From NCBI RefSeq assembly GCF_014200045.1, contig NZ_JACHOV010000005.1, forward strand, positions 124,001 through 188,000: DNA of 64,000 bases. Direction: 5' to 3'. A program made the translations under genes and the position numbers. Source of the DNA: Rhizorhapis suberifaciens (GTDB taxonomy: Bacteria; Pseudomonadota; Alphaproteobacteria; Sphingomonadales; Sphingomonadaceae). The notes below the pieces were generated by a model that did not search any database, was not told the DNA's origin, and saw only the letters and a program-made list of their open reading frames with translations. Positions 1 to 64,000 of the stretch are shown one piece after another; position 1 is the first letter of the stretch, and every line of letters begins with the position of its first letter.

Positions 1-732
1 CCCGATGGCCACAAAAGCGCCATCCGCCGTGACATGCGACTTCTCGCCCGTCACTGTGTCCAGCAGGTCCACGCCCACCAGTCCCTCAGGAGTCCCGCCG
101 CCGACGAAACGCTCCACGCTCTTGTTCCACAACACCTTGATATTGGGGTGTGCAAACAGCCGATCCTGCAGGATTTTTTCCGCGCGAAAACTGTCACGCC
201 GATGGATCAGCGTCACGTCGTGACTGTGATTGGTGAGGTACAGCGCCTCCTCGACCGCGGTATTGCCGCCACCGATCACCACGACCTTCTTGCCACGATA
301 GAAAAAGCCGTCGCACGTGGCACAGGCGGAAACACCCTTCCCCTGCAGCAAAATCTCGCTTTCCAGACCAAGCCACTTGGCTTGAGCGCCCGTGGCGATC
401 ACCAGCGTATCGCCATAATATTCCACTCCTCCGTCACCGATCAAGCGAAACGGCCGCTTCGAAAGGTCCACCTCGACGATTTGATCGTACATCATGCGGG
501 CGCCGACATGTTCCGCCTGGGCCTGCATCTCTTCCATCAGCCAAGGCCCCTGAATCACATCACGGAAGCCGGGATAATTTTCCACATCCGTCGTGATCGT
601 CAGCTGTCCGCCCGGTTGCAGACCCTGAACCACGATCGGCGCAAGCCCCGCCCGCGCCCCATAAATGGCCGCGCTAAGCCCCGCAGGGCCGGAACCAAGG
701 ATCAGCATGCGGGTGGAATGGGTGGATGTCAT
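1..732 (-). CDS. trxB: Thioredoxin-disulfide reductase, 3' end cut by window edge
   Basis: FAD- and NADPH-dependent enzyme that reduces thioredoxin in the cytoplasm. About 244 N-terminal residues are visible and the frame is open to the left edge. The FAD-binding GSGPAG motif lies at residues 13-18, the redox-active CATC disulfide at residues 137-140, and an NADPH-binding GGGNTA motif follows. The start is the ATG at 730-732 (MTSTHSTRMLILG), which fits the usual family start. It is the last gene of a minus-strand run and lies 119 bases downstream of the Anbu peptidase. The C-terminal FAD segment lies outside the window. Identity is secure because of the CATC motif in its normal context. Confidence 0.95.
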   Translation of the reverse strand, partial: MTSTHSTRMLILGSGPAGLSAAIYGARAGLAPIVVQGLQPGGQLTITTDVENYPGFRDVIQGPWLMEEMQAQAEHVGARMMYDQIVEVDLSKRPFRLIGDGGVEYYGDTLVIATGAQAKWLGLESEILLQGKGVSACATCDGFFYRGKKVVVIGGGNTAVEEALYLTNHSHDVTLIHRRDSFRAEKILQDRLFAHPNIKVLWNKSVERFVGGGTPEGLVGVDLLDTVTGEKSHVTADGAFVAIG

Positions 733-851
733 GGGCAGCTTTCCGATTGTTGCTCTGTCGATTCGCTCAGATGCGGGAGATAGTGATTGGCGCGGGTCCT
801 GCGCAAGCGGCGCGAACATAGAGTTTCTTTGCCGACTGGAAGCAGCCGCCT

Positions 852-1589
852 TTAATCCATGACGGACGGCAGATCCTCGAACCCTTTCCGCAAGGCTGCT
901 GCCCAGCTCTGCGAAATTGCGCCGAACTGCGGATCGTCCGCCTCGATCCGTGTGCGCGTGCGGAAATCGAAGGTATCTCGTTCAATGATCGCAAGGTCCA
1001 GAGGCATGCCGACGGAAAGGTTCGACCGCAGCGTCGAATCCATCGACACGCACACTGCCTTGACGCACTCTTCGATCGAGGAGCCGGGGCTGATCACGCG
1101 ATCGAGGATAGGCTTGCCATATTTATGCTCGCCAATCTGGAAATAGGGCGTGTCTACCGTCGCCTCGATGAAATTGCCGGCGCTGTACATAAGATATAGC
1201 CGCGGCCTGCCGCCCTTGCGCTGACCGCACACCATGATCGTGGCGTCCGCGGCCGATCCTTGCAATTCGATTGTATGGCGATACTTGCCCTGCATTGAGG
1301 CCATCGCCTCGCCTGTAAGCTGAGCGACGCGGAACATACTGTCACAATTAAGGATGGTTTCGACATTGGGGTCGTCAGCGGCTTTCTGGATGCCCCGCGC
1401 CAATATCGACTGGACCCCCTGAGTGATCGACAAATTACCCGACATCAATATGCCGATGGCGCGCTCGCCAGGCACTTCATACGTAAACAGCTTCCGAAAG
1501 CGCGAGATATTGTCCATACCCGCATTGGTTCGGGTGTCCGCAAGCATCACAATGCCCGCATCCACTCTTACCGCCACGCAGTAGGTCAT
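852..1589 (-). CDS. Proteasome-type peptidase, Anbu family
   Basis: Protein of 245 aa resembling the bacterial proteasome ancestral beta subunit (Anbu, Ntn-hydrolase fold). The start MTYCVAVRVDAG is preceded by a good Shine-Dalgarno sequence (GAGAGGAAA just before ATG), so the longer in-frame version from 1664 is rejected. After Met removal Thr would be the N-terminal nucleophile. The LADTRTNAGMDNI segment and FRK carry the expected Asp and Lys partners of the active site. No propeptide is present, as is typical of Anbu. Known Anbu proteins form open helical or lock-washer rings; substrates are unknown. The usual companions (alpha-E protein, circularly permuted ATP-grasp, transglutaminase-like protein) are absent from both sides within this window: upstream is a pilin-like gene, downstream trxB. 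Confidence 0.85.
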   Translation of the reverse strand: MTYCVAVRVDAGIVMLADTRTNAGMDNISRFRKLFTYEVPGERAIGILMSGNLSITQGVQSILARGIQKAADDPNVETILNCDSMFRVAQLTGEAMASMQGKYRHTIELQGSAADATIMVCGQRKGGRPRLYLMYSAGNFIEATVDTPYFQIGEHKYGKPILDRVISPGSSIEECVKAVCVSMDSTLRSNLSVGMPLDLAIIERDTFDFRTRTRIEADDPQFGAISQSWAAALRKGFEDLPSVMD

Positions 1590-1752
1590 TTTCCTCTCGC
1601 CTCGTGTCGTTGTTATTGCTGCCGGGCCTGTTCGGCCTCGTTGGGGCTGGGGTGCGCGATCCAAACGTCCGCGTCAATGAAGATCTCACCCGCGGCCTTG
1701 AAGGAACCGCATCTCAAAGGCCCAGGCGCGCCGCAATAACAAGGGGTGCAAA

Positions 1753-2127
1753 CTATTTTCCCGAACCCTTGCCATTATTGTTCGCGCTCTTGGAATTGCC
1801 ATTATCAGAACCGCTATCATTATGCGGGTTGCTTTTGGCAGCGGCGGCGGCAGCTTTTCCGGGCACTGAATTGGATGGCTGTGAGCTTTCCCCCGCGTCG
1901 GCTTCAGGCGCTGTTGGAGCAGCTGCTGCAAAAGCGGGCTGGCCTTCGGACGGCTCAATTGAGGCGAAAAGGCTGGCCGATCTTTCAAGGCTGCTGGCAA
2001 TTGCCTGGCCCAGATTGAACGAGGCAAGGACAAGGCCAGTACCGATCACGCCGAGCAACAGCGCATATTCGGCAGCACTGGCTCCCGACCGGTCCCTTGC
2101 GAATGATCGCAACCAGGCCAATATCAT
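1753..2127 (-). CDS. Flp-type pilin-like protein with long low-complexity tail
   Basis: 124 aa. Residues 1-45 look like an Flp/Fap pilin: a short basic N-terminus, the RDRSGASAAEYALLLGVIG processing region with the conserved Glu after the predicted prepilin cleavage site, and a hydrophobic helix. Typical Flp pilins end after 50-70 residues, but here about 75 residues rich in Ala, Pro, Ser, Asn and Gly follow, ending in repeated SNGN-like runs. No tad/cpa assembly genes are in the window. It may be a minor pilin or a pseudopilin. Assignment to the family is good; the role of the tail is unknown. Confidence 0.75.
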   Translation of the reverse strand: MILAWLRSFARDRSGASAAEYALLLGVIGTGLVLASFNLGQAIASSLERSASLFASIEPSEGQPAFAAAAPTAPEADAGESSQPSNSVPGKAAAAAAKSNPHNDSGSDNGNSKSANNNGKGSGK

Positions 2128-2279
2128 TAATCCCTCCCGCTGGCCGAAGCCTAAGCAAAAATGCTCTTACGCGCGGTTTCTGTCAACGAAATCCACTTTT
2201 CATTAACCACCAATTTTGGGCGCCGTTGGCGCATCACCCCTTGCGAGACTCATGGCCCCCGCGCGACTCATTCTTTTGG

Positions 2280-2356
2280 TGGTAGCGGAGGAGGGACTCG
2301 AACCCCCGACACGCGGATTATGATTCCGCTGCTCTAACCTGCTGAGCTACTCCGCC
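2280..2356 (-). tRNA. tRNA-Met (anticodon CAT)
   Basis: Reads on the minus strand as a complete 77-nt cloverleaf including an encoded CCA end. The anticodon stem GCGGA/TCCGC encloses loop ATCATAA, giving anticodon CAT. The T-arm has GGTTCGAGTCC and the D-arm has AGCTCAGCAGGTTAGAGC. The acceptor stem closes with a G-T pair at position 1-72, so it is not the initiator type with a C-A mismatch. Elongator Met is more likely than lysidine-type Ile2, which cannot be fully excluded without a model. Confidence 0.93.
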
Positions 2357-2528
2357 ACATCGCCTGTTCGTGCGGCAGTGCGCGGCCTATACGCAGCCGC
2401 CAGGCACCGGTCAACCATATCAGGCAGCAATTTCTGTGCAAGATGGGCTTGCCTAGCCCAAAAAAGATCGTCAAGCAGCGCAGGAAACTAAAGAACGCAG
2501 CAGAAAACGTAGTAACGGCGGGAAAGAT

Positions 2529-3758
2529 ATGTCCAATTATGACGTGCTGATCATTGGCGCAGGCCACGCAGGCGCTCAGGCGGCGCTGATGCTGCGGCAG
2601 ATGAAGTTCGAAGGCACCATTGGCCTGCTTGGTGACGAGAAAGAACCACCCTATGAACGCCCTCCGCTGTCCAAGGAATATATGGCGGGCGAAAAGCCGT
2701 TCGAGCGAATTCTGATCCGTCCGGAGACCTTCTGGGCCGAACGCAAGGTGGACATGCTGCTCGGCAAGCGGGTTGTGAAGGTCGAACCGCAGGCACACAA
2801 GGTCATTCTCTCAGACGACAGCGAAGTGGGCTATGGCAAGCTCATCTGGGCCGCGGGCGGCACGCCGCGCCTGCTGTCCTGCCCCGGCTCCGATAGTCAA
2901 AGGATATTCGCTGTCCGCCGCCGCGACGACGTCGATGCCATCATGAAAATTCTCCCTGAAATAGGGCATGTAGCGGTCATCGGCGGCGGCTATATCGGGC
3001 TGGAGGCCGCTGCGGTCCTCACCAAGCTCGGCAAGAAGGTGACCGTGTTGGAAGCACTGGATCGCGTCCTCGCCCGCGTGGCCGGCGAACCGCTGTCGCG
3101 ATTCTATGAGGAAGATCACCGTGCTCACGGCGTTGACCTGCGCACTGGTGCAATGGTCGAAGCGCTGGAAAGTGACAATGGCAATGTGTCTGCGGTGCTG
3201 CTTGCAAATGGAGAGCGGATCGCGACCGACATGGTCATCGTCGGCATCGGCATCATCCCCGAAACCGCGCCGCTTTTGGCCGCGGGCGCCAGCGGTGGCA
3301 ATGGGGTGGATGTCGATGCCTTTTGCCGAACCAGCCTGCCCGACATCTATGCCGTGGGGGACTGTGCGGCCCATGCCAACAGATTTGCGGGCGGCGCGCA
3401 AATCCGCCTGGAATCGGTCCAGAACGCCAATGACCAGGCGAAGGTGGCTGTCTCCGACATTTTGGGGCAGTCAACAGAATATGACGCGGTGCCCTGGTTC
3501 TGGTCCAACCAATATGACCTGCGCCTGCAAACCGTTGGCCTCGCTAGCGGCCATGACAAGGTGATCGTGCGGGGAGATACGGCGAATCGTAGCTTTTCCG
3601 TCATTTACCTGAAGCACGGCAAGATGATCGCGCTCGATTGTGTCAATGCCACCAAGGATTATGTCCAGGGCCGTGCCCATATATTGTCGGGCGCGGCACT
3701 GGATCAGGCGCAACTGGCTGATCCATCCATCCCACTCAAAGAGGTTGGATTAGCATGA
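2529..3758 (+). CDS. FAD-dependent ferredoxin reductase (putidaredoxin reductase type)
   Basis: 409 aa NAD(P)H-dependent flavoprotein that normally passes electrons to a [2Fe-2S] ferredoxin serving a cytochrome P450 or Rieske oxygenase. The FAD motif GAGHAG is at residues 10-15, the PPYERPPLSKEY segment typical of the family follows, the NAD-binding GGGYIGLEAA motif is near residue 156, and YAVGDCA near residue 280 binds FAD. A C-terminal reductase dimerisation domain with WFWSNQYDLRLQ is present. A GGGAAAG ribosome site precedes the ATG. No ferredoxin or oxygenase gene is adjacent, so the partner must be encoded elsewhere. It is convergent with the rRNA methyltransferase gene. Confidence 0.88.
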   Translation: MSNYDVLIIGAGHAGAQAALMLRQMKFEGTIGLLGDEKEPPYERPPLSKEYMAGEKPFERILIRPETFWAERKVDMLLGKRVVKVEPQAHKVILSDDSEVGYGKLIWAAGGTPRLLSCPGSDSQRIFAVRRRDDVDAIMKILPEIGHVAVIGGGYIGLEAAAVLTKLGKKVTVLEALDRVLARVAGEPLSRFYEEDHRAHGVDLRTGAMVEALESDNGNVSAVLLANGERIATDMVIVGIGIIPETAPLLAAGASGGNGVDVDAFCRTSLPDIYAVGDCAAHANRFAGGAQIRLESVQNANDQAKVAVSDILGQSTEYDAVPWFWSNQYDLRLQTVGLASGHDKVIVRGDTANRSFSVIYLKHGKMIALDCVNATKDYVQGRAHILSGAALDQAQLADPSIPLKEVGLA

Positions 3759-3764
3759 ACCCTG

Positions 3765-4976
3765 TTATGCTCGGCCTTTGAAAATCCCCACCAGTTCGAC
3801 ATGTGTGGACCACCGAAATTGTCCGACGGGCTGTACATTTTCCAGTCGATAGCCTGACTCGATCAACAGCTTGGCGTCCCGTGCGAAGCTTCCGGGATTA
3901 CAGGAGACATAAGCGATAATCGGCACGCTGGACAGCGAGAGCTGCTGCACCTGCTCGCGCGCGCCTGCGCGAGGCGGATCGAGGATGATTGCTTCAAAGC
4001 GGTTGAGTTCGGCGGGAATCAATGGCCTGCGAAACAGATCGCGATGATCAGCAACCAGCTTTCTTTGCGTACGATTGGCCGCGTGCCTCAGGGACAGCAC
4101 CAGATCCCGTGCAGCTTCAGCCGCATAGACTGCCTTCCCCTGCCCCATTGAAAGGGCAAAGGTTCCAAGGCCGCTGAATAGGTCGGCGATAGTCGCTGCA
4201 TCGGCAACGGCAAGCCGCACCGCCTCCACCAGCGCATCCTCTCCGTCTTGCGTCGCTTGTAGAAAAGCGAATGGCGGAATAGGCACCGCTACACCACCGA
4301 AGCTGACCGTCACCGGCTCGGGCTCCCATCGCGTCTGCGGTCCAAATCCCTCGTCTATGCTGAGGCGAGCGAGACTGTGCTCCTGCGCAAAGGCAGTCAG
4401 ACGCTCAGCGGCCGCAAGGTCGTCCGCCCCTACATTGTCGAGCAGCAGGTCGACGCCCTGATCGGTCAGCGTCATCTTTACATGGGCCGCGCGGCGGTCC
4501 TCCACCAAATCATGGACCAGCGCCCGCAACGGCTTCGTCAGCCCAAAAAGCGAAGGATGGAGGATGTCACACATCATCATGTCAACGATGCGATGACTGT
4601 TTTCGCTGGAAAAACCGAGATGCAGCGGTTTTCCGAACCGGGCGGCCCGCAGAGCGGTACGGCGGCGGCTCTTGGGCGGAGATACATAAGCCGGCGATAT
4701 ATGCTCTGCCGTAACGCCTTGTCCCGCCAGTGCGCCAGCCACGCGGTCACGGACATAGGCAGTCAGGCTCTCCTCATCCAGATGCTGGAGTTGGCATCCT
4801 CCACATAGAGGAAAATGCATGCAGGGCGGCTCTGCATGGTGCGGACCCAAAATGAGGCCGCCGCTAGAGTTCAGACGGTCACCGGGCGCGCTCAGGGGCA
4901 CATGTCGTCCGTCGGCTGTGACGCCATCGCCTTTGGCGGCGATGCGAATGATTTCGTCGGCGTCGATCACAAGCAA
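3765..4976 (-). CDS. 23S rRNA (uracil-C5)-methyltransferase, RlmC/RlmD family
   Basis: 403 aa SAM-dependent RNA methyltransferase of the TrmA/RlmCD family. Cysteines C52, C58 and C61 (CMHFPLCGGC) and a fourth near C136 (VDMMMCDIL) fit the [4Fe-4S] site of RlmD. The SAM motif DLFSGLGTFA, the DPPRAGA motif and the catalytic SCNPGSFARD motif follow in order. The N-terminal TRAM-like part is short. The frame opens with TTG at 4976, but a GTG at 4968-4970 overlaps the stop of the preceding nnr gene (GTGA) and could be the real start. Which uridine (747 or 1939) it methylates cannot be decided here. Cotranscribed with nnr. Confidence 0.88.
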   Translation of the reverse strand: MLVIDADEIIRIAAKGDGVTADGRHVPLSAPGDRLNSSGGLILGPHHAEPPCMHFPLCGGCQLQHLDEESLTAYVRDRVAGALAGQGVTAEHISPAYVSPPKSRRRTALRAARFGKPLHLGFSSENSHRIVDMMMCDILHPSLFGLTKPLRALVHDLVEDRRAAHVKMTLTDQGVDLLLDNVGADDLAAAERLTAFAQEHSLARLSIDEGFGPQTRWEPEPVTVSFGGVAVPIPPFAFLQATQDGEDALVEAVRLAVADAATIADLFSGLGTFALSMGQGKAVYAAEAARDLVLSLRHAANRTQRKLVADHRDLFRRPLIPAELNRFEAIILDPPRAGAREQVQQLSLSSVPIIAYVSCNPGSFARDAKLLIESGYRLENVQPVGQFRWSTHVELVGIFKGRA

Positions 4977-6376
4977 GCAGCCACGGCAGCCGTCACGTGT
5001 GCGATCAAGTCATCCGCAACAAAGGCCGGCTTGGCGCGACGTGCAGCGTCCGACAGAAGCCAGGCTGCATTGCAGGCGGCGGCAACGGGGTCCCTTGTCA
5101 CAGCAAGTTGGGCGGCGCAAAGACCGGCCAGGACATCACCTGTGCCCGCAGTGGAAAGCCAGTGCGATGATGCCGGTGCTATCCATGCCTGCCCGTCGGG
5201 CGCGGCGATAACCGTGTCGGGACCCTTGTAAACGACAACGGCCTTTGCCTTCAGCGCAGCCTGCCGCGCGCGTTCGACCTTGCTCCCCTTCAGCTTGCCG
5301 AAGAGGCGCACGAACTCTCCTTCGTGCGGAGTGAGAATCGGGCGATGCGGTAGCTCGGTCACCCGATCCATCCCGCGATCTGCAAGAAGGATGAGCGCGT
5401 CGGCGTCAAGCACCAGCGGATGACCGCTGTTCAGCGCCGACTCCAATCTTGCCCAGGCTTCCTCGTCGCGACCGAGACCTGGTCCAGCAAGCACGGCGGC
5501 GATACGTTCGTCAGCCAGAATGTCCCGAACGGCATAATGATCGGGAGCGTCCAACTGGACGATTGCCTGGGTGGCGAGACAAGCAGGGGTCGACTTGCTC
5601 AGATATTTTAAGTAGCCCGCACCTGCCCTGGCTGCAGCTTCAGCGGCGAGCGTGCTGGCGCCGGGCATATGGCCGCCGACGATCGCCGCCAAACCACGGC
5701 TATATTTGTGAGCGGTTGCGGCAGGACCTTCGAGGCGTGGCTTTTCCAACAGGTAGAGTACTCCACCTGATGCGTCGATGCCGATGTCAGCGCAGACGAG
5801 ACTGCGGAAACGGCTGGCCCCCGGCTGCAGGAAGTGTGAGCGTTTGTAGCTGCCTAGAGCGATGCAGAGATCGAATAGCGGGACGGGCGACAGGCATGCC
5901 CCTGTGTCGCTATCCATTCCGCTTGGAAGATCGATGGCAAAACTGTGCTTTGCCTTGCTGACAAGCTCGGCCAATGATCCCGACAACCGGGCATCCAGAC
6001 GCCGCTTCAGGCCAGTTCCAAATAGAGCGTCCACGACCTGAAGAGCAGGCTTTGCGGTGGCCAGATCATCGACAGGGCCGTTCCAAGCTTCCCTTGCCCG
6101 GCTGGCGGAAGCCGTCGCGCTCTCTCCGGTCGCGGCAACCCGCACCGGAACCCCGCGATCCTTCAAAATACGTGCAATAACAAAGCCATCTCCGCCATTA
6201 TTGCCAGGCCCGCATAAGATAAGCGTGCTTCGATGGCCGCCAACTCGCCAGATATATTCGGCGCAGGCCGCCCCGGCGCGCTCCATTACGTCATATTCAG
6301 CTATGCCGCTTGCGAACAGGCGCTGCTCAGCCTTGCGCATCTCGGCCGCCGTCAGGATGGGCGCGCCCAGCCTCAT
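4967..6376 (-). CDS. nnr: Bifunctional NAD(P)HX epimerase / ADP-dependent dehydratase
   Basis: 469 aa enzyme repairing hydrated NAD(P)H. The N-terminal YjeF_N epimerase domain spans about residues 1-210 and carries the GPGNNGGDGFV motif and the IDLPSGMDSD motif. The C-terminal kinase-like dehydratase domain spans about residues 225-469 and carries the LAGPGLG motif, the LTPHEGEF motif and the STAGTGDVLAG nucleotide motif with its catalytic Asp. The length matches the bacterial fused form. The start lies 4 bases after the lipoprotein stop and the 3' end overlaps the rRNA methyltransferase gene, so the three are probably one transcript. Confidence 0.95.
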   Translation of the reverse strand: MRLGAPILTAAEMRKAEQRLFASGIAEYDVMERAGAACAEYIWRVGGHRSTLILCGPGNNGGDGFVIARILKDRGVPVRVAATGESATASASRAREAWNGPVDDLATAKPALQVVDALFGTGLKRRLDARLSGSLAELVSKAKHSFAIDLPSGMDSDTGACLSPVPLFDLCIALGSYKRSHFLQPGASRFRSLVCADIGIDASGGVLYLLEKPRLEGPAATAHKYSRGLAAIVGGHMPGASTLAAEAAARAGAGYLKYLSKSTPACLATQAIVQLDAPDHYAVRDILADERIAAVLAGPGLGRDEEAWARLESALNSGHPLVLDADALILLADRGMDRVTELPHRPILTPHEGEFVRLFGKLKGSKVERARQAALKAKAVVVYKGPDTVIAAPDGQAWIAPASSHWLSTAGTGDVLAGLCAAQLAVTRDPVAAACNAAWLLSDAARRAKPAFVADDLIAHVTAAVAACL

Positions 6377-6379
6377 CGA

Positions 6380-6769
6380 TCAATCCGCCTTGGGGCCAAT
6401 GGTAGCCGGAAAGCGATAGCGGTCGCCGCCGACCGCCACGTCGATCATATTGTCCGCGACGATGAACAGCTTCGACGGCTCGGCGCCATCGGCTGGCACT
6501 ACGCCGCGCCCGTCCCGAACAACCTCGAAACGACGGAAGCCCCCTTCGGGATGATGCACGACAAGCACCTGACCCTCCGGGCTGTCAACGCGCTCAAGCA
6601 GGCAGCTTTGCGTCATGTCCTTCGCGCCGTCGACAGCGCAAAAGAGCTTGCCGTCAACATCGGCGGTCGTCTCAGGCACGTCGTTGCTCGAATCGCAGGC
6701 CGCGAGGAGGAGGAGGACGCTTAGGCCGCATGCCACCCTGCTCCTGCGAAAGCTGGGCTCAAGGGTCAT
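6380..6769 (-). CDS. Small lipoprotein of unknown function
   Basis: 129 aa. The N-terminus MTLEPSFRRSRVACG is followed by a hydrophobic stretch ending LLLLAACDSS, a clear lipobox, so export and lipidation at that Cys are expected. Two further cysteines (FCAVDG and QSCLL) could form a disulfide. I do not recognise a domain. A longer in-frame start at 6853 would run into the ilvD coding end and would bury the signal peptide, so the inner ATG at 6767-6769 is chosen. It sits between ilvD (65 bases upstream) and nnr (4 bases downstream). Confidence 0.7.
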   Translation of the reverse strand: MTLEPSFRRSRVACGLSVLLLLAACDSSNDVPETTADVDGKLFCAVDGAKDMTQSCLLERVDSPEGQVLVVHHPEGGFRRFEVVRDGRGVVPADGAEPSKLFIVADNMIDVAVGGDRYRFPATIGPKAD

Positions 6770-6833
6770 TGGCGCTGCGTTTGCGAGTCCGGGCTCCTGC
6801 TTCCGAATGAGCACGGGGTTAAACGTCACCCGC

Positions 6834-8555
6834 TCAAATGTCAGCATAGACATGGGTTTCGGCCTTTGCTCCAGGATGCGTCACTGCACCCTTATAGGCC
6901 GGCCCCACATTCTGTGCATAGCGCCAGAGCGCTCCGGATTGGTAATCATTGGTCCGGGGCGTCCATGCCTTGCGGCGTTCGGCGAGCACCGTCTCATCCA
7001 CCTGAAGGTCGATAGTACCGGCTTCCGCATCGATGGAGATGATGTCGCCATTTTCAACCAGCGCGATTGGTCCGCCTTCAGCAGCCTCGGGTCCCACATG
7101 CCCGATGCAGAAACCGCGTGTCGCACCGGAAAAGCGGCCGTCGGTAATGAGGGCGACCTTCTCCCCCATGCCTTGACCATAGAGCGCGGCCGTGGTGGAC
7201 AGCATTTCCCGCATGCCAGGACCGCCCTTCGGCCCTTCATAGCGGATGATGATGACGCTGCCTTCCTTGATCTCCCGCTTTTCAACGGCAGCGAAGGTGT
7301 CTTCCTCGCTATCGAAGACCTGGGCTGGACCAGTGAACTGCAGGCGATGCATGCCGGCGACCTTCACAATGGCTCCTTCGGGAGCCAGACTGCCCCGAAG
7401 GCCAACGACCCCGCCCGTCGGCGTGATCGGGTTCTTGACGTCGTATATGACCTTCTGGTCGGGGTTCCAGGTGATTTCTTCAATATTTTCGCCCAACGTC
7501 TTTCCAGAGACCGTCATGCAGTTGCCATGCAGCAGGCCGTTGTCCATCAGCGTCTTCATCAGCATGTAGACGCCGCCGGCTTCATACATATCCCGGGCCA
7601 CATATTGTCCACCTGGTTGCAGGTCTGCGATGTAAGGCGTTGTTTTAAATATCTCCGCCACGTCGAATAGATCGAATTCGATGCCAGCTTCATGCGCCAT
7701 GGCGGGCAAGTGCAAACCGCCATTGGTGGAGCCGCCGGTTGCAGCCACGACGCGGGCCGCATTCTCGAACGCTTCGCGTGTGCAGATGTCGCGGGGACGG
7801 ATGTTACGCGCCAAAAGCTCCATCACCTGCTCACCCGCAGCCAGCGCAACTTCGTCGCGGCTTTTATAGGGTGCGGGGGCCATATTGCTGTTGGGCAGTG
7901 AAAGGCCAATCGCCTCGCCTACACAGGCCATGGTGTTGGCGGTATATTGACCGCCACAAGCGCCATGACCGGGACAGGCAACCTTTTCCAGATCGATCAG
8001 CTCCTGCAAAGGACAGGTGCCCGCCGCATATTTGCCAACGATTTCGAACACGTCCTTGACGGTGACATCCTTGTCATGGAAGCGGCCGGGCAGGATAGAC
8101 CCGCCATAAACGAAGATGCTGGGCACGTTGAGCCGAAGCATCGCCATCATCATGCCGGGCAGGCTCTTGTCGCAGCCGGCAAAGCCGACAAGCGCATCAT
8201 AGCAATGACCACGGACGGAAAGCTCCACCGAATCGGCAATGACTTCGCGGCTCACCAGCGAGCTTTTCATGCCCTGATGGCCCATGGCGATGCCGTCGGT
8301 CACGGTAATCGTATTGAACCGGCGAGGCATGCCACCGCCCTTTTCAACGCCCGCACGGCAGATGTCCGCCTGCGCATCGAGCGTGGTGTTGCAAGGCGCG
8401 CTGTCATTTCCCGCTGAGGCTATCGCCACGAAGGGACGCGCAATATCCTCTTCGGTAAGACCCATCGCGTAATAATAGCTACGGTGCGGCGCGCGCTCAG
8501 GGCCGACGGAAACGTGACGGCTGGGAAGCTTGTTTTTATCGAATATGTTCGTCAT
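6834..8555 (-). CDS. ilvD: Dihydroxy-acid dehydratase
   Basis: 573 aa iron-sulfur enzyme of valine, leucine and isoleucine synthesis that converts 2,3-dihydroxy acids to 2-oxo acids. Expected cluster cysteines are in [17 protein letters not shown] and [15 protein letters not shown]. The C-terminal domain carries [16 protein letters not shown]. Length agrees with the family. The 184 bases upstream to the next gene contain no leader peptide or attenuator that I can recognise. Confidence 0.96.
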
Positions 8556-8739
8556 TTCCTGTTCCTTCGAAGCCTATGAACCGCCCGTCCGTGTCGGACG
8601 AAGCCGAAACATGCACTCGCCAAGCCAACGTCCTCAACTTCGCTCGGGACCAGCGGCTTTACAGAGACGATCTTGTTTCAACTTGACCGATAGCGCAGTT
8701 GCTCTTTCTCGTGGCCGCCTCTTTCCAAAAAGGCACGTG

Positions 8740-9459
8740 TCAGGCAAGCAAATTGCGGCATTCGATCATTATGGGCGCCAATATCTCGGCAAATCGCCTT
8801 TGGCCCGCTTGGTCGCTCACCAGATCCTGCCGCATTTCCACGCCCAGATAGGGAATGCCGTTGCCCTCCCCATGACGGTTCATCGTCGCGTTGAGCAGTT
8901 TGCCCGAATAGGGAAGCTGGTCACCGACCTTCAGCCCCGCCGCTTCCAGCATGGGAATGGCGATGCGCGCCGCGCGATCATCCTGGTTGTAAAGAACACC
9001 GATGTCCCAGGGCCGATCCCCACTTCGATTTTTAAGAGCAGGCGTAAAGCTATGGATCGACAACAATATTTCTGGCCGATGCTCAACGATCATCTGCGCC
9101 AGCATATTGTGGTAAGGATGCCAGAACCGGTTCAGCCGCGTAGGCAGATCGGCGTCGTGATTGCCCAAAATTGAGTGCCCGTCGCTGCTGTGAGGAAGAA
9201 GGCCATGGGCATCCTCCTCACGATTAAGATCGATGACGAGCCTCGACGCGCCGCCCAACAGGCCGCCGCAATCCAGCCTGTCAGCCAGCAGCAACGCTAC
9301 TTCGGCAACGCCGATGTCCCACGCAATATGATCGTTCAACAGTTCGTCTGGCAGGCCAAGGTCGATGTCGGCCGGCACATGGTTCGATGCGTGATCGCCG
9401 ACGATCAGCATAGCGCTGCCATTCATCCGCCCGATGATCCGATAGGCTTCGGTTTCCAT
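8740..9459 (-). CDS. N-formylglutamate amidohydrolase family protein
   Basis: 239 aa. The family hydrolyses N-formyl-glutamate or related formyl/acyl amino acids. Visible motifs are VGDHASNHVP near residue 21 and LSIHSFTP near residue 133, which supply zinc-binding histidines, plus LVIDLNRE and GVEMRQDLV. There are no histidine-degradation genes nearby, so the true substrate is open. The start ATG (9457-9459) touches the stop of ispE, so the pair is likely cotranscribed. Confidence 0.85.
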   Translation of the reverse strand: METEAYRIIGRMNGSAMLIVGDHASNHVPADIDLGLPDELLNDHIAWDIGVAEVALLLADRLDCGGLLGGASRLVIDLNREEDAHGLLPHSSDGHSILGNHDADLPTRLNRFWHPYHNMLAQMIVEHRPEILLSIHSFTPALKNRSGDRPWDIGVLYNQDDRAARIAIPMLEAAGLKVGDQLPYSGKLLNATMNRHGEGNGIPYLGVEMRQDLVSDQAGQRRFAEILAPIMIECRNLLA

Positions 9460-10326
9460 TCAGCGCACCTTTGAGGTCATGATCCACCATTTTGGATGAG
9501 CCATTTGCAAAGACTTGGACCCACGCGCAAGGGCGGCTTCATCAGAGAACAGGGCAAAGCAGGTGGCGCCTGAACCGGACATGCGGGCTAGAACCACTTC
9601 ATCAAGGCCCTCCAGTTCCGCAAGTATTCCCGCTATTTCGGGGATAAGCCGAATGGCGGGCGGTTGCAGGTCATTCCGTCCAATAGCGACAATCTGCTCC
9701 AGGCTCTCGCATTGAAGCGGCCCCCGATCCAGGCCATCCCAATCCGCGAATACCTGAGCCGTCGACAGCGACTTGGATGGGTTGACGAGTAACAAGGGCA
9801 TGCCGGAAAGGCCATTTATCTCTCGAAGGTCCAGAGCCTCTCCCCTGCCCGTCCCGACCAGCGTTTGGCTGACGACACAGGCCGGCACATCCGAACCCAG
9901 ATCGCCGGCAAGCCGCACCAGGTTATTCACCATTACTGCCGCCATTCCGGTGTCAGCCGGCGTCAGCTTCCACAATCGCGAAAGCAGCCGTAATGCCGCT
10001 GCGGCGTCCGCCGACCCGCCGCCGATGCCCGACGCCACAGGCAGATTCTTGGTGAGGTAAAGGTCAGCGCCTGCCGCGACGCCACAAGCCCCGCGCAAAG
10101 CCGATGCCGCACGGATCACAAGATTGTCAGGCGCGACGCTCAGACCAGAGGCAAACGGTCCGTCTATGGACAAGGAAAAGCGCCCATCCTGCCGCAAATC
10201 CGCCGAAAGCCGGTCGCCGTCCTGCGCAAAGGCAAACACGCTTTCAATGTCGTGATAGCCATCGTTGCGGCGCGCCCGAACGTGCAGGGCGAGGTTGATC
10301 TTCGCATAGGCCGTTTCAGTCAGCAT
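9460..10326 (-). CDS. ispE: 4-diphosphocytidyl-2-C-methyl-D-erythritol kinase
   Basis: 288 aa GHMP kinase of the non-mevalonate isoprenoid pathway. It has AYAKINLALHV at the N-terminus with the catalytic Lys, NLPVASGIGGGSADAAAALR as the ATP-binding GHMP motif around residues 87-106, and a C-terminal RMSGSGATCFALF motif. Normal length. Its gene abuts the N-formylglutamate amidohydrolase-like gene and lies downstream of the TPR gene. Confidence 0.95.
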   Translation of the reverse strand: MLTETAYAKINLALHVRARRNDGYHDIESVFAFAQDGDRLSADLRQDGRFSLSIDGPFASGLSVAPDNLVIRAASALRGACGVAAGADLYLTKNLPVASGIGGGSADAAAALRLLSRLWKLTPADTGMAAVMVNNLVRLAGDLGSDVPACVVSQTLVGTGRGEALDLREINGLSGMPLLLVNPSKSLSTAQVFADWDGLDRGPLQCESLEQIVAIGRNDLQPPAIRLIPEIAGILAELEGLDEVVLARMSGSGATCFALFSDEAALARGSKSLQMAHPKWWIMTSKVR

Positions 10327-10368
10327 GAGCTATTAGAGATAATTTGGGAGCACGCCGTGGTCCACCCT

Positions 10369-12018
10369 TCACGGTGCCGCAAAGTCGGGCCGGAAGCCGA
10401 GTTCTATCTTCTTCGAAATGCGCTTTTGCCCATCTTCGTCCGCCAGCACGAAAGCCGCATTCCAGGAATAGCGCGCTTCAAAGCGACGGCCGGCGGCCCA
10501 ATAGGCATCCCCCAGATGTTCGTTGACCGTGGCGTCCGAAGGCGCGCCCACCACCGCCCTTTCCAAAACCGGAATAGCACTCTTCACATCACCGTTCACA
10601 TAATGCGCCCAGCCAAGGGAGTCAGTGATCGCAGCATCGTCAGGCCGCAAGTCGCTGGCCTTTTCTATCAGCGCCAGCGCCGCCTCCACATTTTGCCGCC
10701 GCTCGATCTGGGCATAACCTAAATAGTTGAGGATGACGGGTTCATTGGGAGCAAGAGAGGCCGCCTTTTCCAGTTCAGCCTTCGCTTCTTCCCAGCGTCC
10801 GGCCTGCTCCAGCGCTCCGCCCTTCAAGAGGTGGAGAGTCCAAGGCAGCGGACGTTCTTCAAAAATATCCATGGCTTTCTGATAGGCTTCAGCGGCGGCC
10901 AATGGTTGGTCGCGGGCGGACAAAAGGCCGCCAAGCCGAATATAATCGCTCGAGCCCACCGTGGGTTCTGCGATCGTCTTTTGCGCCATGGCCAGCGCTC
11001 CATCCTTATCGCCCGTGTCCAGCACCGCCGCAATCTGGACGTCATTTGCCGAAGCGGCGAAGGACGAATCGCTCTTGATCGAGGCTAATTCCTTCAGGGC
11101 GAAATCCGGCTGACCCGAATTTACCAACTCCCGCGCCAACTGAATCCGGTGTTCGTCGGCCGCCGGGTCCGCGAAGGTCGCAATTCGGGACAAAGAGAGG
11201 GCGAGCGCGCGGCTGTTTTCGCCAGACAGGTCTTCGCTTACCCGGAAAAGCAGACGCGCATAGCCTTGGGCAGCGGTCCGGACCTGCGGATTTCGGGGAG
11301 AGTTGTCCGCTTCAATGGCGTTACGCAACAATGTCGCGTCTTTGTTTCTGATATTGAGAAGGCCAAGCGCTGCTTCCTTCCAGCCGAGTTCATTCAGCCT
11401 GATGGCGGCGCTCATGCGAAATCCGGGCAGCAGGTTGGTGCGCAGCGCCAATGCCTGCTGCACAAAGGGCATGCCATGCTCCGCGTCACCAAGCGCAAGA
11501 CATTGCAACGCCTGATGCTCAGCAAGATAACGCCGAGAAAGCGACGCCATGTTCTTGTCCTGAGGCAGAGCAGGAGGCTGATAAGAGCCCTTCCCAAGCG
11601 AAATCCAACTGGTAATGATCGGCGTCAGAAACGCGAAATTGCGTTCGGTCACCAGCCGTTGCGTCAAGGCCTCAGCCGCCGACCAGTCCTTTTCCTGCAA
11701 AGCCACTGACAGCAGGAGCAAGGCGCCATCGGGCGGCAACGCCAGTTCCCGATCCAGCAGGCGCGCAGCACGCAGGGCGAGCGCGCGGTCGCCAGTTTCA
11801 AGCGCCTGCCGATAGGATCGCAGCGCCAACACGCTGCTGTCAGGATCAATCGCCAAGGCCCGGCGGTAGCTTGCCACGGACACACTGAGCGCGCCGTCGC
11901 TGTCGGCCAGGCGCGCCCGCGCATAATCGTGCAATGCCTCACTGCCGCCATTCAGGCTGGCCGCCGCCGGTGCGGCAAACCCTGCCGCCCCAAGAGGCAG
12001 GATCAGCAGACTTAAGAT
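10369..12018 (-). CDS. Exported tetratricopeptide-repeat protein (start uncertain)
   Basis: About 549 aa. A hydrophobic signal-like segment (ILSLLILPLGAAGFA then APAAA) is followed by repeated TPR helices, clearest in the last 250 residues (for example LAPNEPVILNYLGYAQIE and RPDDAAITDSLGWAHY). Such proteins act as envelope scaffolds; no specific role can be assigned. The coding frame runs upstream into the ETF-QO gene but offers no ATG, GTG or TTG near the signal peptide. ATA, ATC or CTG codons between 12004 and 12030 are the only choices consistent with the signal peptide; I mark the ATC at 12016-12018, which follows an AGG. The gene sits directly against the ETF-QO stop and may depend on translational coupling. 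Confidence 0.75.
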   Translation of the reverse strand: MLSLLILPLGAAGFAAPAAASLNGGSEALHDYARARLADSDGALSVSVASYRRALAIDPDSSVLALRSYRQALETGDRALALRAARLLDRELALPPDGALLLLSVALQEKDWSAAEALTQRLVTERNFAFLTPIITSWISLGKGSYQPPALPQDKNMASLSRRYLAEHQALQCLALGDAEHGMPFVQQALALRTNLLPGFRMSAAIRLNELGWKEAALGLLNIRNKDATLLRNAIEADNSPRNPQVRTAAQGYARLLFRVSEDLSGENSRALALSLSRIATFADPAADEHRIQLARELVNSGQPDFALKELASIKSDSSFAASANDVQIAAVLDTGDKDGALAMAQKTIAEPTVGSSDYIRLGGLLSARDQPLAAAEAYQKAMDIFEERPLPWTLHLLKGGALEQAGRWEEAKAELEKAASLAPNEPVILNYLGYAQIERRQNVEAALALIEKASDLRPDDAAITDSLGWAHYVNGDVKSAIPVLERAVVGAPSDATVNEHLGDAYWAAGRRFEARYSWNAAFVLADEDGQKRISKKIELGFRPDFAAP

Positions 12019-12022
12019 GGAC

Positions 12023-13678
12023 CTACATATTGGGATAATTGGGCCCTCCGCCGCCTTCGGGCACGACCCAATTGATGTTCTGGGCCGGATCCTTGATGTC
12101 GCATGTCTTGCAATGGACGCAGTTCTGGGCGTTGATCTGGAACCGGGGCGACCCTTCCTCCAATCCCACCACCTCATAGACACCTGCAGGACAATAGCGC
12201 TGCGCCGGCTCATCATAAAGCGGCAAATTCTGGTCAATCGGAATATTTGGGTCTTGCAATTGAAGGTGGACGGGCTGGTCCTCCTCATGGTTGGTGCTGG
12301 AAAGAAAGACCGAAGACAAGCGGTCGAAGCTGATCACGCCATCTGGTTTTGGATATTCAATCTTATGAGCATGTTCCTTGCGATGCAGATGTGCGTAGTC
12401 CGGCTCATGCTTCATGGTAACAGGCAGGCCGATCTTCAGCGTACGCATCCACATGTCGGTGCCGGCGACCAGCGTGCCCAGCGTGCCGCCGAATTTCTCC
12501 AGAGAAGGCTGCGCATTGCGGACGAGCTTCAGTTCGCTCGCGATCCAGCTATTGTCGACCGCCTCTCCATAGGAGGTAAGTTCGTCATGCGCGCGTCCGT
12601 TTGTAATCGCGCTGAAGGCGGCTTCGGCTGCGAGCATGCCCGATTTCATGGCCGTGTGGCTGCCCTTGATGCGGGGCACGTTGACGAAGCCCGCCGAACA
12701 GCCGATGAGCGCGCCGCCTGGGAATGAAAGTTTGGGCACCGACTGCCAGCCGCCCTCGTTGATCGCCCGCGCGCCATAGGAAACGCGGCGGCCGCCCTCA
12801 AGGATTTCGCGGATCTTCGGATGCTGCTTCCAACGCTGGAACTCCTCGAAGGGGGAAAGCCAGGGATTTTTGTAGCCAAGACCGACGACAAAGCCCAGGG
12901 CCACTTGCCCGTTCGCCTGATGATAGAGAAAACCGCCGCCATAAGCATCGGTGAGGGGCCATCCCTGAGTATGAATGACGCGGCCGGGCGCGTGCTTGGC
13001 GGGATCGATGTCCCATAATTCCTTAAGGCCGATGCCATAGGTCTGCGGCTGACAACTCGCCTCAAGGTCGAACTGCCGCTTCAATATCTTGGTCAGGTGT
13101 CCACGCGCGCCTTCGGCGAAGAAGGTGTATTTGGCATGCAGCTCAAGGCCAGGCTGATAATCGTGCTTGTGGGAGCCGTCCCGCGCTACGCCCATGTCGC
13201 CTGTAGCGACGCCCTTAACAGAGCCATCGTCATTGTAGAGTATTTCCGCAGCCGCAAAACCGGGGAAGATCTCCACAGCCAGGCCCTCTGCCTGTTCGGC
13301 GAGCCAGCGGCAGAGATTGCCCAGGGAGCCGGTATAAGTGCCCTTGTTGTTCATGAACGGCGGCATGAGGGCATGGGGCATTTCCCATTTGCCACCAGCC
13401 GACAGGAACCAGTGCTGGTTGTCGTTGACCGGCACCTCCGCCAGCGAGCAGCCCTGGGTGCGCCAGTCGGGCAGCAGTTCATTGAGGGCTTTCGGATCTA
13501 CTACTGCGCCGGAAAGGATGTGCGCCCCTATCTCTGAACCCTTTTCCAGGACGCAGACGGAAAGCTCCTGCCCAGCCTCGGAGGCAAGCTGCTTGAGACG
13601 TATGGCAGCCGACAGACCCGCAGGTCCGCCGCCCACAATCACTACGTCATAAGGCATCGATTCCCGGTTGCTCATCAT
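12023..13678 (-). CDS. Electron transfer flavoprotein-ubiquinone oxidoreductase
   Basis: 551 aa inner-membrane enzyme passing electrons from ETF to ubiquinone during fatty-acid and amino-acid oxidation. The FAD motif VVIVGGGPAGLSAAIRLKQ is at the N-terminus. The C-terminal [4Fe-4S] cysteines are in RYCPAGVYEV and NCVHCKTCDIKDP, and the protein ends in the family's usual PEGGGGPNYP segment. Full length. Transcribed divergently from the UDG-like gene; the 113-base gap must hold both promoters. Confidence 0.95.
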   Translation of the reverse strand: MMSNRESMPYDVVIVGGGPAGLSAAIRLKQLASEAGQELSVCVLEKGSEIGAHILSGAVVDPKALNELLPDWRTQGCSLAEVPVNDNQHWFLSAGGKWEMPHALMPPFMNNKGTYTGSLGNLCRWLAEQAEGLAVEIFPGFAAAEILYNDDGSVKGVATGDMGVARDGSHKHDYQPGLELHAKYTFFAEGARGHLTKILKRQFDLEASCQPQTYGIGLKELWDIDPAKHAPGRVIHTQGWPLTDAYGGGFLYHQANGQVALGFVVGLGYKNPWLSPFEEFQRWKQHPKIREILEGGRRVSYGARAINEGGWQSVPKLSFPGGALIGCSAGFVNVPRIKGSHTAMKSGMLAAEAAFSAITNGRAHDELTSYGEAVDNSWIASELKLVRNAQPSLEKFGGTLGTLVAGTDMWMRTLKIGLPVTMKHEPDYAHLHRKEHAHKIEYPKPDGVISFDRLSSVFLSSTNHEEDQPVHLQLQDPNIPIDQNLPLYDEPAQRYCPAGVYEVVGLEEGSPRFQINAQNCVHCKTCDIKDPAQNINWVVPEGGGGPNYPNM

Positions 13679-13791
13679 AATCTCCTCACCATTGCCCCTT
13701 GCGTTCGGGCCGGCTTACTTTGTTCACGCTTGACCAGATAACCCGATGTCCAATTATTGACCCTTTCGTCAACCTCAGACTGTAATAATTC

Positions 13792-14526
13792 ATGCGGGGA
13801 ATGGTGGCAGTACGATCAAATGATGCTGTGGGAAGCTTGCTTGGCTGGTGGGAACTGGCAGGATTAAGCACGCCCGTTGCGGACGAGACGTCCGATTGGC
13901 TCGCCGCGCCTGCACAACCCCAGCCTACTGCCCCAATAGCTGTAAAAGCCAAATCCTCCGGCGTGGATAACATGCCGGACAGCATCGCCGAGTTCCTGGC
14001 CTGGCGAAGCACCAGCGCCGATGTTCCGGAATCGGCATGGCCCGGCACCCGGATTGTTCCCGCGCCCGCCGCCGATAACGGCATCATGATCATTACCGAC
14101 CTGCCCGACGTTGAAGATATGGCCGCCGGAGCGCTGCTATCGGGCGAAACCGGAAGGCTGTTCGACCGGATGTTACAGGCGATCGGTCTTAGCCGAGACG
14201 ATGTTTATCTTTGCTCTCTCGCGACCGCGCGGCCACCGGGCGGGGTGTTGAACAGTCCCGATGCGGAGCGGCTGGCGCGCATCATGCGCCATCAGGTGGC
14301 GCTGTCAGCACCCAGGAAGGTCCTTCTTTTAGGGGACAAGACGAGCCGTGCACTCCTGACGGCGGATGCAGGGGACGCGCGCGGAAAGTTACAAATAATT
14401 AACCACGAACATGGCAGCGTTGGGGCCATAGCCACTTTCCACCCGCGCCTATTGATGCGCCAGGCCGCCGCAAAGACGGAGTGCTGGAAAGATCTGCAGT
14501 TATTTGCAAAGGAAGTCTGTTCTTGA
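13792..14526 (+). CDS. Uracil-DNA glycosylase superfamily protein, divergent
   Basis: 244 aa. The centre and C-terminus fit the family 4/5 UDG fold: LLSGETGRLFDRMLQAIG (compare the LSGxAGxLLDRML signature), DVYLCSLATARPPG, PRKVLLLGD, and a late FHPRLLM where the family usually has HPS. The first 75 residues are low-complexity. The N-terminal cysteines that bind the [4Fe-4S] cluster in family 4 enzymes are missing, and motif 1 has TDLPDVED where a Gly-Glu-Ala-Pro-Gly type loop is usual. Enzyme activity is therefore doubtful. The 3' end overlaps the start of the transglycosylase gene. Confidence 0.72.
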   Translation: MRGMVAVRSNDAVGSLLGWWELAGLSTPVADETSDWLAAPAQPQPTAPIAVKAKSSGVDNMPDSIAEFLAWRSTSADVPESAWPGTRIVPAPAADNGIMIITDLPDVEDMAAGALLSGETGRLFDRMLQAIGLSRDDVYLCSLATARPPGGVLNSPDAERLARIMRHQVALSAPRKVLLLGDKTSRALLTADAGDARGKLQIINHEHGSVGAIATFHPRLLMRQAAAKTECWKDLQLFAKEVCS

Positions 14527-16292
14527 AGTCCGGAGTTATTTTTGTTGCCGCTCTGCTCGCTGGAAGCGCCGTTAACGCTTACGCGAATCCTACAACGGCG
14601 CCAGTATTGACCGCACAACCTTCCACCTCTGTTGTACCAGATCAGTTGAGCGAGAGTGAGCGAGGCCGTTACCGCGCCATATTCACCGCGATCCGTAATC
14701 AACAATGGGCCGAGGCAAGGGCGATGCTTCAGGCATCGAGCGACAATGTCCTGCGCCCAGTGGCCCTTGCAGAACTCTATCTTGCCAAGAATTCGCCCAA
14801 GGCGGAATTGTTCGAACTGCTTGATTTGCTCAATCAGGCACCCGCACTGCCGCAGGCCGAACGCTTGTCGAAGCTGGCGCAAAAGCGGGGCGCGCAAATT
14901 TTGCCCACGCTACCGCAGGTGCAGAAGCTAGTCTGGTTACCGGGAGCCCCGCGCCGGAAGGCAACCGCCAGCATCCGTGAAGACTTGGCCGCCCAAGCGC
15001 TGGGTGCTCAGATCCTTCCGTTCATCAAGAACGACGATCCAGCCGGAGCCGAATCCCGGCTCGGGACTGGTGAAATTGGGCTTACGCCGGAAGCATTGAC
15101 CGAATGGCGTCAGCGGGTGGCATGGTCCTATTACATCGAAAATGACGACGCCAATGCCCGCCGCATGGCCGGCAAGGCCTTGGAGAGCGGGTCAGGACCC
15201 TGGTTGGCCCAGGCTCACTGGGTGGCGGGCTTATCGGCGTGGCGACAGAATGACTGTCAAGCGTCGGCCGCTGCCTTTGAAAATGTCGCGGCACGCGCGG
15301 ACAATGACGACATGCGGGCCGCCGGTTTGTTTTGGGCTGCTCGCAGTCACATGGCCTGCGGCAATGCCGCCAAGGTTCAAGGTCTGATGCGCAACGCCGC
15401 GCGGCTGGACGAGACCTTCTACGGCCTGCTGGCGGGCCAGACATTGGCCATAGAGCCTGCGTTGAAGCCACTTAGCCCGACTTTCGACGCGGAGGATTGG
15501 GCGCTACTGAAAAATTACGCCAACGTCCGCACCTCCATTGCGCTCGTGGAAATCGGCGAAGACTCGCTTGCTGACGACGTACTGCGTCAACAGGCCCGTA
15601 TCGGCGCAACCCGCGCACATGATGCGCTGTTGCGGCTGGCGCGCCGCCTCAATTTGGCGGAAACCCAGTTGTGGCTGGCTCACAACGCTCCCTATGGGCA
15701 GCGGCCCGATGCCTTCGCACGCTATCCCATGCCAAAATGGCAACCCAATGGCGGCTGGCGAGTGGACCGCGCATTGGTCTTCGCCCATGCGTTACAAGAA
15801 TCGAACTTCCGTGCTTCCGTCGTCAGCCCGGCGGGCGCGCGCGGATTGATGCAGGTGATGCCGGGCACCGCCAAACTGATGGCAAGCAGGAGCGGCGTCT
15901 ATGCCGATCCAACCCAGTTGGACAATCCGGCGGTCAATATGGAATATGGCCAGCAATATTTGGAGCGTCTGCGGGACATGACCGCGACCGGGGGCATGCT
16001 GCCCAAGGTGATCGCTGCTTATAATGCCGGACCCGGCGCCGTCGAGCGATGGAACCTGGAGGTGCGCGACAATGGAGATCCCCTTCTCTTCATAGAATCC
16101 ATTCCCTATTACGAAACGCGGGCCTATGTGACGATCGTGATGCGGAACTTTTGGATGTACCAGAAGCAGACCGGGGAGGAGACTTCCAGCCTCTCAAGCC
16201 TGGCTCAAGGCATATGGCCGCGTTTCCCCGGCATGTCGGGTGCGACCGCCAATCGCCTATATCCAAATGGGAAATCCTTCAGTGCCGATTGA
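14523..16292 (+). CDS. Soluble lytic murein transglycosylase
   Basis: 589 aa periplasmic enzyme cleaving peptidoglycan glycan strands with 1,6-anhydro product. A signal peptide ([21 protein letters not shown]) starts at a TTG that overlaps the previous stop as TTGA; AAAGGAAG lies about 9 bases upstream, so this start is preferred over the GTG at 14481. A long helical superhelix follows, then a C-terminal SLT domain from about residue 415: [14 protein letters not shown] with the catalytic Glu, [13 protein letters not shown], and [14 protein letters not shown]. Length fits Slt70-like proteins. Tight overlaps with the genes on both sides suggest one transcript. Confidence 0.93.
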
Positions 16293-16809
16293 CCAAAGCC
16301 TGCCGTTCAAACCGGTACGGATTGCCGTTCTGACGGTGTCGGATAGCCGCACCGCCGCCAATGACATTTCGGGCGACACCCTCGTTGAACGAATAGAGAC
16401 AGCCGGCCATGTCGTTGCTGCCCGATATCTGGAACGGGACGACACGGAAGCCCTTGTTTCGCGGCTCCACGCCTGGATCGATGATCCAGAGGTCGACTGC
16501 ATCATAACCACCGGCGGAACGGGAGTAACAGGCCGCGATGTCACGCCCGAAGCGCTCGCTCAGGTCCAGGACAAGGACATACCGGGTTTTGGGGAACTCT
16601 TCCGCTGGCTGAGTTATCAAAAGATCGGAACGTCTACGGTACAGTCGCGGGCCTGCGCCTGTGTCGCGCGCGGCACCTATATTTTTGCCCTGCCCGGCTC
16701 TACCGGGGCCGTCAAGGACGGCTGGGACGGCATTCTGGCAAGCCAGTTGGATAGTCGTCACCAGCCGTGTAACTTCGTCGAGCTAATGCCCCGTCTTCGG
16801 GAGCGCTAA
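16267..16809 (+). CDS. moaB: Molybdenum cofactor biosynthesis protein B
   Basis: About 180 aa of the MoaB/Mog family, which adenylates or handles molybdopterin. Motifs: VLTVSDSRT near residue 20, the [18 protein letters not shown] loop in the middle, and [18 protein letters not shown] near the C-terminus. It overlaps the transglycosylase 3' end. Two starts are possible: the ATG at 16267 or a GTG at 16282; the upstream GGGAAA favours the GTG slightly. No other molybdopterin genes are near. Confidence 0.9.
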
Positions 16810-16833
16810 ACCGCCTTTGCGGTGACCTCGTTC

Positions 16834-17106
16834 CTAGCGATCGTCAGACCTTTGCACTTCGTCGGCAGCCGTCGTGGCGGCATCGCCAACGCTCTGCGCG
16901 GCTTGGCCGACATCACGAGCTGCACCGGATACAGCGTCGGTTTGGCGGCTTTCATTATTGCTGTTCACGGCGATGAAATAGACGGCGATAGCAGCCAGAA
17001 TGACCAGAATGACGCCCAATATCACGCCCGCGCCGCTACGCCGAGTTTCGACTACCGTCGTAGTCGGCTGCTCAACAACACGTTCTGATACACGCTCTTC
17101 TCTCAT
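16834..17106 (-). CDS. Small single-span membrane protein
   Basis: 90 aa. A charged N-terminal part (MREERVSERVVEQPTT) is followed by one transmembrane helix at about residues 27-48 (VILGVILVILAAIAVYFIAV). A tail rich in Ala, Gln and Asp with repeated AARDVGQAAQSVGDAATTAAD follows and could form an amphipathic coiled coil like those of stress proteins. A strong AAAGGAG lies 6 bases before the ATG. A perfect-looking EcfG promoter lies upstream on the same strand (17227-17252). I do not recognise a named family; a general-stress membrane protein is inferred. Confidence 0.75.
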   Translation of the reverse strand: MREERVSERVVEQPTTTVVETRRSGAGVILGVILVILAAIAVYFIAVNSNNESRQTDAVSGAARDVGQAAQSVGDAATTAADEVQRSDDR

Positions 17107-17226
17107 GATCCACTCCTTTTAAGAAAACCAAAAAGCATTCGCCGGATCAATATTGTTCAGATCAACAACAATGCTTCGACAGAAGACACATGATTGACCA
17201 CTGCCGTCCTGTATAGATGCGGTCCC

Positions 17227-17252
17227 AACGCATGTGCGGCGAGGACAGTTCC
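17227..17252 (-). promoter_or_regulatory. Candidate EcfG (general stress) promoter
   Basis: Minus strand: GGAAC at 17252-17248, a 17-base spacer, then CGTT at 17230-17227. This is an exact match to the alphaproteobacterial EcfG consensus GGAAC-N16/17-CGTT. It points to the small membrane protein gene, leaving an untranslated leader of about 110 bases. Confidence 0.65.
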
Positions 17253-17393
17253 ATTGTAGTTTCGAAACAAGGGGCGATGCGTTATTTATCAGTAACTTCC
17301 ATTACCATTTTTAATCCTCTGATCGCTCGTCGCTGTTGTTACGGATGTGCCATAACAGTGCGACGATTTGATCGCAGCGTCGGGGCAGAGCGA

Positions 17394-17419
17394 GGAACTG
17401 ACCGGCCTCGCCATTCGCT
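17394..17419 (+). promoter_or_regulatory. Candidate EcfG promoter for the PRC-barrel gene
   Basis: Plus strand: GGAAC at 17394-17398, a 17-base spacer, then CGCT at 17416-17419, one base off the CGTT consensus. The predicted transcript would start about 30 bases before the PRC-barrel ATG, a sensible distance. The remaining part of the 350-base intergenic region 17107-17456 shows no gene. Confidence 0.5.
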
Positions 17420-17456
17420 TTGTCGATACATTCAGTGCAGTCCAAGGAGATGGAAT

Positions 17457-17813
17457 ATGGCACATGACATTGCCACCGACGAAACCGCCAACCTGATTGC
17501 TTCCAACAAGGTGGAAGGAACAGCCGTTTACAACCGCCAGGGCGAACGCCTGGGTACGATCACCAACTTCATGGTCGATAAGATTTCCGGCAACGTGCAA
17601 TATGCCGTGCTCTCTTTCGGCGGGTTCCTTGGCATGGGCACCGATAATTACCCGCTGCCTTGGAACATGCTGACATATGACACCAGCCATGGTGGTTATG
17701 TTATCGATCTGGATAAATCGCTGCTCGAAAACGCACCGCGTTACAGCAACGAAAATGAGCCCACTTATGATCGTGACTATGGACGAAGCATCAATGATTA
17801 TTACGGGGTATAA
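17457..17813 (+). CDS. PRC-barrel domain protein
   Basis: 118 aa. One PRC-barrel fills residues 15-90: VEGTAVYNRQGERLGTITNF, followed by VQYAVLSFGGFLGMG and a final VIDLDKSLL strand. The C-terminus is acidic and tyrosine-rich (DRDYGRSINDYYG). The ATG is set by AAGGAGA at 17444-17450; upstream in-frame codons lack a ribosome site. Stand-alone PRC-barrel proteins of this kind are often stress-induced in alphaproteobacteria, in line with the upstream EcfG-like promoter. The biochemical role is unknown. Confidence 0.88.
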   Translation: MAHDIATDETANLIASNKVEGTAVYNRQGERLGTITNFMVDKISGNVQYAVLSFGGFLGMGTDNYPLPWNMLTYDTSHGGYVIDLDKSLLENAPRYSNENEPTYDRDYGRSINDYYGV

Positions 17814-17832
17814 TCTATCCCGGTTGAACCTT

Positions 17833-17862
17833 AGCCCCGGCTAACTGCCGGGGCTTTTTCTT
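17833..17862 (+). terminator. Rho-independent terminator after PRC-barrel gene
   Basis: Perfect 9-bp stem AGCCCCGGC / GCCGGGGCT with a TAACT loop, followed directly by TTTTTCTT. Confidence 0.92.
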
Positions 17863-17875
17863 CCTGCTATGATTT

Positions 17876-18040
17876 CTATTTTCCTCGCCGTTTCACCCAG
17901 GCCCCGCTCTCCTTGTTCGGAATATGATCAGGTTCCAGTGGCAGTTCGCCTTCTTCGTCCGGACCCCAGGACGGCTCCGGCTCCCGCCGCTGCCGATCGA
18001 TCCCTTTGTCCTTGTCTTTGGGCAGTTTTTCTCGGCCCAT
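17876..18040 (-). CDS. Small charged hypothetical protein
   Basis: 54 aa, very hydrophilic, beginning MGREKLPKDKDKG and rich in Lys, Glu, Pro and Arg with no membrane segment. GGGAGA lies 7 bases before the ATG at 18038-18040, supporting translation. A longer frame from 18097 would overlap the AsmA stop. The gene follows the AsmA gene by 19 bases and may be cotranscribed. No domain is recognised. Confidence 0.6.
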   Translation of the reverse strand: MGREKLPKDKDKGIDRQRREPEPSWGPDEEGELPLEPDHIPNKESGAWVKRRGK

Positions 18041-18059
18041 GACGGTTCTCCCTAAAGCC

Positions 18060-20174
18060 TCACGATGCGGATGATTTGCCATCACCGACGTCGTCACGCG
18101 GCTTGCCCTTTTTGGTGCGCTGCGCCACCGCGCGCGCGCCGGAGAGCACCGGACCGCAAGCGGCGGCCTTGGCGTCGCCTATGTCCACGAAAGCAAGGAT
18201 GCCGGCCAGCGGGCTCGCCACGGCGGCAAGACCCAGACCCGCCCCTGCCCTGGTCAACAACTCACCACTGATCACATTGACCTTGGGCTCCGCAAAATGA
18301 CCGGCAAGGCCAATGGGCGATTGGGCCGAAAACAAACTGAACTTCTTGCTGTCTGCCCGCACGGCAAGATCGATCCGCTCGTCACGTAGACTGATGGCCC
18401 CATGGCCCAGCACCACGTTCTTCGACGTATCGATGAGGATCGGGTCGGCCGATGCAACGCCATTTCGAACAGTGAAGGCGATAAGCCCGCAATTGATGCT
18501 GACCGGTTTCTTCAGCTTCTTTTCAAACATTTTTTGGACGAAGGTGCCGACATCCAGCTCCGACAGTTCCGCATTGCGCGTCCACAGCGTACCGGCAGGT
18601 ATGATGACGGCAATCCGGCCATTGGAACTGGCGAGCGACTTTCGAACTGAATCCCCAAGGCCGGCAAGCTGCACCCTGGCCTTCATCAGGCCCGATGTGC
18701 CCGACTGTTCGACGCCCCATCCGGCCAGCAGGCGTCCCATCGGCGTAGGCGACAGGCGGATATCGTAGCTAGTCCTGACCGGCTGGTTCCGCGCATTGAT
18801 CTCTATATCCGAAGACAGGAAACCGCCCGCAAGATCAAAGGTAAGCGGCGATAGCGTCAGCAGGCTCCGATCGAGCTTCAGCGTCATTCCTATATTGGTG
18901 ATGGGAAAGCTTTCGGCCCGCACGCGCGCCACACTATATTTCACATCAGCGTCAAAGCGCTTCAAAGCCTCCACGCGGAGCGGCGCATCCGGCAGCACTC
19001 TGGGTGTGCCACCCACGACCTCAATGGCGCCCGAACCGCCCTGAGCATCCAATTTCTGTGGATTATAGCCAATGAAGGGACCGATATCGACGATGTCCAC
19101 AACCCTGCTCGTCAAATCAGCGCCAAGGTGAAGTCGATCCTCCGGCATGGAAATGACGAGCCGTCCCGCCAGGTCGCTATCGCCGAACCGGCCGCGAAGA
19201 CGGGTAAAGCGCCACTCATCGCCCGATTTGGTGAGATTGGAATTGATCCGATATTGTCGGGTGTCGGGTATCGCCACTCCCAGGAAGTCGAATAGCTGGC
19301 TTAGATTGGCCCCTCTTGCCTGCATGCGAAGATCAGCGCCCTCCACCTCGGTTGCGCCAGGCAGCGTCCCTGACACTTCGATGCGGGTAGCTCCCGACTG
19401 CGCCTGAAGCGCAAGCTGATTAACGCCGCCAGCTATTGTTTCATTTGGCGACATCAGCCCGCCCGAAACGGTGAAGGGCCGTCCCCGAATGCCACCATTG
19501 CCGGAAAAGCGGACGTCATTTTCAAACTGGGTATTACGCGCCCGGACCGTGTCTATCCCGACATTGACATGAAATTGCAGCGCAGGATTGGCGTAACGCA
19601 ATTCCGTTCCGGCAACCAGGGCACGCCTGATGATCGGCAGGTCGAGCGGTTTCGCAGGCTGTTTTGGGTCACCAAATGTCCATGTGTTGCGTTCCCCGTC
19701 CGCCGACCATTCCAGATCAGCGTCGCCCTTTACCATTCGAAGCCAGTTGATCCGCCAATCCGGCGTCAGTAGCGAGAAAGTCGCAACCCGCGCTTCGACC
19801 AGATCGGCCTTGAACAAATGTTCGCGGCTGGCCCATTTCGGGTTTTCGATGGTGATCTTTTCGGCCAGGAATTTGATGTTGATAGGATTGAAATAGAGTT
19901 GGAAATCGCCTCCAACCTCTACCTTGCGCTCCAGGTTTGAGGTGGCGATCCGTTCGAAGGGCCCCTTCAGGAAGCGACCCTTGGTGATGTACAGGATTGC
20001 CCAGGCGGCGAACAAAATGCCGATAACCCAAGCTAAAATCTTGAGCGGCAACGGCATATGCCACCTGCGCCGGAGAGCCTCAGAAGGCGGCTCCTCTGGC
20101 CCAGGCGGTGAATAGGCGGGTCCTTCCCTTTGCTGTTCTAGCGATGGACCCTCGGGAGGGATGTGCCTGTCCAT
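18060..20174 (-). CDS. AsmA family envelope protein
   Basis: 704 aa. A Pro/Glu-rich cytoplasmic N-terminus of about 38 residues, one transmembrane helix (LKILAWVIGILFAAWAILYI, residues 44-63), then a large periplasmic domain of the AsmA type. The family has an elongated beta structure related to lipid-transfer proteins and affects outer-membrane lipid homeostasis. The FQLYFNPINIKFLAEKITIEN segment and the late ISLRDERIDLAVRADSKKFSL segment, followed by the Pro-containing end, are characteristic. Length is typical of the shorter bacterial members. The short charged ORF downstream probably shares its transcript. Confidence 0.88.
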   Translation of the reverse strand: MDRHIPPEGPSLEQQREGPAYSPPGPEEPPSEALRRRWHMPLPLKILAWVIGILFAAWAILYITKGRFLKGPFERIATSNLERKVEVGGDFQLYFNPINIKFLAEKITIENPKWASREHLFKADLVEARVATFSLLTPDWRINWLRMVKGDADLEWSADGERNTWTFGDPKQPAKPLDLPIIRRALVAGTELRYANPALQFHVNVGIDTVRARNTQFENDVRFSGNGGIRGRPFTVSGGLMSPNETIAGGVNQLALQAQSGATRIEVSGTLPGATEVEGADLRMQARGANLSQLFDFLGVAIPDTRQYRINSNLTKSGDEWRFTRLRGRFGDSDLAGRLVISMPEDRLHLGADLTSRVVDIVDIGPFIGYNPQKLDAQGGSGAIEVVGGTPRVLPDAPLRVEALKRFDADVKYSVARVRAESFPITNIGMTLKLDRSLLTLSPLTFDLAGGFLSSDIEINARNQPVRTSYDIRLSPTPMGRLLAGWGVEQSGTSGLMKARVQLAGLGDSVRKSLASSNGRIAVIIPAGTLWTRNAELSELDVGTFVQKMFEKKLKKPVSINCGLIAFTVRNGVASADPILIDTSKNVVLGHGAISLRDERIDLAVRADSKKFSLFSAQSPIGLAGHFAEPKVNVISGELLTRAGAGLGLAAVASPLAGILAFVDIGDAKAAACGPVLSGARAVAQRTKKGKPRDDVGDGKSSAS

Positions 20175-20230
20175 TTCGGCACTACCAACGATCAGGTAGC
20201 GACAAGGCTCCCAAAAAGGCCAGGTCCGTG

Positions 20231-20884
20231 TCAGCCGATCGTCTGGCCGGTCTTTTCCCAGTCCGCCAAAAAGGCCGCAATGCCCTTTTCCGTCAGGACA
20301 TGGTTGAAAAGCGACTTGATCACCGATGGCGGCATCGTGGCAACATCTGCGCCGATCTTTGCCGATTGCAACACATGGATGGGGTGGCGAACCGAGGCCA
20401 CGAGGATCTCCGTATTGAAATCATAATTGTCGTAGATGAGGCGGATGTCCTCGATCAACTGCATGCCGTCAAAGCCATTATCGTCATGACGGCCCACAAA
20501 GGGTGAAATGAAGCTGGCGCCCGCTTTTGCGGCCAGCAGCGCCTGGTTGGCGGAAAAGCAAAGCGTCACATTCACCATGCAACCGTCACTGCTGAGCGCC
20601 TTGCAGGTTTTAAGGCCGTCGATGGTGAGCGGCACCTTGATCGCCACATTGTCCGCAATCTTACGCAGGACCGCCGCTTCCCGCATCATGCTTTCATGGT
20701 CGAGCGCGACCACTTCGGCGGACACCGGACCGTCGACGATCCCGCAAATCTCCTCGACCACCTCAAGGAACTTGCGGCCCGATTTGTGGATCAGGGAGGG
20801 GTTGGTCGTGACACCGTCCAGCAGGCCGGTCGCGGCAAGTTCCCGGATGTCGTTGATGTCCGCGGTGTCGACAAAGAATTTCAT
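20231..20884 (-). CDS. Transaldolase / fructose-6-phosphate aldolase family protein
   Basis: 217 aa, the short TalC/FSA form of the family. [16 protein letters not shown] at the N-terminus, [10 protein letters not shown] near residue 24, NVAIKVPLT with the Schiff-base Lys near residue 85, and [11 protein letters not shown] near residue 135 are all present. Short members act either as transaldolase in the pentose phosphate pathway or as fructose-6-phosphate aldolase; sequence inspection does not separate them safely. The start is the ATG at 20882-20884; upstream in-frame codons overlap the divergent priA region. Confidence 0.9.
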
Positions 20885-20987
20885 GGATATGCCCTTCATG
20901 GCAGGATGATTCGTGCGCCCGTCTATAGCGCTGGCAAAGCCTACGGGTAAGTCTTCCGTCTCATTCGAGCACAGGCTAGGGAAGGCA

Positions 20988-23153
20988 ATGACTCGCGTCC
21001 GCGTCCTTCTTCTCAACGCTGCACTGGGACCGCTAGACTATCGCGTTCCGCACGGCATGGACGTGGAGCATGGCAGCATCGTCATTGCTCCCCTGGGTCC
21101 CCGCCAGATTGTTGGCGTGGTTTGGGAAGATGAGCGCTTTCAGGTGGAAAGCGTGGGCGACAACCGGCTCCGCCCGCTGCTCCAATTGCCCGAAGCTCCG
21201 CCGCTGCGGGCGCCGTTGAGGCGACTGATCGAATGGACTGCGGACTATTATCTCGCTCCCCCGGCGGCAGTGCTCAGAATGGCTCTGTCATCGTCCGCGG
21301 CACTGGAGGGTGGCCGCACGGTTTTGGAATATCGCGCCACCGGAACTTCTCCAGAAAGGCTCACGGAAAAGCGGGCTCAAGCGCTGGATCGCATTGGTTC
21401 GCGTCAGGGGCTGGTGCGGGAACTGGCGATTGTCGCCGGGGTATCAGACGCCGTGATCCGCGGGTTGATCAAGGCAGGAGCGCTTGAACCGGTGGAAGTG
21501 AGCGTCGACACTCCCTTTCCTCGCCCTGACCCCGATTTCGCTCCGCCGGAACTCAGCGATGAGCAAGAGGCGGCGGCAAGCGAACTGGTCCATGCCGTGC
21601 GAGGCGAGGATTTCCAGCCTTTCCTGCTTGATGGCGTCACAGGATCGGGCAAGACCGAGGTTTATTTCGAAGCAATTGCAGCGGCGCTGCAGATGGACCG
21701 GCAGATCTTGGTCCTCCTTCCTGAAATTGCCCTTACCGAGCCCTTTCTGCAGCGCTTTGAAAAGCGCTTTGGCGTGCCGCCCGTGGCGTGGCACAGCGGA
21801 CTTCGCCAATCGGAGCGGCGTCGCGCCTGGCGCGCGGTCGCCAGCGGCCAGGCCAAGGTCGTGGTCGGGGCCCGTTCAGCGCTCTTCCTGCCCTATGCCA
21901 AGCTTGGCCTCATCGTCGTCGATGAAGCGCATGAAACCAGTTTCAAGCAGGAAGACGGTGTCCATTACCACGCTCGCGATGTGGCGGTGATGCGAGGCCT
22001 GCTTGAAAAATGCCCTGTCATTTTGGCTTCGGCCACGCCGGCAATTGAAACGCGCCAGCAGGTGGCGCTGGGTCGTTACCGTGAAATCAAGCTGCCTGCC
22101 CGTTTTGGCGGCGCGGAAATGCCCGCGATCGAAGCCATCGACCTTACCCGCGACCCGCCGGAACGGGGGCGCTGGATAGCGCCGAAACTTGTTCGCTCCA
22201 TGGACGAGACGCTGGCAAAAGGCGAACAGGCCCTCCTGTTCCTCAATCGCCGAGGCTATGCGCCGCTCACCCTCTGCCGCCATTGTGGATATCGCTTCCA
22301 ATGCCCCAATTGCACCGCCTGGATGATCGAGCATCGGCTCACCCGTCGCCTCGCCTGCCATCATTGCGGTCATGTCATCCCCACCCCCCGCGCGTGCCCC
22401 GAATGCAAAGAGGAAGATGCGCTGGTCGCTTGCGGCCCAGGTGTCGAACGCATAGCGGATGAAGTGAACCAACTCTTTCCGCAGGCCCGGACCGCCATCG
22501 TCACCTCCGACACACTTTGGTCTCCCGCGAAGGCAGCCGAGTTCGTCCGTTCGATGGACGCGGGGGAGATCGACATCATCATTGGCACGCAACTGGTCAC
22601 CAAGGGCTATCACTTTCCCGATCTGACTTTGGTGGGCGTGATCGACGCGGACCTGGGCCTGGAGGGCGGCGACCTTCGCGCCTCGGAACGTACCTTTCAA
22701 CAGATCGTGCAGGTTTCCGGGCGCGCCGGGCGGGGTGAAAAGCCGGGGCGGGTCTTTATCCAGACTCGCGAGGCGGGCCACCCCGTGATCAAGGCGCTGG
22801 TGAAGGGGAATGCGGAAGGCTTTTATGCAGCGGAAACAGAAAGCCGCCGCCGGGCACATGCTCCGCCCTTCGGACGTTTCGCCGCAATCATCATATCGTC
22901 GGAAAAGGCCGAGGATGCGCAGGAGATCGCTCGCCTCATCGGGCGTACGGCGCCGGAGGTCGAGGGAATGTCCGTCTATGGCCCCGCCCCAGCCCCACTT
23001 GCAATGCTGCGCGGCCGCCACAGACATCGTCTCCTGATCCACGCAAAACGAACGCTGGACGTGCAGGACGTGATACGCGAATGGCTGGGCGGCCTTAGCT
23101 GGACCGCCAGCACAAGAGTGAGCGTGGACGTGGACCCATACAGCTTCCTATGA
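20988..23153 (+). CDS. priA: Primosomal replication protein N' (PriA helicase)
   Basis: 721 aa superfamily 2 helicase that reloads the replisome at stalled forks. Order: N-terminal 3'-DNA-binding domain, Walker [13 protein letters not shown], Walker B VVDEAHE, zinc cysteines in [13 protein letters not shown] and later CHHCGH...CPECKE, then helicase motifs [13 protein letters not shown] and VSGRAGRG. The ATG at 20988 has AGGGAAGG in front of it, so the longer frame from 20913 is not used. The 3' end overlaps the next small gene as ATGA. Confidence 0.95.
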
Positions 23154-23323
23154 TCGAATCGCCTTGCAACCGCATCTGCACCATGGACGAACGCACTGGC
23201 TGGTGCCTTGGCTGCTGGCGCACGATCGACGAGATCGTCGAATGGGGTTCCGCCACCGAGAAACGAAAGCGGGAGATTCTAGAACTTCTGGAGGAACGGA
23301 AATTAGCCGGTCGAAAAGGTTGA
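23150..23323 (+). CDS. DUF1289 family small protein
   Basis: 57 aa, starting [14 protein letters not shown] and containing GWCLGCWRTIDEI. The four cysteines (CxxxC and CxxC) are the family hallmark and suggest a bound metal. The start overlaps the priA stop as ATGA, so translation is probably coupled. Function is unknown. Short length would let it escape a 60-residue ORF cutoff. Confidence 0.85.
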   Translation: MIESPCNRICTMDERTGWCLGCWRTIDEIVEWGSATEKRKREILELLEERKLAGRKG

Positions 23324-23343
23324 AAGGCGTGCAAGTGACGCAT

Positions 23344-23370
23344 CGTCATTCCCGCAAAGGCGGGATGACG
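23344..23370. repeat. Extragenic palindrome of the CGTCATTCCCGC type
   Basis: Inverted repeat CGTCAT-T-CCCGC / GCGGG-ATGACG with an AAAG loop. Similar palindromes are scattered between genes in sphingomonads and other proteobacteria. It may also fold as a transcription stop after the DUF1289 gene, but no T-tract follows. This is the only copy seen in the window. Confidence 0.6.
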
Positions 23371-23396
23371 GTGTAAAGGGTGGCAGCCCCCTCCCA

Positions 23397-23426
23397 CTGG
23401 CATTCCCCGTCCCATTGTCCTATATC
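23397..23426 (+). promoter_or_regulatory. Candidate promoter of rnpB
   Basis: TATATC at 23421-23426 lies 6 bases before the inferred 5' end of RNase P RNA. CTGGCA at 23397-23402 is a possible -35 with an 18-base spacer. Confidence 0.4.
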
Positions 23427-23432
23427 CGCCCT

Positions 23433-23827
23433 GCCAGAGGGTTGGGCGGTCGCCGGCATGGTTTGCCATGCGGGAGGAAAGTCCGGGCTCCACGAAACAA
23501 CGGTGCCGGATAACGTCCGGCGGGGGTGACCCCAGGGAAAGTGCAACAGAGAGCAGGTCGCCCAGTCTTTATGGCTAAGGCTTCGGCCAGGCGAAGGTGA
23601 AAGGGTGCGGTAAAAGCGCACCGCGGCCCCAGCAATGGGGACGGCATGGTAAACCCCACCGGGAGCAAAACCGAATAGGGGCGGCGCGGAGGTTTACGCT
23701 TCCTAGGCCAGTTTCGGCCGAGATCGCCCGGGTTGGTTGCTTGAGCCGCGCAGCAATGCACGGCCTAGAGGAATGGCCGCACAGTCCCGTAAGGGATGGA
23801 CAGAACCCGGCTTACAGACCCTCTGGC
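23433..23827 (+). ncRNA. rnpB: RNase P RNA, bacterial class A
   Basis: Catalytic RNA that matures the 5' ends of tRNAs. The conserved core GAGGAAAGTCCGGGCTCC is at about 23474-23491 and AACAGAGAG at about 23545. A GGTGCGGTAAAAGCGCACCG element lies in the middle, and the 3' ACAGAACCCGGCTTACAG ends the core. P1 is formed by GCCAGAGGG at the 5' end and CCCTCTGGC at 23819-23827. Length of about 395 nt fits class A. Ends are set by the P1 stem and could be off by a few bases. Confidence 0.95.
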
Positions 23828-23886
23828 GATTTTCCTCAACTGCCCTTCTGGTTTTGGAAGGGCGATGCCGTTACATTGAAAGAACT

Positions 23887-24423
23887 ATGGCACGATCGAC
23901 GCGATCCAATGACTGGGGATTTCCCCGCTGGCGGGGCTATGGCTCATCGCGCGAGGCGGAGCAGGTCCGCCTCTGCGACCGTTACGGCTGTGATGAGGCA
24001 GGAAAATGCCCGGCGCCCAAGTCGCCCAACAGCCCCGAGCGCTGGTATTTTTGCGCAAATCATGCAGCCGAATACAACCGTAATTGGGACTATTTTCAGG
24101 GCCTCGACGCCGAGGAAGCAGCCAAGCGTGAAGCCGATGAGCGCCGTGACGCAGGCGGCTTTCGCGATAGCGCCTTCTATGGTTGGGGAGGCCCCGGCGA
24201 TGGCACGCGTTCACGCGACGAAATGCGTGCGCTCGACGTGTTGGAGCTGGAAAGTGACGCCAGCTTCGAAGCGGTCAAGAAAAGCTGGCGGCGGCTCGCA
24301 AAGGAAAATCACCCCGACGTAAAGCCGGGCGATGCTGAAGCCGCGATCCGATTCCAGGCCATTCAGGCTGCCTATGAGGTCCTGAAAACGGCCGAGGACC
24401 GTCGCGAGTGGCGGCCGGATTGA
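23887..24423 (+). CDS. DnaJ-domain protein with N-terminal Cys cluster
   Basis: 178 aa. A J-domain occupies roughly the last 65 residues: LDVLELESDASFEAVKKSW, RLAKENHPDVKPG with the HPD tripeptide that stimulates DnaK, and FQAIQAAYEVLK. The N-terminal part holds LCDRYGCDEAGKCPAPK and WYFCANHAAEYN, a set of Cys and His that could bind a metal. It lacks the Gly/Phe and CxxCxGxG zinc domains of DnaJ, so it is a type III J-protein. The gene lies just downstream of rnpB and overlaps the next gene. Confidence 0.85.
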   Translation: MARSTRSNDWGFPRWRGYGSSREAEQVRLCDRYGCDEAGKCPAPKSPNSPERWYFCANHAAEYNRNWDYFQGLDAEEAAKREADERRDAGGFRDSAFYGWGGPGDGTRSRDEMRALDVLELESDASFEAVKKSWRRLAKENHPDVKPGDAEAAIRFQAIQAAYEVLKTAEDRREWRPD

Positions 24424-24716
24424 CAAAGAGAATCAGATCCAACTGGCGCAGCGCCATTCTTGTTTGCCGCAAATGCTCAAAAAAGGTCGGCGGCGGTTTC
24501 GGCGCTGACGGTGACACAGCTTTGGCGAAGGCGCTAAGAAAGCACCTCCACCTGAAAAAGGGACGAAAGGCCGCCGCAGGGATCGTGGAGGTCGGCTGCC
24601 TTGGCGTTTGTCCAAAAGGCGCCGTGACCTTGGTAAACGGCCACGCCAGCCGAGAGTGGTTGCTGGTGCGACCGGGCACGGATCTGAATCAAATTGTGAA
24701 CGAAATAGGCCTTTAG
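24408..24716 (+). CDS. Thioredoxin-like [2Fe-2S] ferredoxin domain protein
   Basis: About 102 aa. VCRKCSKKVGGG and, 45 residues later, VGCLGVCPKGAVTLVNG give the four cysteines of a thioredoxin-fold [2Fe-2S] ferredoxin. The related proteins are usually called (2Fe-2S) ferredoxin domain-containing or cobalamin-biosynthesis-like; partner unknown. Two starts are possible: the GTG at 24408 inside the DnaJ-like gene, or a TTG at 24420 overlapping its stop as TTGA. Translational coupling with the J-protein is likely in either case. Confidence 0.8.
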   Translation: MAAGLTKRIRSNWRSAILVCRKCSKKVGGGFGADGDTALAKALRKHLHLKKGRKAAAGIVEVGCLGVCPKGAVTLVNGHASREWLLVRPGTDLNQIVNEIGL

Positions 24717-24748
24717 AACATAAGCTTATTCAATGAACCGTTCACATT

Positions 24749-24789
24749 GGCTTCAGCGCGCGACCGCTCCGCAGCAGCGAACTGAAGCC
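24749..24789. repeat. Inverted repeat with 25-base loop
   Basis: GGCTTCAG at 24749-24756 pairs with CTGAAGCC at 24782-24789. It has no T-tract and its role is unclear. Confidence 0.35.
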
Positions 24790-24855
24790 GTCCCTATCGA
24801 CTTCATGGTCGTGCCTGACCCGCCAAGAACGGCGAAAACAATCCGATATCGCGGA

Positions 24856-24875
24856 CCATTAAAAATTTTTAATGG
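24856..24875. promoter_or_regulatory. Perfect 20-bp AT-rich palindrome
   Basis: CCATTAAAAA followed by its exact inverse complement, extendable to GGxCC on both sides with one mismatch. It stands between the ferredoxin-like gene and the patatin gene. It resembles an operator rather than a terminator because it is symmetric and lacks a GC-rich stem. The regulator is not known. Confidence 0.45.
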
Positions 24876-24939
24876 ACCAATCCTGACCACTTCGCGCTGC
24901 CGTAACGTCAAACCGCCCCGATGAACCGATCGCCGCCCA

Positions 24940-24979
24940 TTGGCCTTTGCCCAATCCTTGGTATATTGCAGCGCAATAT
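24940..24979 (+). promoter_or_regulatory. Candidate promoter and operator of the patatin/bdhA operon
   Basis: TTGGCC (24940-24945), a 16-base spacer and TATATT (24962-24967) form a plausible promoter. A perfect inverted repeat ATATTGC-AGC-GCAATAT (24963-24979) covers the -10 and reaches the ATG at 24978. The TTGC/GCAA core is like operators of the polyhydroxybutyrate regulator PhaR, which fits a downstream hydroxybutyrate dehydrogenase. Confidence 0.45.
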
Positions 24980-26156
24980 GGAACAGCCTGTGAAAAAGCC
25001 TCGACGCGCGGCTCATGCGCCATTGCCCTTGCCCGATCAGGTGGCTCTGGTGCTGCAGGGCGGCGGCGCTCTGGGCTCCTATCAGGCGGGCGTCTATGAG
25101 GCGCTGCATGAGCGCTTGATTGAGGTCGATTGGGTTGCGGGCATTTCCATCGGCGCGGTGAACGCTGCGATTATCGCCGGCAATCCTCCCGAAAAGCGGG
25201 TCGGACAGCTCCGGCGCTTCTGGGAAATGGTCAGCGGCGGACTTCCCAATTTCTACCTGCCCCGCGATGAGGGCATAAGAGAGGCGGCCCATATGGCGGC
25301 CGCTGCGGCGGTGACGGCTTTTGGAGTGCCGGGCTTCTTCCGGCCCTATTTCATCCCGCCGTTTCTGGCTCCCCATGGCAGCATGAACGCCATCAGCTAC
25401 TATGATACCACGCCCTTGTTGAACACTTTGAATGAACTGGTGGATTGGGAGCTGGTGAATCACGGACCCATCCGGCTGTCGGTCGGTGCGGTCAACATCG
25501 TCACCGGGAATCTGGTTTATTTTGACAATCATGACCCGCACTGGTGCGGCAAAATCGGTCCCATGCACATCATGGCGTCGGGCGCGCTGCCACCCGGCCT
25601 GCCGCCTGTTGAGATAGATGGCCAATATTATTGGGATGGCGGCATAGTGAGCAACACGCCGCTTTCCCATGTGCTGGACCATATGATGGGCGATGCGCTG
25701 CTGTTCCAGGTCGATCTTTTTCCTGCTGAAGGGCTGATGCCGAAGCAACTGACCGACGTCTGGTCGCGGCAAAAAGACATACAGTACAGCAGCCGCACGC
25801 GTCAGGTGACCGACAATTTCCTTCGCCGTCATCGCGAACATGGCTTGATCCGCAAGCTCATACGCAAACTGCCGTCTGAACTCAGGGACGATCCGGTGGC
25901 CAAGGAGTTGGAGGAACTCAATCATTGCGGGGCCGTTAACATCGTTCACCTGATCTACCGCAGTCATGCATGGGAGAGCGGCGCGCGCGATTTTGAATTT
26001 TCCCGGGCGACAATGGTCGATCATTGGGCGCAGGGGGGTGAAGCGGTGGATGGCGTAATGTGCAAGGGCGATCTGATCGCGCAGAATATCGTCAATGGCA
26101 AATCATCGGCTTTCGACCTCGATCGACCGGATCATCTCAAGGAGAAAAAAGCATGA
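24978..26156 (+). CDS. Patatin-like phospholipase family protein
   Basis: About 392 aa lipid acyl hydrolase. LVLQGGGALGSYQAG gives the oxyanion-hole GGG motif, AGISIGAVNAAI holds the nucleophile Ser in GxSxG, and YYWDGGIVSNTPL supplies the catalytic Asp. The last 150 residues fit the C-terminal domain often found in such proteins (DUF3734 type). It overlaps bdhA by ATGA, so the two are one operon. Patatin homologues beside hydroxybutyrate dehydrogenase genes hint at a link to polyhydroxybutyrate or acyl-ester turnover; the substrate is not shown. An alternative start is the ATG at 24921; neither start has a clear ribosome site. Confidence 0.85.
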   Translation: MEQPVKKPRRAAHAPLPLPDQVALVLQGGGALGSYQAGVYEALHERLIEVDWVAGISIGAVNAAIIAGNPPEKRVGQLRRFWEMVSGGLPNFYLPRDEGIREAAHMAAAAAVTAFGVPGFFRPYFIPPFLAPHGSMNAISYYDTTPLLNTLNELVDWELVNHGPIRLSVGAVNIVTGNLVYFDNHDPHWCGKIGPMHIMASGALPPGLPPVEIDGQYYWDGGIVSNTPLSHVLDHMMGDALLFQVDLFPAEGLMPKQLTDVWSRQKDIQYSSRTRQVTDNFLRRHREHGLIRKLIRKLPSELRDDPVAKELEELNHCGAVNIVHLIYRSHAWESGARDFEFSRATMVDHWAQGGEAVDGVMCKGDLIAQNIVNGKSSAFDLDRPDHLKEKKA

Positions 26157-26938
26157 TTTTAAAGGGTAGGACGGCTCTGATCACCGGTTCCACCTCCGGC
26201 ATCGGCCTTGCTTACGCCAAAGCCCTCGCCGGCGAAGGTGCCAATGTCGTAATCAACGGCTTTGGCGATGTCGATGCCATAGAGGCCGAGCGCAAGGGGC
26301 TGGAGGCGTTAAGTGGAGGCAAAGCGCTCTACAGCAACGCCGATCTCACCAAGGTGGATGCCATTGAACAAATGATGGCCGCCGCCGGGGAAGCCTTTGG
26401 CGGCGTTGACATCCTCATCAATAACGCCGGAATGCAGCACGTCGCGCCGGTGGAGGAATTCCCGCTCGACAAATGGGACCTCATTATCGCCCTCAACCTC
26501 AATGCCGCTTTCCACACCACCAGGCTGGCCCTTCCCTATATGAAGCAAAAGAAGTGGGGGCGGATCATTCAAACGGCATCGGCGCATTCCCTCACAGCCT
26601 CCCCGTTTAAATCTGCCTATGTGACGGCCAAGCACGGCCTTGCGGGCTTTACGAAAACCGTAGCGCTTGAAACCGCCACATTCGGCATTACCGCCAATTG
26701 CATAAGTCCTGGCTATGTCTGGACGCCGCTGGTGGAAAATCAGATTCCCGACACGATGAAGGCGCGGAACCTGACGCGTGAGCAAGTGATGAACGACGTG
26801 CTGCTCGCGGGTCAGCCGACCAAGCAATTCGTGACCGTGGAGCAGGTCGCCGCCATGGCGCTGTTCTTGTGTCGCGATGAAGCAAGCAACATCACCGGCG
26901 CCAACATCTCCATCGATGGAGGTTGGACCGCGCAATGA
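26153..26938 (+). CDS. 3-hydroxybutyrate dehydrogenase (SDR family)
   Basis: 261 aa NAD-dependent short-chain dehydrogenase converting 3-hydroxybutyrate to acetoacetate. Motifs: ALITGSTSGIGLAYAKAL (cofactor), NNAGMQHVAP, the catalytic SAHSLTASPFKSAYVTAKHG with Ser, Tyr and Lys, and the C-terminal ANISIDGGWTAQ ending that is typical of this enzyme. AAGGAG precedes the ATG, which overlaps the patatin stop. The next gene overlaps its stop as ATGA. Confidence 0.9.
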   Translation: MILKGRTALITGSTSGIGLAYAKALAGEGANVVINGFGDVDAIEAERKGLEALSGGKALYSNADLTKVDAIEQMMAAAGEAFGGVDILINNAGMQHVAPVEEFPLDKWDLIIALNLNAAFHTTRLALPYMKQKKWGRIIQTASAHSLTASPFKSAYVTAKHGLAGFTKTVALETATFGITANCISPGYVWTPLVENQIPDTMKARNLTREQVMNDVLLAGQPTKQFVTVEQVAAMALFLCRDEASNITGANISIDGGWTAQ

Positions 26939-27570
26939 TTTCACGAAGGGCCTGGCCCACTGTCGCCTTTTTCGCCTTGGGCGCATGCGCCGGTGGTGAT
27001 GAAGGGCCGGCGGACACACCCATCCTGCAGGAAAGCGGCTGGAAGACCACCGCAACCGAGGGTGACCGGGATCGGCTTCGTCGTTGGTGGGACGCCTGGC
27101 AGCAGGCGCTGGGCGAAGCGCGAACGGCTGGTCATGGTGCGGCAATCGACGCACAGGGGCCATTGCTGGTTCCCGGCGCGGCTCTGGACGGACCCCAACT
27201 GCCGCCCGGACGATATAGGTGCAGAACCATCAAACTAGGCTTCAAGGACGAGGGGGGCCTTGCCTATGTGGCTTACCCTCCCTTCGACTGCGCTGCACAA
27301 ACTGAGGGCGGATTGACTCGCCTGGTGAAACTTACCGGGTCGCAGCGCCCAGTGGGGCTGGTCTATCCCGATACTGACCGACGCTCGGTGTTCCTCGGCG
27401 CATTGGAACTGGGCGATGAACAAATGCCGATGACTTATGGCGCGGACGCTAACCGCGACATGATCGGTCTGGTGGAAAGGATCGGCCCGCGAGTCTGGCG
27501 GCTGGTATTGCCTTGGCCAGCGTTCGAATCGAAACTCGATGTGGTGGAACTAATCCCCTCCGAAAGATAA
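26935..27570 (+). CDS. DUF4893 family lipoprotein
   Basis: 211 aa. The N-terminus MISRRAWPTVAFFALGACAGG has a lipobox (LGAC), so the mature protein is probably a lipoprotein. WWDAWQQALGEAR, LPPGRYRCRTIKLG and the WRLVLPWP segment near the C-terminus recall DUF4893 proteins of sphingomonads. Function is unknown. It overlaps bdhA by 4 bases and has GGAGG upstream, so it belongs to the same transcript. Confidence 0.72.
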   Translation: MISRRAWPTVAFFALGACAGGDEGPADTPILQESGWKTTATEGDRDRLRRWWDAWQQALGEARTAGHGAAIDAQGPLLVPGAALDGPQLPPGRYRCRTIKLGFKDEGGLAYVAYPPFDCAAQTEGGLTRLVKLTGSQRPVGLVYPDTDRRSVFLGALELGDEQMPMTYGADANRDMIGLVERIGPRVWRLVLPWPAFESKLDVVELIPSER

Positions 27571-27661
27571 GCCCGCGGAATTCGATTATTTTGTTGCAAC
27601 CAAAGGCCGGCGCTGGACAAGCTATATTGCAAGAGATCGACCCTGCTCCAATGGAGACCGC

Positions 27662-28966
27662 ATGCGCTATCTGGTCCTCGCCTTCGCCCTTTTGATCTCA
27701 ACGGCTGCTGCAGCCGACCCGCTTTCGGAGAAGGTGGCGGCTGACATGCCGTCACTTGTGCAGCTTTACCGGCACCTGCATGCCAATCCGGAGTTGAGCT
27801 TTCAGGAGGTGAAGACTGCCGCCATATTGGCCAAGGAAGCCCGGAAGCTCGGTTTCCAAGTGACCGAGAAAGTCGGTGGAACCGGCGTGGTCGCACTAAT
27901 GGAGAACGGCCCAGGACCCGTGTTGATGATCCGCGCCGACATGGATGCGCTGCCGGTCGTTGAACAAACCGGGTTGCCATATGCGTCGAAGGTGAAGGCC
28001 ATGACGGACGAAGGTATTGAGGCAGGGGTCATGCACGCCTGCGGCCATGATACCCATATGTCGGCATGGGTCGGAACGGCACGGCGGCTGGCGGAAATGA
28101 AGGAGCAGTGGTCAGGCACGCTCGTCATGCTCCTGGAGCCTGCCGAAGAACGGGGCGCGGGGGCGCGGATGATGCTGGAGGACGGGCTGTTCACGCGCTT
28201 CCCCAAACCGACCCACGCTATCGCTTTCCACGACGCGGCCAATCTCCCCTCCGGCGTGATTGGCTACACGCCCGGCTATGCGCTCGCCAACGTTGATAGC
28301 GTGGATATCGTGGTGAAAGGCATCGGCGGCCATGGGGCCTATCCGCACACCACCAAAGATCCGATCGTCCTGGCAAGCCGCATCGTGACCGCGCTGCAAA
28401 CGCTCGTCAGCCGGGAGATGGACCCGCAGGACCCGGCAGTAGTCACTGTCGGCAGCTTCCATGCCGGTTCGAAGCACAATGTCATTTCCGATCATGCAAC
28501 CTTGTTGCTGACCGTGCGCAGCTATTCCGATGCGACGCGGCAAAGACTGTTGGATGGAATCAGGCGCATAGCAAAAGGGGAAGCCATCGCCGCCGGCATC
28601 CCGGACGAACTGATGCCGGTCGTCACGCTGAAGGATGAGTTCACTCCCTCCACCTATAATGTCCCCGCTTTTACGCAACAGATGGCTGAGCTTTTCGCCC
28701 GGCGTTTTGGAAAGCAGCGGGTGGTTGAGACGCCAGCCACCATGGGCGGAGAGGATTTCGGCCGCTACTATCGCTCCGACAACAGCATTCAGAGTCTGAT
28801 CTTCTGGGTTGGCGGAGTGCCGCCCGAGGACATGGAAAAGGCCGCAAGAGGCGAAGCCCAGTTGCCCTCTCTGCATAGTCCCTTCTGGGCGCCCGATGCA
28901 GAGGGCGTCATATCCACTGCCACGGAAGCGCTGACTATATCAGCCCTTGCGGTGTTGAAGAAGTAG
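27662..28966 (+). CDS. Exported M20 family amidohydrolase
   Basis: 434 aa zinc peptidase/amidohydrolase of the IAA-Leu/hippurate hydrolase-like group. A signal peptide (MRYLVLAFALLISTAAAADP) is followed by LMIRADMDALPV with metal-binding Asp, GVMHACGHDTHMSAWV, EPAEERGAGARMML with the catalytic Glu, and TMGGEDFGRYY near the C-terminus. The domain order is catalytic, lid, catalytic. Export is unusual for cytosolic family members but known for some. TGGAGA precedes the start. Confidence 0.92.
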   Translation: MRYLVLAFALLISTAAAADPLSEKVAADMPSLVQLYRHLHANPELSFQEVKTAAILAKEARKLGFQVTEKVGGTGVVALMENGPGPVLMIRADMDALPVVEQTGLPYASKVKAMTDEGIEAGVMHACGHDTHMSAWVGTARRLAEMKEQWSGTLVMLLEPAEERGAGARMMLEDGLFTRFPKPTHAIAFHDAANLPSGVIGYTPGYALANVDSVDIVVKGIGGHGAYPHTTKDPIVLASRIVTALQTLVSREMDPQDPAVVTVGSFHAGSKHNVISDHATLLLTVRSYSDATRQRLLDGIRRIAKGEAIAAGIPDELMPVVTLKDEFTPSTYNVPAFTQQMAELFARRFGKQRVVETPATMGGEDFGRYYRSDNSIQSLIFWVGGVPPEDMEKAARGEAQLPSLHSPFWAPDAEGVISTATEALTISALAVLKK

Positions 28967-28985
28967 CGCCGACCGCTGCGCCTTC

Positions 28986-29669
28986 TCACTCGTCTCCTTG
29001 TGGCTGGGGAAGCAATAGCGCCAGTAGGAGCGACCGACACTCGCCGTCGATGATGCCGTCGATCATCTCCGGTCTGTAGCGGCGCTGGAAGGCGCGGATG
29101 GCCGCGACGGGATCGGTGATGTCATAACCAAAACGTTCCAGCGCCAGCAGGAACCCACCGTCGCTCCAATGCGGATCCATCAGGTTTTTGGTGGGCCGGG
29201 GCAACGCCAGCCGAAGCCGCGCCAGTCTGTGCCAGGGAAACAGCTCACCCGGATCCTGCTTTCTGGCAGGGGCGACATCGGAGTGGCCGACAATATTGCC
29301 GCGCGTAATGCCATAGCGCTTCACAATTTCGCTCACCAGCGGAATCAGCGCCGCTATCTGCTCCTCCGGGAAGGGCCTGTATCCCCACTCGTGGCCGGGA
29401 TTAACGATTTCAATCCCGACACTTGCGCTGTTGATATCGGTGATCCCCCGCCAATAAGCGACGCCGGCATGCCAGGCACGCTTGTCCTCATTCACCATTC
29501 GGATGACCTGGCCATCCTCGGCCACGCAATAATGCGCTGACACCTTGGAGGCGGGGTTGATCATCCATTCAATCGCGGAGGCAGCGTCCGGCATGCCTGT
29601 ATAATGAAGTACCAGCATCGTGATGGGTAGCGTGCGATCGTCGAAATTAGGCGACGGAGTGTCAATCAT
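28986..29669 (-). CDS. N-acetylmuramoyl-L-alanine amidase (AmiD/Amidase_2 type)
   Basis: 227 aa zinc amidase cleaving the lactyl-Ala bond of muropeptides. LVLHYTGMPD has the first zinc His, VSAHYCVAEDGQVIRMV and RAWHAGVAYW are characteristic, VGIEIVNPGHEWGYRPF contains the catalytic Glu, and VGHSDVAPARKQDPG has the second zinc His and Asp. The last 60 residues (FGYDITDPVAAIRAFQRRYRPE) form a peptidoglycan-binding helix bundle. No signal peptide is seen, so it may act on recycled cytosolic muropeptides, as AmpD does. Confidence 0.9.
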   Translation of the reverse strand: MIDTPSPNFDDRTLPITMLVLHYTGMPDAASAIEWMINPASKVSAHYCVAEDGQVIRMVNEDKRAWHAGVAYWRGITDINSASVGIEIVNPGHEWGYRPFPEEQIAALIPLVSEIVKRYGITRGNIVGHSDVAPARKQDPGELFPWHRLARLRLALPRPTKNLMDPHWSDGGFLLALERFGYDITDPVAAIRAFQRRYRPEMIDGIIDGECRSLLLALLLPQPQGDE

Positions 29670-29678
29670 TTGCTTCCC

Positions 29679-31427
29679 TCAGACTTTTCGCATCCCATGC
29701 CCGTCCGCATTAACGCCACCTGACCTGCTTTGATGCGGTGACGCCGCGACAGACGCAGCCTTGGCTCTTTCCTCGGCAACAAGCTCCTTGCGGCTTAGCT
29801 TGCCTACCATGGTTTTGGGCAGGGATTCGCGTATCTCCACCGCAACCACACGCTCATGCTTTCCGAGCTGCGGATTGAGCCATGCTTTCAAGGTCTCCCC
29901 ATCGATGTCGCTACCGTCCGTCAGCGTTACGAAGGCCTTCGGGCTCTCGCCGCGATAGGAATCTGGAATGCCGATGACCAACGCCTCTTTGACCGTGGGG
30001 TGGCGGTATAACATTTTTTCGATCTCGCTCGGGAATACCTTGAAGCCGCCGACAGCGATCATATCCTTCAGCCGGTCCACAATGCGGATATAGCCCTCTT
30101 CGTCGATCTGGCCCACGTCGCCAGTACGTAGAAACGTCCCGAGGAACACCTCGGCGTCCGCATCGGGCCGCTGCCAATAGCCGCGCATCACCTGAGGCCC
30201 TGCAAAAACGATCTCTCCCGGCTCTCCGAGAGGCGGGGGCCGGGTGGGATCGTCCTTATCCACCAATTTCACAACTGTCGCGGGAAGGGGTTGGCCAATG
30301 GTGCCAGGCTTATTGAGACCGCCATAAGGGTTGGAGGAGACCACACCGCTGCTTTCGGTAAGGCCATAGCCCTCCACCAATACCGAGCCGGTTGCTTCTT
30401 CGAAACGATCCTTCAGTTCCATACGCAGGGGCGCGCCGCCCGAAATGCAATAGCGGACGGACGAGAAATCCGTTTCCTCGATCGCCGGATGATCGAGCAG
30501 CGCTTGAAACATGGTGGGAACGCCCGGTACGCTGGTGGGCCTTGTCCGGGAAATGGCGGCAAGCATCTGACCGGCGTCGAAACGCGGCAGCATGATGATC
30601 TCACCACCTGTATAGACGGTGCGGTTCAGAGTGACCGTATTGGCAAAAACATGGAAGAATGGCAGCGCGGCTAGAATTCGATCTTCCAGGGCGTTGGCGG
30701 GATCCAGCATGTTCACTTGCCGCGCATTGGCGCTCAAATTTTGGTGCGACAGCATGGCCCCCTTGGGTCGACCGGTAGTGCCGCCCGTATATTGCAGCAA
30801 TGCAAGATCGCGCTCCGGATCGATTTCCGCTGGCACATGACTGCCATCATTGTGAATAAGCGAAGAAAAGGGCGTTACGCGCGGATGACGTGGTCGGGGC
30901 ACCATCTCATTACGGCGAAACATGCGATACAGGATGGATTTAGCGGTGGGCAAAGCCCCGGCGACCGATCCCACCACCAATTGTTCCAGGCTGCTGTTTT
31001 CCAGCACCTCCAGAGCAGTAGGGAGAAGAGCGCTGGCGGAGAGGGTGAAAAGAATTTTCGTTCCTGAATCCTCGACCTGATGCTCAAGCTCCTCCGCGGA
31101 ATAAAGCGGCGAGAAATTGACCACGGTCGCGCCAATCGTCAGCGCACCATAATAGGCGGCGACATAATGCGGCACATTGGGCAGGAACAAGCCAACCCTA
31201 TCGCCCCTCTTCACCCCCATGGCCTGCAATCCATGGGCCACCCGTTTTACCCCGTCGCGGCATTCGGCATAACTGAACTTGCGCCCCATGAAATCAATAA
31301 GGATGGCGTCCGGCTTACGGGCGGCGGTGTCGAAGAACATGGCCGGCAGGGAAAGGGATTTAAAGTGCTGATCCCAGGCGATGGGATGATTATATTTCTC
31401 TGTCCAGACTATCTTTTCGTCAGCCAT
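29679..31427 (-). CDS. Long-chain fatty-acid-CoA ligase
   Basis: 582 aa AMP-forming ligase that activates fatty acids for beta-oxidation. It has the ATP motif YTGGTTGRPKGAMLSH near residue 219, VEGYGLTESSGV, and the hinge FLRTGDVGQIDEEGYIRIVDR with the KxxK-type Lys in the C-terminal part (LPKTMVGKLSRKEL). Length and motif order fit FadD. An ATG start with a modest ribosome site is used. The C-terminus has an extra low-complexity tail of about 25 residues. Confidence 0.9.
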   Translation of the reverse strand: MADEKIVWTEKYNHPIAWDQHFKSLSLPAMFFDTAARKPDAILIDFMGRKFSYAECRDGVKRVAHGLQAMGVKRGDRVGLFLPNVPHYVAAYYGALTIGATVVNFSPLYSAEELEHQVEDSGTKILFTLSASALLPTALEVLENSSLEQLVVGSVAGALPTAKSILYRMFRRNEMVPRPRHPRVTPFSSLIHNDGSHVPAEIDPERDLALLQYTGGTTGRPKGAMLSHQNLSANARQVNMLDPANALEDRILAALPFFHVFANTVTLNRTVYTGGEIIMLPRFDAGQMLAAISRTRPTSVPGVPTMFQALLDHPAIEETDFSSVRYCISGGAPLRMELKDRFEEATGSVLVEGYGLTESSGVVSSNPYGGLNKPGTIGQPLPATVVKLVDKDDPTRPPPLGEPGEIVFAGPQVMRGYWQRPDADAEVFLGTFLRTGDVGQIDEEGYIRIVDRLKDMIAVGGFKVFPSEIEKMLYRHPTVKEALVIGIPDSYRGESPKAFVTLTDGSDIDGETLKAWLNPQLGKHERVVAVEIRESLPKTMVGKLSRKELVAEERAKAASVAASPHQSRSGGVNADGHGMRKV

Positions 31428-31529
31428 TTATACGAGCGTAAGATATGGCCGGTCGGGATGCAATGGGCAGCGTGGTTTCGCGCACGCGGCATATGCAGCG
31501 AAAGCCAGAATTCAGTGCGGCCGCACGTC

Positions 31530-31555
31530 TGTACCCCGGCCATCGCCGGGGTACA
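31530..31555. repeat. Strong intergenic hairpin
   Basis: TGTACCCCGGC and GCCGGGGTACA pair perfectly over 11 bp around a CATC loop. It lies between trcR (ending 31562) and fadD (starting 31427), both minus strand. There is no U-tract, so it could be a processing or pausing element. Confidence 0.55.
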
Positions 31556-31561
31556 TTCATA

Positions 31562-32254
31562 TCACCCATTCTTCTTGCTGAAAGGATCGATCCATTCGGC
31601 AACCTGCTCGATGCCTTGCGCCTCGATATGGTGGGCTTCTTCAATACGCCGAACAGCATCGTCGCGTTCACGACGAAGCTCTTGGATCAAAGCTTCTCGA
31701 TCGCCGTCGAGACGAGAGTCAGCCGGGGCCTCAATTCCCGCCTTCTTGGCCGCCCGAGCCACCAATGCATCCAGTTCCCGCTGAGAGCAGAGACCAAGCG
31801 TGACCGGGTCTTTCGGCACGATGTTGGCGATGTTCCAGTGGGAGCGGTCACGGATGGCGGTAATCGTGGTGCGGGTCGTACCGATGAGCTTACTGATCGC
31901 GCCGTCTGAAACTTCCGGATGATTGCGCAGGATCCAGGAGATGCCGTCGGGTTTGTCCTGCCTCTTCGACACCGGAGTGTAGCGCGGTCCCTTCGTGCGG
32001 CGAACCTGCTCGGGTCCTTTCAGCATCTTTAGCCGATAGTCGGAGTCCTTCTGACCCTTCTCGATCTCGTCCATGCTAAGCTCATGCGCGCGCACTGGAT
32101 CGCGACCGGTATATTTGATCGCCGCTGTATCGTCTGCAATGGCCTGAACTTCAAGGATATGAAGGCCACAAAAATCGGCAATCTGCTCAAACGACAGCGC
32201 GGTATTATCGATAAGCCAGCTGGCGGTCGCATGTGGCATGAGCGGCTGGGGCAC
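31562..32254 (-). CDS. trcR: TrcR/DUF1013 cell-cycle transcriptional regulator
   Basis: About 230 aa. The start region VPQPLMPHATASWLIDNTAL and SFEQIADFCGLHILEVQAIA match DUF1013, a family conserved in alphaproteobacteria and called TrcR in Caulobacter, where it acts with cell-cycle control. A helix-turn-helix-like region sits around GAISKLIGTTRTTITAIRDR. The C-terminus is coiled-coil-like and charged. The GTG at 32254 is chosen because GGAGAG precedes it; longer versions reach into the upstream hairpin. The symbol is by family resemblance. Confidence 0.85.
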   Translation of the reverse strand: MPQPLMPHATASWLIDNTALSFEQIADFCGLHILEVQAIADDTAAIKYTGRDPVRAHELSMDEIEKGQKDSDYRLKMLKGPEQVRRTKGPRYTPVSKRQDKPDGISWILRNHPEVSDGAISKLIGTTRTTITAIRDRSHWNIANIVPKDPVTLGLCSQRELDALVARAAKKAGIEAPADSRLDGDREALIQELRRERDDAVRRIEEAHHIEAQGIEQVAEWIDPFSKKNG

Positions 32255-32269
32255 GTTATACTCTCCAGT

Positions 32270-32304
32270 ACAAATAATAAGGGCCGCCCCTTGCAGGACG
32301 GCCT
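32270..32304 (-). terminator. Candidate terminator between glycosyltransferase and trcR
   Basis: On the minus strand the 10-base 5' arm AAGGCCGTCC pairs with GGGCGGCCCTT across a short loop, with one imperfection, and is followed by ATTATTT. It would end the two-gene transcript from 34300. Confidence 0.5.
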
Positions 32305-32390
32305 TCGCGTGGCATGCAATAGTGCAATTGGCCAAGCCCGGCAAGGACTAACACAGTATATAGCGTGATTGGCCGCCGGGTAACAAGCTA

Positions 32391-33419
32391 TTAGGCGGCG
32401 TCCAGTACAAGATCGGGATTGAAGGGCGCCAATCCCTCGAGAAATTGGCGTGCGCTGGCTTGCCAGGTAAAGCTTTGCCCATAGGTGGCGCATCCGGGCC
32501 GATCCAGGACGAGTGCGGCGGCTATTGCGTCGTCCAGACTCTCTCGCATGGCTCCTGTCTGCGGCGTCAATATATCGATAGGGCCAGCCACGGGATAAGC
32601 GGCAACGGGCGTACCGCACGCCAACGCCTCGATGATGACCAGGCCAAAGGTGTCGGTGCGGCTTGGAAAAACGAACACATCGGCATGTGCGTAGGCACCG
32701 GCAAGTTCGCGCCCTGACATGCTGCCCAGAAAATGCGCTTCCGGCCAGTCCCGCTCCAGCCCCGCCCTGGCAGGCCCGTCTCCCACAATGACCTTGCTGC
32801 CAGGCTGACGCGTAGACAGGAATGCCTCCAGGTTCTTCTCCACAGCTATCCGGCCCACATAAAGCTGTATCGGTTGGGGCAAGTCCGCAAAGGCCGCAGG
32901 CATTGGCGCATCGGGGCTGAAATGGCCAAGGTCAACGCCCCTGCCCCAATGCCGCACCTGCGCAATGCCATGGGCCCGCAGACTGTCGCGCACGCTCCGC
33001 GTCGACACAAGCACCGCCTGGGCAGGTCCATGAAACCAACGAATATAACGCCAGAACCAAGATGCAGGCAACCGCGTCCGCCGCGCCACATAATCGGGAA
33101 AATGCGTGTGATAGGCGGTCGTGAATGGTATTCCGTTGCGCCGACACCAGCGGCGGGCCGATAGACACAGCGGTCCTTCGGTCGCCAGATGCACCGCATC
33201 GGGAAGAAACGCCTCGATCCGCCGCCCCACCGTCGCCGCCCGCGTCACCGCCAAGCGGATTTCAGGGTAGGTTGGACAGGGTAATGATCCATATTGTTCC
33301 GGCGATATCACCTCCACAGCATGGCCCATGCGTTCCAATTCATAGCGCACCGACTGCAGTGTTCGCACCACTCCGTTCACCTGAGGCGTCCAAGCGTCCG
33401 TGACGAGCATTATTCTCAT
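32391..33419 (-). CDS. GT4-type glycosyltransferase (Agt-like)
   Basis: 342 aa. The N-terminal motif MLVTDAWTPQVNGVVRTL and the C-terminal sugar-nucleotide region FVFPSRTDTFGLVIIEALACG (EX7E type) mark a GT-B family 4 enzyme. TTAYHTHFPDY and HWGRGVDLGHFSP are seen in diacylglycerol glycosyltransferases and mannosyltransferases. The ATG at 33419 overlaps the stop of the metallophosphoesterase gene as ATGA. In other alphaproteobacteria the same two-gene pair (agt-plcP) makes glycolipids to replace phospholipids during phosphate limitation. The diacylglycerol acceptor is an inference. Confidence 0.82.
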   Translation of the reverse strand: MRIMLVTDAWTPQVNGVVRTLQSVRYELERMGHAVEVISPEQYGSLPCPTYPEIRLAVTRAATVGRRIEAFLPDAVHLATEGPLCLSARRWCRRNGIPFTTAYHTHFPDYVARRTRLPASWFWRYIRWFHGPAQAVLVSTRSVRDSLRAHGIAQVRHWGRGVDLGHFSPDAPMPAAFADLPQPIQLYVGRIAVEKNLEAFLSTRQPGSKVIVGDGPARAGLERDWPEAHFLGSMSGRELAGAYAHADVFVFPSRTDTFGLVIIEALACGTPVAAYPVAGPIDILTPQTGAMRESLDDAIAAALVLDRPGCATYGQSFTWQASARQFLEGLAPFNPDLVLDAA

Positions 33420-34300
33420 GCAGCCAGTCTCTCCTGACGCCTCGCGCCGGCGTTGCGGGCGGCGACCTCGTCGGCCCAATGCAGAACCTCCATCCGACCG
33501 TCGAAATGCTCCACCAGGGCCGTGCGGCTTTCGACCCAGTCGCCATCATTATAATAGACGACCCCGGCGATCTCTCGGATTTCCGCGGTGTGGATATGTC
33601 CGCATACAACCCCGTCAACGCCGCGCGCGCCGGCCTCATGCGCCACCACTTCCTCGAATTTGGAAATGAACGCGACGGCGTTTTTTACCTTGTGCTTGGC
33701 CATTTTGGAAAGCGACCAATAAGAAAGTCCAAAGCGGCTGCGCACAGCATTTACCACCACATTGAGCCGCATCAGCGCCTCGTAAGCGGCATCACCAACA
33801 AAGGCCAGCCAGCGGTGCGCCAGCATGATCGTGTCGAATTCATCGCCGTGCAGGACGAGCAGTTTGCGCCCGTCGGCCGTTTCGTGGATGGCCTTGCGCC
33901 TGATTTCGACGCCGCCGAAGTTGAGGCCGGTGAACTGCCGAAACATCTCGTCATGGTTACCGGGGATGAAGATTATTCTCGTCCCCCGCTTCACCCTTTT
34001 CAGAATACGCCAGACAATGTCATTATGCGCCGCAGGCCAGTAAAAGCGCTTCTTCAGCCGCCAGCCGTCGATGATGTCACCGACCAGATACATGGTCTCA
34101 CTATCGACATTGTCTAGAAAGTCGATGAGCAGGTTGGCGTTACAGCCCCGGGTGCCCAAATGGATGTCTGAAATCCAGACCGTCCGGTAACGCCGCCGCT
34201 CACCCGACACCGTTTCCGGATGGTGCGGCACATTGACGGAGAAATCATCGATGTCCGCGCCAAAAGGCAATCGCGTTATCGCATCCATGCGAGACCTCAA
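33416..34300 (-). CDS. PlcP/LpxH-like metallophosphoesterase
   Basis: 294 aa calcineurin-like phosphoesterase. Metal ligands: DIHLG with D45 and H47, LVGDIIDGW with D75, PGNHD at 114-118, LHGDEFD and, later, GVVCGHIHTAEIR. The sequence (TVWISDIHLGTRGCNANLL and VKNAVAFISKFEEVV) looks more like the manganese phospholipase C PlcP of Sinorhizobium than like enteric LpxH. If so, it removes the head group of phosphatidylcholine or phosphatidylethanolamine to give diacylglycerol, the substrate of the downstream glycosyltransferase. Some annotation sources call it UDP-2,3-diacylglucosamine diphosphatase. The first 38 residues are an extension. Confidence 0.8.
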   Translation of the reverse strand: MRSRMDAITRLPFGADIDDFSVNVPHHPETVSGERRRYRTVWISDIHLGTRGCNANLLIDFLDNVDSETMYLVGDIIDGWRLKKRFYWPAAHNDIVWRILKRVKRGTRIIFIPGNHDEMFRQFTGLNFGGVEIRRKAIHETADGRKLLVLHGDEFDTIMLAHRWLAFVGDAAYEALMRLNVVVNAVRSRFGLSYWSLSKMAKHKVKNAVAFISKFEEVVAHEAGARGVDGVVCGHIHTAEIREIAGVVYYNDGDWVESRTALVEHFDGRMEVLHWADEVAARNAGARRQERLAA

Positions 34301-34379
34301 AAGCTGCTGCTCTCGAGACCAGCCATTTAGCGGGACTTTGTGACAGTTTGACTTGAAATATGACGGAAGCGCTACGGTT

Positions 34380-35387
34380 TCAGGGGATCAGCACGATCTT
34401 CCCCAAATGTTGCCCCACCTCCATCCGAGCATGAGCGGCAGCAGCCTCAGCGAGCGGGAACCTACTATCTATCACCGGACGCAGCGTGCCGTCCTCTACA
34501 AATGGCCACACCGTCTGCGCCAGCTCTTCTGCGATCAACGTCTTGAACGCAACCGATCGAGGACGCAGCGTCGAGCCGGTCAGCGTCAACCGCTTCTGCA
34601 TGACCGAGACGATTGGAATTTCCGCCTTTATGCCTCGCTGCGTGGCGATCGACACATGTCGCCCCTCCTCTGCAAGGCAGGAAAGATTTCGCGCCACATA
34701 ATCCCCGCCAACCATGTCCAGCACCGCCTGCACGCCCTTTCCTTCCGTGATTTCACGGACTCCATCCACAAAATCCGTTGTGGCATAATTGATCGCATGA
34801 GCGGCACCGATCTTTCGCGCAGCATCACATTTCGCGTCGCTGCCGCACGTCACGATGGCCTCGATACCGAACAGCTTGCACAGCGAAATGGCCATGGTGC
34901 CGATACCACTGGTGCCGCCGTGAATAAGGACGGTGTCGCCCTCTACCACATAAGCCCTCTCAAACAGGTTGCTCCACACGGTAAACAGCGTCTCAGGCAA
35001 GGCCGCAGCCTCGATCATGTCATATCCTTCGGGCACCGGCAGGCATTGTCCCACCGGCGCGACAGCATATTCGGCATAGCCTCCGCCCGCGAGAAGCGCG
35101 CAAAAAGGTTGACCGATCAAAGCGGCGTCCACATAGGGTCCGCCAGCGACGACAATTCCCGACACTTCAAGTCCGGGAATATCCGAAGCGCCGGGCGGCG
35201 GTGGATAAAAACCGCGCCGCTGCAAGACATCCGGACGATTGACGCCCGCCGCGCTTACCTTGATGAGGACTTCGTTTTCCCCAGGCTGAGGCACCTTGCA
35301 GACGACCGGCTTCAACACGTCTGCGCCTCCGGGGGCATCGAACCCGATAGCCGTCATGGACTCTGGAATATTGCCTTCTTGGGACAT
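34380..35387 (-). CDS. NAD(P)H-dependent quinone oxidoreductase, MDR family
   Basis: 335 aa zinc-independent medium-chain dehydrogenase of the quinone oxidoreductase/PIG3 type. SAAGVNRPDVLQRRGFYPPP near residue 46, PGLEVSGIV, the cofactor motif IHGGTSGIGTMAISL near residue 148, and the C-terminal AHARMEVGQHLGKIVL ending fit this group. No zinc-binding cysteines of alcohol dehydrogenase type are present. Divergent from the DUF1192 gene; no ribosome site stands out. Confidence 0.88.
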   Translation of the reverse strand: MSQEGNIPESMTAIGFDAPGGADVLKPVVCKVPQPGENEVLIKVSAAGVNRPDVLQRRGFYPPPPGASDIPGLEVSGIVVAGGPYVDAALIGQPFCALLAGGGYAEYAVAPVGQCLPVPEGYDMIEAAALPETLFTVWSNLFERAYVVEGDTVLIHGGTSGIGTMAISLCKLFGIEAIVTCGSDAKCDAARKIGAAHAINYATTDFVDGVREITEGKGVQAVLDMVGGDYVARNLSCLAEEGRHVSIATQRGIKAEIPIVSVMQKRLTLTGSTLRPRSVAFKTLIAEELAQTVWPFVEDGTLRPVIDSRFPLAEAAAAHARMEVGQHLGKIVLIP

Positions 35388-35477
35388 TTATCATCACTCC
35401 CTCAAGCCCACGCTGCTTTGCGACAAATGGACTATAGCCTTATTGACAGATGCATTTGGAGGGTCAACATTCCGCCC

Positions 35478-35675
35478 ATGGACATGGATGAAAATCTGCC
35501 CCGGAAGGTTGATGATCCCATTGCCGCCGTCGCGCGGCAAGACCTTGATCCATTCTCCGTTTCAGAGCTCCATGAAAGGATAGCTGCCCTGGAAGCGGAG
35601 ATTTCCCGTACAATGAAAAAAATTGAATACGCCGTTAACCATAAGGCAAGCGCCGAGGCGTTATTCAGGAAATGA
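35478..35675 (+). CDS. DUF1192 family small protein
   Basis: 65 aa. Starts MDMDENLPRKVDDPIAA and continues with SVSELHERIAALEAEISRT, a short predicted coiled coil that defines DUF1192. Function is unknown; it is widespread in alphaproteobacteria. It is transcribed away from the quinone oxidoreductase and toward clpA (160 bases downstream). Confidence 0.8.
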   Translation: MDMDENLPRKVDDPIAAVARQDLDPFSVSELHERIAALEAEISRTMKKIEYAVNHKASAEALFRK

Positions 35676-35835
35676 CCCTGTGCCGGCCGGATTTCGCTGA
35701 TAGGCAACACCAGAGCGCAACCCGGTGACAGTTCTGCCGTCCTTGATAGCAGGACCGCCAATCCCGACATTGAGTCCAAGGCTCCCGTCTTGGGAGCAAG
35801 CGGGGCCTGCCTTGGCCCTACAGGAGTAGAATAGA

Positions 35836-38160
35836 ATGCCTTCTTTTGCTGCTGCGCTGGAAACCACTCTCCACAATGCGCTGACCCATGCATCGGAACG
35901 CCGTCACGAATATGCGACGCTGGAGCATCTGTTGCTCGCGCTTATCGATGACGAGCATGCTTCGAAAGTGATGCAGGCGTGCGGCGTGGACCTGGGTGAG
36001 CTTCAGGATGCAGTAACCGTTTATCTCGACAATGAGCTTGACTCGCTCAAGGTCGAGGGTGCGACCGACCCCTCCCCTACCAGCGGCTTTCAACGCGTGG
36101 TGCAGCGGGCCATTCTGCACGTCCAGTCTTCCGGAAAGGATGAAGTGACCGGCGCCAACGTTTTGGTCGCACTGTTTTCAGAGCGGGAAAGCTATGCCGT
36201 CTACTTCCTGCAGCAGCAGGACATGAGCCGTCTTGATGCGGTCAGCTATATCAGCCACGGCGTTGGCAAGGGTGTAAGCACGCCGGAGCCGCGCGAGGTG
36301 AAGGGCGCTGAGGAAGAAAAGGTTCAGAAGGCCGAAACGAAGAGCAAGAAGGAAAGCGCGCTCGATCAATTCACCGTCAATCTTAACGAGAAGGCAGCCC
36401 GGGGCAAGGTCGATCCGCTTATCGGCCGCGGGCCGGAGGTCGATCGCACGGTGCAGATTTTGTGCCGCCGGTCGAAAAATAACCCGCTCTATGTGGGCGA
36501 TCCCGGCGTGGGCAAGACCGCCATCGCGGAGGGCCTTGCGCGCAAGATCGTCGAAGGCGACGTGCCCGAAGTACTCAGGGAAGCCGTGATCTACTCACTG
36601 GACATGGGCGCGCTGTTGGCGGGCACGCGCTATCGCGGCGATTTCGAGGAGCGACTGAAGGCTGTCGTGAACGAGCTTGAAAAGCTTCCCCACGCAGTGC
36701 TCTTCATCGACGAGATTCACACCGTCATCGGCGCAGGCGCAACCAGCGGCGGCGCAATGGACGCATCGAACCTGCTGAAACCAGCCCTTTCAGGCGGGAC
36801 AATCCGCTGCATCGGTTCGACCACCTACAAGGAGTTTCGCAACCACTTCGAAAAGGACCGCGCGCTGCTCCGCCGGTTCCAGAAGATCGACGTCAACGAG
36901 CCGACGATCGATGACACCGTGAAGATCCTCGCGGGCCTTCGCAGCGCCTTCGAAAATCATCACAAGGTCAAGTACACGCCAGACGCCATCAAGGCAGCCG
37001 TGGAGCTTTCCGCTCGTTACATCAATGACCGGAAGCTGCCCGACAAGGCGATCGACGTGATCGACGAGGTCGGCGCGATGCAGATGCTGGTGCCGCCCGC
37101 CAAACGGCGCAAGACCATCACCTCGAAAGAAATCGAGGCGGTCATCGCGACGATGGCGCGCATTCCTCCCAAGTCGGTTTCGTCCGATGACAAGGCCACG
37201 CTGGAAACACTCGATACCGACCTGAAGCGCGTCGTGTTCGGCCAAAACAAGGCGATCGAGGTGTTGTCTAGTGCCATCAAGCTGAGCCGTGCCGGTCTGC
37301 GTGATCCTGACAAACCCATCGGCAACTATCTCTTCTCCGGCCCCACCGGCGTGGGCAAGACCGAGGTTGCCCGCCAACTCGCGACCCTGCTTGGCATTCC
37401 GCTGCAGCGGTTCGACATGTCGGAATATATGGAACGCCATTCCGTCAGCCGCCTTATCGGCGCACCTCCGGGCTATGTGGGCTATGACCAGGGCGGTCTC
37501 CTGACCGACGCAGTGGATCAGCAACCGCATTGCGTCCTGTTGCTCGACGAGATCGAAAAGGCGCATCCCGATCTGTTCAACATCCTGTTGCAGGTCATGG
37601 ACAATGGGAAGCTGACTGACCATCACGGCAAGACCGTAGATTTCCGCAATGTAATCCTCATCATGACGACCAATGCCGGCGCAAGCGACATGGCGCGCGA
37701 AGGTATCGGCTTTGGCGATGTCATCAGCAAGGAGGATGCCAGCGAGGAAGCCGTCAAGCGGCTCTTCACGCCGGAATTCCGCAACCGCCTCGACGCCATC
37801 GTGCCTTTCAGCTACCTGCCGCCCGAAGTGGTCGCTCGCGTGGTCGAAAAGTTCATCTTGCAGCTCGAATTGCAGCTGGCTGATCGCGACGTGCATATCA
37901 CGCTGGAGGAAGATGCCAAGGCATGGCTCACCGAACGGGGCTATGACAAGCTCTATGGCGCACGCCCCATGGGCCGCCTCATTCAGGAGAAGATCAAGCA
38001 GCCGCTCGCTGAAGAACTGCTCTTTGGCAAGCTGGTCCATGGCGGCGAAGTCCATGTGCGCCTAAAGGACGATGCCCTGAGCTTCGAAATCACCCCCGCC
38101 CCGCCCAAGCGTCCGAAAAAGGGCGGTGGCGAGAAAAAGGCCGCGGCCAAGGCGAAGTAA
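35836..38160 (+). CDS. clpA: ATP-dependent Clp protease ATP-binding subunit ClpA
   Basis: 774 aa AAA+ unfoldase that feeds substrates to ClpP. An N-domain occupies residues 1-140, D1 has GDPGVGKTAIAEGL and LFIDEIHTVIG, and D2 has GPTGVGKTEVARQL and LLLDEIEKAHPD. A REGIGFGDV segment corresponds to the IGL/IGF loop that docks ClpP. The C-terminus is a Lys-rich tail (KKGGGEKKAAAKAK). clpS is not next to it in the 160 bases upstream. The ATG has AGGAGTAG in front of it. Confidence 0.94.
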   Translation: MPSFAAALETTLHNALTHASERRHEYATLEHLLLALIDDEHASKVMQACGVDLGELQDAVTVYLDNELDSLKVEGATDPSPTSGFQRVVQRAILHVQSSGKDEVTGANVLVALFSERESYAVYFLQQQDMSRLDAVSYISHGVGKGVSTPEPREVKGAEEEKVQKAETKSKKESALDQFTVNLNEKAARGKVDPLIGRGPEVDRTVQILCRRSKNNPLYVGDPGVGKTAIAEGLARKIVEGDVPEVLREAVIYSLDMGALLAGTRYRGDFEERLKAVVNELEKLPHAVLFIDEIHTVIGAGATSGGAMDASNLLKPALSGGTIRCIGSTTYKEFRNHFEKDRALLRRFQKIDVNEPTIDDTVKILAGLRSAFENHHKVKYTPDAIKAAVELSARYINDRKLPDKAIDVIDEVGAMQMLVPPAKRRKTITSKEIEAVIATMARIPPKSVSSDDKATLETLDTDLKRVVFGQNKAIEVLSSAIKLSRAGLRDPDKPIGNYLFSGPTGVGKTEVARQLATLLGIPLQRFDMSEYMERHSVSRLIGAPPGYVGYDQGGLLTDAVDQQPHCVLLLDEIEKAHPDLFNILLQVMDNGKLTDHHGKTVDFRNVILIMTTNAGASDMAREGIGFGDVISKEDASEEAVKRLFTPEFRNRLDAIVPFSYLPPEVVARVVEKFILQLELQLADRDVHITLEEDAKAWLTERGYDKLYGARPMGRLIQEKIKQPLAEELLFGKLVHGGEVHVRLKDDALSFEITPAPPKRPKKGGGEKKAAAKAK

Positions 38161-38299
38161 AGGAAGGGGGCGGGATGGTTGGATTTCTGTCAGGCGGCTT
38201 TTGGCGCGGCGGGAGCAATAGCTCGCCATCGAGGCGATGGAAAACCCTACGCGCATGGTTGTCGTGCAGCATGCCAATTCGCCAGTGTTTTTCGTACAT
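38090..38299 (-). CDS. Possible small hypothetical protein antisense to clpA end
   Basis: About 69 aa if started at the ATG of MYEKHWRIGMLHDNHARR; the frame continues upstream to a GTG at 38329. The N-terminal 40 residues look protein-like (RRVFHRLDGELLLPPRQ), while the last 23 residues run antisense into the clpA 3' end. No convincing ribosome site. Equally this could be chance. The rest of the 284-base gap between clpA and the hydrolase shows nothing else. Confidence 0.25.
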   Translation of the reverse strand: MYEKHWRIGMLHDNHARRVFHRLDGELLLPPRQKPPDRNPTIPPPSFTSPWPRPFSRHRPFSDAWAGRG

Positions 38300-38444
38300 T
38301 GGAATGGGCGCATAGAAAACTGTGATCACGCCGAAACCAAATGACCCACAATCATGTGATTTCCGTCAGGCTCAGGAGGGCGGAATTCGCATCACTACCG
38401 TTGGAAAAATGAGCTATGATCCTCTAAATTGGGAGAGGTGAAAT

Positions 38445-39155
38445 ATGGCTGATGTTGTGCTCGTTCATGGATCTATGCACGGCGCGTGGTGCTGGGACCT
38501 CGTAACCCCGCTTCTGGCTGATTTAGGGCACACAGTCCAAGCAATCGACTTACCGGGGCAAGGCGCGGACACCACGCCAGCACAGGATGTAACCGCTGAT
38601 GATTGGGCCGAAGCCGTCGCGTGCGCGGTGCGGTCAGCCAAAGGTCCCGTGGTTCTGGTGGGCCACAGCATGGGCGGCACGGCGGTCTCCCAAGGCGCGG
38701 AGCGCGTTTCCGACCGGGTGCGAGGGATTATCTACATTAGCGCAATTATGATTCCCGCTGGCGAGACGATCCTGTCGGCGTGTCCCGAGGTGCTGGAAAT
38801 CGCTGAGAAGACCGCGCAAGAAGTACCCGATCCGGCCTCTGCGGCGATCCGCCTCTTATATGGACACACGCCGCCCGAGCTTGCCGCCATGGCGATTGAA
38901 CGCCTGCGACCTCAACCGGAGCAGGTCGTCAGCGCGCCGATAGTGATTACGGATGACCATTATGGACGGATTCCCCGCGCCTATATTGAGTGCGAAGACG
39001 ATGGCATTGTACCTCTGGCTGTCCAACGGAGGATGCAGCAGGCCTTGCCGTGTAGCCCGGTCGTGACAATGCCCGGCGACCATTCTCCGTTCCTGTCTGC
39101 GCCGAGCGTACTCGCTCGTCATGTCGATCAGATTGCGCGGGAATTTTGCTCCTAG
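38445..39155 (+). CDS. Alpha/beta-fold hydrolase
   Basis: 236 aa esterase-like protein. VLVHGSMHGAWCWDLV is the oxyanion-hole region, LVGHSMGGTAVSQ holds the nucleophile Ser near residue 74, and a late MPGDHSPFLSAP gives the catalytic His. The pattern recalls plant methylesterase and hydroxynitrile-lyase-like enzymes; the substrate is unknown. GGGAGAGG lies 6 bases before the ATG. The gene stands alone: divergent or unlinked on both sides. Confidence 0.85.
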   Translation: MADVVLVHGSMHGAWCWDLVTPLLADLGHTVQAIDLPGQGADTTPAQDVTADDWAEAVACAVRSAKGPVVLVGHSMGGTAVSQGAERVSDRVRGIIYISAIMIPAGETILSACPEVLEIAEKTAQEVPDPASAAIRLLYGHTPPELAAMAIERLRPQPEQVVSAPIVITDDHYGRIPRAYIECEDDGIVPLAVQRRMQQALPCSPVVTMPGDHSPFLSAPSVLARHVDQIAREFCS

Positions 39156-39428
39156 AACTTCTCGTTTCTCCATGTGCACAGAGAAGCCGCTTCGATGCGA
39201 TTCCACGCCTAAGCAAACCATCGCCTTTCCGCCAATCCCGGCAGCTTCGCCGAACGCACCACAAACAGGTATTTCTCGGCCAGCACCTGCTTTCGGGCGT
39301 GCCGGAAGGCCGCATGTATGGCCGCCTATGGTCGTTTCGAGACCGTCGGTTAAGCGTACTGGTAGCCGATTGGGCAATATGAAACATCTGGCAAAAAGCG
39401 CCACGCCAAACGCCCCAAACCTTCCCGC
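39156..39428. other. Intergenic stretch without a recognised gene
   Basis: Between the alpha/beta hydrolase and the terminator of the CsgG-like gene. I see no credible ORF, RNA or repeat on either strand. The 600-base minus-strand frame that crosses it runs antisense through the hydrolase and is taken as a shadow. Confidence 0.5.
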
Positions 39429-39473
39429 AAAAAATTGAAGGGCGGTCTTCCCCACAAGGGGGAAGCCGCCCTT
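39429..39473 (-). terminator. Terminator after the CsgG-like gene
   Basis: AAGGGCGG-T-CTTCCCC and GGGGAAG-CCGCCCTT form a 15-bp stem with one bulge. On the minus strand it is followed by CAATTTTTTG, a good U-tract. Confidence 0.8.
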
Positions 39474-39497
39474 TCTCCTCTCCTAGCTCTTCGAAAC

Positions 39498-40268
39498 TTA
39501 CTTTACGGCCACAGGCGCCGCCGCGCTGGGATCGAGTGGCAGGCCGCCAAGCTGCGTTACCATCTGCTTGTACGCATCCAGATAGGCGAGCACGATCACC
39601 TGCCCGACATCTGTATTCTGGTAGCTCGAGCCGCCGGCCGCAGCGAGACCGCCCCCCCACCAGCCGCCAGCACCGCCGCCAAAGCCGACATCGGATTTAC
39701 GCGCATAGCCTTCGACCAGCCGCTCCTGTTCGGTGGTGCGCGAATTGACGAGCGTCAGCGTGACATTGGCTTCCTTCTTGCTGACCTTCAGTCCGCCGAG
39801 AAGCGCGCCAGCGCCTCCGCCGACAAAGCCGCCCAGCATGCCACCCAATCCAAATCCGCCGCTATTGGCATTCTTGGTGACAAGGTCGGGCACGATAAAA
39901 TAATCGGCCGCCTTCACCTGAGCGCGCCCGATATTGGAGCCCCGCTGCAACTCGCCATTATCGGCAAGAGCGCGTTCGATATTGCGGCTCTGCAAGCCCT
40001 TGCCGCGGTCGACAAGGCCAAAGCAGCCGGACTTCATGACGAACAATTTGATGATCGCTTCCGGCGAGCCCAGGTTCAGTGCCGTCCACCACTGATTGTC
40101 CGGCTCAACCACCGCAACGGTGCCAAGCTTCTTGGTGCAGATCGGAATTTCAGCGACGCCCTTCTGTTTCTGCTTTTCGGCCGAAGACTTGTCAGCGGCG
40201 AATGCCGGTGAGACTGCAGTCGCACACAGAGCTATCGAAAGGACGGACGAAACTATTCTCTTCAACAC
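39498..40268 (-). CDS. CsgG/HfaB family exported protein
   Basis: About 256 aa. Signal peptide VLKRIVSSVLSIALCATAVSPAFA, then a mature domain with VMKSGCFGLVDRGKGLQSRN near residue 85 and AADYFIVPDLVTKNANSGG, typical of the CsgG fold of outer-membrane curli or holdfast secretion channels. The glycine-rich loop (GGMLGGFVGGGAGALLGG) interrupts the fold. It lacks the lipobox of classical CsgG. The start is taken as the GTG at 40266-40268 with GGGGG upstream. No curli or holdfast genes are near, so its client is unknown. Confidence 0.75.
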   Translation of the reverse strand: MLKRIVSSVLSIALCATAVSPAFAADKSSAEKQKQKGVAEIPICTKKLGTVAVVEPDNQWWTALNLGSPEAIIKLFVMKSGCFGLVDRGKGLQSRNIERALADNGELQRGSNIGRAQVKAADYFIVPDLVTKNANSGGFGLGGMLGGFVGGGAGALLGGLKVSKKEANVTLTLVNSRTTEQERLVEGYARKSDVGFGGGAGGWWGGGLAAAGGSSYQNTDVGQVIVLAYLDAYKQMVTQLGGLPLDPSAAAPVAVK

Positions 40269-40445
40269 ATCTACCCCCTGTATTGATGCTATGCTCAGCG
40301 GACGCTGGCAGGATTCGTGATGATGCGACCCTGTTTGAACTAATATTAGCAAAACCAAAGCCTAAAAAACAGAGCTATCCTTTAGCTCGCGCAACGAAGG
40401 GCTTGCGACGCACTACATCGCCATACAGGAGGGAAAGGCAAAACG

Positions 40446-41048
40446 ATGAGCAAGATTATATTCTATCATAATCCCAGGTCGCGCGCCGCGATGGTTCATT
40501 GGATGTTGGAGGAAGCGGGAGCGGAATATGAGATCCGCCTCATAGACTTGAAAAAAAACGAGAACAGGACACCGGAATTTCTAGCGCTCAACCCCATGGG
40601 AAAGGTGCCCGCGATCCTAGTCGACGGAACTCCAATCACGGAAACGCCTGCAATCATGGCCTGGCTGGCGGATGCCTATCCTGCCGCCAATCTGGCTCCA
40701 CCCGTGGGATCGCCCGAGCGTGGCGCATGGTATCGCTGGCTGTTCTTTGGCGGAAGCTGCTTTGAGCCCGCACTTGTCGACAAGATGTTTGACCGGCCGG
40801 CTCCGAGGCCCGGAGCCCTGGGGTGGGGCAGCTATGAAGCTGTGCTTGGCACTCTTGAAAAAGGACTTCACCCCGGCCCCTACCTATTGGGAGAAAGCTT
40901 CAGCGCTGCCGACATCTATATCGGTGCGGAACTGAACTGGGCTATGATGTTCGGCGCTCCGGGAATTAAGGACAATCCGGTTTTTACGAATTATGTCGAT
41001 CGGCTCACCGCCCGCCCTGCCTATCGGCGGACATTGCCGTCGGCTTAA
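40446..41048 (+). CDS. Glutathione S-transferase family protein
   Basis: 200 aa. The N-terminal thioredoxin-like domain has YHNPRSRAAMVHWMLEEAG, NPMGKVPAILVDGTPITETPAI (with cis-Pro and the glutathione-binding Glu/Thr), and the C-terminal helical domain has GESFSAADIYIGAEL. The catalytic Ser/Cys type is unclear: a Ser occurs at residue 12. AGGAGGGAAAGG lies in front of the ATG. It stands between two minus-strand units. Confidence 0.88.
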   Translation: MSKIIFYHNPRSRAAMVHWMLEEAGAEYEIRLIDLKKNENRTPEFLALNPMGKVPAILVDGTPITETPAIMAWLADAYPAANLAPPVGSPERGAWYRWLFFGGSCFEPALVDKMFDRPAPRPGALGWGSYEAVLGTLEKGLHPGPYLLGESFSAADIYIGAELNWAMMFGAPGIKDNPVFTNYVDRLTARPAYRRTLPSA

Positions 41049-41059
41049 CGGCATAGATG

Positions 41060-41081
41060 CTCCTGCATGGCATTGCAGGAG
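41060..41081. repeat. Hairpin between convergent genes
   Basis: CTCCTGCA and TGCAGGAG pair perfectly over 8 bp with a TGGCAT loop. It lies in the 52 bases between the GST and response-regulator genes and may help terminate both transcripts, though no T-run follows. Confidence 0.45.
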
Positions 41082-41100
41082 GACATTCACTCATCCCAAA

Positions 41101-41898
41101 TCAATGTACGAAGCGCGCCACCACATCCCGGTAGGATCGGCTGACCTTCACCTGCGCCCCTGAGTCCAGCACCAGGAAGCATTCGCCATTGGTGTGCGGC
41201 TTTACCTGCCGCACCTGGCTTAGGTTCACGATGGTGGAGCGATGCACGCGCTGAAAATTGCGCGGGTCGAGCCGCTTTTCCAAATCCTTCATCGTTTCAC
41301 GCAAGATCAGGCTGTTATCGGCCGTGTAGATGCACATATAATCGCCCGCCGCGTCGATGCGTTCGATCGTGTCGACGTCCACGCGGAATATCTGCCCCCG
41401 ATCCTTGATGTTGATGAGCTTTTCGTAGCGGCTGGAAGCGGGAGTATCCTCTTCCGGGAAATCCGATATCGCATCTGGCGCGACCTCCGCCAGTACCTCC
41501 CGCAAACGCTCCACCTCCTGCACATTGCGCTTTTCCGCCAAACGCTGCCGCACGCGGTCCAGCGCGTCGGCTAGCCGGTCTTCATCAACGGGCTTCATCA
41601 GATAGTCGACTGCCTGCGCTTCAAATGCACGAATGGCGTGGTCGCTATATGCCGTCACAAAGATGAACAATGGCGGCTCTATTTCCATCATGCCCTGAAC
41701 GACGGAAAACCCATCAAAGCCAGGCATCTGAATATCGAGGAACACAAGGTCGGGCTTGTGCGTCTTTATCGAGCGGATGGCTTCGCGGCCATTAAGACAG
41801 GTGTCGATGATCTCGACGTCTTCATGCGCTTCGAGCCGGAGTTTGAGACCCTGAATGGCCAGGCTTTCATCGTCCACCAGGATCGTTCTGATCGTCAT
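41101..41898 (-). CDS. LytTR-type response regulator
   Basis: 265 aa. Receiver domain at residues 1-120 with DDESLAIQGLKLRL and the phospho-acceptor Asp in LVFLDIQMPGFDG near residue 55. A linker of about 40 residues follows, then a LytTR DNA-binding domain at the C-terminus (RVHRSTIVNLSQVRQVKPH and VKVSRSYRDVVARF). It overlaps the sensor kinase gene as ATGA, so they are one operon and presumably one signalling pair. The target genes are unknown. Confidence 0.92.
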   Translation of the reverse strand: MTIRTILVDDESLAIQGLKLRLEAHEDVEIIDTCLNGREAIRSIKTHKPDLVFLDIQMPGFDGFSVVQGMMEIEPPLFIFVTAYSDHAIRAFEAQAVDYLMKPVDEDRLADALDRVRQRLAEKRNVQEVERLREVLAEVAPDAISDFPEEDTPASSRYEKLINIKDRGQIFRVDVDTIERIDAAGDYMCIYTADNSLILRETMKDLEKRLDPRNFQRVHRSTIVNLSQVRQVKPHTNGECFLVLDSGAQVKVSRSYRDVVARFVH

Positions 41899-42992
41899 GC
41901 AGCAACCTTTGCTTGTTCTTCCGTTACGTTCGGCATTTCGATAATCACCGAAAATCCGCCGCCGGGCGTAGAACGCGTCTCCAGGCTTTGCCGTTCCCCG
42001 AAAGCCTGAAATAAGCGGTCGCGTATGTTCGCGAGCCCGACGCCCATGGATGTTTTCGGACGGACATCGGCTTCATTCAATCCCGGACCCGTGTCCGACA
42101 CGATGATCCGGACGTTTTCACCGGCAGGCTGCGCTGTAATGGATATTTCCGCACCCTCTTCCTTGGGGGTGACGGCATATTTGATGGCATTTTCCACCAG
42201 GGGCTGCAGCAAAAGCGAAGGCAATCGCGCCCGCGCGACCGCTGGGTCGATTTCGAAAATCGGCCTCAATCGATCCTCAAAGCGCATCTTTTCAATTTCA
42301 AGATATAGCTTCAGTGTCTCCACCTCCTGCGACAGCGTCACTTGGGCCGTCGGCTCATTGATAAGGGTGTAACGAAGAAAGGAGGACAGGCGCGACAACA
42401 TGGCATTGGCGCGTTCCGTCTGTTTCAGAAGCACCAGGGTAGAAATGCTGTTCAGCGTATTGAACAGGAAATGCGGATTGAGCTGATAGCGCAGCATGGC
42501 GAGCTGCGCGCTGGACGCCTGGCTTTCCAACTGCTGAAGCTGATCCGCCTGCTGTTCAATCGTCAGGAAAAAGTTGATCGCATAATATAGCGCGGACCAT
42601 GCGCCGAGCAGCGTGAAATTGATGTAAAAGGCGCCAAGGAAAAGCTGAAGGCCCGCCGTGTCACTCGTTTGGTTTTGCGTGGAAAATACCCACGCATCGA
42701 TCACCGCCGCCGCTGTTGCCGCGACCAGCACCACCACGATCGACACGACCCAGGTGACGAACGGACGTTGCTTGAGCAGCGCTCGGAACATCACCGCCAT
42801 CAGCAAGGTGAGCGAATAGCCGGTGATCGTGGAGATCAGCACTGGTACGAGGAAGGAAATGGGTTGACTGTTGGCTAGGCCAGAGAGGCCGCGCAGCATC
42901 AGTGCCCCAAACCAGCCCAATGACTGCAGGTTCCAGAACGCGCGGTTCTTGTCCTCGAAAAACGGCTTTGGTTTGATAGGAAGCACTGCCAT
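41895..42992 (-). CDS. LytS-type sensor histidine kinase
   Basis: 365 aa. Four hydrophobic helices fill residues 20-150 (for example SFLVPVLISTITGYSLTLLM and VVSIVVVLVAATAAAVIDAW) without a recognised extracellular sensor domain. The His_kinase box QLNPHFLFNTLNSISTL near residue 170 has the phospho-His, followed by a HATPase domain with LLQPLVENAIKYAV and SDTGPGLN. It starts at the ATG at 42990-42992 and is divergent from the HD-domain gene. Confidence 0.92.
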   Translation of the reverse strand: MAVLPIKPKPFFEDKNRAFWNLQSLGWFGALMLRGLSGLANSQPISFLVPVLISTITGYSLTLLMAVMFRALLKQRPFVTWVVSIVVVLVAATAAAVIDAWVFSTQNQTSDTAGLQLFLGAFYINFTLLGAWSALYYAINFFLTIEQQADQLQQLESQASSAQLAMLRYQLNPHFLFNTLNSISTLVLLKQTERANAMLSRLSSFLRYTLINEPTAQVTLSQEVETLKLYLEIEKMRFEDRLRPIFEIDPAVARARLPSLLLQPLVENAIKYAVTPKEEGAEISITAQPAGENVRIIVSDTGPGLNEADVRPKTSMGVGLANIRDRLFQAFGERQSLETRSTPGGGFSVIIEMPNVTEEQAKVAA

Positions 42993-43212
42993 GAGGCTTT
43001 CTTATAGGCTTTTTAATCTGGTTTGAAGATTATGAATATCGGACGGGGGCGCGACGACCGATAAATGTCGCTTCATTCCCGAACAATTGGAAATGCCAGC
43101 TTTATCCTATATTCAGCTCTTGAAAGCGGGTAGGCTGCCTGAATTAGCCAAGCGATCAGGTCCAGTCCTCCGCTTACAATCGCCCCGGCCAGGGGTGCGG
43201 TTGGAGAAATAC

Positions 43213-43809
43213 ATGACAGAGAAGAAAACAAGCGGCCCAGACTTTAGCGCGTTGACCGAGGCCACACCCGCAGACTGGCAACACATAACGGGAAAGCTTG
43301 CAAGCTTTGCCGACCGGCTTCCAGACCGCGTTCTTGCCCATCTGCAGCTGCTGGAAGGCGATGGCGGCGGCTTTCCGGTGGATCGGCTGCAGCACTGCCT
43401 GCAAACTGCAACGCTAGCGTATCGGGACGGGCGCGACGAGGAATTCGTGGTGATGGCCCTGCTCCACGACATCGGCGACATTTTATCCATATACAGCCAT
43501 GCCGATATGGCGGCGGCGCTCTTGAAACCCTTTGTTTCGAACGAAACTCATTGGATCGTGCAGCAACACGGGTTGTTTCAAGGCTATTATTTCTTTCATC
43601 ATATCGGTCTGGATCGTGACGCACGCGAGGTTTTTCGTGGCCACCCCTGTTTTGCAGCGGCAGCCGAATTCGTTGAAAAATATGATCAGCGCGCGTTTGA
43701 TGCTCGCTACGACACCGCACCGCTCAGCTTTTTCGAACCCATGGTGCGTCGTGTGATGGCGGAACCCCGAAACGCTTTCATTTCCCGCAATACCGTTAAT
43801 CTAAGCTGA
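43213..43809 (+). CDS. HD-domain protein, PhnZ/MIOX-like
   Basis: 198 aa. Metal-ligand histidines and aspartate appear as RLQHC (H61), LLHDIGD (H85, D86), YSHADMA (H96) and QQHGLF (H119), with a later VEKYDQRAFDARYDT and FFEPMVRRVM. The helical arrangement and the final YDQ-FD motif recall the mixed-valent di-iron oxygenases related to PhnZ, TmpB and MIOX rather than phosphohydrolases. No phosphonate genes are near, so the substrate is open. The start has GGAG 6 bases upstream of ATG 43213; the longer frame from 43087 is not used. It is followed by rsh. Confidence 0.75.
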   Translation: MTEKKTSGPDFSALTEATPADWQHITGKLASFADRLPDRVLAHLQLLEGDGGGFPVDRLQHCLQTATLAYRDGRDEEFVVMALLHDIGDILSIYSHADMAAALLKPFVSNETHWIVQQHGLFQGYYFFHHIGLDRDAREVFRGHPCFAAAAEFVEKYDQRAFDARYDTAPLSFFEPMVRRVMAEPRNAFISRNTVNLS

Positions 43810-43961
43810 TCGTTGTCCCCGCACCGGAGTCCACATTCGGCTTTGAAAAACCATCCGTTCCCTTGGCTCGGAGGGAGCGATGGCGGCAAATCGGCCACAT
43901 CGCCGCGCCCGCCGCAGTTTTTTGTTGCATGGCGGCAAAAATGCCCCACATCATCTTGGGG

Positions 43962-46055
43962 ATGTTACGCCAATATGAACTGGTTGAGCGGGTAAAACGC
44001 TATGATCCAGACGCTGATGAGGCGTTGATCAACCGCGCTTATGTGTTTTCGGTTCAGAAGCATGGCAGTCAGAAACGAGCCAGCGGCGATCCTTATTTCA
44101 GCCATCCCATAGAGGTGGCGGGCATATTGACCGGTCTTCATCTCGATGACCATACAATTATCACAGCTCTGCTCCACGACACCATCGAGGACACGCTCGT
44201 CACCTACGACGAAATCGAGAAGAATTTCGGTCCCGACATAGCGAGACTTGTCGATGGCGTGACGAAGCTGTCGAAGATCGAAGCTCAGACCGAAAGTGAG
44301 CGCGCGGCGGAAAACCTGCGCAAATTCCTGCTCGCCATGTCGGATGACATCCGCGTGCTGCTGGTCAAGCTGGCGGACCGGCTGCATAATATGCGAACCC
44401 TGCATTTCATCCGGAACGAGGAGAAGCGCAAGCGTATCGCCCGTGAAACCATGGAAATCTACGCGCCGCTCGCCGAGCGGATCGGCATGTATGAATTCAT
44501 GCGCGAAATGCAGTTTCTCGCCTTCCAACAGCTTGAACCCGACGCCTGCGCCAGCATCACCAAGCGGCTTGAGCAATTGAAGGAAGGCGGCGGCGACAAG
44601 ATTGCGCGTATTGCATCGGGCCTTCAACTGCTGCTCGGCAATGCCAATCTCAAGGTTTCGGTCTCCGGACGCGAAAAGCATCCTTATTCCATCTGGAAGA
44701 AGATGCAGGAGCGGCACATCAGCTTTGAACAGTTGACCGACGTCATGGCATTTCGCGTCATCACCGAAACCGCGGAGGACTGTTACCGCGCACTTGGCAT
44801 CATCCATCAGCGCTACAAAATGGTTCCTGGCCGGTTCAAGGATTATATCTCCACACCCAAGCGCAACGGGTATAAATCGCTGCACACGACCGTCATCCAC
44901 CATGAAAGTGCCCGGATCGAAATCCAGTTGCGCAGCAAGGAGATGCACCACGACAGCGAATTCGGGCTCGCCGCGCATTGGGCCTATAAGCAAAGGAGCA
45001 GCGGCTCGGACGGACAAGCGGGCTGGATACGCGACCTCATCGAAATTCTCGACCAAAGCCAGGATGCCGACGAACTGCTCGAACATACGCGCATGGCGAT
45101 GTATCAGGACCGCATCTTTGCCTTCACTCCCAAGGGCGAGTTGCATCAGCTCCCCAAGGGATCGACTCCGGTCGATTTCGCTTATGCTGTCCACACGAAC
45201 CTGGGCAACCAGACGGTCGGCGCAAAGGTAAATGGCCGGGTGGTGCCGTTGCGCACTCAACTGCAGAATGGCGATCAGGTCGAAATTCTGAAATCCGAGG
45301 GCCAGGAGCCTAGTCCTGGATGGCTGACCTTCGTTATCACCGGCAAGGCGCGCGCCGCCATTCGCCGCTTTGTCCGCCACAAGCAGCGCGATGAGATGAT
45401 CGCCTTGGGCGAGATGCTTTTCGAAGAAATCGCCAGCCGCCTTCCCGTGGAGATCGGGGAAAAGGCGGTGGCGGCCGCCCTCACCCGGCTAAAGCTTGAA
45501 GATCGTCCCAGCCTGATGCTGGCCATAGGTACGCATAGCGTCACGGATGCGGAGGTCATGGAAGCATTGATCCCCGGCAGCACGATGGACGCCGATCGCC
45601 ACCCGCACGTCCCCCAGCAGCACAAGGCCATTTCGATACGCGGCCTGACCCCCGGCGTCGCGTTCAAGCTGGGGGAATGCTGCCATCCCGTCCCTGGCGA
45701 CCGCATCGTCGGCCTTCGTCATCCGGGAGAAGGAATTGAGGTTCACACCATCGATTGCCGCAGCCTGGAAAACAGTGCCGATGCCGATTGGGTGGACCTT
45801 AGCTGGGACGTCAAATCAATCGGTGGCACCGCTCGCCTCAGCGTCATCCTGAAAAACGAACCGGGCGCACTGGCAGCCGTGGCAAATATCTTTGGCAGCA
45901 ACAAGGCGAACATCCTGAACCTGCAACTCAGCAATCGCGAGGGGCCGTTTCATACGGATATCATAGACATAGAAGTGCACGATATCGCACATCTCATGCG
46001 GATCATCTCGGCATTACGGTCCATTGAGCCGGTTATTCAGGCAGATCGGGTATAA
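43962..46055 (+). CDS. rsh: Bifunctional (p)ppGpp synthetase/hydrolase
   Basis: 697 aa stringent-response enzyme. HD hydrolase domain at about residues 25-155 with ALLHDTIEDT; synthetase domain with RFKDYISTPKRNGYKSLHTT near residue 290; then TGS (GSTPVDFAYAVHTNLG), a helical region and a C-terminal ACT domain. The RFKD motif marks the bifunctional Rel/Spo type, not RelA. The chosen start MLRQYELVERVKRYDP matches alphaproteobacterial relatives; the frame is open upstream to 43863. No strong ribosome site is seen. Confidence 0.95.
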   Translation: MLRQYELVERVKRYDPDADEALINRAYVFSVQKHGSQKRASGDPYFSHPIEVAGILTGLHLDDHTIITALLHDTIEDTLVTYDEIEKNFGPDIARLVDGVTKLSKIEAQTESERAAENLRKFLLAMSDDIRVLLVKLADRLHNMRTLHFIRNEEKRKRIARETMEIYAPLAERIGMYEFMREMQFLAFQQLEPDACASITKRLEQLKEGGGDKIARIASGLQLLLGNANLKVSVSGREKHPYSIWKKMQERHISFEQLTDVMAFRVITETAEDCYRALGIIHQRYKMVPGRFKDYISTPKRNGYKSLHTTVIHHESARIEIQLRSKEMHHDSEFGLAAHWAYKQRSSGSDGQAGWIRDLIEILDQSQDADELLEHTRMAMYQDRIFAFTPKGELHQLPKGSTPVDFAYAVHTNLGNQTVGAKVNGRVVPLRTQLQNGDQVEILKSEGQEPSPGWLTFVITGKARAAIRRFVRHKQRDEMIALGEMLFEEIASRLPVEIGEKAVAAALTRLKLEDRPSLMLAIGTHSVTDAEVMEALIPGSTMDADRHPHVPQQHKAISIRGLTPGVAFKLGECCHPVPGDRIVGLRHPGEGIEVHTIDCRSLENSADADWVDLSWDVKSIGGTARLSVILKNEPGALAAVANIFGSNKANILNLQLSNREGPFHTDIIDIEVHDIAHLMRIISALRSIEPVIQADRV

Positions 46056-46071
46056 CGGCAGAGCCTGCTCT

Positions 46072-46770
46072 TCACTTTCCGCCGCACTCAACCAGCCCAC
46101 TTCCCGTCTGGTTCACCTTGCAGGCAGCATTCCCCAATACCCGCACATTTCCTGAGCCCTGGACGCTCACTTGCGCCGTTCCTGCTGCTGTGAGCAGCAC
46201 TGAGCCAGGCCCTTGGCTTTCCAAAATCAGGTCCTTCGCCACCAGTTCGGGGGAATCGATGCTACCCGCTCCGATCACTTGCACCCGCGCCTGACCGGCC
46301 CGTCCCGAAAGCCGTATTCGTCCGTTGCCGGCACTGTTCACCACAAGCTGATCGACAGCGACCCCATTCACTTCCAGATCGCCATTACCGGCCAAATTGA
46401 TGTCGCCACGCACTCCTTTCAAACCTTGAATGGCAAGTGAGCCATTGCCTCCCATGCTGACCCGGCGGATAACGCCCGTCGTAATCACCAGGTCGACCCT
46501 GCCGAAATTGCGCGCCTGTCCCCCATATGGGGGCGCCGCTCCGCGAACCGTAAGAATACCGCCCGACACATTCAGCGACACACGGTCCAGTGCGTCGCGC
46601 TGCCCCTCGCCCCGCGCACTATTACCTTTGCCGGTGATGATGGTCACGTTGAAGGGTCCCTGCATCCGAACGGTGTCGAAGTCGGTGACGCTATATTGCT
46701 GCTCGGCTGCGACGGCCGGAACCGTCAGCAGGGCCAGGCCGAAGCAAGCAGCCAGAATGTCCTTGATCAT
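46072..46770 (-). CDS. DUF2807 (GIN domain) exported protein
   Basis: 232 aa. A signal peptide (MIKDILAACFGLALLTVPAVA) precedes a repetitive beta-rich domain of the auto-transporter-adhesin head type: FDTVRMQGPFNVTIITGKGN then repeating G-N-G and G-S-G turns (SMGGNGSLAIQG, NLAGNGDLEVNG). The function is unknown; these domains are thought to be cell-surface or periplasmic. It is convergent with rsh (16 bases apart) and downstream of the CarD terminator. Confidence 0.82.
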   Translation of the reverse strand: MIKDILAACFGLALLTVPAVAAEQQYSVTDFDTVRMQGPFNVTIITGKGNSARGEGQRDALDRVSLNVSGGILTVRGAAPPYGGQARNFGRVDLVITTGVIRRVSMGGNGSLAIQGLKGVRGDINLAGNGDLEVNGVAVDQLVVNSAGNGRIRLSGRAGQARVQVIGAGSIDSPELVAKDLILESQGPGSVLLTAAGTAQVSVQGSGNVRVLGNAACKVNQTGSGLVECGGK

Positions 46771-46802
46771 TATCCCATCCTACCAGCGATCCTTTAACGC
46801 CC

Positions 46803-46833
46803 AATAAAAAAGGCGGCCCCTTTCGGGACCGCC
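46803..46833 (-). terminator. Rho-independent terminator after carD
   Basis: On the minus strand GGCGGTCCC and GGGGCCGCC form a stem with a GAAA loop (one internal mismatch), followed by TTTTTTATT. It separates the carD transcript from the DUF2807 gene. Confidence 0.85.
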
Positions 46834-46860
46834 CTCTTTCGCCCACTACAACTCAATGGC

Positions 46861-47391
46861 TCAGTCGACCTTTTCCCGATTATATTTCGGGGCGGCTTCG
46901 TTGAGGATGCTCAGAATCTTTTTGAGCGCACGCGGCTCGTCGACTTCTTCCATGGCCGCCAGCTCACGAGCGAGACGGCTGGATGCAGCCTCAAAAATCT
47001 GCCGCTCGGAATAGCTCTGTTCTGGCTGGTCGTCAGCACGGAACAGGTCGCGGGTTACTTCCGCGATTGAAACCAGATCCCCCGAATTGATCTTCGCTTC
47101 ATATTCCTGTGCACGGCGCGACCACATGGTGCGTTTTACCTTGGGCTTACCCTTCAACGTTTCCAACGCTTCGCCCAAAGTCTTGTCAGAAGACAGTTTG
47201 CGCATGCCCACGCTTTCGGCTTTATTAGTCGGAACGCGCAGCGTCATCCGTTCCTTTTCGAAGCGAAGAACATAGAGCTCTAGCTGAATGCCCGCGATCT
47301 CCTGGCTTTGGAGTTCCACCACACGGCCGACGCCGTGCTTGGGATAGACTACATAATCGCCAACATCGAAAGACAGCGCCTTGGCAGCCAT
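46861..47391 (-). CDS. CarD family transcription regulator
   Basis: 176 aa. The N-terminal RNAP-binding Tudor-like domain has FDVGDYVVYPKHGVGRVVEL, and the C-terminal helical DNA-binding part has MWSRRAQEYEAKINSGDL and SSRLARELAAMEE. It binds RNA polymerase and stabilises open complexes, mainly of ribosomal promoters. In alphaproteobacteria the order helicase, S4, ferredoxin, CarD is common, as here. The 296 bases upstream hold no other gene that I can see. Confidence 0.93.
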   Translation of the reverse strand: MAAKALSFDVGDYVVYPKHGVGRVVELQSQEIAGIQLELYVLRFEKERMTLRVPTNKAESVGMRKLSSDKTLGEALETLKGKPKVKRTMWSRRAQEYEAKINSGDLVSIAEVTRDLFRADDQPEQSYSERQIFEAASSRLARELAAMEEVDEPRALKKILSILNEAAPKYNREKVD

Positions 47392-47687
47392 TCTTGATAA
47401 CCTTTCTATCTACATAGGAGACTGGGCGTCATGTGCAGAGCCGGCACCGCAGAGAGCGGTTCAGAGGGGAACAACATGCGACCTGTTTTTTTCTCCGACG
47501 AACACCGTACCGTCCGTTAATGCAATATGTAGCAGATTCGTAACATAATTACCAGCCCGCGCTCGAATATCGGCGCAGGATGACAATTTTTCTGTGCGAA
47601 AGGCTGTGGAAATCCTGTGCGCAGCGTAGCTTTTCAGCGGCCGTTTTAACTAGTTAACTGAACCTGACACTCCGCGGGCTGTCAAAC

Positions 47688-48026
47688 CTAAGCTTCCGAC
47701 CCCGGCTGTGCCGAGAAATATTTCTCGAACTTGCCTTCCTCACCCTTGTGATCATCAGCGTCCGCAGGTTGTTCGCCCTTGGTAGTGATGTTGGGCCATT
47801 CCGCCGAATATTTTGCATTGAGTTCAAGCCACTGCTCAAGGCCGTTTTCGGTATCGGGCAAGATCGCCTCGGCCGGACATTCCGGTTCGCACACGCCGCA
47901 ATCGATGCACTCACTGGGATTGATCACCAGCATGTTTTCGCCCTCGTAGAAGCAATCTACCGGGCATACCTCAACGCAATCCATATATTTGCAGCGGATG
48001 CAGGCGTCGGTGACGACATAGGTCAT
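47688..48026 (-). CDS. fdxA: 7Fe ferredoxin FdxA
   Basis: 112 aa electron carrier. The cysteine pattern [14 protein letters not shown] and [12 protein letters not shown] gives one [3Fe-4S] and one [4Fe-4S] cluster. A C-terminal extension of about 40 acidic residues ([16 protein letters not shown] and on) is normal for the alphaproteobacterial form. The gene sits between the S4 protein and carD. Confidence 0.95.
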
Positions 48027-48120
48027 TTTAAGATACTCTCCCCTTCGAGATTTCTGCCCTGCTATGCCTCCGTTGGACGCGCGTCAATATGTTGCTCCCG
48101 CCCTCGGCCAAATGATTTCT

Positions 48121-48429
48121 TCAACCGCCAGCGACGATTTCTTCATAGAGGGTCGCCGCTTCGGCCGCTGGTCCCCGGCGATGCGGCAGGCTCAACACCC
48201 TCACGATCCGCACGCGGGTTCCAAAGGGAAAGGTAATAAGGTCTCCACGCCTAATGGCGGCGTGCGACCGGTCGATCCGCCGCCCATTAACACGAATAAA
48301 ACCTGCTTCAGCCATTTTCTGAGCAAGGGAACGATCCTTTGCCAGACGCGCAAACCAAAGATATTTATCGATCCGCAAAACTTCTCCCGCCCTGGAGGAG
48401 CTCATTGCCGGTGCCGCCGCCTTAGCCAT
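48121..48429 (-). CDS. S4-domain RNA-binding protein, Hsp15-like
   Basis: About 102 aa. An S4 fold fills residues 16-80: LRIDKYLWFARLAKDRSLAQ, then AGFIRVNGRRIDR and IRRGDLITFPFG. It resembles Hsp15, which recycles stalled 50S subunits, and short S4 proteins of unknown role. The start MAKAAAPAM overlaps the helicase stop by 8 bases, so the two are translationally linked. Confidence 0.88.
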   Translation of the reverse strand: MAKAAAPAMSSSRAGEVLRIDKYLWFARLAKDRSLAQKMAEAGFIRVNGRRIDRSHAAIRRGDLITFPFGTRVRIVRVLSLPHRRGPAAEAATLYEEIVAGG

Positions 48430-50947
48430 GCCGGCCCAACAATTGAGCAAGCCCGGAAAAATGATGACCTTCAGTCACCTGCTTCCGCCTGACCGGGCGC
48501 ATGCGGCCGCGAAACGCCCAATTGGCGTCGTCCTTGAGCGGTTCGGCTGCCGGACGAAAACCCAGGCTGCGCATTAATTGCCTGAAGGCATCGCCCTGCA
48601 AGCCCAAGGATATGATTTGCGGATCATCAGGCGTAAACGCCTCTCGCTTTTCGACCTTGTCATGCGCCAGCCGGGCCAGCCGTTCGACGATGTCAATGCG
48701 TAGATATTGCCCCGCAAAACGCCGAAAGCCGCTGAGCCGAGCTCCCGTTTCACCAATGCTCCCGTCAGGTACAAAGAGAGCAGCGCCCGGCTTCGGAGTG
48801 CGGGCCATGGGCTTTGCCTGCCGCACCGCCAACAATGCCAGCCGCCATCGTGCGGCTCCTGGTTTCAGTAGGGCGGCGTGAAAGACATCCAGGGATCCAA
48901 TGACAATTCCCGCCTTGCGCAGTTGGACTCGACCAGCCTTATCCAGATGCCCAAGCGCCTCATCCAGAGCCACACGCGGCAATATTCCGCCCTCCTCGGC
49001 AAGTTGGGCGAGCACCGCACGGAGCGACGGCGATGTATCCGGCTGTCTTGAGCCAAGCGTCATGCTGCGAAGTGGTCCCAGATGCCGATCCTTCTGCTGC
49101 TCCAGCCATGCGGCAAGGCGAGCCGCGATCGCGCGCTGCCGCTCGTTCGACAACGTTAATATGCCAGCATCCAGGCGGACCAGCGGATCAAGCAGGGAAG
49201 GCCCTGCGCTTAAAGCTGCCACATGTATGTTCTTCCAGCAGATTCCGGGAATTTCCCCTTCCTCCGCCGCCAATGCGAAATCCTTGTCGGAAGCGGCGAC
49301 CAGTTCATCTGCCCGCTTCCCCAATATGGTGCCCAAGCGGCGTTCGGCGGCGGCAAGCAGCATCTTGCGGTCGGCATGCCGCGCGTCAGGCGCCACCGAA
49401 AATCGGAAGCCGTTCAGCTGCCCAATGGACTCGCCATCCACATGTACGCTGCCTGACTCGTCCACATCGACCGGCAAATGCCCGGCCCCATAGCCAATTT
49501 CCTTCAGCAGTACGGCAGTACGCCGGTCGACGAATCGCTGCGTCAGCCTCTCATGCAATGCATCCGATAGCTTCTCTTCCAGTGCGCGCGTGCGCTCGGC
49601 CATTTCCGCCGGGCTCTGCAACCAGTCGGACCGGTGGGCGATGTAAGACCATGTCCGCGCAGCGGCGATCCGGGCCGATAGGGTATCGATGTCACCTTCT
49701 ACGGTATCCAGCCGTGCTATCTGCTGAGCGAACCAGTCCTGCGGAATATGACCATTCCCCTCACTCAGGTGCCGCCACAGGCGCAGCACCGTCCGGGCAT
49801 GGTCCTCAGCCCCCAGCTTCTGGAAATCGGGAAGCCCGCATACCGCCCACAGCCGCTTCACCTGCGCCATCCCGCGTGCCCGGGCTATAACATCTGGCTC
49901 ATCGGCGAGGCGCTTGAGTACGGAAAGGTCAATAACTTGGGGGGCCCCGCGCAGTTCCGGCCGGGCTGGCTTCTCCTCAAGAGCGGCGATCAATGCATCG
50001 ACGCTGTCCATGGGCGGCTCGCCCTCGCGCCAATACAGGAAATCGAGTTTTGGAAATCGATGGTTCTCGATGCGGTCGATTTCTTCATCCGTAAACGCCG
50101 CCTCGCTGCCTTCTCCACCTAGGCTGCCGAAGGTCCCATCGCGCTGATGTCGCCCGGCACGACCGGCGATCTGCGCCATTTCTGCCACCGTCAGTCGCCT
50201 TACCCGCCTGCCGTCAAACTTGCTGAGGGATGCGAAGGCGACATGAGCCACGTCCATATTGAGGCCCATGCCGATTGCGTCGGTGGCCACTAGATAGTCG
50301 ACCTCGCCCGCCTGGAACATGGCTACTTGGCGGTTGCGCGTGTGCGGAGAGAGCGCCCCCATCACTACGGCCGATCCACCCCTGAACCGCCGCAGCATTT
50401 CCGCTACCGCATAGACCTCCTCGACCGAGAAAGCGACAATCGCCGACCGCTTGGGCAAGCGGGATAATTTTTTCGATCCAGCATAGGAAAGCGTTGAAAA
50501 GCGGGGCCGGTTGATAATCTCGGCGTCCGGAACCAGGGCGCGCACCAGTGGACGCAGACTGTCCGACCCAAGGATCATGGTTTCTTCCCGCCCTCTGGCC
50601 CGCAACAGCCGGTCGGTAAAAACATGCCCGCGCTCAGGGTCCGCGCCAAGCTGGGCCTCATCTACCGCTACAAAGGCGAAATCGCGATCCACCGGCATGG
50701 ATTCAGCGGTACAGAGGAACCAGCGCGCCTTGTCCGGCAGGATTTTCTCCTCGCCGGTAATGAGCGCAACCTGATCCTTTCCCTTGATCCCTACCACCCG
50801 GTCATAGACCTCCCGCGCTAGCAAGCGCAGGGGAAAACCGATCATTCCGCTGGAATGCGCGCACATGCGTTCCACCGCCAGATGCGTTTTGCCGGTGTTG
50901 GTTGGTCCAAGAACGGCGGTCAACGATGAGCGGGCAAAACTTGCCAT
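48422..50947 (-). CDS. SUV3-like RNA helicase
   Basis: 841 aa superfamily 2 helicase resembling mitochondrial SUV3. Walker A GPTNTGKTHLAVERM lies at residues 14-28, VAVDEAQLGADPERG is motif II, then ATDAIGMGLNMD and QIAGRAGRHQRDG give motifs V and VI. The C-terminal half (500 residues) is helical and unlike bacterial DEAD proteins. An RNA-decay or ribosome-assembly role is likely by homology. A cluster with S4, FdxA and CarD is downstream. Confidence 0.88.
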   Translation of the reverse strand: MASFARSSLTAVLGPTNTGKTHLAVERMCAHSSGMIGFPLRLLAREVYDRVVGIKGKDQVALITGEEKILPDKARWFLCTAESMPVDRDFAFVAVDEAQLGADPERGHVFTDRLLRARGREETMILGSDSLRPLVRALVPDAEIINRPRFSTLSYAGSKKLSRLPKRSAIVAFSVEEVYAVAEMLRRFRGGSAVVMGALSPHTRNRQVAMFQAGEVDYLVATDAIGMGLNMDVAHVAFASLSKFDGRRVRRLTVAEMAQIAGRAGRHQRDGTFGSLGGEGSEAAFTDEEIDRIENHRFPKLDFLYWREGEPPMDSVDALIAALEEKPARPELRGAPQVIDLSVLKRLADEPDVIARARGMAQVKRLWAVCGLPDFQKLGAEDHARTVLRLWRHLSEGNGHIPQDWFAQQIARLDTVEGDIDTLSARIAAARTWSYIAHRSDWLQSPAEMAERTRALEEKLSDALHERLTQRFVDRRTAVLLKEIGYGAGHLPVDVDESGSVHVDGESIGQLNGFRFSVAPDARHADRKMLLAAAERRLGTILGKRADELVAASDKDFALAAEEGEIPGICWKNIHVAALSAGPSLLDPLVRLDAGILTLSNERQRAIAARLAAWLEQQKDRHLGPLRSMTLGSRQPDTSPSLRAVLAQLAEEGGILPRVALDEALGHLDKAGRVQLRKAGIVIGSLDVFHAALLKPGAARWRLALLAVRQAKPMARTPKPGAALFVPDGSIGETGARLSGFRRFAGQYLRIDIVERLARLAHDKVEKREAFTPDDPQIISLGLQGDAFRQLMRSLGFRPAAEPLKDDANWAFRGRMRPVRRKQVTEGHHFSGLAQLLGRHG

Positions 50948-51186
50948 ATGTCATATGTCGGCAACCCGGCCCCCGGGCGCAAGTATTGTTTGCTATTTCC
51001 CCCTTCGTTTTCAAAATGGTTTCGAAATGAACTGTAGTTGGTCGGCGGCAAAGAACGGCTCGCCGCACGCGAAAGCCGTTTACCACGATCTTAAATTGAC
51101 TTTAACCTTAGTGAGGCAGAAGAATCCTTGAATAAGCTGGGCGAAGGGCTCCTTGTTCGACATGGCCCGTCGGGGGATGCAACATC

Positions 51187-52758
51187 TTGTTTCAGAAGAG
51201 TGAAATTGGTCTCGGCCAGGGCGGCGCTGCTGTATCGCTGTCGCTTGCCAACGCGCTTCCAGCGCCTGCCCTTCCGGCAAACTGGCGCGAACGCCTTCGC
51301 GAATATTGCGAAGAGGTCAATCTTGTCCCTGATCTCGGCCAGCGCATCGGTTCCGCGGAATGGTTCCGCGGCGCGCTGACATGTGCAGCGCTTTGCGCCA
51401 GCGCCCTTTATCTCTCTCCCGGCTTTGCGCCCATTCCAGCCGCATCCGAACCGATGCTGACCGATCGGCAGTTCGACGAAGCCCGCACTCAGATGATCAC
51501 GCCGCTGGCTCTTGGTGCGGACTCCGGGCGCCATATGGCCGCCAATGACGCTGTCGTTCCTTTAAAAGAAACGCCCGAGCGCCCCCAGATAGACCTTACG
51601 GCCCAGGTTGGCAGCGGCGACGGTTTCGGCAGCGCACTGCGCCGGGCCGGCGTCAGCAATACCGATACCACAGCAGTGATGGACCTGCTTTCGGGAAGCA
51701 TCGGGGCGCTTACTCCGGGCACACGCCTCGACATCCGCCTTGGCCGGCGCGCCTCGCGAAACATGCCTCGGCCGCTGGACGCGCTCGCCTTCCGAGCAAA
51801 ACTGGAACTCGCCATCACGGTCAATCGTGTGGACGGCAAGCTACAAGTGAACAAAATTCCCATCGCGGTGGACGACACTCCACTGCGGATCCGCGGCGAG
51901 GTAGGCTCCAGCCTTTATCGTTCCGCGCGTGCGGCCGGTGCGCCGCCCAAAACCATTCAGGCTTATCTAAAAGCGCTTGCCACCAAATTGTCGCTGGACA
52001 GCGACGTCAGCGCCACCGACGAATTCGACATCATCCTGGGTTATCGCCGGGCGGAAACCGGTGAGGTGGAAGTGGGCGATCTGCTCTTCGCCGGTTTGGA
52101 GCGCACCAGTCGCAAGGATGTGAACCTGCTGAAATGGCAAACCGGCGGCCGCACGGAATGGTTTGAAGCGTCAGGCGTAGGCGAACAGCGCGGTCAATTG
52201 GCAGCGCCGGTATATGGCCGGCAAAGCTCAAGCTATGGCATGCGCCGCCATCCTATCCTCGGCTATAGCCGCATGCACGCCGGCATCGACTTCGCCGCAC
52301 CCTACGGTGCCCCCATCTATGCCGCGACGGACGGAAGGGTAGTCTATTCCGGACGCCATGGCGGTCATGGCAAATACGTAAAGATCAGCCACGGCAATGG
52401 TCTTGCTACCGGCTATGCCCATATGAGCCGCATCGTCGCCGATGCAGGTGATTATGTCCGCCGCGGCCAGATTATCGGATATGTGGGTTCGACCGGGCTC
52501 TCGACCGGTCCACATCTCCATTATGAGCTTTACCGCAACGGCCAGACCATAAACCCCCGCTCCGTCAAGTTCACCACGACGGCGCAACTCGCGGGCAACG
52601 ACCTCCGCCGTTTCCGCAACCGACTTGCGGAGCTTAAAAGCCTCAAGGCCGGCCCGCAGGAACCCATTCGGAGCGCCGAAAAGCCGCGCGTGAAGCTCAG
52701 TGAAGAACCCAAGGAAATCGCCTTCCTGCCCGACGGATCCAAGCGGGTCTTGCGGTAA
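51187..52758 (+). CDS. M23 family peptidoglycan DD-metallopeptidase
   Basis: 523 aa. A TTG start with GGGGGA upstream gives a cytosolic N-terminus of about 55 residues (LREYCEEVNLVPDLGQRIG), then one transmembrane helix (FRGALTCAALCASALYLSPG, residues 59-78). The periplasmic part has LysM/OapA-like regions and ends in an M23 domain: MHAGIDFAAPYG with zinc His/Asp and STGPHLHYELYRNGQ with zinc HxH. Likely a cell-wall endopeptidase or amidase activator. The coding frame continues 29 bases from the hemB start. Confidence 0.9.
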   Translation: MFQKSEIGLGQGGAAVSLSLANALPAPALPANWRERLREYCEEVNLVPDLGQRIGSAEWFRGALTCAALCASALYLSPGFAPIPAASEPMLTDRQFDEARTQMITPLALGADSGRHMAANDAVVPLKETPERPQIDLTAQVGSGDGFGSALRRAGVSNTDTTAVMDLLSGSIGALTPGTRLDIRLGRRASRNMPRPLDALAFRAKLELAITVNRVDGKLQVNKIPIAVDDTPLRIRGEVGSSLYRSARAAGAPPKTIQAYLKALATKLSLDSDVSATDEFDIILGYRRAETGEVEVGDLLFAGLERTSRKDVNLLKWQTGGRTEWFEASGVGEQRGQLAAPVYGRQSSSYGMRRHPILGYSRMHAGIDFAAPYGAPIYAATDGRVVYSGRHGGHGKYVKISHGNGLATGYAHMSRIVADAGDYVRRGQIIGYVGSTGLSTGPHLHYELYRNGQTINPRSVKFTTTAQLAGNDLRRFRNRLAELKSLKAGPQEPIRSAEKPRVKLSEEPKEIAFLPDGSKRVLR

Positions 52759-52786
52759 ACCGTCCCAAGCCGTTAAACGGCTTAGC

Positions 52787-53782
52787 ATGACCCCAGCTTC
52801 TTTTCCCGCGCTCCGCCTGCGCCGAACCCGCGCCTCCGCCTGGAGCCGCGCGCTTTTTGCGGAAAACCGCATCGGCCCGCAGGACCTGATCTGGCCTCTC
52901 TTCGTCACGCAAGGCGAAGGCGTGGAGGAGCCCATAGCAAGTCTCCCCGGCGTCTCCCGCTGGTCGGTGGACCTCATCGCCGCCCGCGCCAGGGAAGCGC
53001 GCGCAGCTGGCATTCCCTGCCTCGCCCTATTTCCCAACACCCAGCCCGGCCGCCGGAGCGAGGATGGCAAGGAGGCGCTCAATCCCGACAATCTCATGTG
53101 CCGCGCGATCAAGGCGATCAAGGACGCCGTGCCGGCCATCGGCGTCCTCACCGACGTTGCGCTCGATCCATATACCAGTCACGGCCAGGACGGCCTGATG
53201 GATGAGGCGGGCTATATCCTTAATGACGCCACCGTCGACATGCTCTGCCGCCAGTCGCTGGTCCAGGCCGAAGCAGGCGCCGACATCATCGCGCCCAGCG
53301 ACATGATGGACGGCCGCATCGCCGCAATCCGCTCCGCTCTTGAGGGCGCGGGTCATATCAATGTCCAGATCATGTCCTACGCCGCCAAGTATGCGAGCGC
53401 CTTTTACGGCCCTTTCCGCGACGCGGTTGGCTCGCGGGGGCTCCTGAAGGGCGACAAGAAAACCTATCAGATGGACCCGGCAAACAGCGAGGAGGCCCTG
53501 CGCGAGGTCGCCCTCGATCTTGCCGAAGGGGCCGACAGCGTCATGGTGAAGCCGGGCCTGCCCTACCTTGATATCGTCACCAAGGTTAGGCAACGCTTCG
53601 AAGTTCCGGTCTTTGCCTATCAGGTCTCCGGCGAATATGCCATGATCGAGGCAGCAGCAGCGGCCGGAGCAGGCGAGCGCGACGCCCTGGTCCTCGAAAC
53701 GCTGATGAGCTTCAAACGCGCCGGTTGCAGCGGCGTCCTCACCTACCATGCGCTTCTCGCGGCGCGGTTGCTCGGCGCGTGA
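52787..53782 (+). CDS. hemB: Delta-aminolevulinic acid dehydratase, Mg-type
   Basis: 331 aa enzyme of tetrapyrrole synthesis that condenses two 5-aminolevulinates to porphobilinogen. Schiff-base lysines are in MSYAAKYASAFYG and VMVKPGLPYLDIV. In the metal site GVLTDVALDPYTSHGQDG the zinc cysteines of the animal and enteric enzyme are replaced, indicating the magnesium type known in alphaproteobacteria. The ATG at 52787 is 28 bases after the M23 stop. GNAT overlaps its stop region. Confidence 0.94.
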   Translation: MTPASFPALRLRRTRASAWSRALFAENRIGPQDLIWPLFVTQGEGVEEPIASLPGVSRWSVDLIAARAREARAAGIPCLALFPNTQPGRRSEDGKEALNPDNLMCRAIKAIKDAVPAIGVLTDVALDPYTSHGQDGLMDEAGYILNDATVDMLCRQSLVQAEAGADIIAPSDMMDGRIAAIRSALEGAGHINVQIMSYAAKYASAFYGPFRDAVGSRGLLKGDKKTYQMDPANSEEALREVALDLAEGADSVMVKPGLPYLDIVTKVRQRFEVPVFAYQVSGEYAMIEAAAAAGAGERDALVLETLMSFKRAGCSGVLTYHALLAARLLGA

Positions 53783-53793
53783 GCAGGACGATC

Positions 53794-54333
53794 ATGGAAA
53801 CTGAGCGGCTATTGCTGCAGACATGGGATGAAGATGCGTTCAAGCGGTTTCATAATGGAACCAACACGCCTTCGGTGATGCGCTGGCTCGGCGGCGTCAT
53901 GAATGATGAGCAATTGGCCGCGCTCTATCAGCGGCACACTGGTTTTTTCACCGCTTTTGGCCACGGATTCTGGATAGTGGTTCGCAAGGAAGATGGCGAA
54001 GTGCTCGGCTTTTGTGGCATCAAGCGGGTGGATGCGCAGGGCACCGACTTGACCGGGCAGCACGAAATCGGCTGGCGCTTCCGCGAAGACAGCTGGGGCA
54101 AGGGCTACGCCAAGGAGGCAGCCGCAGCCTCGCTGGATTACGCCTTCGTCAAACTCGAAGCGCCGCATGTCGTTGCCTTCACCGTTGCGGGCAACAGCGC
54201 CAGTTGGGGCCTGATGGAAAGGCTGGGTATGACGCGCCGCCCGGATTTTGACTTTGACGATCCGCGTTTCGGACGCGACCTCAATCCCACCATCGTTTAC
54301 CGCATCGCCAAGGCAGAATGGAAAGGCTTGTAA
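53794..54333 (+). CDS. GNAT family N-acetyltransferase
   Basis: 179 aa of the RimJ/RimL-like group. METERLLLQTWDEDAF begins the fold, GQHEIGWRFREDSWGKGYAKEAAAAS carries the acetyl-CoA pyrophosphate loop (residues 93-115), and ERLGMTRRPDFDFDDPRF lies near the end. Probably acetylates a small amine, antibiotic or protein N-terminus; substrate unknown. The ATG at 53794 follows AGGACG; a GTG at 53779 overlapping hemB is an alternative. The stop overlaps the next ATG. Confidence 0.85.
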   Translation: METERLLLQTWDEDAFKRFHNGTNTPSVMRWLGGVMNDEQLAALYQRHTGFFTAFGHGFWIVVRKEDGEVLGFCGIKRVDAQGTDLTGQHEIGWRFREDSWGKGYAKEAAAASLDYAFVKLEAPHVVAFTVAGNSASWGLMERLGMTRRPDFDFDDPRFGRDLNPTIVYRIAKAEWKGL

Positions 54334-54878
54334 TGAACCCCCTGATTTTGCCGCTCGGAGGCAAGAGCCCCAAAATCCACCCCAGCGCCTTCATCGCTCC
54401 CGGATGCAAGATTATCGGCGACGTCGAAATCGGGGAGGATGCGAGCATCTGGTATAATTGCGTCATTCGCGGCGACGTGAACTATATCCACATCGGAGCC
54501 CGGACCAACATCCAGGATGGCACCGTCATTCATTGTGACAGCGACAAAGACGGATCGGGCGGCTTTCCCACCATCATCGGCAATGACGTGCTGATCGGGC
54601 ATATGGCGATGCTGCACGGCTGCACATTGCTTGACCGCGCCTTTGTCGGCCTTGGCTCCATCGTCATGGATGGTTGCGTGATAGAGGGCGACGCCATGCT
54701 TGCGGCTGGAGCGATGCTGACTCCTGGTAAAACCGTCGCCCACCGGCAGCTATGGGCCGGCCGCCCTGCAAAGCACATGCGCGACCTCAGCGACGAGGCC
54801 GTCACCGGAATGCGAGCGGGCGTCGAACATTATGTGCACAATGCGAAGGCGCATATGGGGGCGGTCAAGGCGCTTTAA
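54333..54878 (+). CDS. Gamma-class carbonic anhydrase family protein
   Basis: 181 aa left-handed beta-helix hexapeptide protein. The zinc His set is visible as DGTVIHCDSDKDG (one His) and IGHMAMLHGCTL (two His), together with IWYNCVIRGDVNYIHIGARTN. Members hydrate CO2 or bind CoA-like ligands; activity is not certain. The start overlaps the GNAT stop (TAATG). The last residues form a short helical tail. Confidence 0.88.
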   Translation: MNPLILPLGGKSPKIHPSAFIAPGCKIIGDVEIGEDASIWYNCVIRGDVNYIHIGARTNIQDGTVIHCDSDKDGSGGFPTIIGNDVLIGHMAMLHGCTLLDRAFVGLGSIVMDGCVIEGDAMLAAGAMLTPGKTVAHRQLWAGRPAKHMRDLSDEAVTGMRAGVEHYVHNAKAHMGAVKAL

Positions 54879-54940
54879 GCGTATTGCAGGTTCCAATTCA
54901 CCCCTAGCCCAATGCCCCTGCCTCGGCTAAGGGGCTCCCC

Positions 54941-57151
<2,211 letters not shown>

Positions 57152-57153
57152 GC

Positions 57154-57306
57154 TTAGAGCAGCGTAAGATCAGCGACCAGCACATGCTCGCGATACACCT
57201 CAATGGCGAGAGCATCTAGCAGTTGCAGGTCCTCATTCGTAAAGCGGCGCAATTGCGCCGCAAGCTCGGGCGTCAGCGCCTCGCTCGGATCGACGGAAGT
57301 CCTGTC
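57154..57306 (-). pseudogene. Possible C-terminal remnant of an unknown gene
   Basis: A 50-codon open stretch ends TAA at 57154-57156 and reads like real protein (AAQLRRFTNEDLQLLDALAI then EVYREHVLVADLTLL). An in-frame TAG lies just upstream at 57307-57309 and there is no start codon after it. It may be the end of a decayed gene. Homologue unknown. Confidence 0.3.
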
Positions 57307-57371
57307 CTACAGGGCGCTGGGCAGGCTATCCTCTGCCGCCGCTCTTTCTCATGGTAAGTGACCGCGATCGA

Positions 57372-57397
57372 ATTGTTGGAAAACGATTTCCAACAAT
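57372..57397. repeat. Perfect 11-bp inverted repeat
   Basis: ATTGTTGGAAA and TTTCCAACAAT flank an ACGA spacer. It lies in the 324-base gap between purL and the BioC-like gene (both converge there). Its symmetry suggests an operator or hairpin; nothing else is recognised in the gap apart from the remnant at 57154. Confidence 0.5.
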
Positions 57398-57475
57398 CTC
57401 CATCCTGTTTGACACCGCAAAGCGGCGGAAAACCTGACGCAGCAACGGTGTGAACTTCGGGAAATCTCAGGCGGC

Positions 57476-58240
57476 TTAGATGCGGCTCAAACGCACAAAT
57501 CCCACATGATAGGTGGCGCGCGCGCCCGCTTCCTCGAAACGGCGCGCCACCTGCCGTAGCTGTGTGGCTGAAAGGGGTGCGCGACCCTCTGCCGCCACGG
57601 TCGCCCCAATGCCCTTCAAGTGCTTCAGGAACCCCCGCCCGCTCCCGAATTCGACCGCATATTCCTCATCGAAGGCCGCCCCGTCCGGATAGTCTGCGAC
57701 CACGGCCTTCAGCGCATCAAGCGACGGATAATCCGGAGTTCCCGCCGTCAGCCCGCACGCCTCATGCGCGGCGCGCCACTCCGCAAAGCTCCGCTCCGCC
57801 ATGGTGGAAAAGATGAGGCTCCCGCCGGGCCGCAGCAGCGCGAACAGCCGCTCAAGCGCCCCGGGCAAGTCGGCAAACCACTGGAAGGCCAAGCTGGACA
57901 GGATCAGGTCGAACCACTCGCCCTCAAAGCAGGGCCACTCCCCGTCCATTGTAAAAAAAGACGCAGATAGCATCGGATTGCGAGCGGCCTGCCCGACCAT
58001 CTCCGGTGCCAGGTCGCTTACCGCCAACTCCGCATCGGGCCATTGTGTGCGGATATGACGCGTCAGAAACCCCGTGCCACAGCCCACCTCCAATATGCGG
58101 GCCATGGGCTGCACGCGACGTTGCGCGGCAAGTTGCGCGACTGTCTCCGCTACAATGCGCTGCACCCCGGCGCTATCCTCATAGCCCTCCGCCGCCGCAC
58201 CGAACGCCCGCTTGATCCGTTCAATTCGCTTTTCCGCCAT
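57476..58240 (-). CDS. BioC-like SAM-dependent methyltransferase
   Basis: 254 aa. The first lines (RIKRAFGAAAEGYEDSAGVQ) and the SAM motif ILEVGCGTGFLTRHI, followed by DLILSSLAFQWF and RPGGSLIFSTM, fit BioC, which methylates malonyl-ACP to prime biotin synthesis. Other biotin genes are not in the window, so a general methyltransferase cannot be excluded. Divergent from the DUF418 gene. Confidence 0.78.
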   Translation of the reverse strand: MAEKRIERIKRAFGAAAEGYEDSAGVQRIVAETVAQLAAQRRVQPMARILEVGCGTGFLTRHIRTQWPDAELAVSDLAPEMVGQAARNPMLSASFFTMDGEWPCFEGEWFDLILSSLAFQWFADLPGALERLFALLRPGGSLIFSTMAERSFAEWRAAHEACGLTAGTPDYPSLDALKAVVADYPDGAAFDEEYAVEFGSGRGFLKHLKGIGATVAAEGRAPLSATQLRQVARRFEEAGARATYHVGFVRLSRI

Positions 58241-58322
58241 ATCCGCATTCCATGGCGCACTTTGCGGCCTTTTTCCAGCGACACGGCTTCCCCTGCCCTC
58301 TGCCCAGGGCTACGAGCGAGCG

Positions 58323-59501
58323 ATGCAAGTTTCCGCACGCCTTCTGAGCCTAGACGCGATGCGCGGTTTTGCGGTCATGGGAATAGTGTTGATGAACATC
58401 ATCGCCTTTTCCATGCCCGACATGGCCTATATAAACCCGCGCCTGTGGGGCGGCGAGACACCGGCCGCCTATGCTGTATGGATCGCCAACTTCATATTCA
58501 TTGACGGCAAGATGCGGGGCCTGTTTTCGTTACTCTTCGGCGCCAGCACGCTGCTCATATATGAGCGCGCCGCAGCGCAGGGTGAGGGGTTTGCGACGCT
58601 CTATCGCCGTTTCTTCTGGCTCTTTCTTCTGGGGCTCGTCCATTACGTCTTTGTCTGGTGGGGCGACATCTTGCGGCTCTACGCCATCGCCGGAGTGTTC
58701 CTTCTCATGTTCGTGCGGCGCGACCCGCATGAATTGTTAAAGGCCGCAATCTTCTTCTTTCTCGTTCAATTTGCCGTTTTGACCATATTGTCGCTTTCGC
58801 TGATCCAGACGGATAGCGGCACCCTCGGCGGCACCGATCTGGCTGCGCTTCGCAAGGACGTAGCCCTGCATCTGGGCAGCTACGGGCCTATCGTGGAGGA
58901 TCGGCTGCAACATCTCTTCAGCGATCAGCCGATGCTGCTGATCTTCTCCGGTTTTGAAACGCTCGGATTCATGCTGCTCGGCATGGGCATGTTGAAAAGC
59001 GGCTTTCTGACAGGGGCATGGAACGCCGCGCGCTATCTTCGCACCGCCCGCATCTGCTACCTATTGGGGTGCGTGCCAATGGCTGGCCTCGCTGCATGGT
59101 GCTGGGCAAGCGGTTTTGACCACATCGTCACCTTCAACGCAGTGATCGGCTGGTCCCTACCCTTTCGCATCCCGCTCACCATTGCCCATGCCGCTTTGCT
59201 GATGTGGCTGATCCTGCGCTTTTCCGGCACCGGTTTTATGCGCAGAGTGGCCGCCGCCGGACGCACGGCATTCACCAATTATGTCGGCACCAGCATCATC
59301 ATGACGACACTCTTTTACGGCTATGGCCTGGGTCTTTACGGCACCGTCGATCGCGTCGCCGTCTATGCAGTCGTCCCGGCGCTCTGGGCCTTGATGCTGC
59401 TCTGGTCCCTGCCCTGGCTGAAACGCTTCCGCTACGGCCCTTTCGAATGGCTTTGGCGCAGTCTAGTCCGCCAACGGCTCGAACCGCTGCGACCGGCCTG
59501 A
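58323..59501 (+). CDS. DUF418 multi-pass membrane protein
   Basis: 392 aa with about 9 hydrophobic helices. The N-terminal LLSLDAMRGFAVMGIVLMN is the family signature; the C-terminal AAAGRTAFTNYVGTSIIMT, GLGLYGTVDRV and YGPFEWLWRSLV mark the DUF418 region. Related to acyltransferase-like membrane proteins; function unknown. ATG 58323 is chosen over the upstream frame start at 58212, which overlaps the divergent methyltransferase gene. Confidence 0.87.
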   Translation: MQVSARLLSLDAMRGFAVMGIVLMNIIAFSMPDMAYINPRLWGGETPAAYAVWIANFIFIDGKMRGLFSLLFGASTLLIYERAAAQGEGFATLYRRFFWLFLLGLVHYVFVWWGDILRLYAIAGVFLLMFVRRDPHELLKAAIFFFLVQFAVLTILSLSLIQTDSGTLGGTDLAALRKDVALHLGSYGPIVEDRLQHLFSDQPMLLIFSGFETLGFMLLGMGMLKSGFLTGAWNAARYLRTARICYLLGCVPMAGLAAWCWASGFDHIVTFNAVIGWSLPFRIPLTIAHAALLMWLILRFSGTGFMRRVAAAGRTAFTNYVGTSIIMTTLFYGYGLGLYGTVDRVAVYAVVPALWALMLLWSLPWLKRFRYGPFEWLWRSLVRQRLEPLRPA

Positions 59502-59502
59502 T

Positions 59503-60357
59503 CTATCGGGCGCTGGCGCTGTCCGGCAGCGGTTGCATTTTGGCGGTCAGCATCCCTTTGAGCTTGGACAGGGGCACAATCCGCAAACGCTGGGTAGCTT
59601 TGTCCATATGCGCCAGCGGCCGACCGGCCGTGTCGAAGCTGCGGCTCTCATATTCCCCCGGAGCGACCTGCACATAAGTCCAGCAAACGCGCGGTGTTTC
59701 CGTTCTGCTAAGTGCAGTCCAGGTTGAAAAAGCCTTACCCTCGACCTGGCCATCCTTTTCCGAGTTGCCATCGAACGGCAGTTGCGGATCACGATAAAGC
59801 ATCATCTGATCAGCGGGCGCCGGCAAAGGCGACGAAGGGCAAAACCCATTGCCCGTCTTTTCTACCGCTTCTCGCGAAACGAGCAAATGGGCGGGCGTTA
59901 GCGCCAGCAGCGTCGCAAATGCGTCTCCATCGGCTTTGGCAAAATCGCGCTCCACCAAAGGGCGCAGACCAGAAGTCAGTTGCTTCAATGCCGCTGCATC
60001 AAGCACATGGACAACAGATCCCTCTCGATCTTCGCCATAAAGCACATTGGCCGCAGCCCCTCCGGGCGCTTGCGCCAGCAAAGCGGCAATATCCACGCCG
60101 TCCTTCGCCCATTGCGGGTCAGCAGGACCGGTTGGCGTGAAATAATGGGTTCTTTCCTTATCAATATCGGCCCGCAAATCCTGCCATACGGCCTCAACCT
60201 GATACTCCATTGCAGACCAGAGTTCATCGATCGGCTGCTGAGAATCTCCCTGCTCAACCGAAATCTCGTTCAGATACGCCTGCCGTGCATCCGCACTGCT
60301 GCTGAATGCCAGCGCAACGGTTACGCCTGCCAACCAAATCGAATCGCGGAACATCAC
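59503..60357 (-). CDS. Secreted protein of unknown function
   Basis: 284 aa. A signal peptide (MMFRDSIWLAGVTVALAFSSSADA) is followed by a mature domain with no motif I recognise. There are two cysteines (NGFCPSS and RVCWTYV). The sequence WTALSRTETPRVCWTYVQVA near residue 215 looks structured. The 3' end is convergent with the DUF418 gene, one base apart. It is divergent from bfd. Iron- or stress-related expression is possible only by position. Confidence 0.7.
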   Translation of the reverse strand: MMFRDSIWLAGVTVALAFSSSADARQAYLNEISVEQGDSQQPIDELWSAMEYQVEAVWQDLRADIDKERTHYFTPTGPADPQWAKDGVDIAALLAQAPGGAAANVLYGEDREGSVVHVLDAAALKQLTSGLRPLVERDFAKADGDAFATLLALTPAHLLVSREAVEKTGNGFCPSSPLPAPADQMMLYRDPQLPFDGNSEKDGQVEGKAFSTWTALSRTETPRVCWTYVQVAPGEYESRSFDTAGRPLAHMDKATQRLRIVPLSKLKGMLTAKMQPLPDSASAR

Positions 60358-60445
60358 ACCCCCCTTTCTTTCTGCTTGTACTAGCCAAAAGCAAACGGGA
60401 TTAAACTGCTGTTAACTATCAATTATCACAGCCTTCAGTTTAATA

Positions 60446-60474
60446 TTGCGAGCCATTATCATTAACGCTATAGG
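60446..60474 (+). promoter_or_regulatory. Candidate bfd promoter with Fur-like site
   Basis: TTGCGA (60446-60451), a 17-base spacer and TATAGG (60469-60474). The spacer contains AT-rich ATTATCATTAAC, similar to half-sites of Fur boxes. Bfd is iron-starvation induced in many bacteria, so regulation by Fur or Irr is plausible. Confidence 0.35.
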
Positions 60475-60492
60475 GGAGTGGAGGAGACGGTA

Positions 60493-60669
60493 ATGGTAGT
60501 GTGCATCTGCAATGCGATACGTGAGAAAGAGCTTCGCAACGCGGTGCGTGATGGCGCTCATGATCCTTGCAGCGCTTATGCCCGATTTGGCCGTCGACCA
60601 AAATGCGGTCAGTGCGTGCCTTATGCGAAAAGCATTATCGCATCGGAGCGTGAGACTGCCTTGCAATAG
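60493..60669 (+). CDS. bfd: Bacterioferritin-associated ferredoxin
   Basis: 58 aa [2Fe-2S] protein that reduces bacterioferritin to release iron. CICNAIREKEL (CxC) and GRRPKCGQCVPYAK (CxxC) give the four-cysteine pattern of Bfd. GGAGGAG precedes the ATG. The next gene is bacterioferritin itself, which supports the assignment. Confidence 0.9.
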   Translation: MVVCICNAIREKELRNAVRDGAHDPCSAYARFGRRPKCGQCVPYAKSIIASERETALQ

Positions 60670-60705
60670 CGCGCAAGAAAAGCCTGCTTTTCTGCGGCTT
60701 TCAGC

Positions 60706-60733
60706 TTAACATTACTTGAAAAAGGTCTATACT
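60706..60733 (+). promoter_or_regulatory. Candidate promoter of bacterioferritin gene
   Basis: TTAACA (60706-60711), a 16-base spacer and TATACT (60728-60733) lie 27 bases before the ATG. bfr may thus be transcribed separately from bfd. Confidence 0.5.
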
Positions 60734-60760
60734 CCTTGTGTTCAACAATGGAGAGACCCG

Positions 60761-61240
60761 ATGAAGGGCGACGACAAGGTAATCGAATTCTTAAACGCGG
60801 CGCTCAAAAATGAGCTGACAGCGATCAACCAATATTTTCTTCATTATAAGATGCTCGACAATTGGGGCATAAAGAGGCTCGCCAAATTCGAATATGAAGA
60901 GTCTATTGATGAGATGAAGCACGCGGACAAGCTCGCGGAGCGCATCCTTTTTCTAGACGGTCTCCCAAACTTCCAATTGCTCGGTCGACTGAAGATCGGC
61001 GAAACGGTGGAGGAGATTCTGAAAGCTGACCTGGAACTTGAGCATGAGGCGTTGCCATTGCTGCGCGACGCGATTGCCCATTGCGAGACTGTTCGGGATT
61101 TTGTGAGCCGCGATCTCTTCGCTCATATCCTGGAGAGCGAAGAGGAGCATGTCGATACGTTGGAAACCCAGTTCGACATGATCGAACGGATGGGCCTGGA
61201 AAATTATATTCAGCTCAATTCAAAAGCTGAAGAGGAGTGA
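60761..61240 (+). CDS. bfr: Bacterioferritin
   Basis: 159 aa iron-storage subunit of a 24-mer. Ferroxidase ligands: NELTAINQYFLH (E18), YEESIDEMKHADK (E51, H54), ELEHEALP (E94) and ESEEEHVDTLE (E127, H130). The haem ligand Met52 is present in DEMKHAD. GGAGAG precedes the ATG. The pair with bfd fits an iron store-and-release unit. Confidence 0.95.
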   Translation: MKGDDKVIEFLNAALKNELTAINQYFLHYKMLDNWGIKRLAKFEYEESIDEMKHADKLAERILFLDGLPNFQLLGRLKIGETVEEILKADLELEHEALPLLRDAIAHCETVRDFVSRDLFAHILESEEEHVDTLETQFDMIERMGLENYIQLNSKAEEE

Positions 61241-61276
61241 TTATTCGGCTCCCGCCTGAACGGGAGCCAAATAATT
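61241..61276. terminator. Bidirectional terminator between bfr and the Hpt gene
   Basis: ATTATT-C-GGCTCCCG, loop CCTGAA, CGGGAGCC-A-AATAAT. The 8-bp GC stem has T-rich and A-rich flanks on both sides, so it works for both convergent genes. Confidence 0.85.
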
Positions 61277-61279
61277 TGT

Positions 61280-61714
61280 TCAAGCACGACCAAAGCCTTG
61301 CCCGACGGCGTCAGCCTTCCGTCCGAATGTAGGGCGGCGGGCCACCAATGGATTAGCTTCCTTCTCCAATAATTGCAGCGTTTCTTCAAATGCTGGACGG
61401 AGCGCCACGATCTGTTCGATCAGTTCCTCAGGCGATTCATGATATTCGACACAGCGCCGCGCGACCGTCTCGATCTCCTCCGCCATTAGTGCAAGCCGTT
61501 CCGCACCGAACTGGCGCGCTTCACCCTTCAAGGTGTGCGCCGGTATGACCAGCGCCGCGGCGTTTCGCGACCGCATCGCTTCTTCGATTCCTGCCACCGA
61601 CTTAATCCCGTCTTCCCGGAAATAGCCGAGGATGCGTACGAAGCCCGCCCCCAATTCCCGGCGCGCCTGAGCAAAGTCAGTCCAGTTAACAAGTGCATTA
61701 TGCAAGTGGGCCAC
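61280..61714 (-). CDS. Hpt-domain phosphotransfer protein
   Basis: About 144 aa. The phospho-acceptor His lies in VIPAHTLKGEARQFGAE, inside a four-helix bundle of Hpt type. A partner kinase or regulator is not adjacent. The start is taken at a GTG (61712-61714) with AAGGAG 8 bases upstream; a GTG three codons earlier sits too close to that site. It probably relays phosphate from a hybrid histidine kinase. Confidence 0.8.
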   Translation of the reverse strand: MAHLHNALVNWTDFAQARRELGAGFVRILGYFREDGIKSVAGIEEAMRSRNAAALVIPAHTLKGEARQFGAERLALMAEEIETVARRCVEYHESPEELIEQIVALRPAFEETLQLLEKEANPLVARRPTFGRKADAVGQGFGRA

Positions 61715-61807
61715 GCGCCACACTCCTTATCCCGTCCATGGTTCCCACAATCCTGCTTTACCGGGAAAAGGGTAAATAGAGCGTATATGCAATGCGCTTG
61801 GGACGGT

Positions 61808-62023
61808 TTATCGGCGGATAAGAAATCCGGGGCCGTCAGACGTAGGCTGTTCGATGCAGCGCCAGCCATTCTGACGCGCCAATCCGTGCAGCTCTGCCGG
61901 CGCTGCTGGGTCGTCCGCCAGAATCAATATTTCGCTGGACTGCCGGAGCGTTCGCGCCGCGCGTAACGCCGGCCACGGACAACGCATTCCGCGAGCATCG
62001 ACGAGGATCGGCTTATTTTCCAT
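61808..62023 (-). CDS. TusA-family sulfurtransferase-like protein
   Basis: 71 aa. The signature GMRCPWPALRAAR (CPxP) identifies the TusA/SirA fold, which carries sulfur for tRNA thiolation or other pathways. It overlaps the der 3' end by 11 bases, so it is cotranscribed. Specific role unknown. Confidence 0.85.
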   Translation of the reverse strand: MENKPILVDARGMRCPWPALRAARTLRQSSEILILADDPAAPAELHGLARQNGWRCIEQPTSDGPGFLIRR

Positions 62024-63377
62024 AAGGATTTTTGGGGCTGCGTAGCGTGAGGCGCACCGGCACCGCGCCAAAGCCCAATTCCTTGCGAATTCCATTGACG
62101 AGATAACGCCGATAGCTTTCCGGAAGCTGGTCGAGCCGGGTACCGAACAGCACGAAGCCGGGAGGACGAGTCTTCGCCTGCGTCAGATAGCGCAGTTTGA
62201 TCCGCTTGCCGCCAGGCGCGGGCGGTGGATTGGCTTCAAGAGCCTTCTCGAACCAGCGGTTGAGCGTACCTGTAGAAACGCGGCGTGACCAGGCTTCGCG
62301 GGTTTCGAACGCCGCTTGCAGCAACTGGTCGATACCCTTGCCGGTAGCGCCCGATATGGTAAGCAGCGGCACGCCGCGCACCTGGGCAAGTCCGTCCTCC
62401 AGCGCCTTGCGAACGCCCTGATAGAGGGAGCTGCCATTTTCGGCGACGTCCCATTTATTAAGGGCGATGATGAGAGCGCGGCCTTCCTCCAGCACCCTGT
62501 CGGCGATCTTCAGGTCCTGCGCCTCAAGGCCTTTGGTAGCATCAAGAAGGAGGACGACGACTTCCGCGAAATCGACGGCGTGGAGGGCATCCGCGACCGA
62601 CAGTTTCTCCAATTTCTCCTGCACACGTGCCCGTTTACGCATGCCGGCAGTGTCAATGAGGCGGACATCGCGAACCTGGCCATGCGGCCCCGTCCATTGC
62701 CAATCAATGGCGATACTGTCGCGGGTGATGCCGGCTTCGGGACCGGTGATAAGCCGATCCTGCCCGACTATTTTATTGATGAGCGTGGATTTTCCCGCAT
62801 TCGGCCGCCCCACAATCGCCAACTTCAAAATAGCGTCGGCAGAGTCTTCCTCTCCGTCTTCTTCCTCCGGTTCATCCTGGTCGCGATCGACATGCGGCAG
62901 GAGAGCCTGGAAAAGATCGGCCATGCCTTGGCCATGTTCGGCGCTGATCTGCACGGGATCGCCAAGGCCAAGGGCGTAAGATTCAAGGAGACCTGACTCA
63001 GCCGCCCTGCCCTCTGCCTTGTTTCCGACAAGAATCGTAGGTGTCTCGCTCTCGCGCAGCCAGCGAGCGATTTCTTCGTCGAGCGGCGTAATGCCGGCGC
63101 GGGCGTCAATCAGGAATAGCGCGGCGTCGGCTGAGGCGACGGCAGACTCGGTCTGTGCCCGCATCCGACCGGGCAGCGTGCGCGGATCCTCATCCTCATA
63201 ACCCGCCGTATCCATCACGCGGAACTTCAGACCTAATAATTCCGCGTCGCCCTCCCGCCGGTCACGGGTGACGCCCGGCTGATCATCGACCAGCGCCAGC
63301 CGTTTGCCCACGAGCCGGTTGAACAGAGTGGACTTGCCGACATTAGGCCGCCCGATAATGGCAACTACGGGCAGCAT
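62013..63377 (-). CDS. der: Ribosome biogenesis GTPase Der
   Basis: 454 aa double GTPase needed for 50S assembly. First G domain: GRPNVGKSTLFN (residues 8-19), DTAGYEDED, VGNKAE. Second: GRPNAGKSTLIN near residue 190, DTAGMRKRA, LNKWD. The C-terminal KH-like domain ends FGAVPVRLTLRSPKNPYGK. The gene is typically next to bamB, as here (43 bases). Confidence 0.97.
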   Translation of the reverse strand: MLPVVAIIGRPNVGKSTLFNRLVGKRLALVDDQPGVTRDRREGDAELLGLKFRVMDTAGYEDEDPRTLPGRMRAQTESAVASADAALFLIDARAGITPLDEEIARWLRESETPTILVGNKAEGRAAESGLLESYALGLGDPVQISAEHGQGMADLFQALLPHVDRDQDEPEEEDGEEDSADAILKLAIVGRPNAGKSTLINKIVGQDRLITGPEAGITRDSIAIDWQWTGPHGQVRDVRLIDTAGMRKRARVQEKLEKLSVADALHAVDFAEVVVLLLDATKGLEAQDLKIADRVLEEGRALIIALNKWDVAENGSSLYQGVRKALEDGLAQVRGVPLLTISGATGKGIDQLLQAAFETREAWSRRVSTGTLNRWFEKALEANPPPAPGGKRIKLRYLTQAKTRPPGFVLFGTRLDQLPESYRRYLVNGIRKELGFGAVPVRLTLRSPKNPYGK

Positions 63378-63420
63378 ATGGGCCTGCCTACCTCCTCATG
63401 ACCTGGATGACCTGCATAGC

Positions 63421-64000
63421 TCAACGATAAGCCGTCAGCCGGCCATCATCATCAAGGATATACAGCATGTTGTTTGCGACCACCGGAGAAAGGGATATTC
63501 CCGATCCCAACTCCTGCGTCGCCAGCACCGAGCCGTCGACGGGGTTCGCGTACACGAGATCGCCCTCAGACGATACCAGAATCAACCGGCCACCTGCGAG
63601 CACTGGTCCCGTCCAACTGATCGGATTCTTCTTTTTCTTTTCGTTGCCATAACGCTCCAACTGGCTGATCCAGCGAATCCGGCCCGTGGCGCGGGCAATG
63701 CACAGCAGCTTTGCCTCGTCGGTCACCACGAACAGCCACTCGCCCGCAACCCAAGGCGTGGAAATACCTGCCGTATTGATCTCCCAAAGCCGCTGGCCTG
63801 TCACGAGTTCGTACGAAGCCATGCGCCCGCCTTGCCCAACGGCATAGACGCGGCCACGATCAATCACCGGGTCAGCGTCGATGTCCGACAGCGAGGCGAC
63901 AGAGGTGGAAATACTGGTCCGCGACAAAGCATCACCCCAAAGGCCACGGCCATTTTCATAACGATAGGCGCTTAATTCACCCGAGCTATAGCCGGCAATA
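63421..64000 (-). CDS. bamB: Outer-membrane assembly lipoprotein BamB, 5' end cut by window edge
   Basis: About 193 C-terminal residues are visible; the frame is open to the right edge. Repeating PQQ-type beta-propeller blades are seen: SYELVTGQRLWEINTAG, CIARATGRIRWISQLERYG and VYANPVDGSVLATQEL. With Der downstream, this fits BamB of the BAM complex. The lipobox and start lie outside the window. Confidence 0.85.
   Translation of the reverse strand, partial: IAGYSSGELSAYRYENGRGLWGDALSRTSISTSVASLSDIDADPVIDRGRVYAVGQGGRMASYELVTGQRLWEINTAGISTPWVAGEWLFVVTDEAKLLCIARATGRIRWISQLERYGNEKKKKNPISWTGPVLAGGRLILVSSEGDLVYANPVDGSVLATQELGSGISLSPVVANNMLYILDDDGRLTAYR

Follow-up and report, generated by a model that had tools for sequence, protein, structure and literature searches.

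A putative PlcP-Agt lipid-remodeling gene pair behind a candidate degenerate Pho box in Rhizorhapis suberifaciens, a bacterium apparently without lipopolysaccharide synthesis

Under low phosphate conditions, PlcP makes diacylglycerol and Agt glycosylates it in the characterized relatives of the proteins described herein (PMC4796936, PMC9239053, PMC8528852, PMC3972451, PMC8231724), and mutants have demonstrated this pathway in two of these reports (PMC8528852, PMC9239053). In Pseudomonas aeruginosa, Agt1, which is encoded by the plcP-agt1 pair PA3219-PA3218, uses UDP-glucose only and makes MGDG only (PMC8528852), whereas the Agt of Agrobacterium (Atu2297, PMC3972451) and GTcp of Candidatus Pelagibacter HTCC7211 (PMC8231724) accept several UDP-sugars. 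A plcP-agt double mutant of Methylosinus lost GADG and retained MGDG (PMC9239053). Erythrobacter sp. NAP1, in which agt lies downstream of plcP (type 2 arrangement), makes MGDG and GADG when limited for phosphate, and also makes the betaine lipid DGTS (PMC4796936).

The locus analyzed in the present study belongs to R. suberifaciens, the genome of which measures 3.36 Mb in 34 contigs and is rated 100% complete with a contamination of 0.33. It lies in a stretch of 64,000 nucleotides, hereafter the window, in which ORF translation identified a metallophosphoesterase at 33416-34300(-) and a GT4 glycosyltransferase at 32391-33419(-). The two ORFs have the ATGA at 33416-33419 in common, and the overlap by 4 bases in the original prediction was thus found in the letters. 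Gene order is the same as in the P. aeruginosa pair, and agt lies downstream of plcP as in Erythrobacter sp. NAP1. Pfam assigned the phosphoesterase to Metallophos (PF00149, 35.6 bits, cut-off 21.5) and the glycosyltransferase to Glyco_transf_4 (84.2 bits) and Glyco_trans_1_4 (67.4 bits). The features of the locus are as follows.

33416..34288 (-): plcP, putative intracellular phospholipase C of the PlcP type (metallophosphoesterase); reading frame open from TTG 34300, with ATG 34288 as the likely start
32391..33419 (-): agt, putative GT4 diacylglycerol glycosyltransferase (Agt/GTcp type), from identity, profile score, and GTcp residues
34360..34377 (-): candidate pair of Pho-box half-sites, CCGTAGC-gctt-CCGTCAT, spaced 11 bp apart; several relatives have 11-bp repeats at the corresponding position
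34340..34346 (-): candidate promoter-proximal half-site CTGTCAC, counterpart of CTGTAAC in relatives; EM motif, matrix score 11.08
34325..34330 (-): position of a -10-like hexamer, CTAAAT (CCATAG-like in many relatives); conserved alignment columns +18 to +21, weak in the window
32282..32303 (-): terminator-like stem-loop after agt; consensus match only, near chance level

ATG 34288, which gives a protein of 290 aa, is more likely to be the start of plcP than TTG 34300 because relatives start at the equivalent codon, with MDAI or MNAI in L034, L035, L036, L037, and L039 (GTG in L037). The plcP gene of L034, the draft genome of a genus-mate, is interrupted in frame by a TAA near codon 193, which reflects either an assembly error or decay, and L034 was left out of the trees and matrix for this reason. 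The candidate terminator proposed to follow the glycosyltransferase gene is present as a stem-loop at 32303-32282(-), 88 bases beyond the stop (9 pairs, 7 of them G-C, tail CTTATTATTT); however, three such sites occurred in the scanned stretch, compared with 1.7 on average in shuffled sequences, and the terminator is therefore weak evidence. Rfam returned nothing at the gathering threshold for positions 30000-36000 of the window.

The window phosphoesterase was 56% identical to the PlcP-type protein beside Agt1 in a P. aeruginosa record (L085) and 50% identical to its Sinorhizobium meliloti homolog (L084), but only 24% identical to Escherichia coli LpxH, a distantly related member of the calcineurin-like phosphoesterase superfamily. 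A PlcP profile trained on 27 members of the class, all from outside the family, gave the window protein 400 bits, two PlcP references 382 and 368 bits, and E. coli LpxH 31.5 bits. The metal-binding motifs of the phosphoesterase core (D45xH47, GD75, GN115H116D, H151GD, and GH235xH237) were invariant in 17 aligned rows, and GNHD occurred in 17/17 aligned PlcPs, in contrast to GNRD in E. coli LpxH. In a 41-row PlcP tree with LpxH and the two other phosphoesterases of the genome, the branches of these additions were saturated and the LpxH outgroup was unplaceable; therefore, the assignment rests on identity and profile scores. These results support the PlcP identity that had been predicted for this protein, and the comparison with PlcP and LpxH proposed at that time came out in favor of PlcP by identity and profile, but not by phylogeny. 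The closest contigs by phosphoesterase belonged to an alphaproteobacterial MAG (86%) and Sphingobium (80-82%), followed by Sphingomonas, Blastomonas, and Hephaestia (79-80%), and we accordingly regard the host as a sphingomonad close to Sphingobium.

Regarding the two reference proteins, we infer that L084, the sole place listed in record CP090106.1, is the characterized S. meliloti PlcP. This record is titled pSymB and measures 3.7 Mb, which we take to be the size expected of the S. meliloti chromosome, and the title may be wrong. A plcP match was found on three P. aeruginosa plasmid records, and the one that was opened (L085, CP075839.1) has an agt1-type gene, azoR3, and CyaB; this region is apparently of chromosomal origin. 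From its gene order and these neighbors, L085 appears to be the PA3219-PA3218 pair, and it has the same 4-base overlap as the window.

Identity of the glycosyltransferase to the Agt1-type protein was 53%; the values for an Agt2-type protein (L087, assigned solely from similarity and species) and for the best paralog in the genome were 37 and 29%, respectively. An Agt profile trained on 24 rows, all from outside the family, gave 482 bits for the window protein and 459 for the Agt1 type, against 216 for the Agt2 type and 165 for the best paralog. In a quick tree of 61 rows, for which the careful search was unfinished, the window protein grouped with Agt1 and plcP-linked glycosyltransferases. Residues essential in GTcp have been reported (PMC8231724), and those present in the window protein, matched to GTcp by number, motif, and spacing only, were G16, G82, H104, R190, K195, T257, F258, G259, and E264; by number and motif, R163 and W320 of GTcp probably correspond to R160 and W319. 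Residues numbered as GTcp G16, G82, H104, R190, K195, T257, G259, and E264 were invariant in 57 rows. A difference that weighs against the assignment was noted at number 85, at which the window protein has Cys, while GTcp and the Agt1-type protein of P. aeruginosa have Gly; the change of GTcp Gly85 to Ala nearly abolished activity (PMC8231724). Cys85 was found in 8/57 rows, namely, the window, the genus-mate, and six relatives in the family. The similarity to Agt that had been predicted for the window enzyme is supported by these comparisons, and it is of the GT4 type, as are GTcp and the Agrobacterium Agt. In the quick tree, the best GT4 paralog (L063 1225-2490(+)) and the Agt2-type protein formed a group with long branches (SH-aLRT 93), and this paralog could be a glucuronosyltransferase. 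P. aeruginosa differs from the locus described herein in having Agt2 as a second enzyme.

The pairing of plcP and agt goes far beyond chance. With an E limit of 1e-10, 103/289 genomes of the class had a plcP match, which in a few cases was weak or partial. In the 119 genomes of the family, plcP was found in 86 (E limit 1e-10) and an agt relative in 87 (the different E limit of 1e-60); the latter was present in 86/86 genomes with plcP versus 1/33 without it (Fisher p 3e-28, the genomes being related and not independent). In the sole genome with agt and no plcP, G312, the contig ends within agt. Among the 86, agt followed plcP on the same strand at a distance of no more than 400 bp in 84; the two exceptions were G349, with a gap of 1,583 bp, and G295, with two copies of both genes that are adjacent by coordinates. 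The plcP copies of G295:C1, a single-contig genome that is 86% complete, are in several pieces, which could be sequencing errors. Among the loci examined, an agt relative was present on the same strand in 30/30 from the family, which were mostly the best-scoring of the 86 and thus biased to close relatives (the co-occurrence count covers all 86), and in 24/27 from the rest of the class; of the remaining three, L008 meets a contig end, and L012 and L019 lack agt. The named loci had an agt relative in 68/80 cases, at up to 120 bp downstream in 64 of these, at 199-358 bp in three, and on the upstream side in L149, and the 4-base overlap of the window was found again in 21 of these 68. The 12 without agt in the flank (10 betaproteobacterial by title, one Caulobacter, and one gammaproteobacterium) suggest that PlcP can work with other partners.

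Three GTCA repeats had been noted upstream of the pair and judged not to form a standard Pho box. The letters agree: the GTCA words start at 34364, 34352, and 34344, with spacings of 12 and 8. The Pho box consensus is CTGTCATNNNNCTGTCAT with 11-bp spacing (PMC8528852), and a Pho box is predicted in the same paper for P. aeruginosa plcP-agt1. A strict Pho-box pattern had two matches in the genome (0 in the control), neither at plcP; one of the two (L079, around 1500-1520(-)) lies within the gene for a ferrochelatase and ahead of that for an acetoacetyl-CoA reductase, and may be chance or a promoter within the gene. However, a degenerate Pho box is a better reading of the window promoter than no Pho box, with one 11-bp pair and a half-site off register, and hence the GTCA spacings of 12 and 8. 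CTGTCAC lies 20 bp after CCGTCAT in the window, and the corresponding spacing is 22 in L055 and 23 in L035. Half-sites exactly 11 bp apart occur in several relatives, e.g., CCGTCAT-N4-CCGTGAA-N4-CTGTAAC in L055, and are absent in others.

An EM search of 31 upstream regions, including that of the window, yielded the motif CTGTAACAat...ccGccATAGgc with a log-likelihood of 216 versus 52-64 in five letter-shuffled sets, which were given fewer restarts. The matrix was built from 27 relatives without the window and genus-mate, the site positions being taken from the EM run that included the window, and L038 and L043 were left out because of negative EM scores. The window site scored 11.08, second on both strands of the 64 kb. 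The top site (51078-51121(+), 15.66) lies ahead of an ORF at 51187, which presumably encodes an M23 peptidase, and is probably due to chance. In the same genome, the matrix gave 11.8 to CTGTCAT-CAAA-CTGAAAC-GCAA-TTGTCAC ahead of pstS, second in a 19-kb stretch (top 14.04). Scores of at least 11 were obtained for 26/38 further sphingomonad promoters, from species related to the training set, versus 2/536 control pieces; this test left out L112 and L126, which are titled Alphaproteobacteria only, and kept L089, which is titled alike. None of the seven promoters of more distant sphingomonad loci (L121-L125, L127, and L128) reached 11. PhoB, PstC, and PstA of the host exceeded curated cut-offs, and the PstS and PhoR models matched below theirs. 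Taken together, a PhoB-type promoter is supported in the relatives by their sequences; the genes, sequence families, linkage, and shared promoter motif are features of the locus as observed.

Automatic annotation would make the phosphoesterase a true LpxH, i.e., a UDP-2,3-diacylglucosamine diphosphatase. This label stands under the match in 24/32 plasmid records with a PlcP match, one of them from a Sphingomonas (the other 8 are unannotated), and PDB sequence searches, which yielded distant relatives only, gave LpxH 5k8k as the sole match to the phosphoesterase at E up to 1 (E 0.0016). The window protein also scored weakly on the two NCBI LpxH models, with 37.7 bits (cut-off 190.35) and 39.7 bits (cut-off 134); however, this is not above the level of the PlcP-type references, which scored 38.1-55.1 bits over both models (38.9 for S. 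meliloti and 44.5 for P. aeruginosa on the former), versus 364-389 bits for E. coli LpxH. The low identity to E. coli LpxH and GNHD in place of GNRD also argue against this reading. The original prediction named a grouping with true LpxH enzymes, together with the lack of another lpxH in the genome, as what would speak against it: the scores place the protein with PlcP, and no other lpxH was found, but lpxI and lpxC were also absent from the listings. Searches of the host genome listed no match for LpxH, LpxI, or LpxC, which were matched in 3/14, 1/14, and 4/14 control genomes, respectively. The LpxH search passed over the window protein itself and is thus blind to weak relatives, but a protein like E. 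coli LpxH would not be missed; a Metallophos search listed three genes, including that of the window. Since neither lpxI nor lpxC was listed, no part in lipid A synthesis seems to remain for the window phosphoesterase. Therefore, a lipid A role is very unlikely, we give the LpxH reading almost no credence, and the host is apparently without LPS synthesis.

An alternative for the glycosyltransferase is that it acts on ceramide to make the glycosphingolipids that sphingomonads carry in place of LPS (PMC6445935), with PlcP as a mere neighbor. In Caulobacter, Sgt1 and Sgt2 belong to GT4 and are controlled by PhoB, and their best matches outside Caulobacteraceae are in Sphingomonadaceae (PMC6445935). 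However, among the sequences compared here, which included the Agt1 and Agt2 types, the nearest characterized type is the diacylglycerol enzyme Agt1 of Pseudomonas, and the presence of agt tracks that of plcP. An agt relative is also missing in 32/119 family genomes, which is odd for an LPS substitute, and among Novosphingobium glycosyltransferases the Agrobacterium-like cluster (Gta) stands apart from the ceramide enzymes of the Sgt1 and Sgt2 clusters (PMC13318209). A Sgt-like function is accordingly considered to be highly improbable. A real operon that is constitutive or responds to a signal other than PhoB is somewhat easier to entertain, given that the strict pattern misses the degenerate box of the window and that the matrix motif is absent in seven relatives at a greater distance, but the conserved promoter block, the 11-bp repeats in several relatives, and the motif shared with pstS make it unlikely.

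We consider it very probable that plcP and agt form an operon for the PhoB-driven replacement of membrane phospholipid by glycosyl-diacylglycerol under low phosphate; the activities, sugar, co-transcription, PhoB binding, and physiology are what we infer from the characterized relatives. When phosphate is scarce, PhoR/PhoB would become active, and PhoB would bind the predicted Pho box around 34340-34377 and drive a single transcript covering both genes. PlcP would cut membrane phospholipids into diacylglycerol and a phosphoalcohol, from which phosphate would be salvaged. Agt, with its translation coupled via the ATGA overlap, would add glucose and/or glucuronic acid from a UDP-sugar to diacylglycerol, and phosphate-free glycosyl-diacylglycerol would fill the membrane. 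P. aeruginosa Agt1 makes MGDG only and the Methylosinus mutant keeps MGDG, and the product of the window pair may be MGDG, GADG, or both. Neither DUF3419 (BtaA family) nor PF13444 (OlsB type) had a match listed in the host genome, in which respect it differs from the DGTS-producing Erythrobacter sp. NAP1, and plcP-agt is therefore the sole one present of the three phosphate-free lipid routes sought. The outer membrane of the Sphingobium-like clade probably rests on glycosphingolipids in place of LPS. A more speculative idea, which we regard as doubtful, is that Agt specificity has shifted in this clade, with Cys85 for the essential Gly, and that its glycolipid aids or replaces outer-leaflet glycosphingolipid under phosphate stress, beyond inner-leaflet phospholipids.

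The window pair is an unremarkable and well-conserved example of a two-gene pathway that is already known. Erythrobacter sp. NAP1 is presumably also a sphingomonad at the level of the order. The arrangement and its lipids are already known in that strain (PMC4796936). Literature searches on sphingomonads or Novosphingobium with plcP and phosphate listed, by title, no study of the pair in Sphingobium. The oddities of the window copy are the Cys at a glycine that is essential in GTcp and a host that apparently lacks LPS. The present results extend a tested pathway to a bacterium that apparently does not synthesize LPS, indicate that annotating these proteins automatically as UDP-2,3-diacylglucosamine diphosphatase is misleading, and provide a putative PhoB-type promoter family for sphingomonads that is open to testing.
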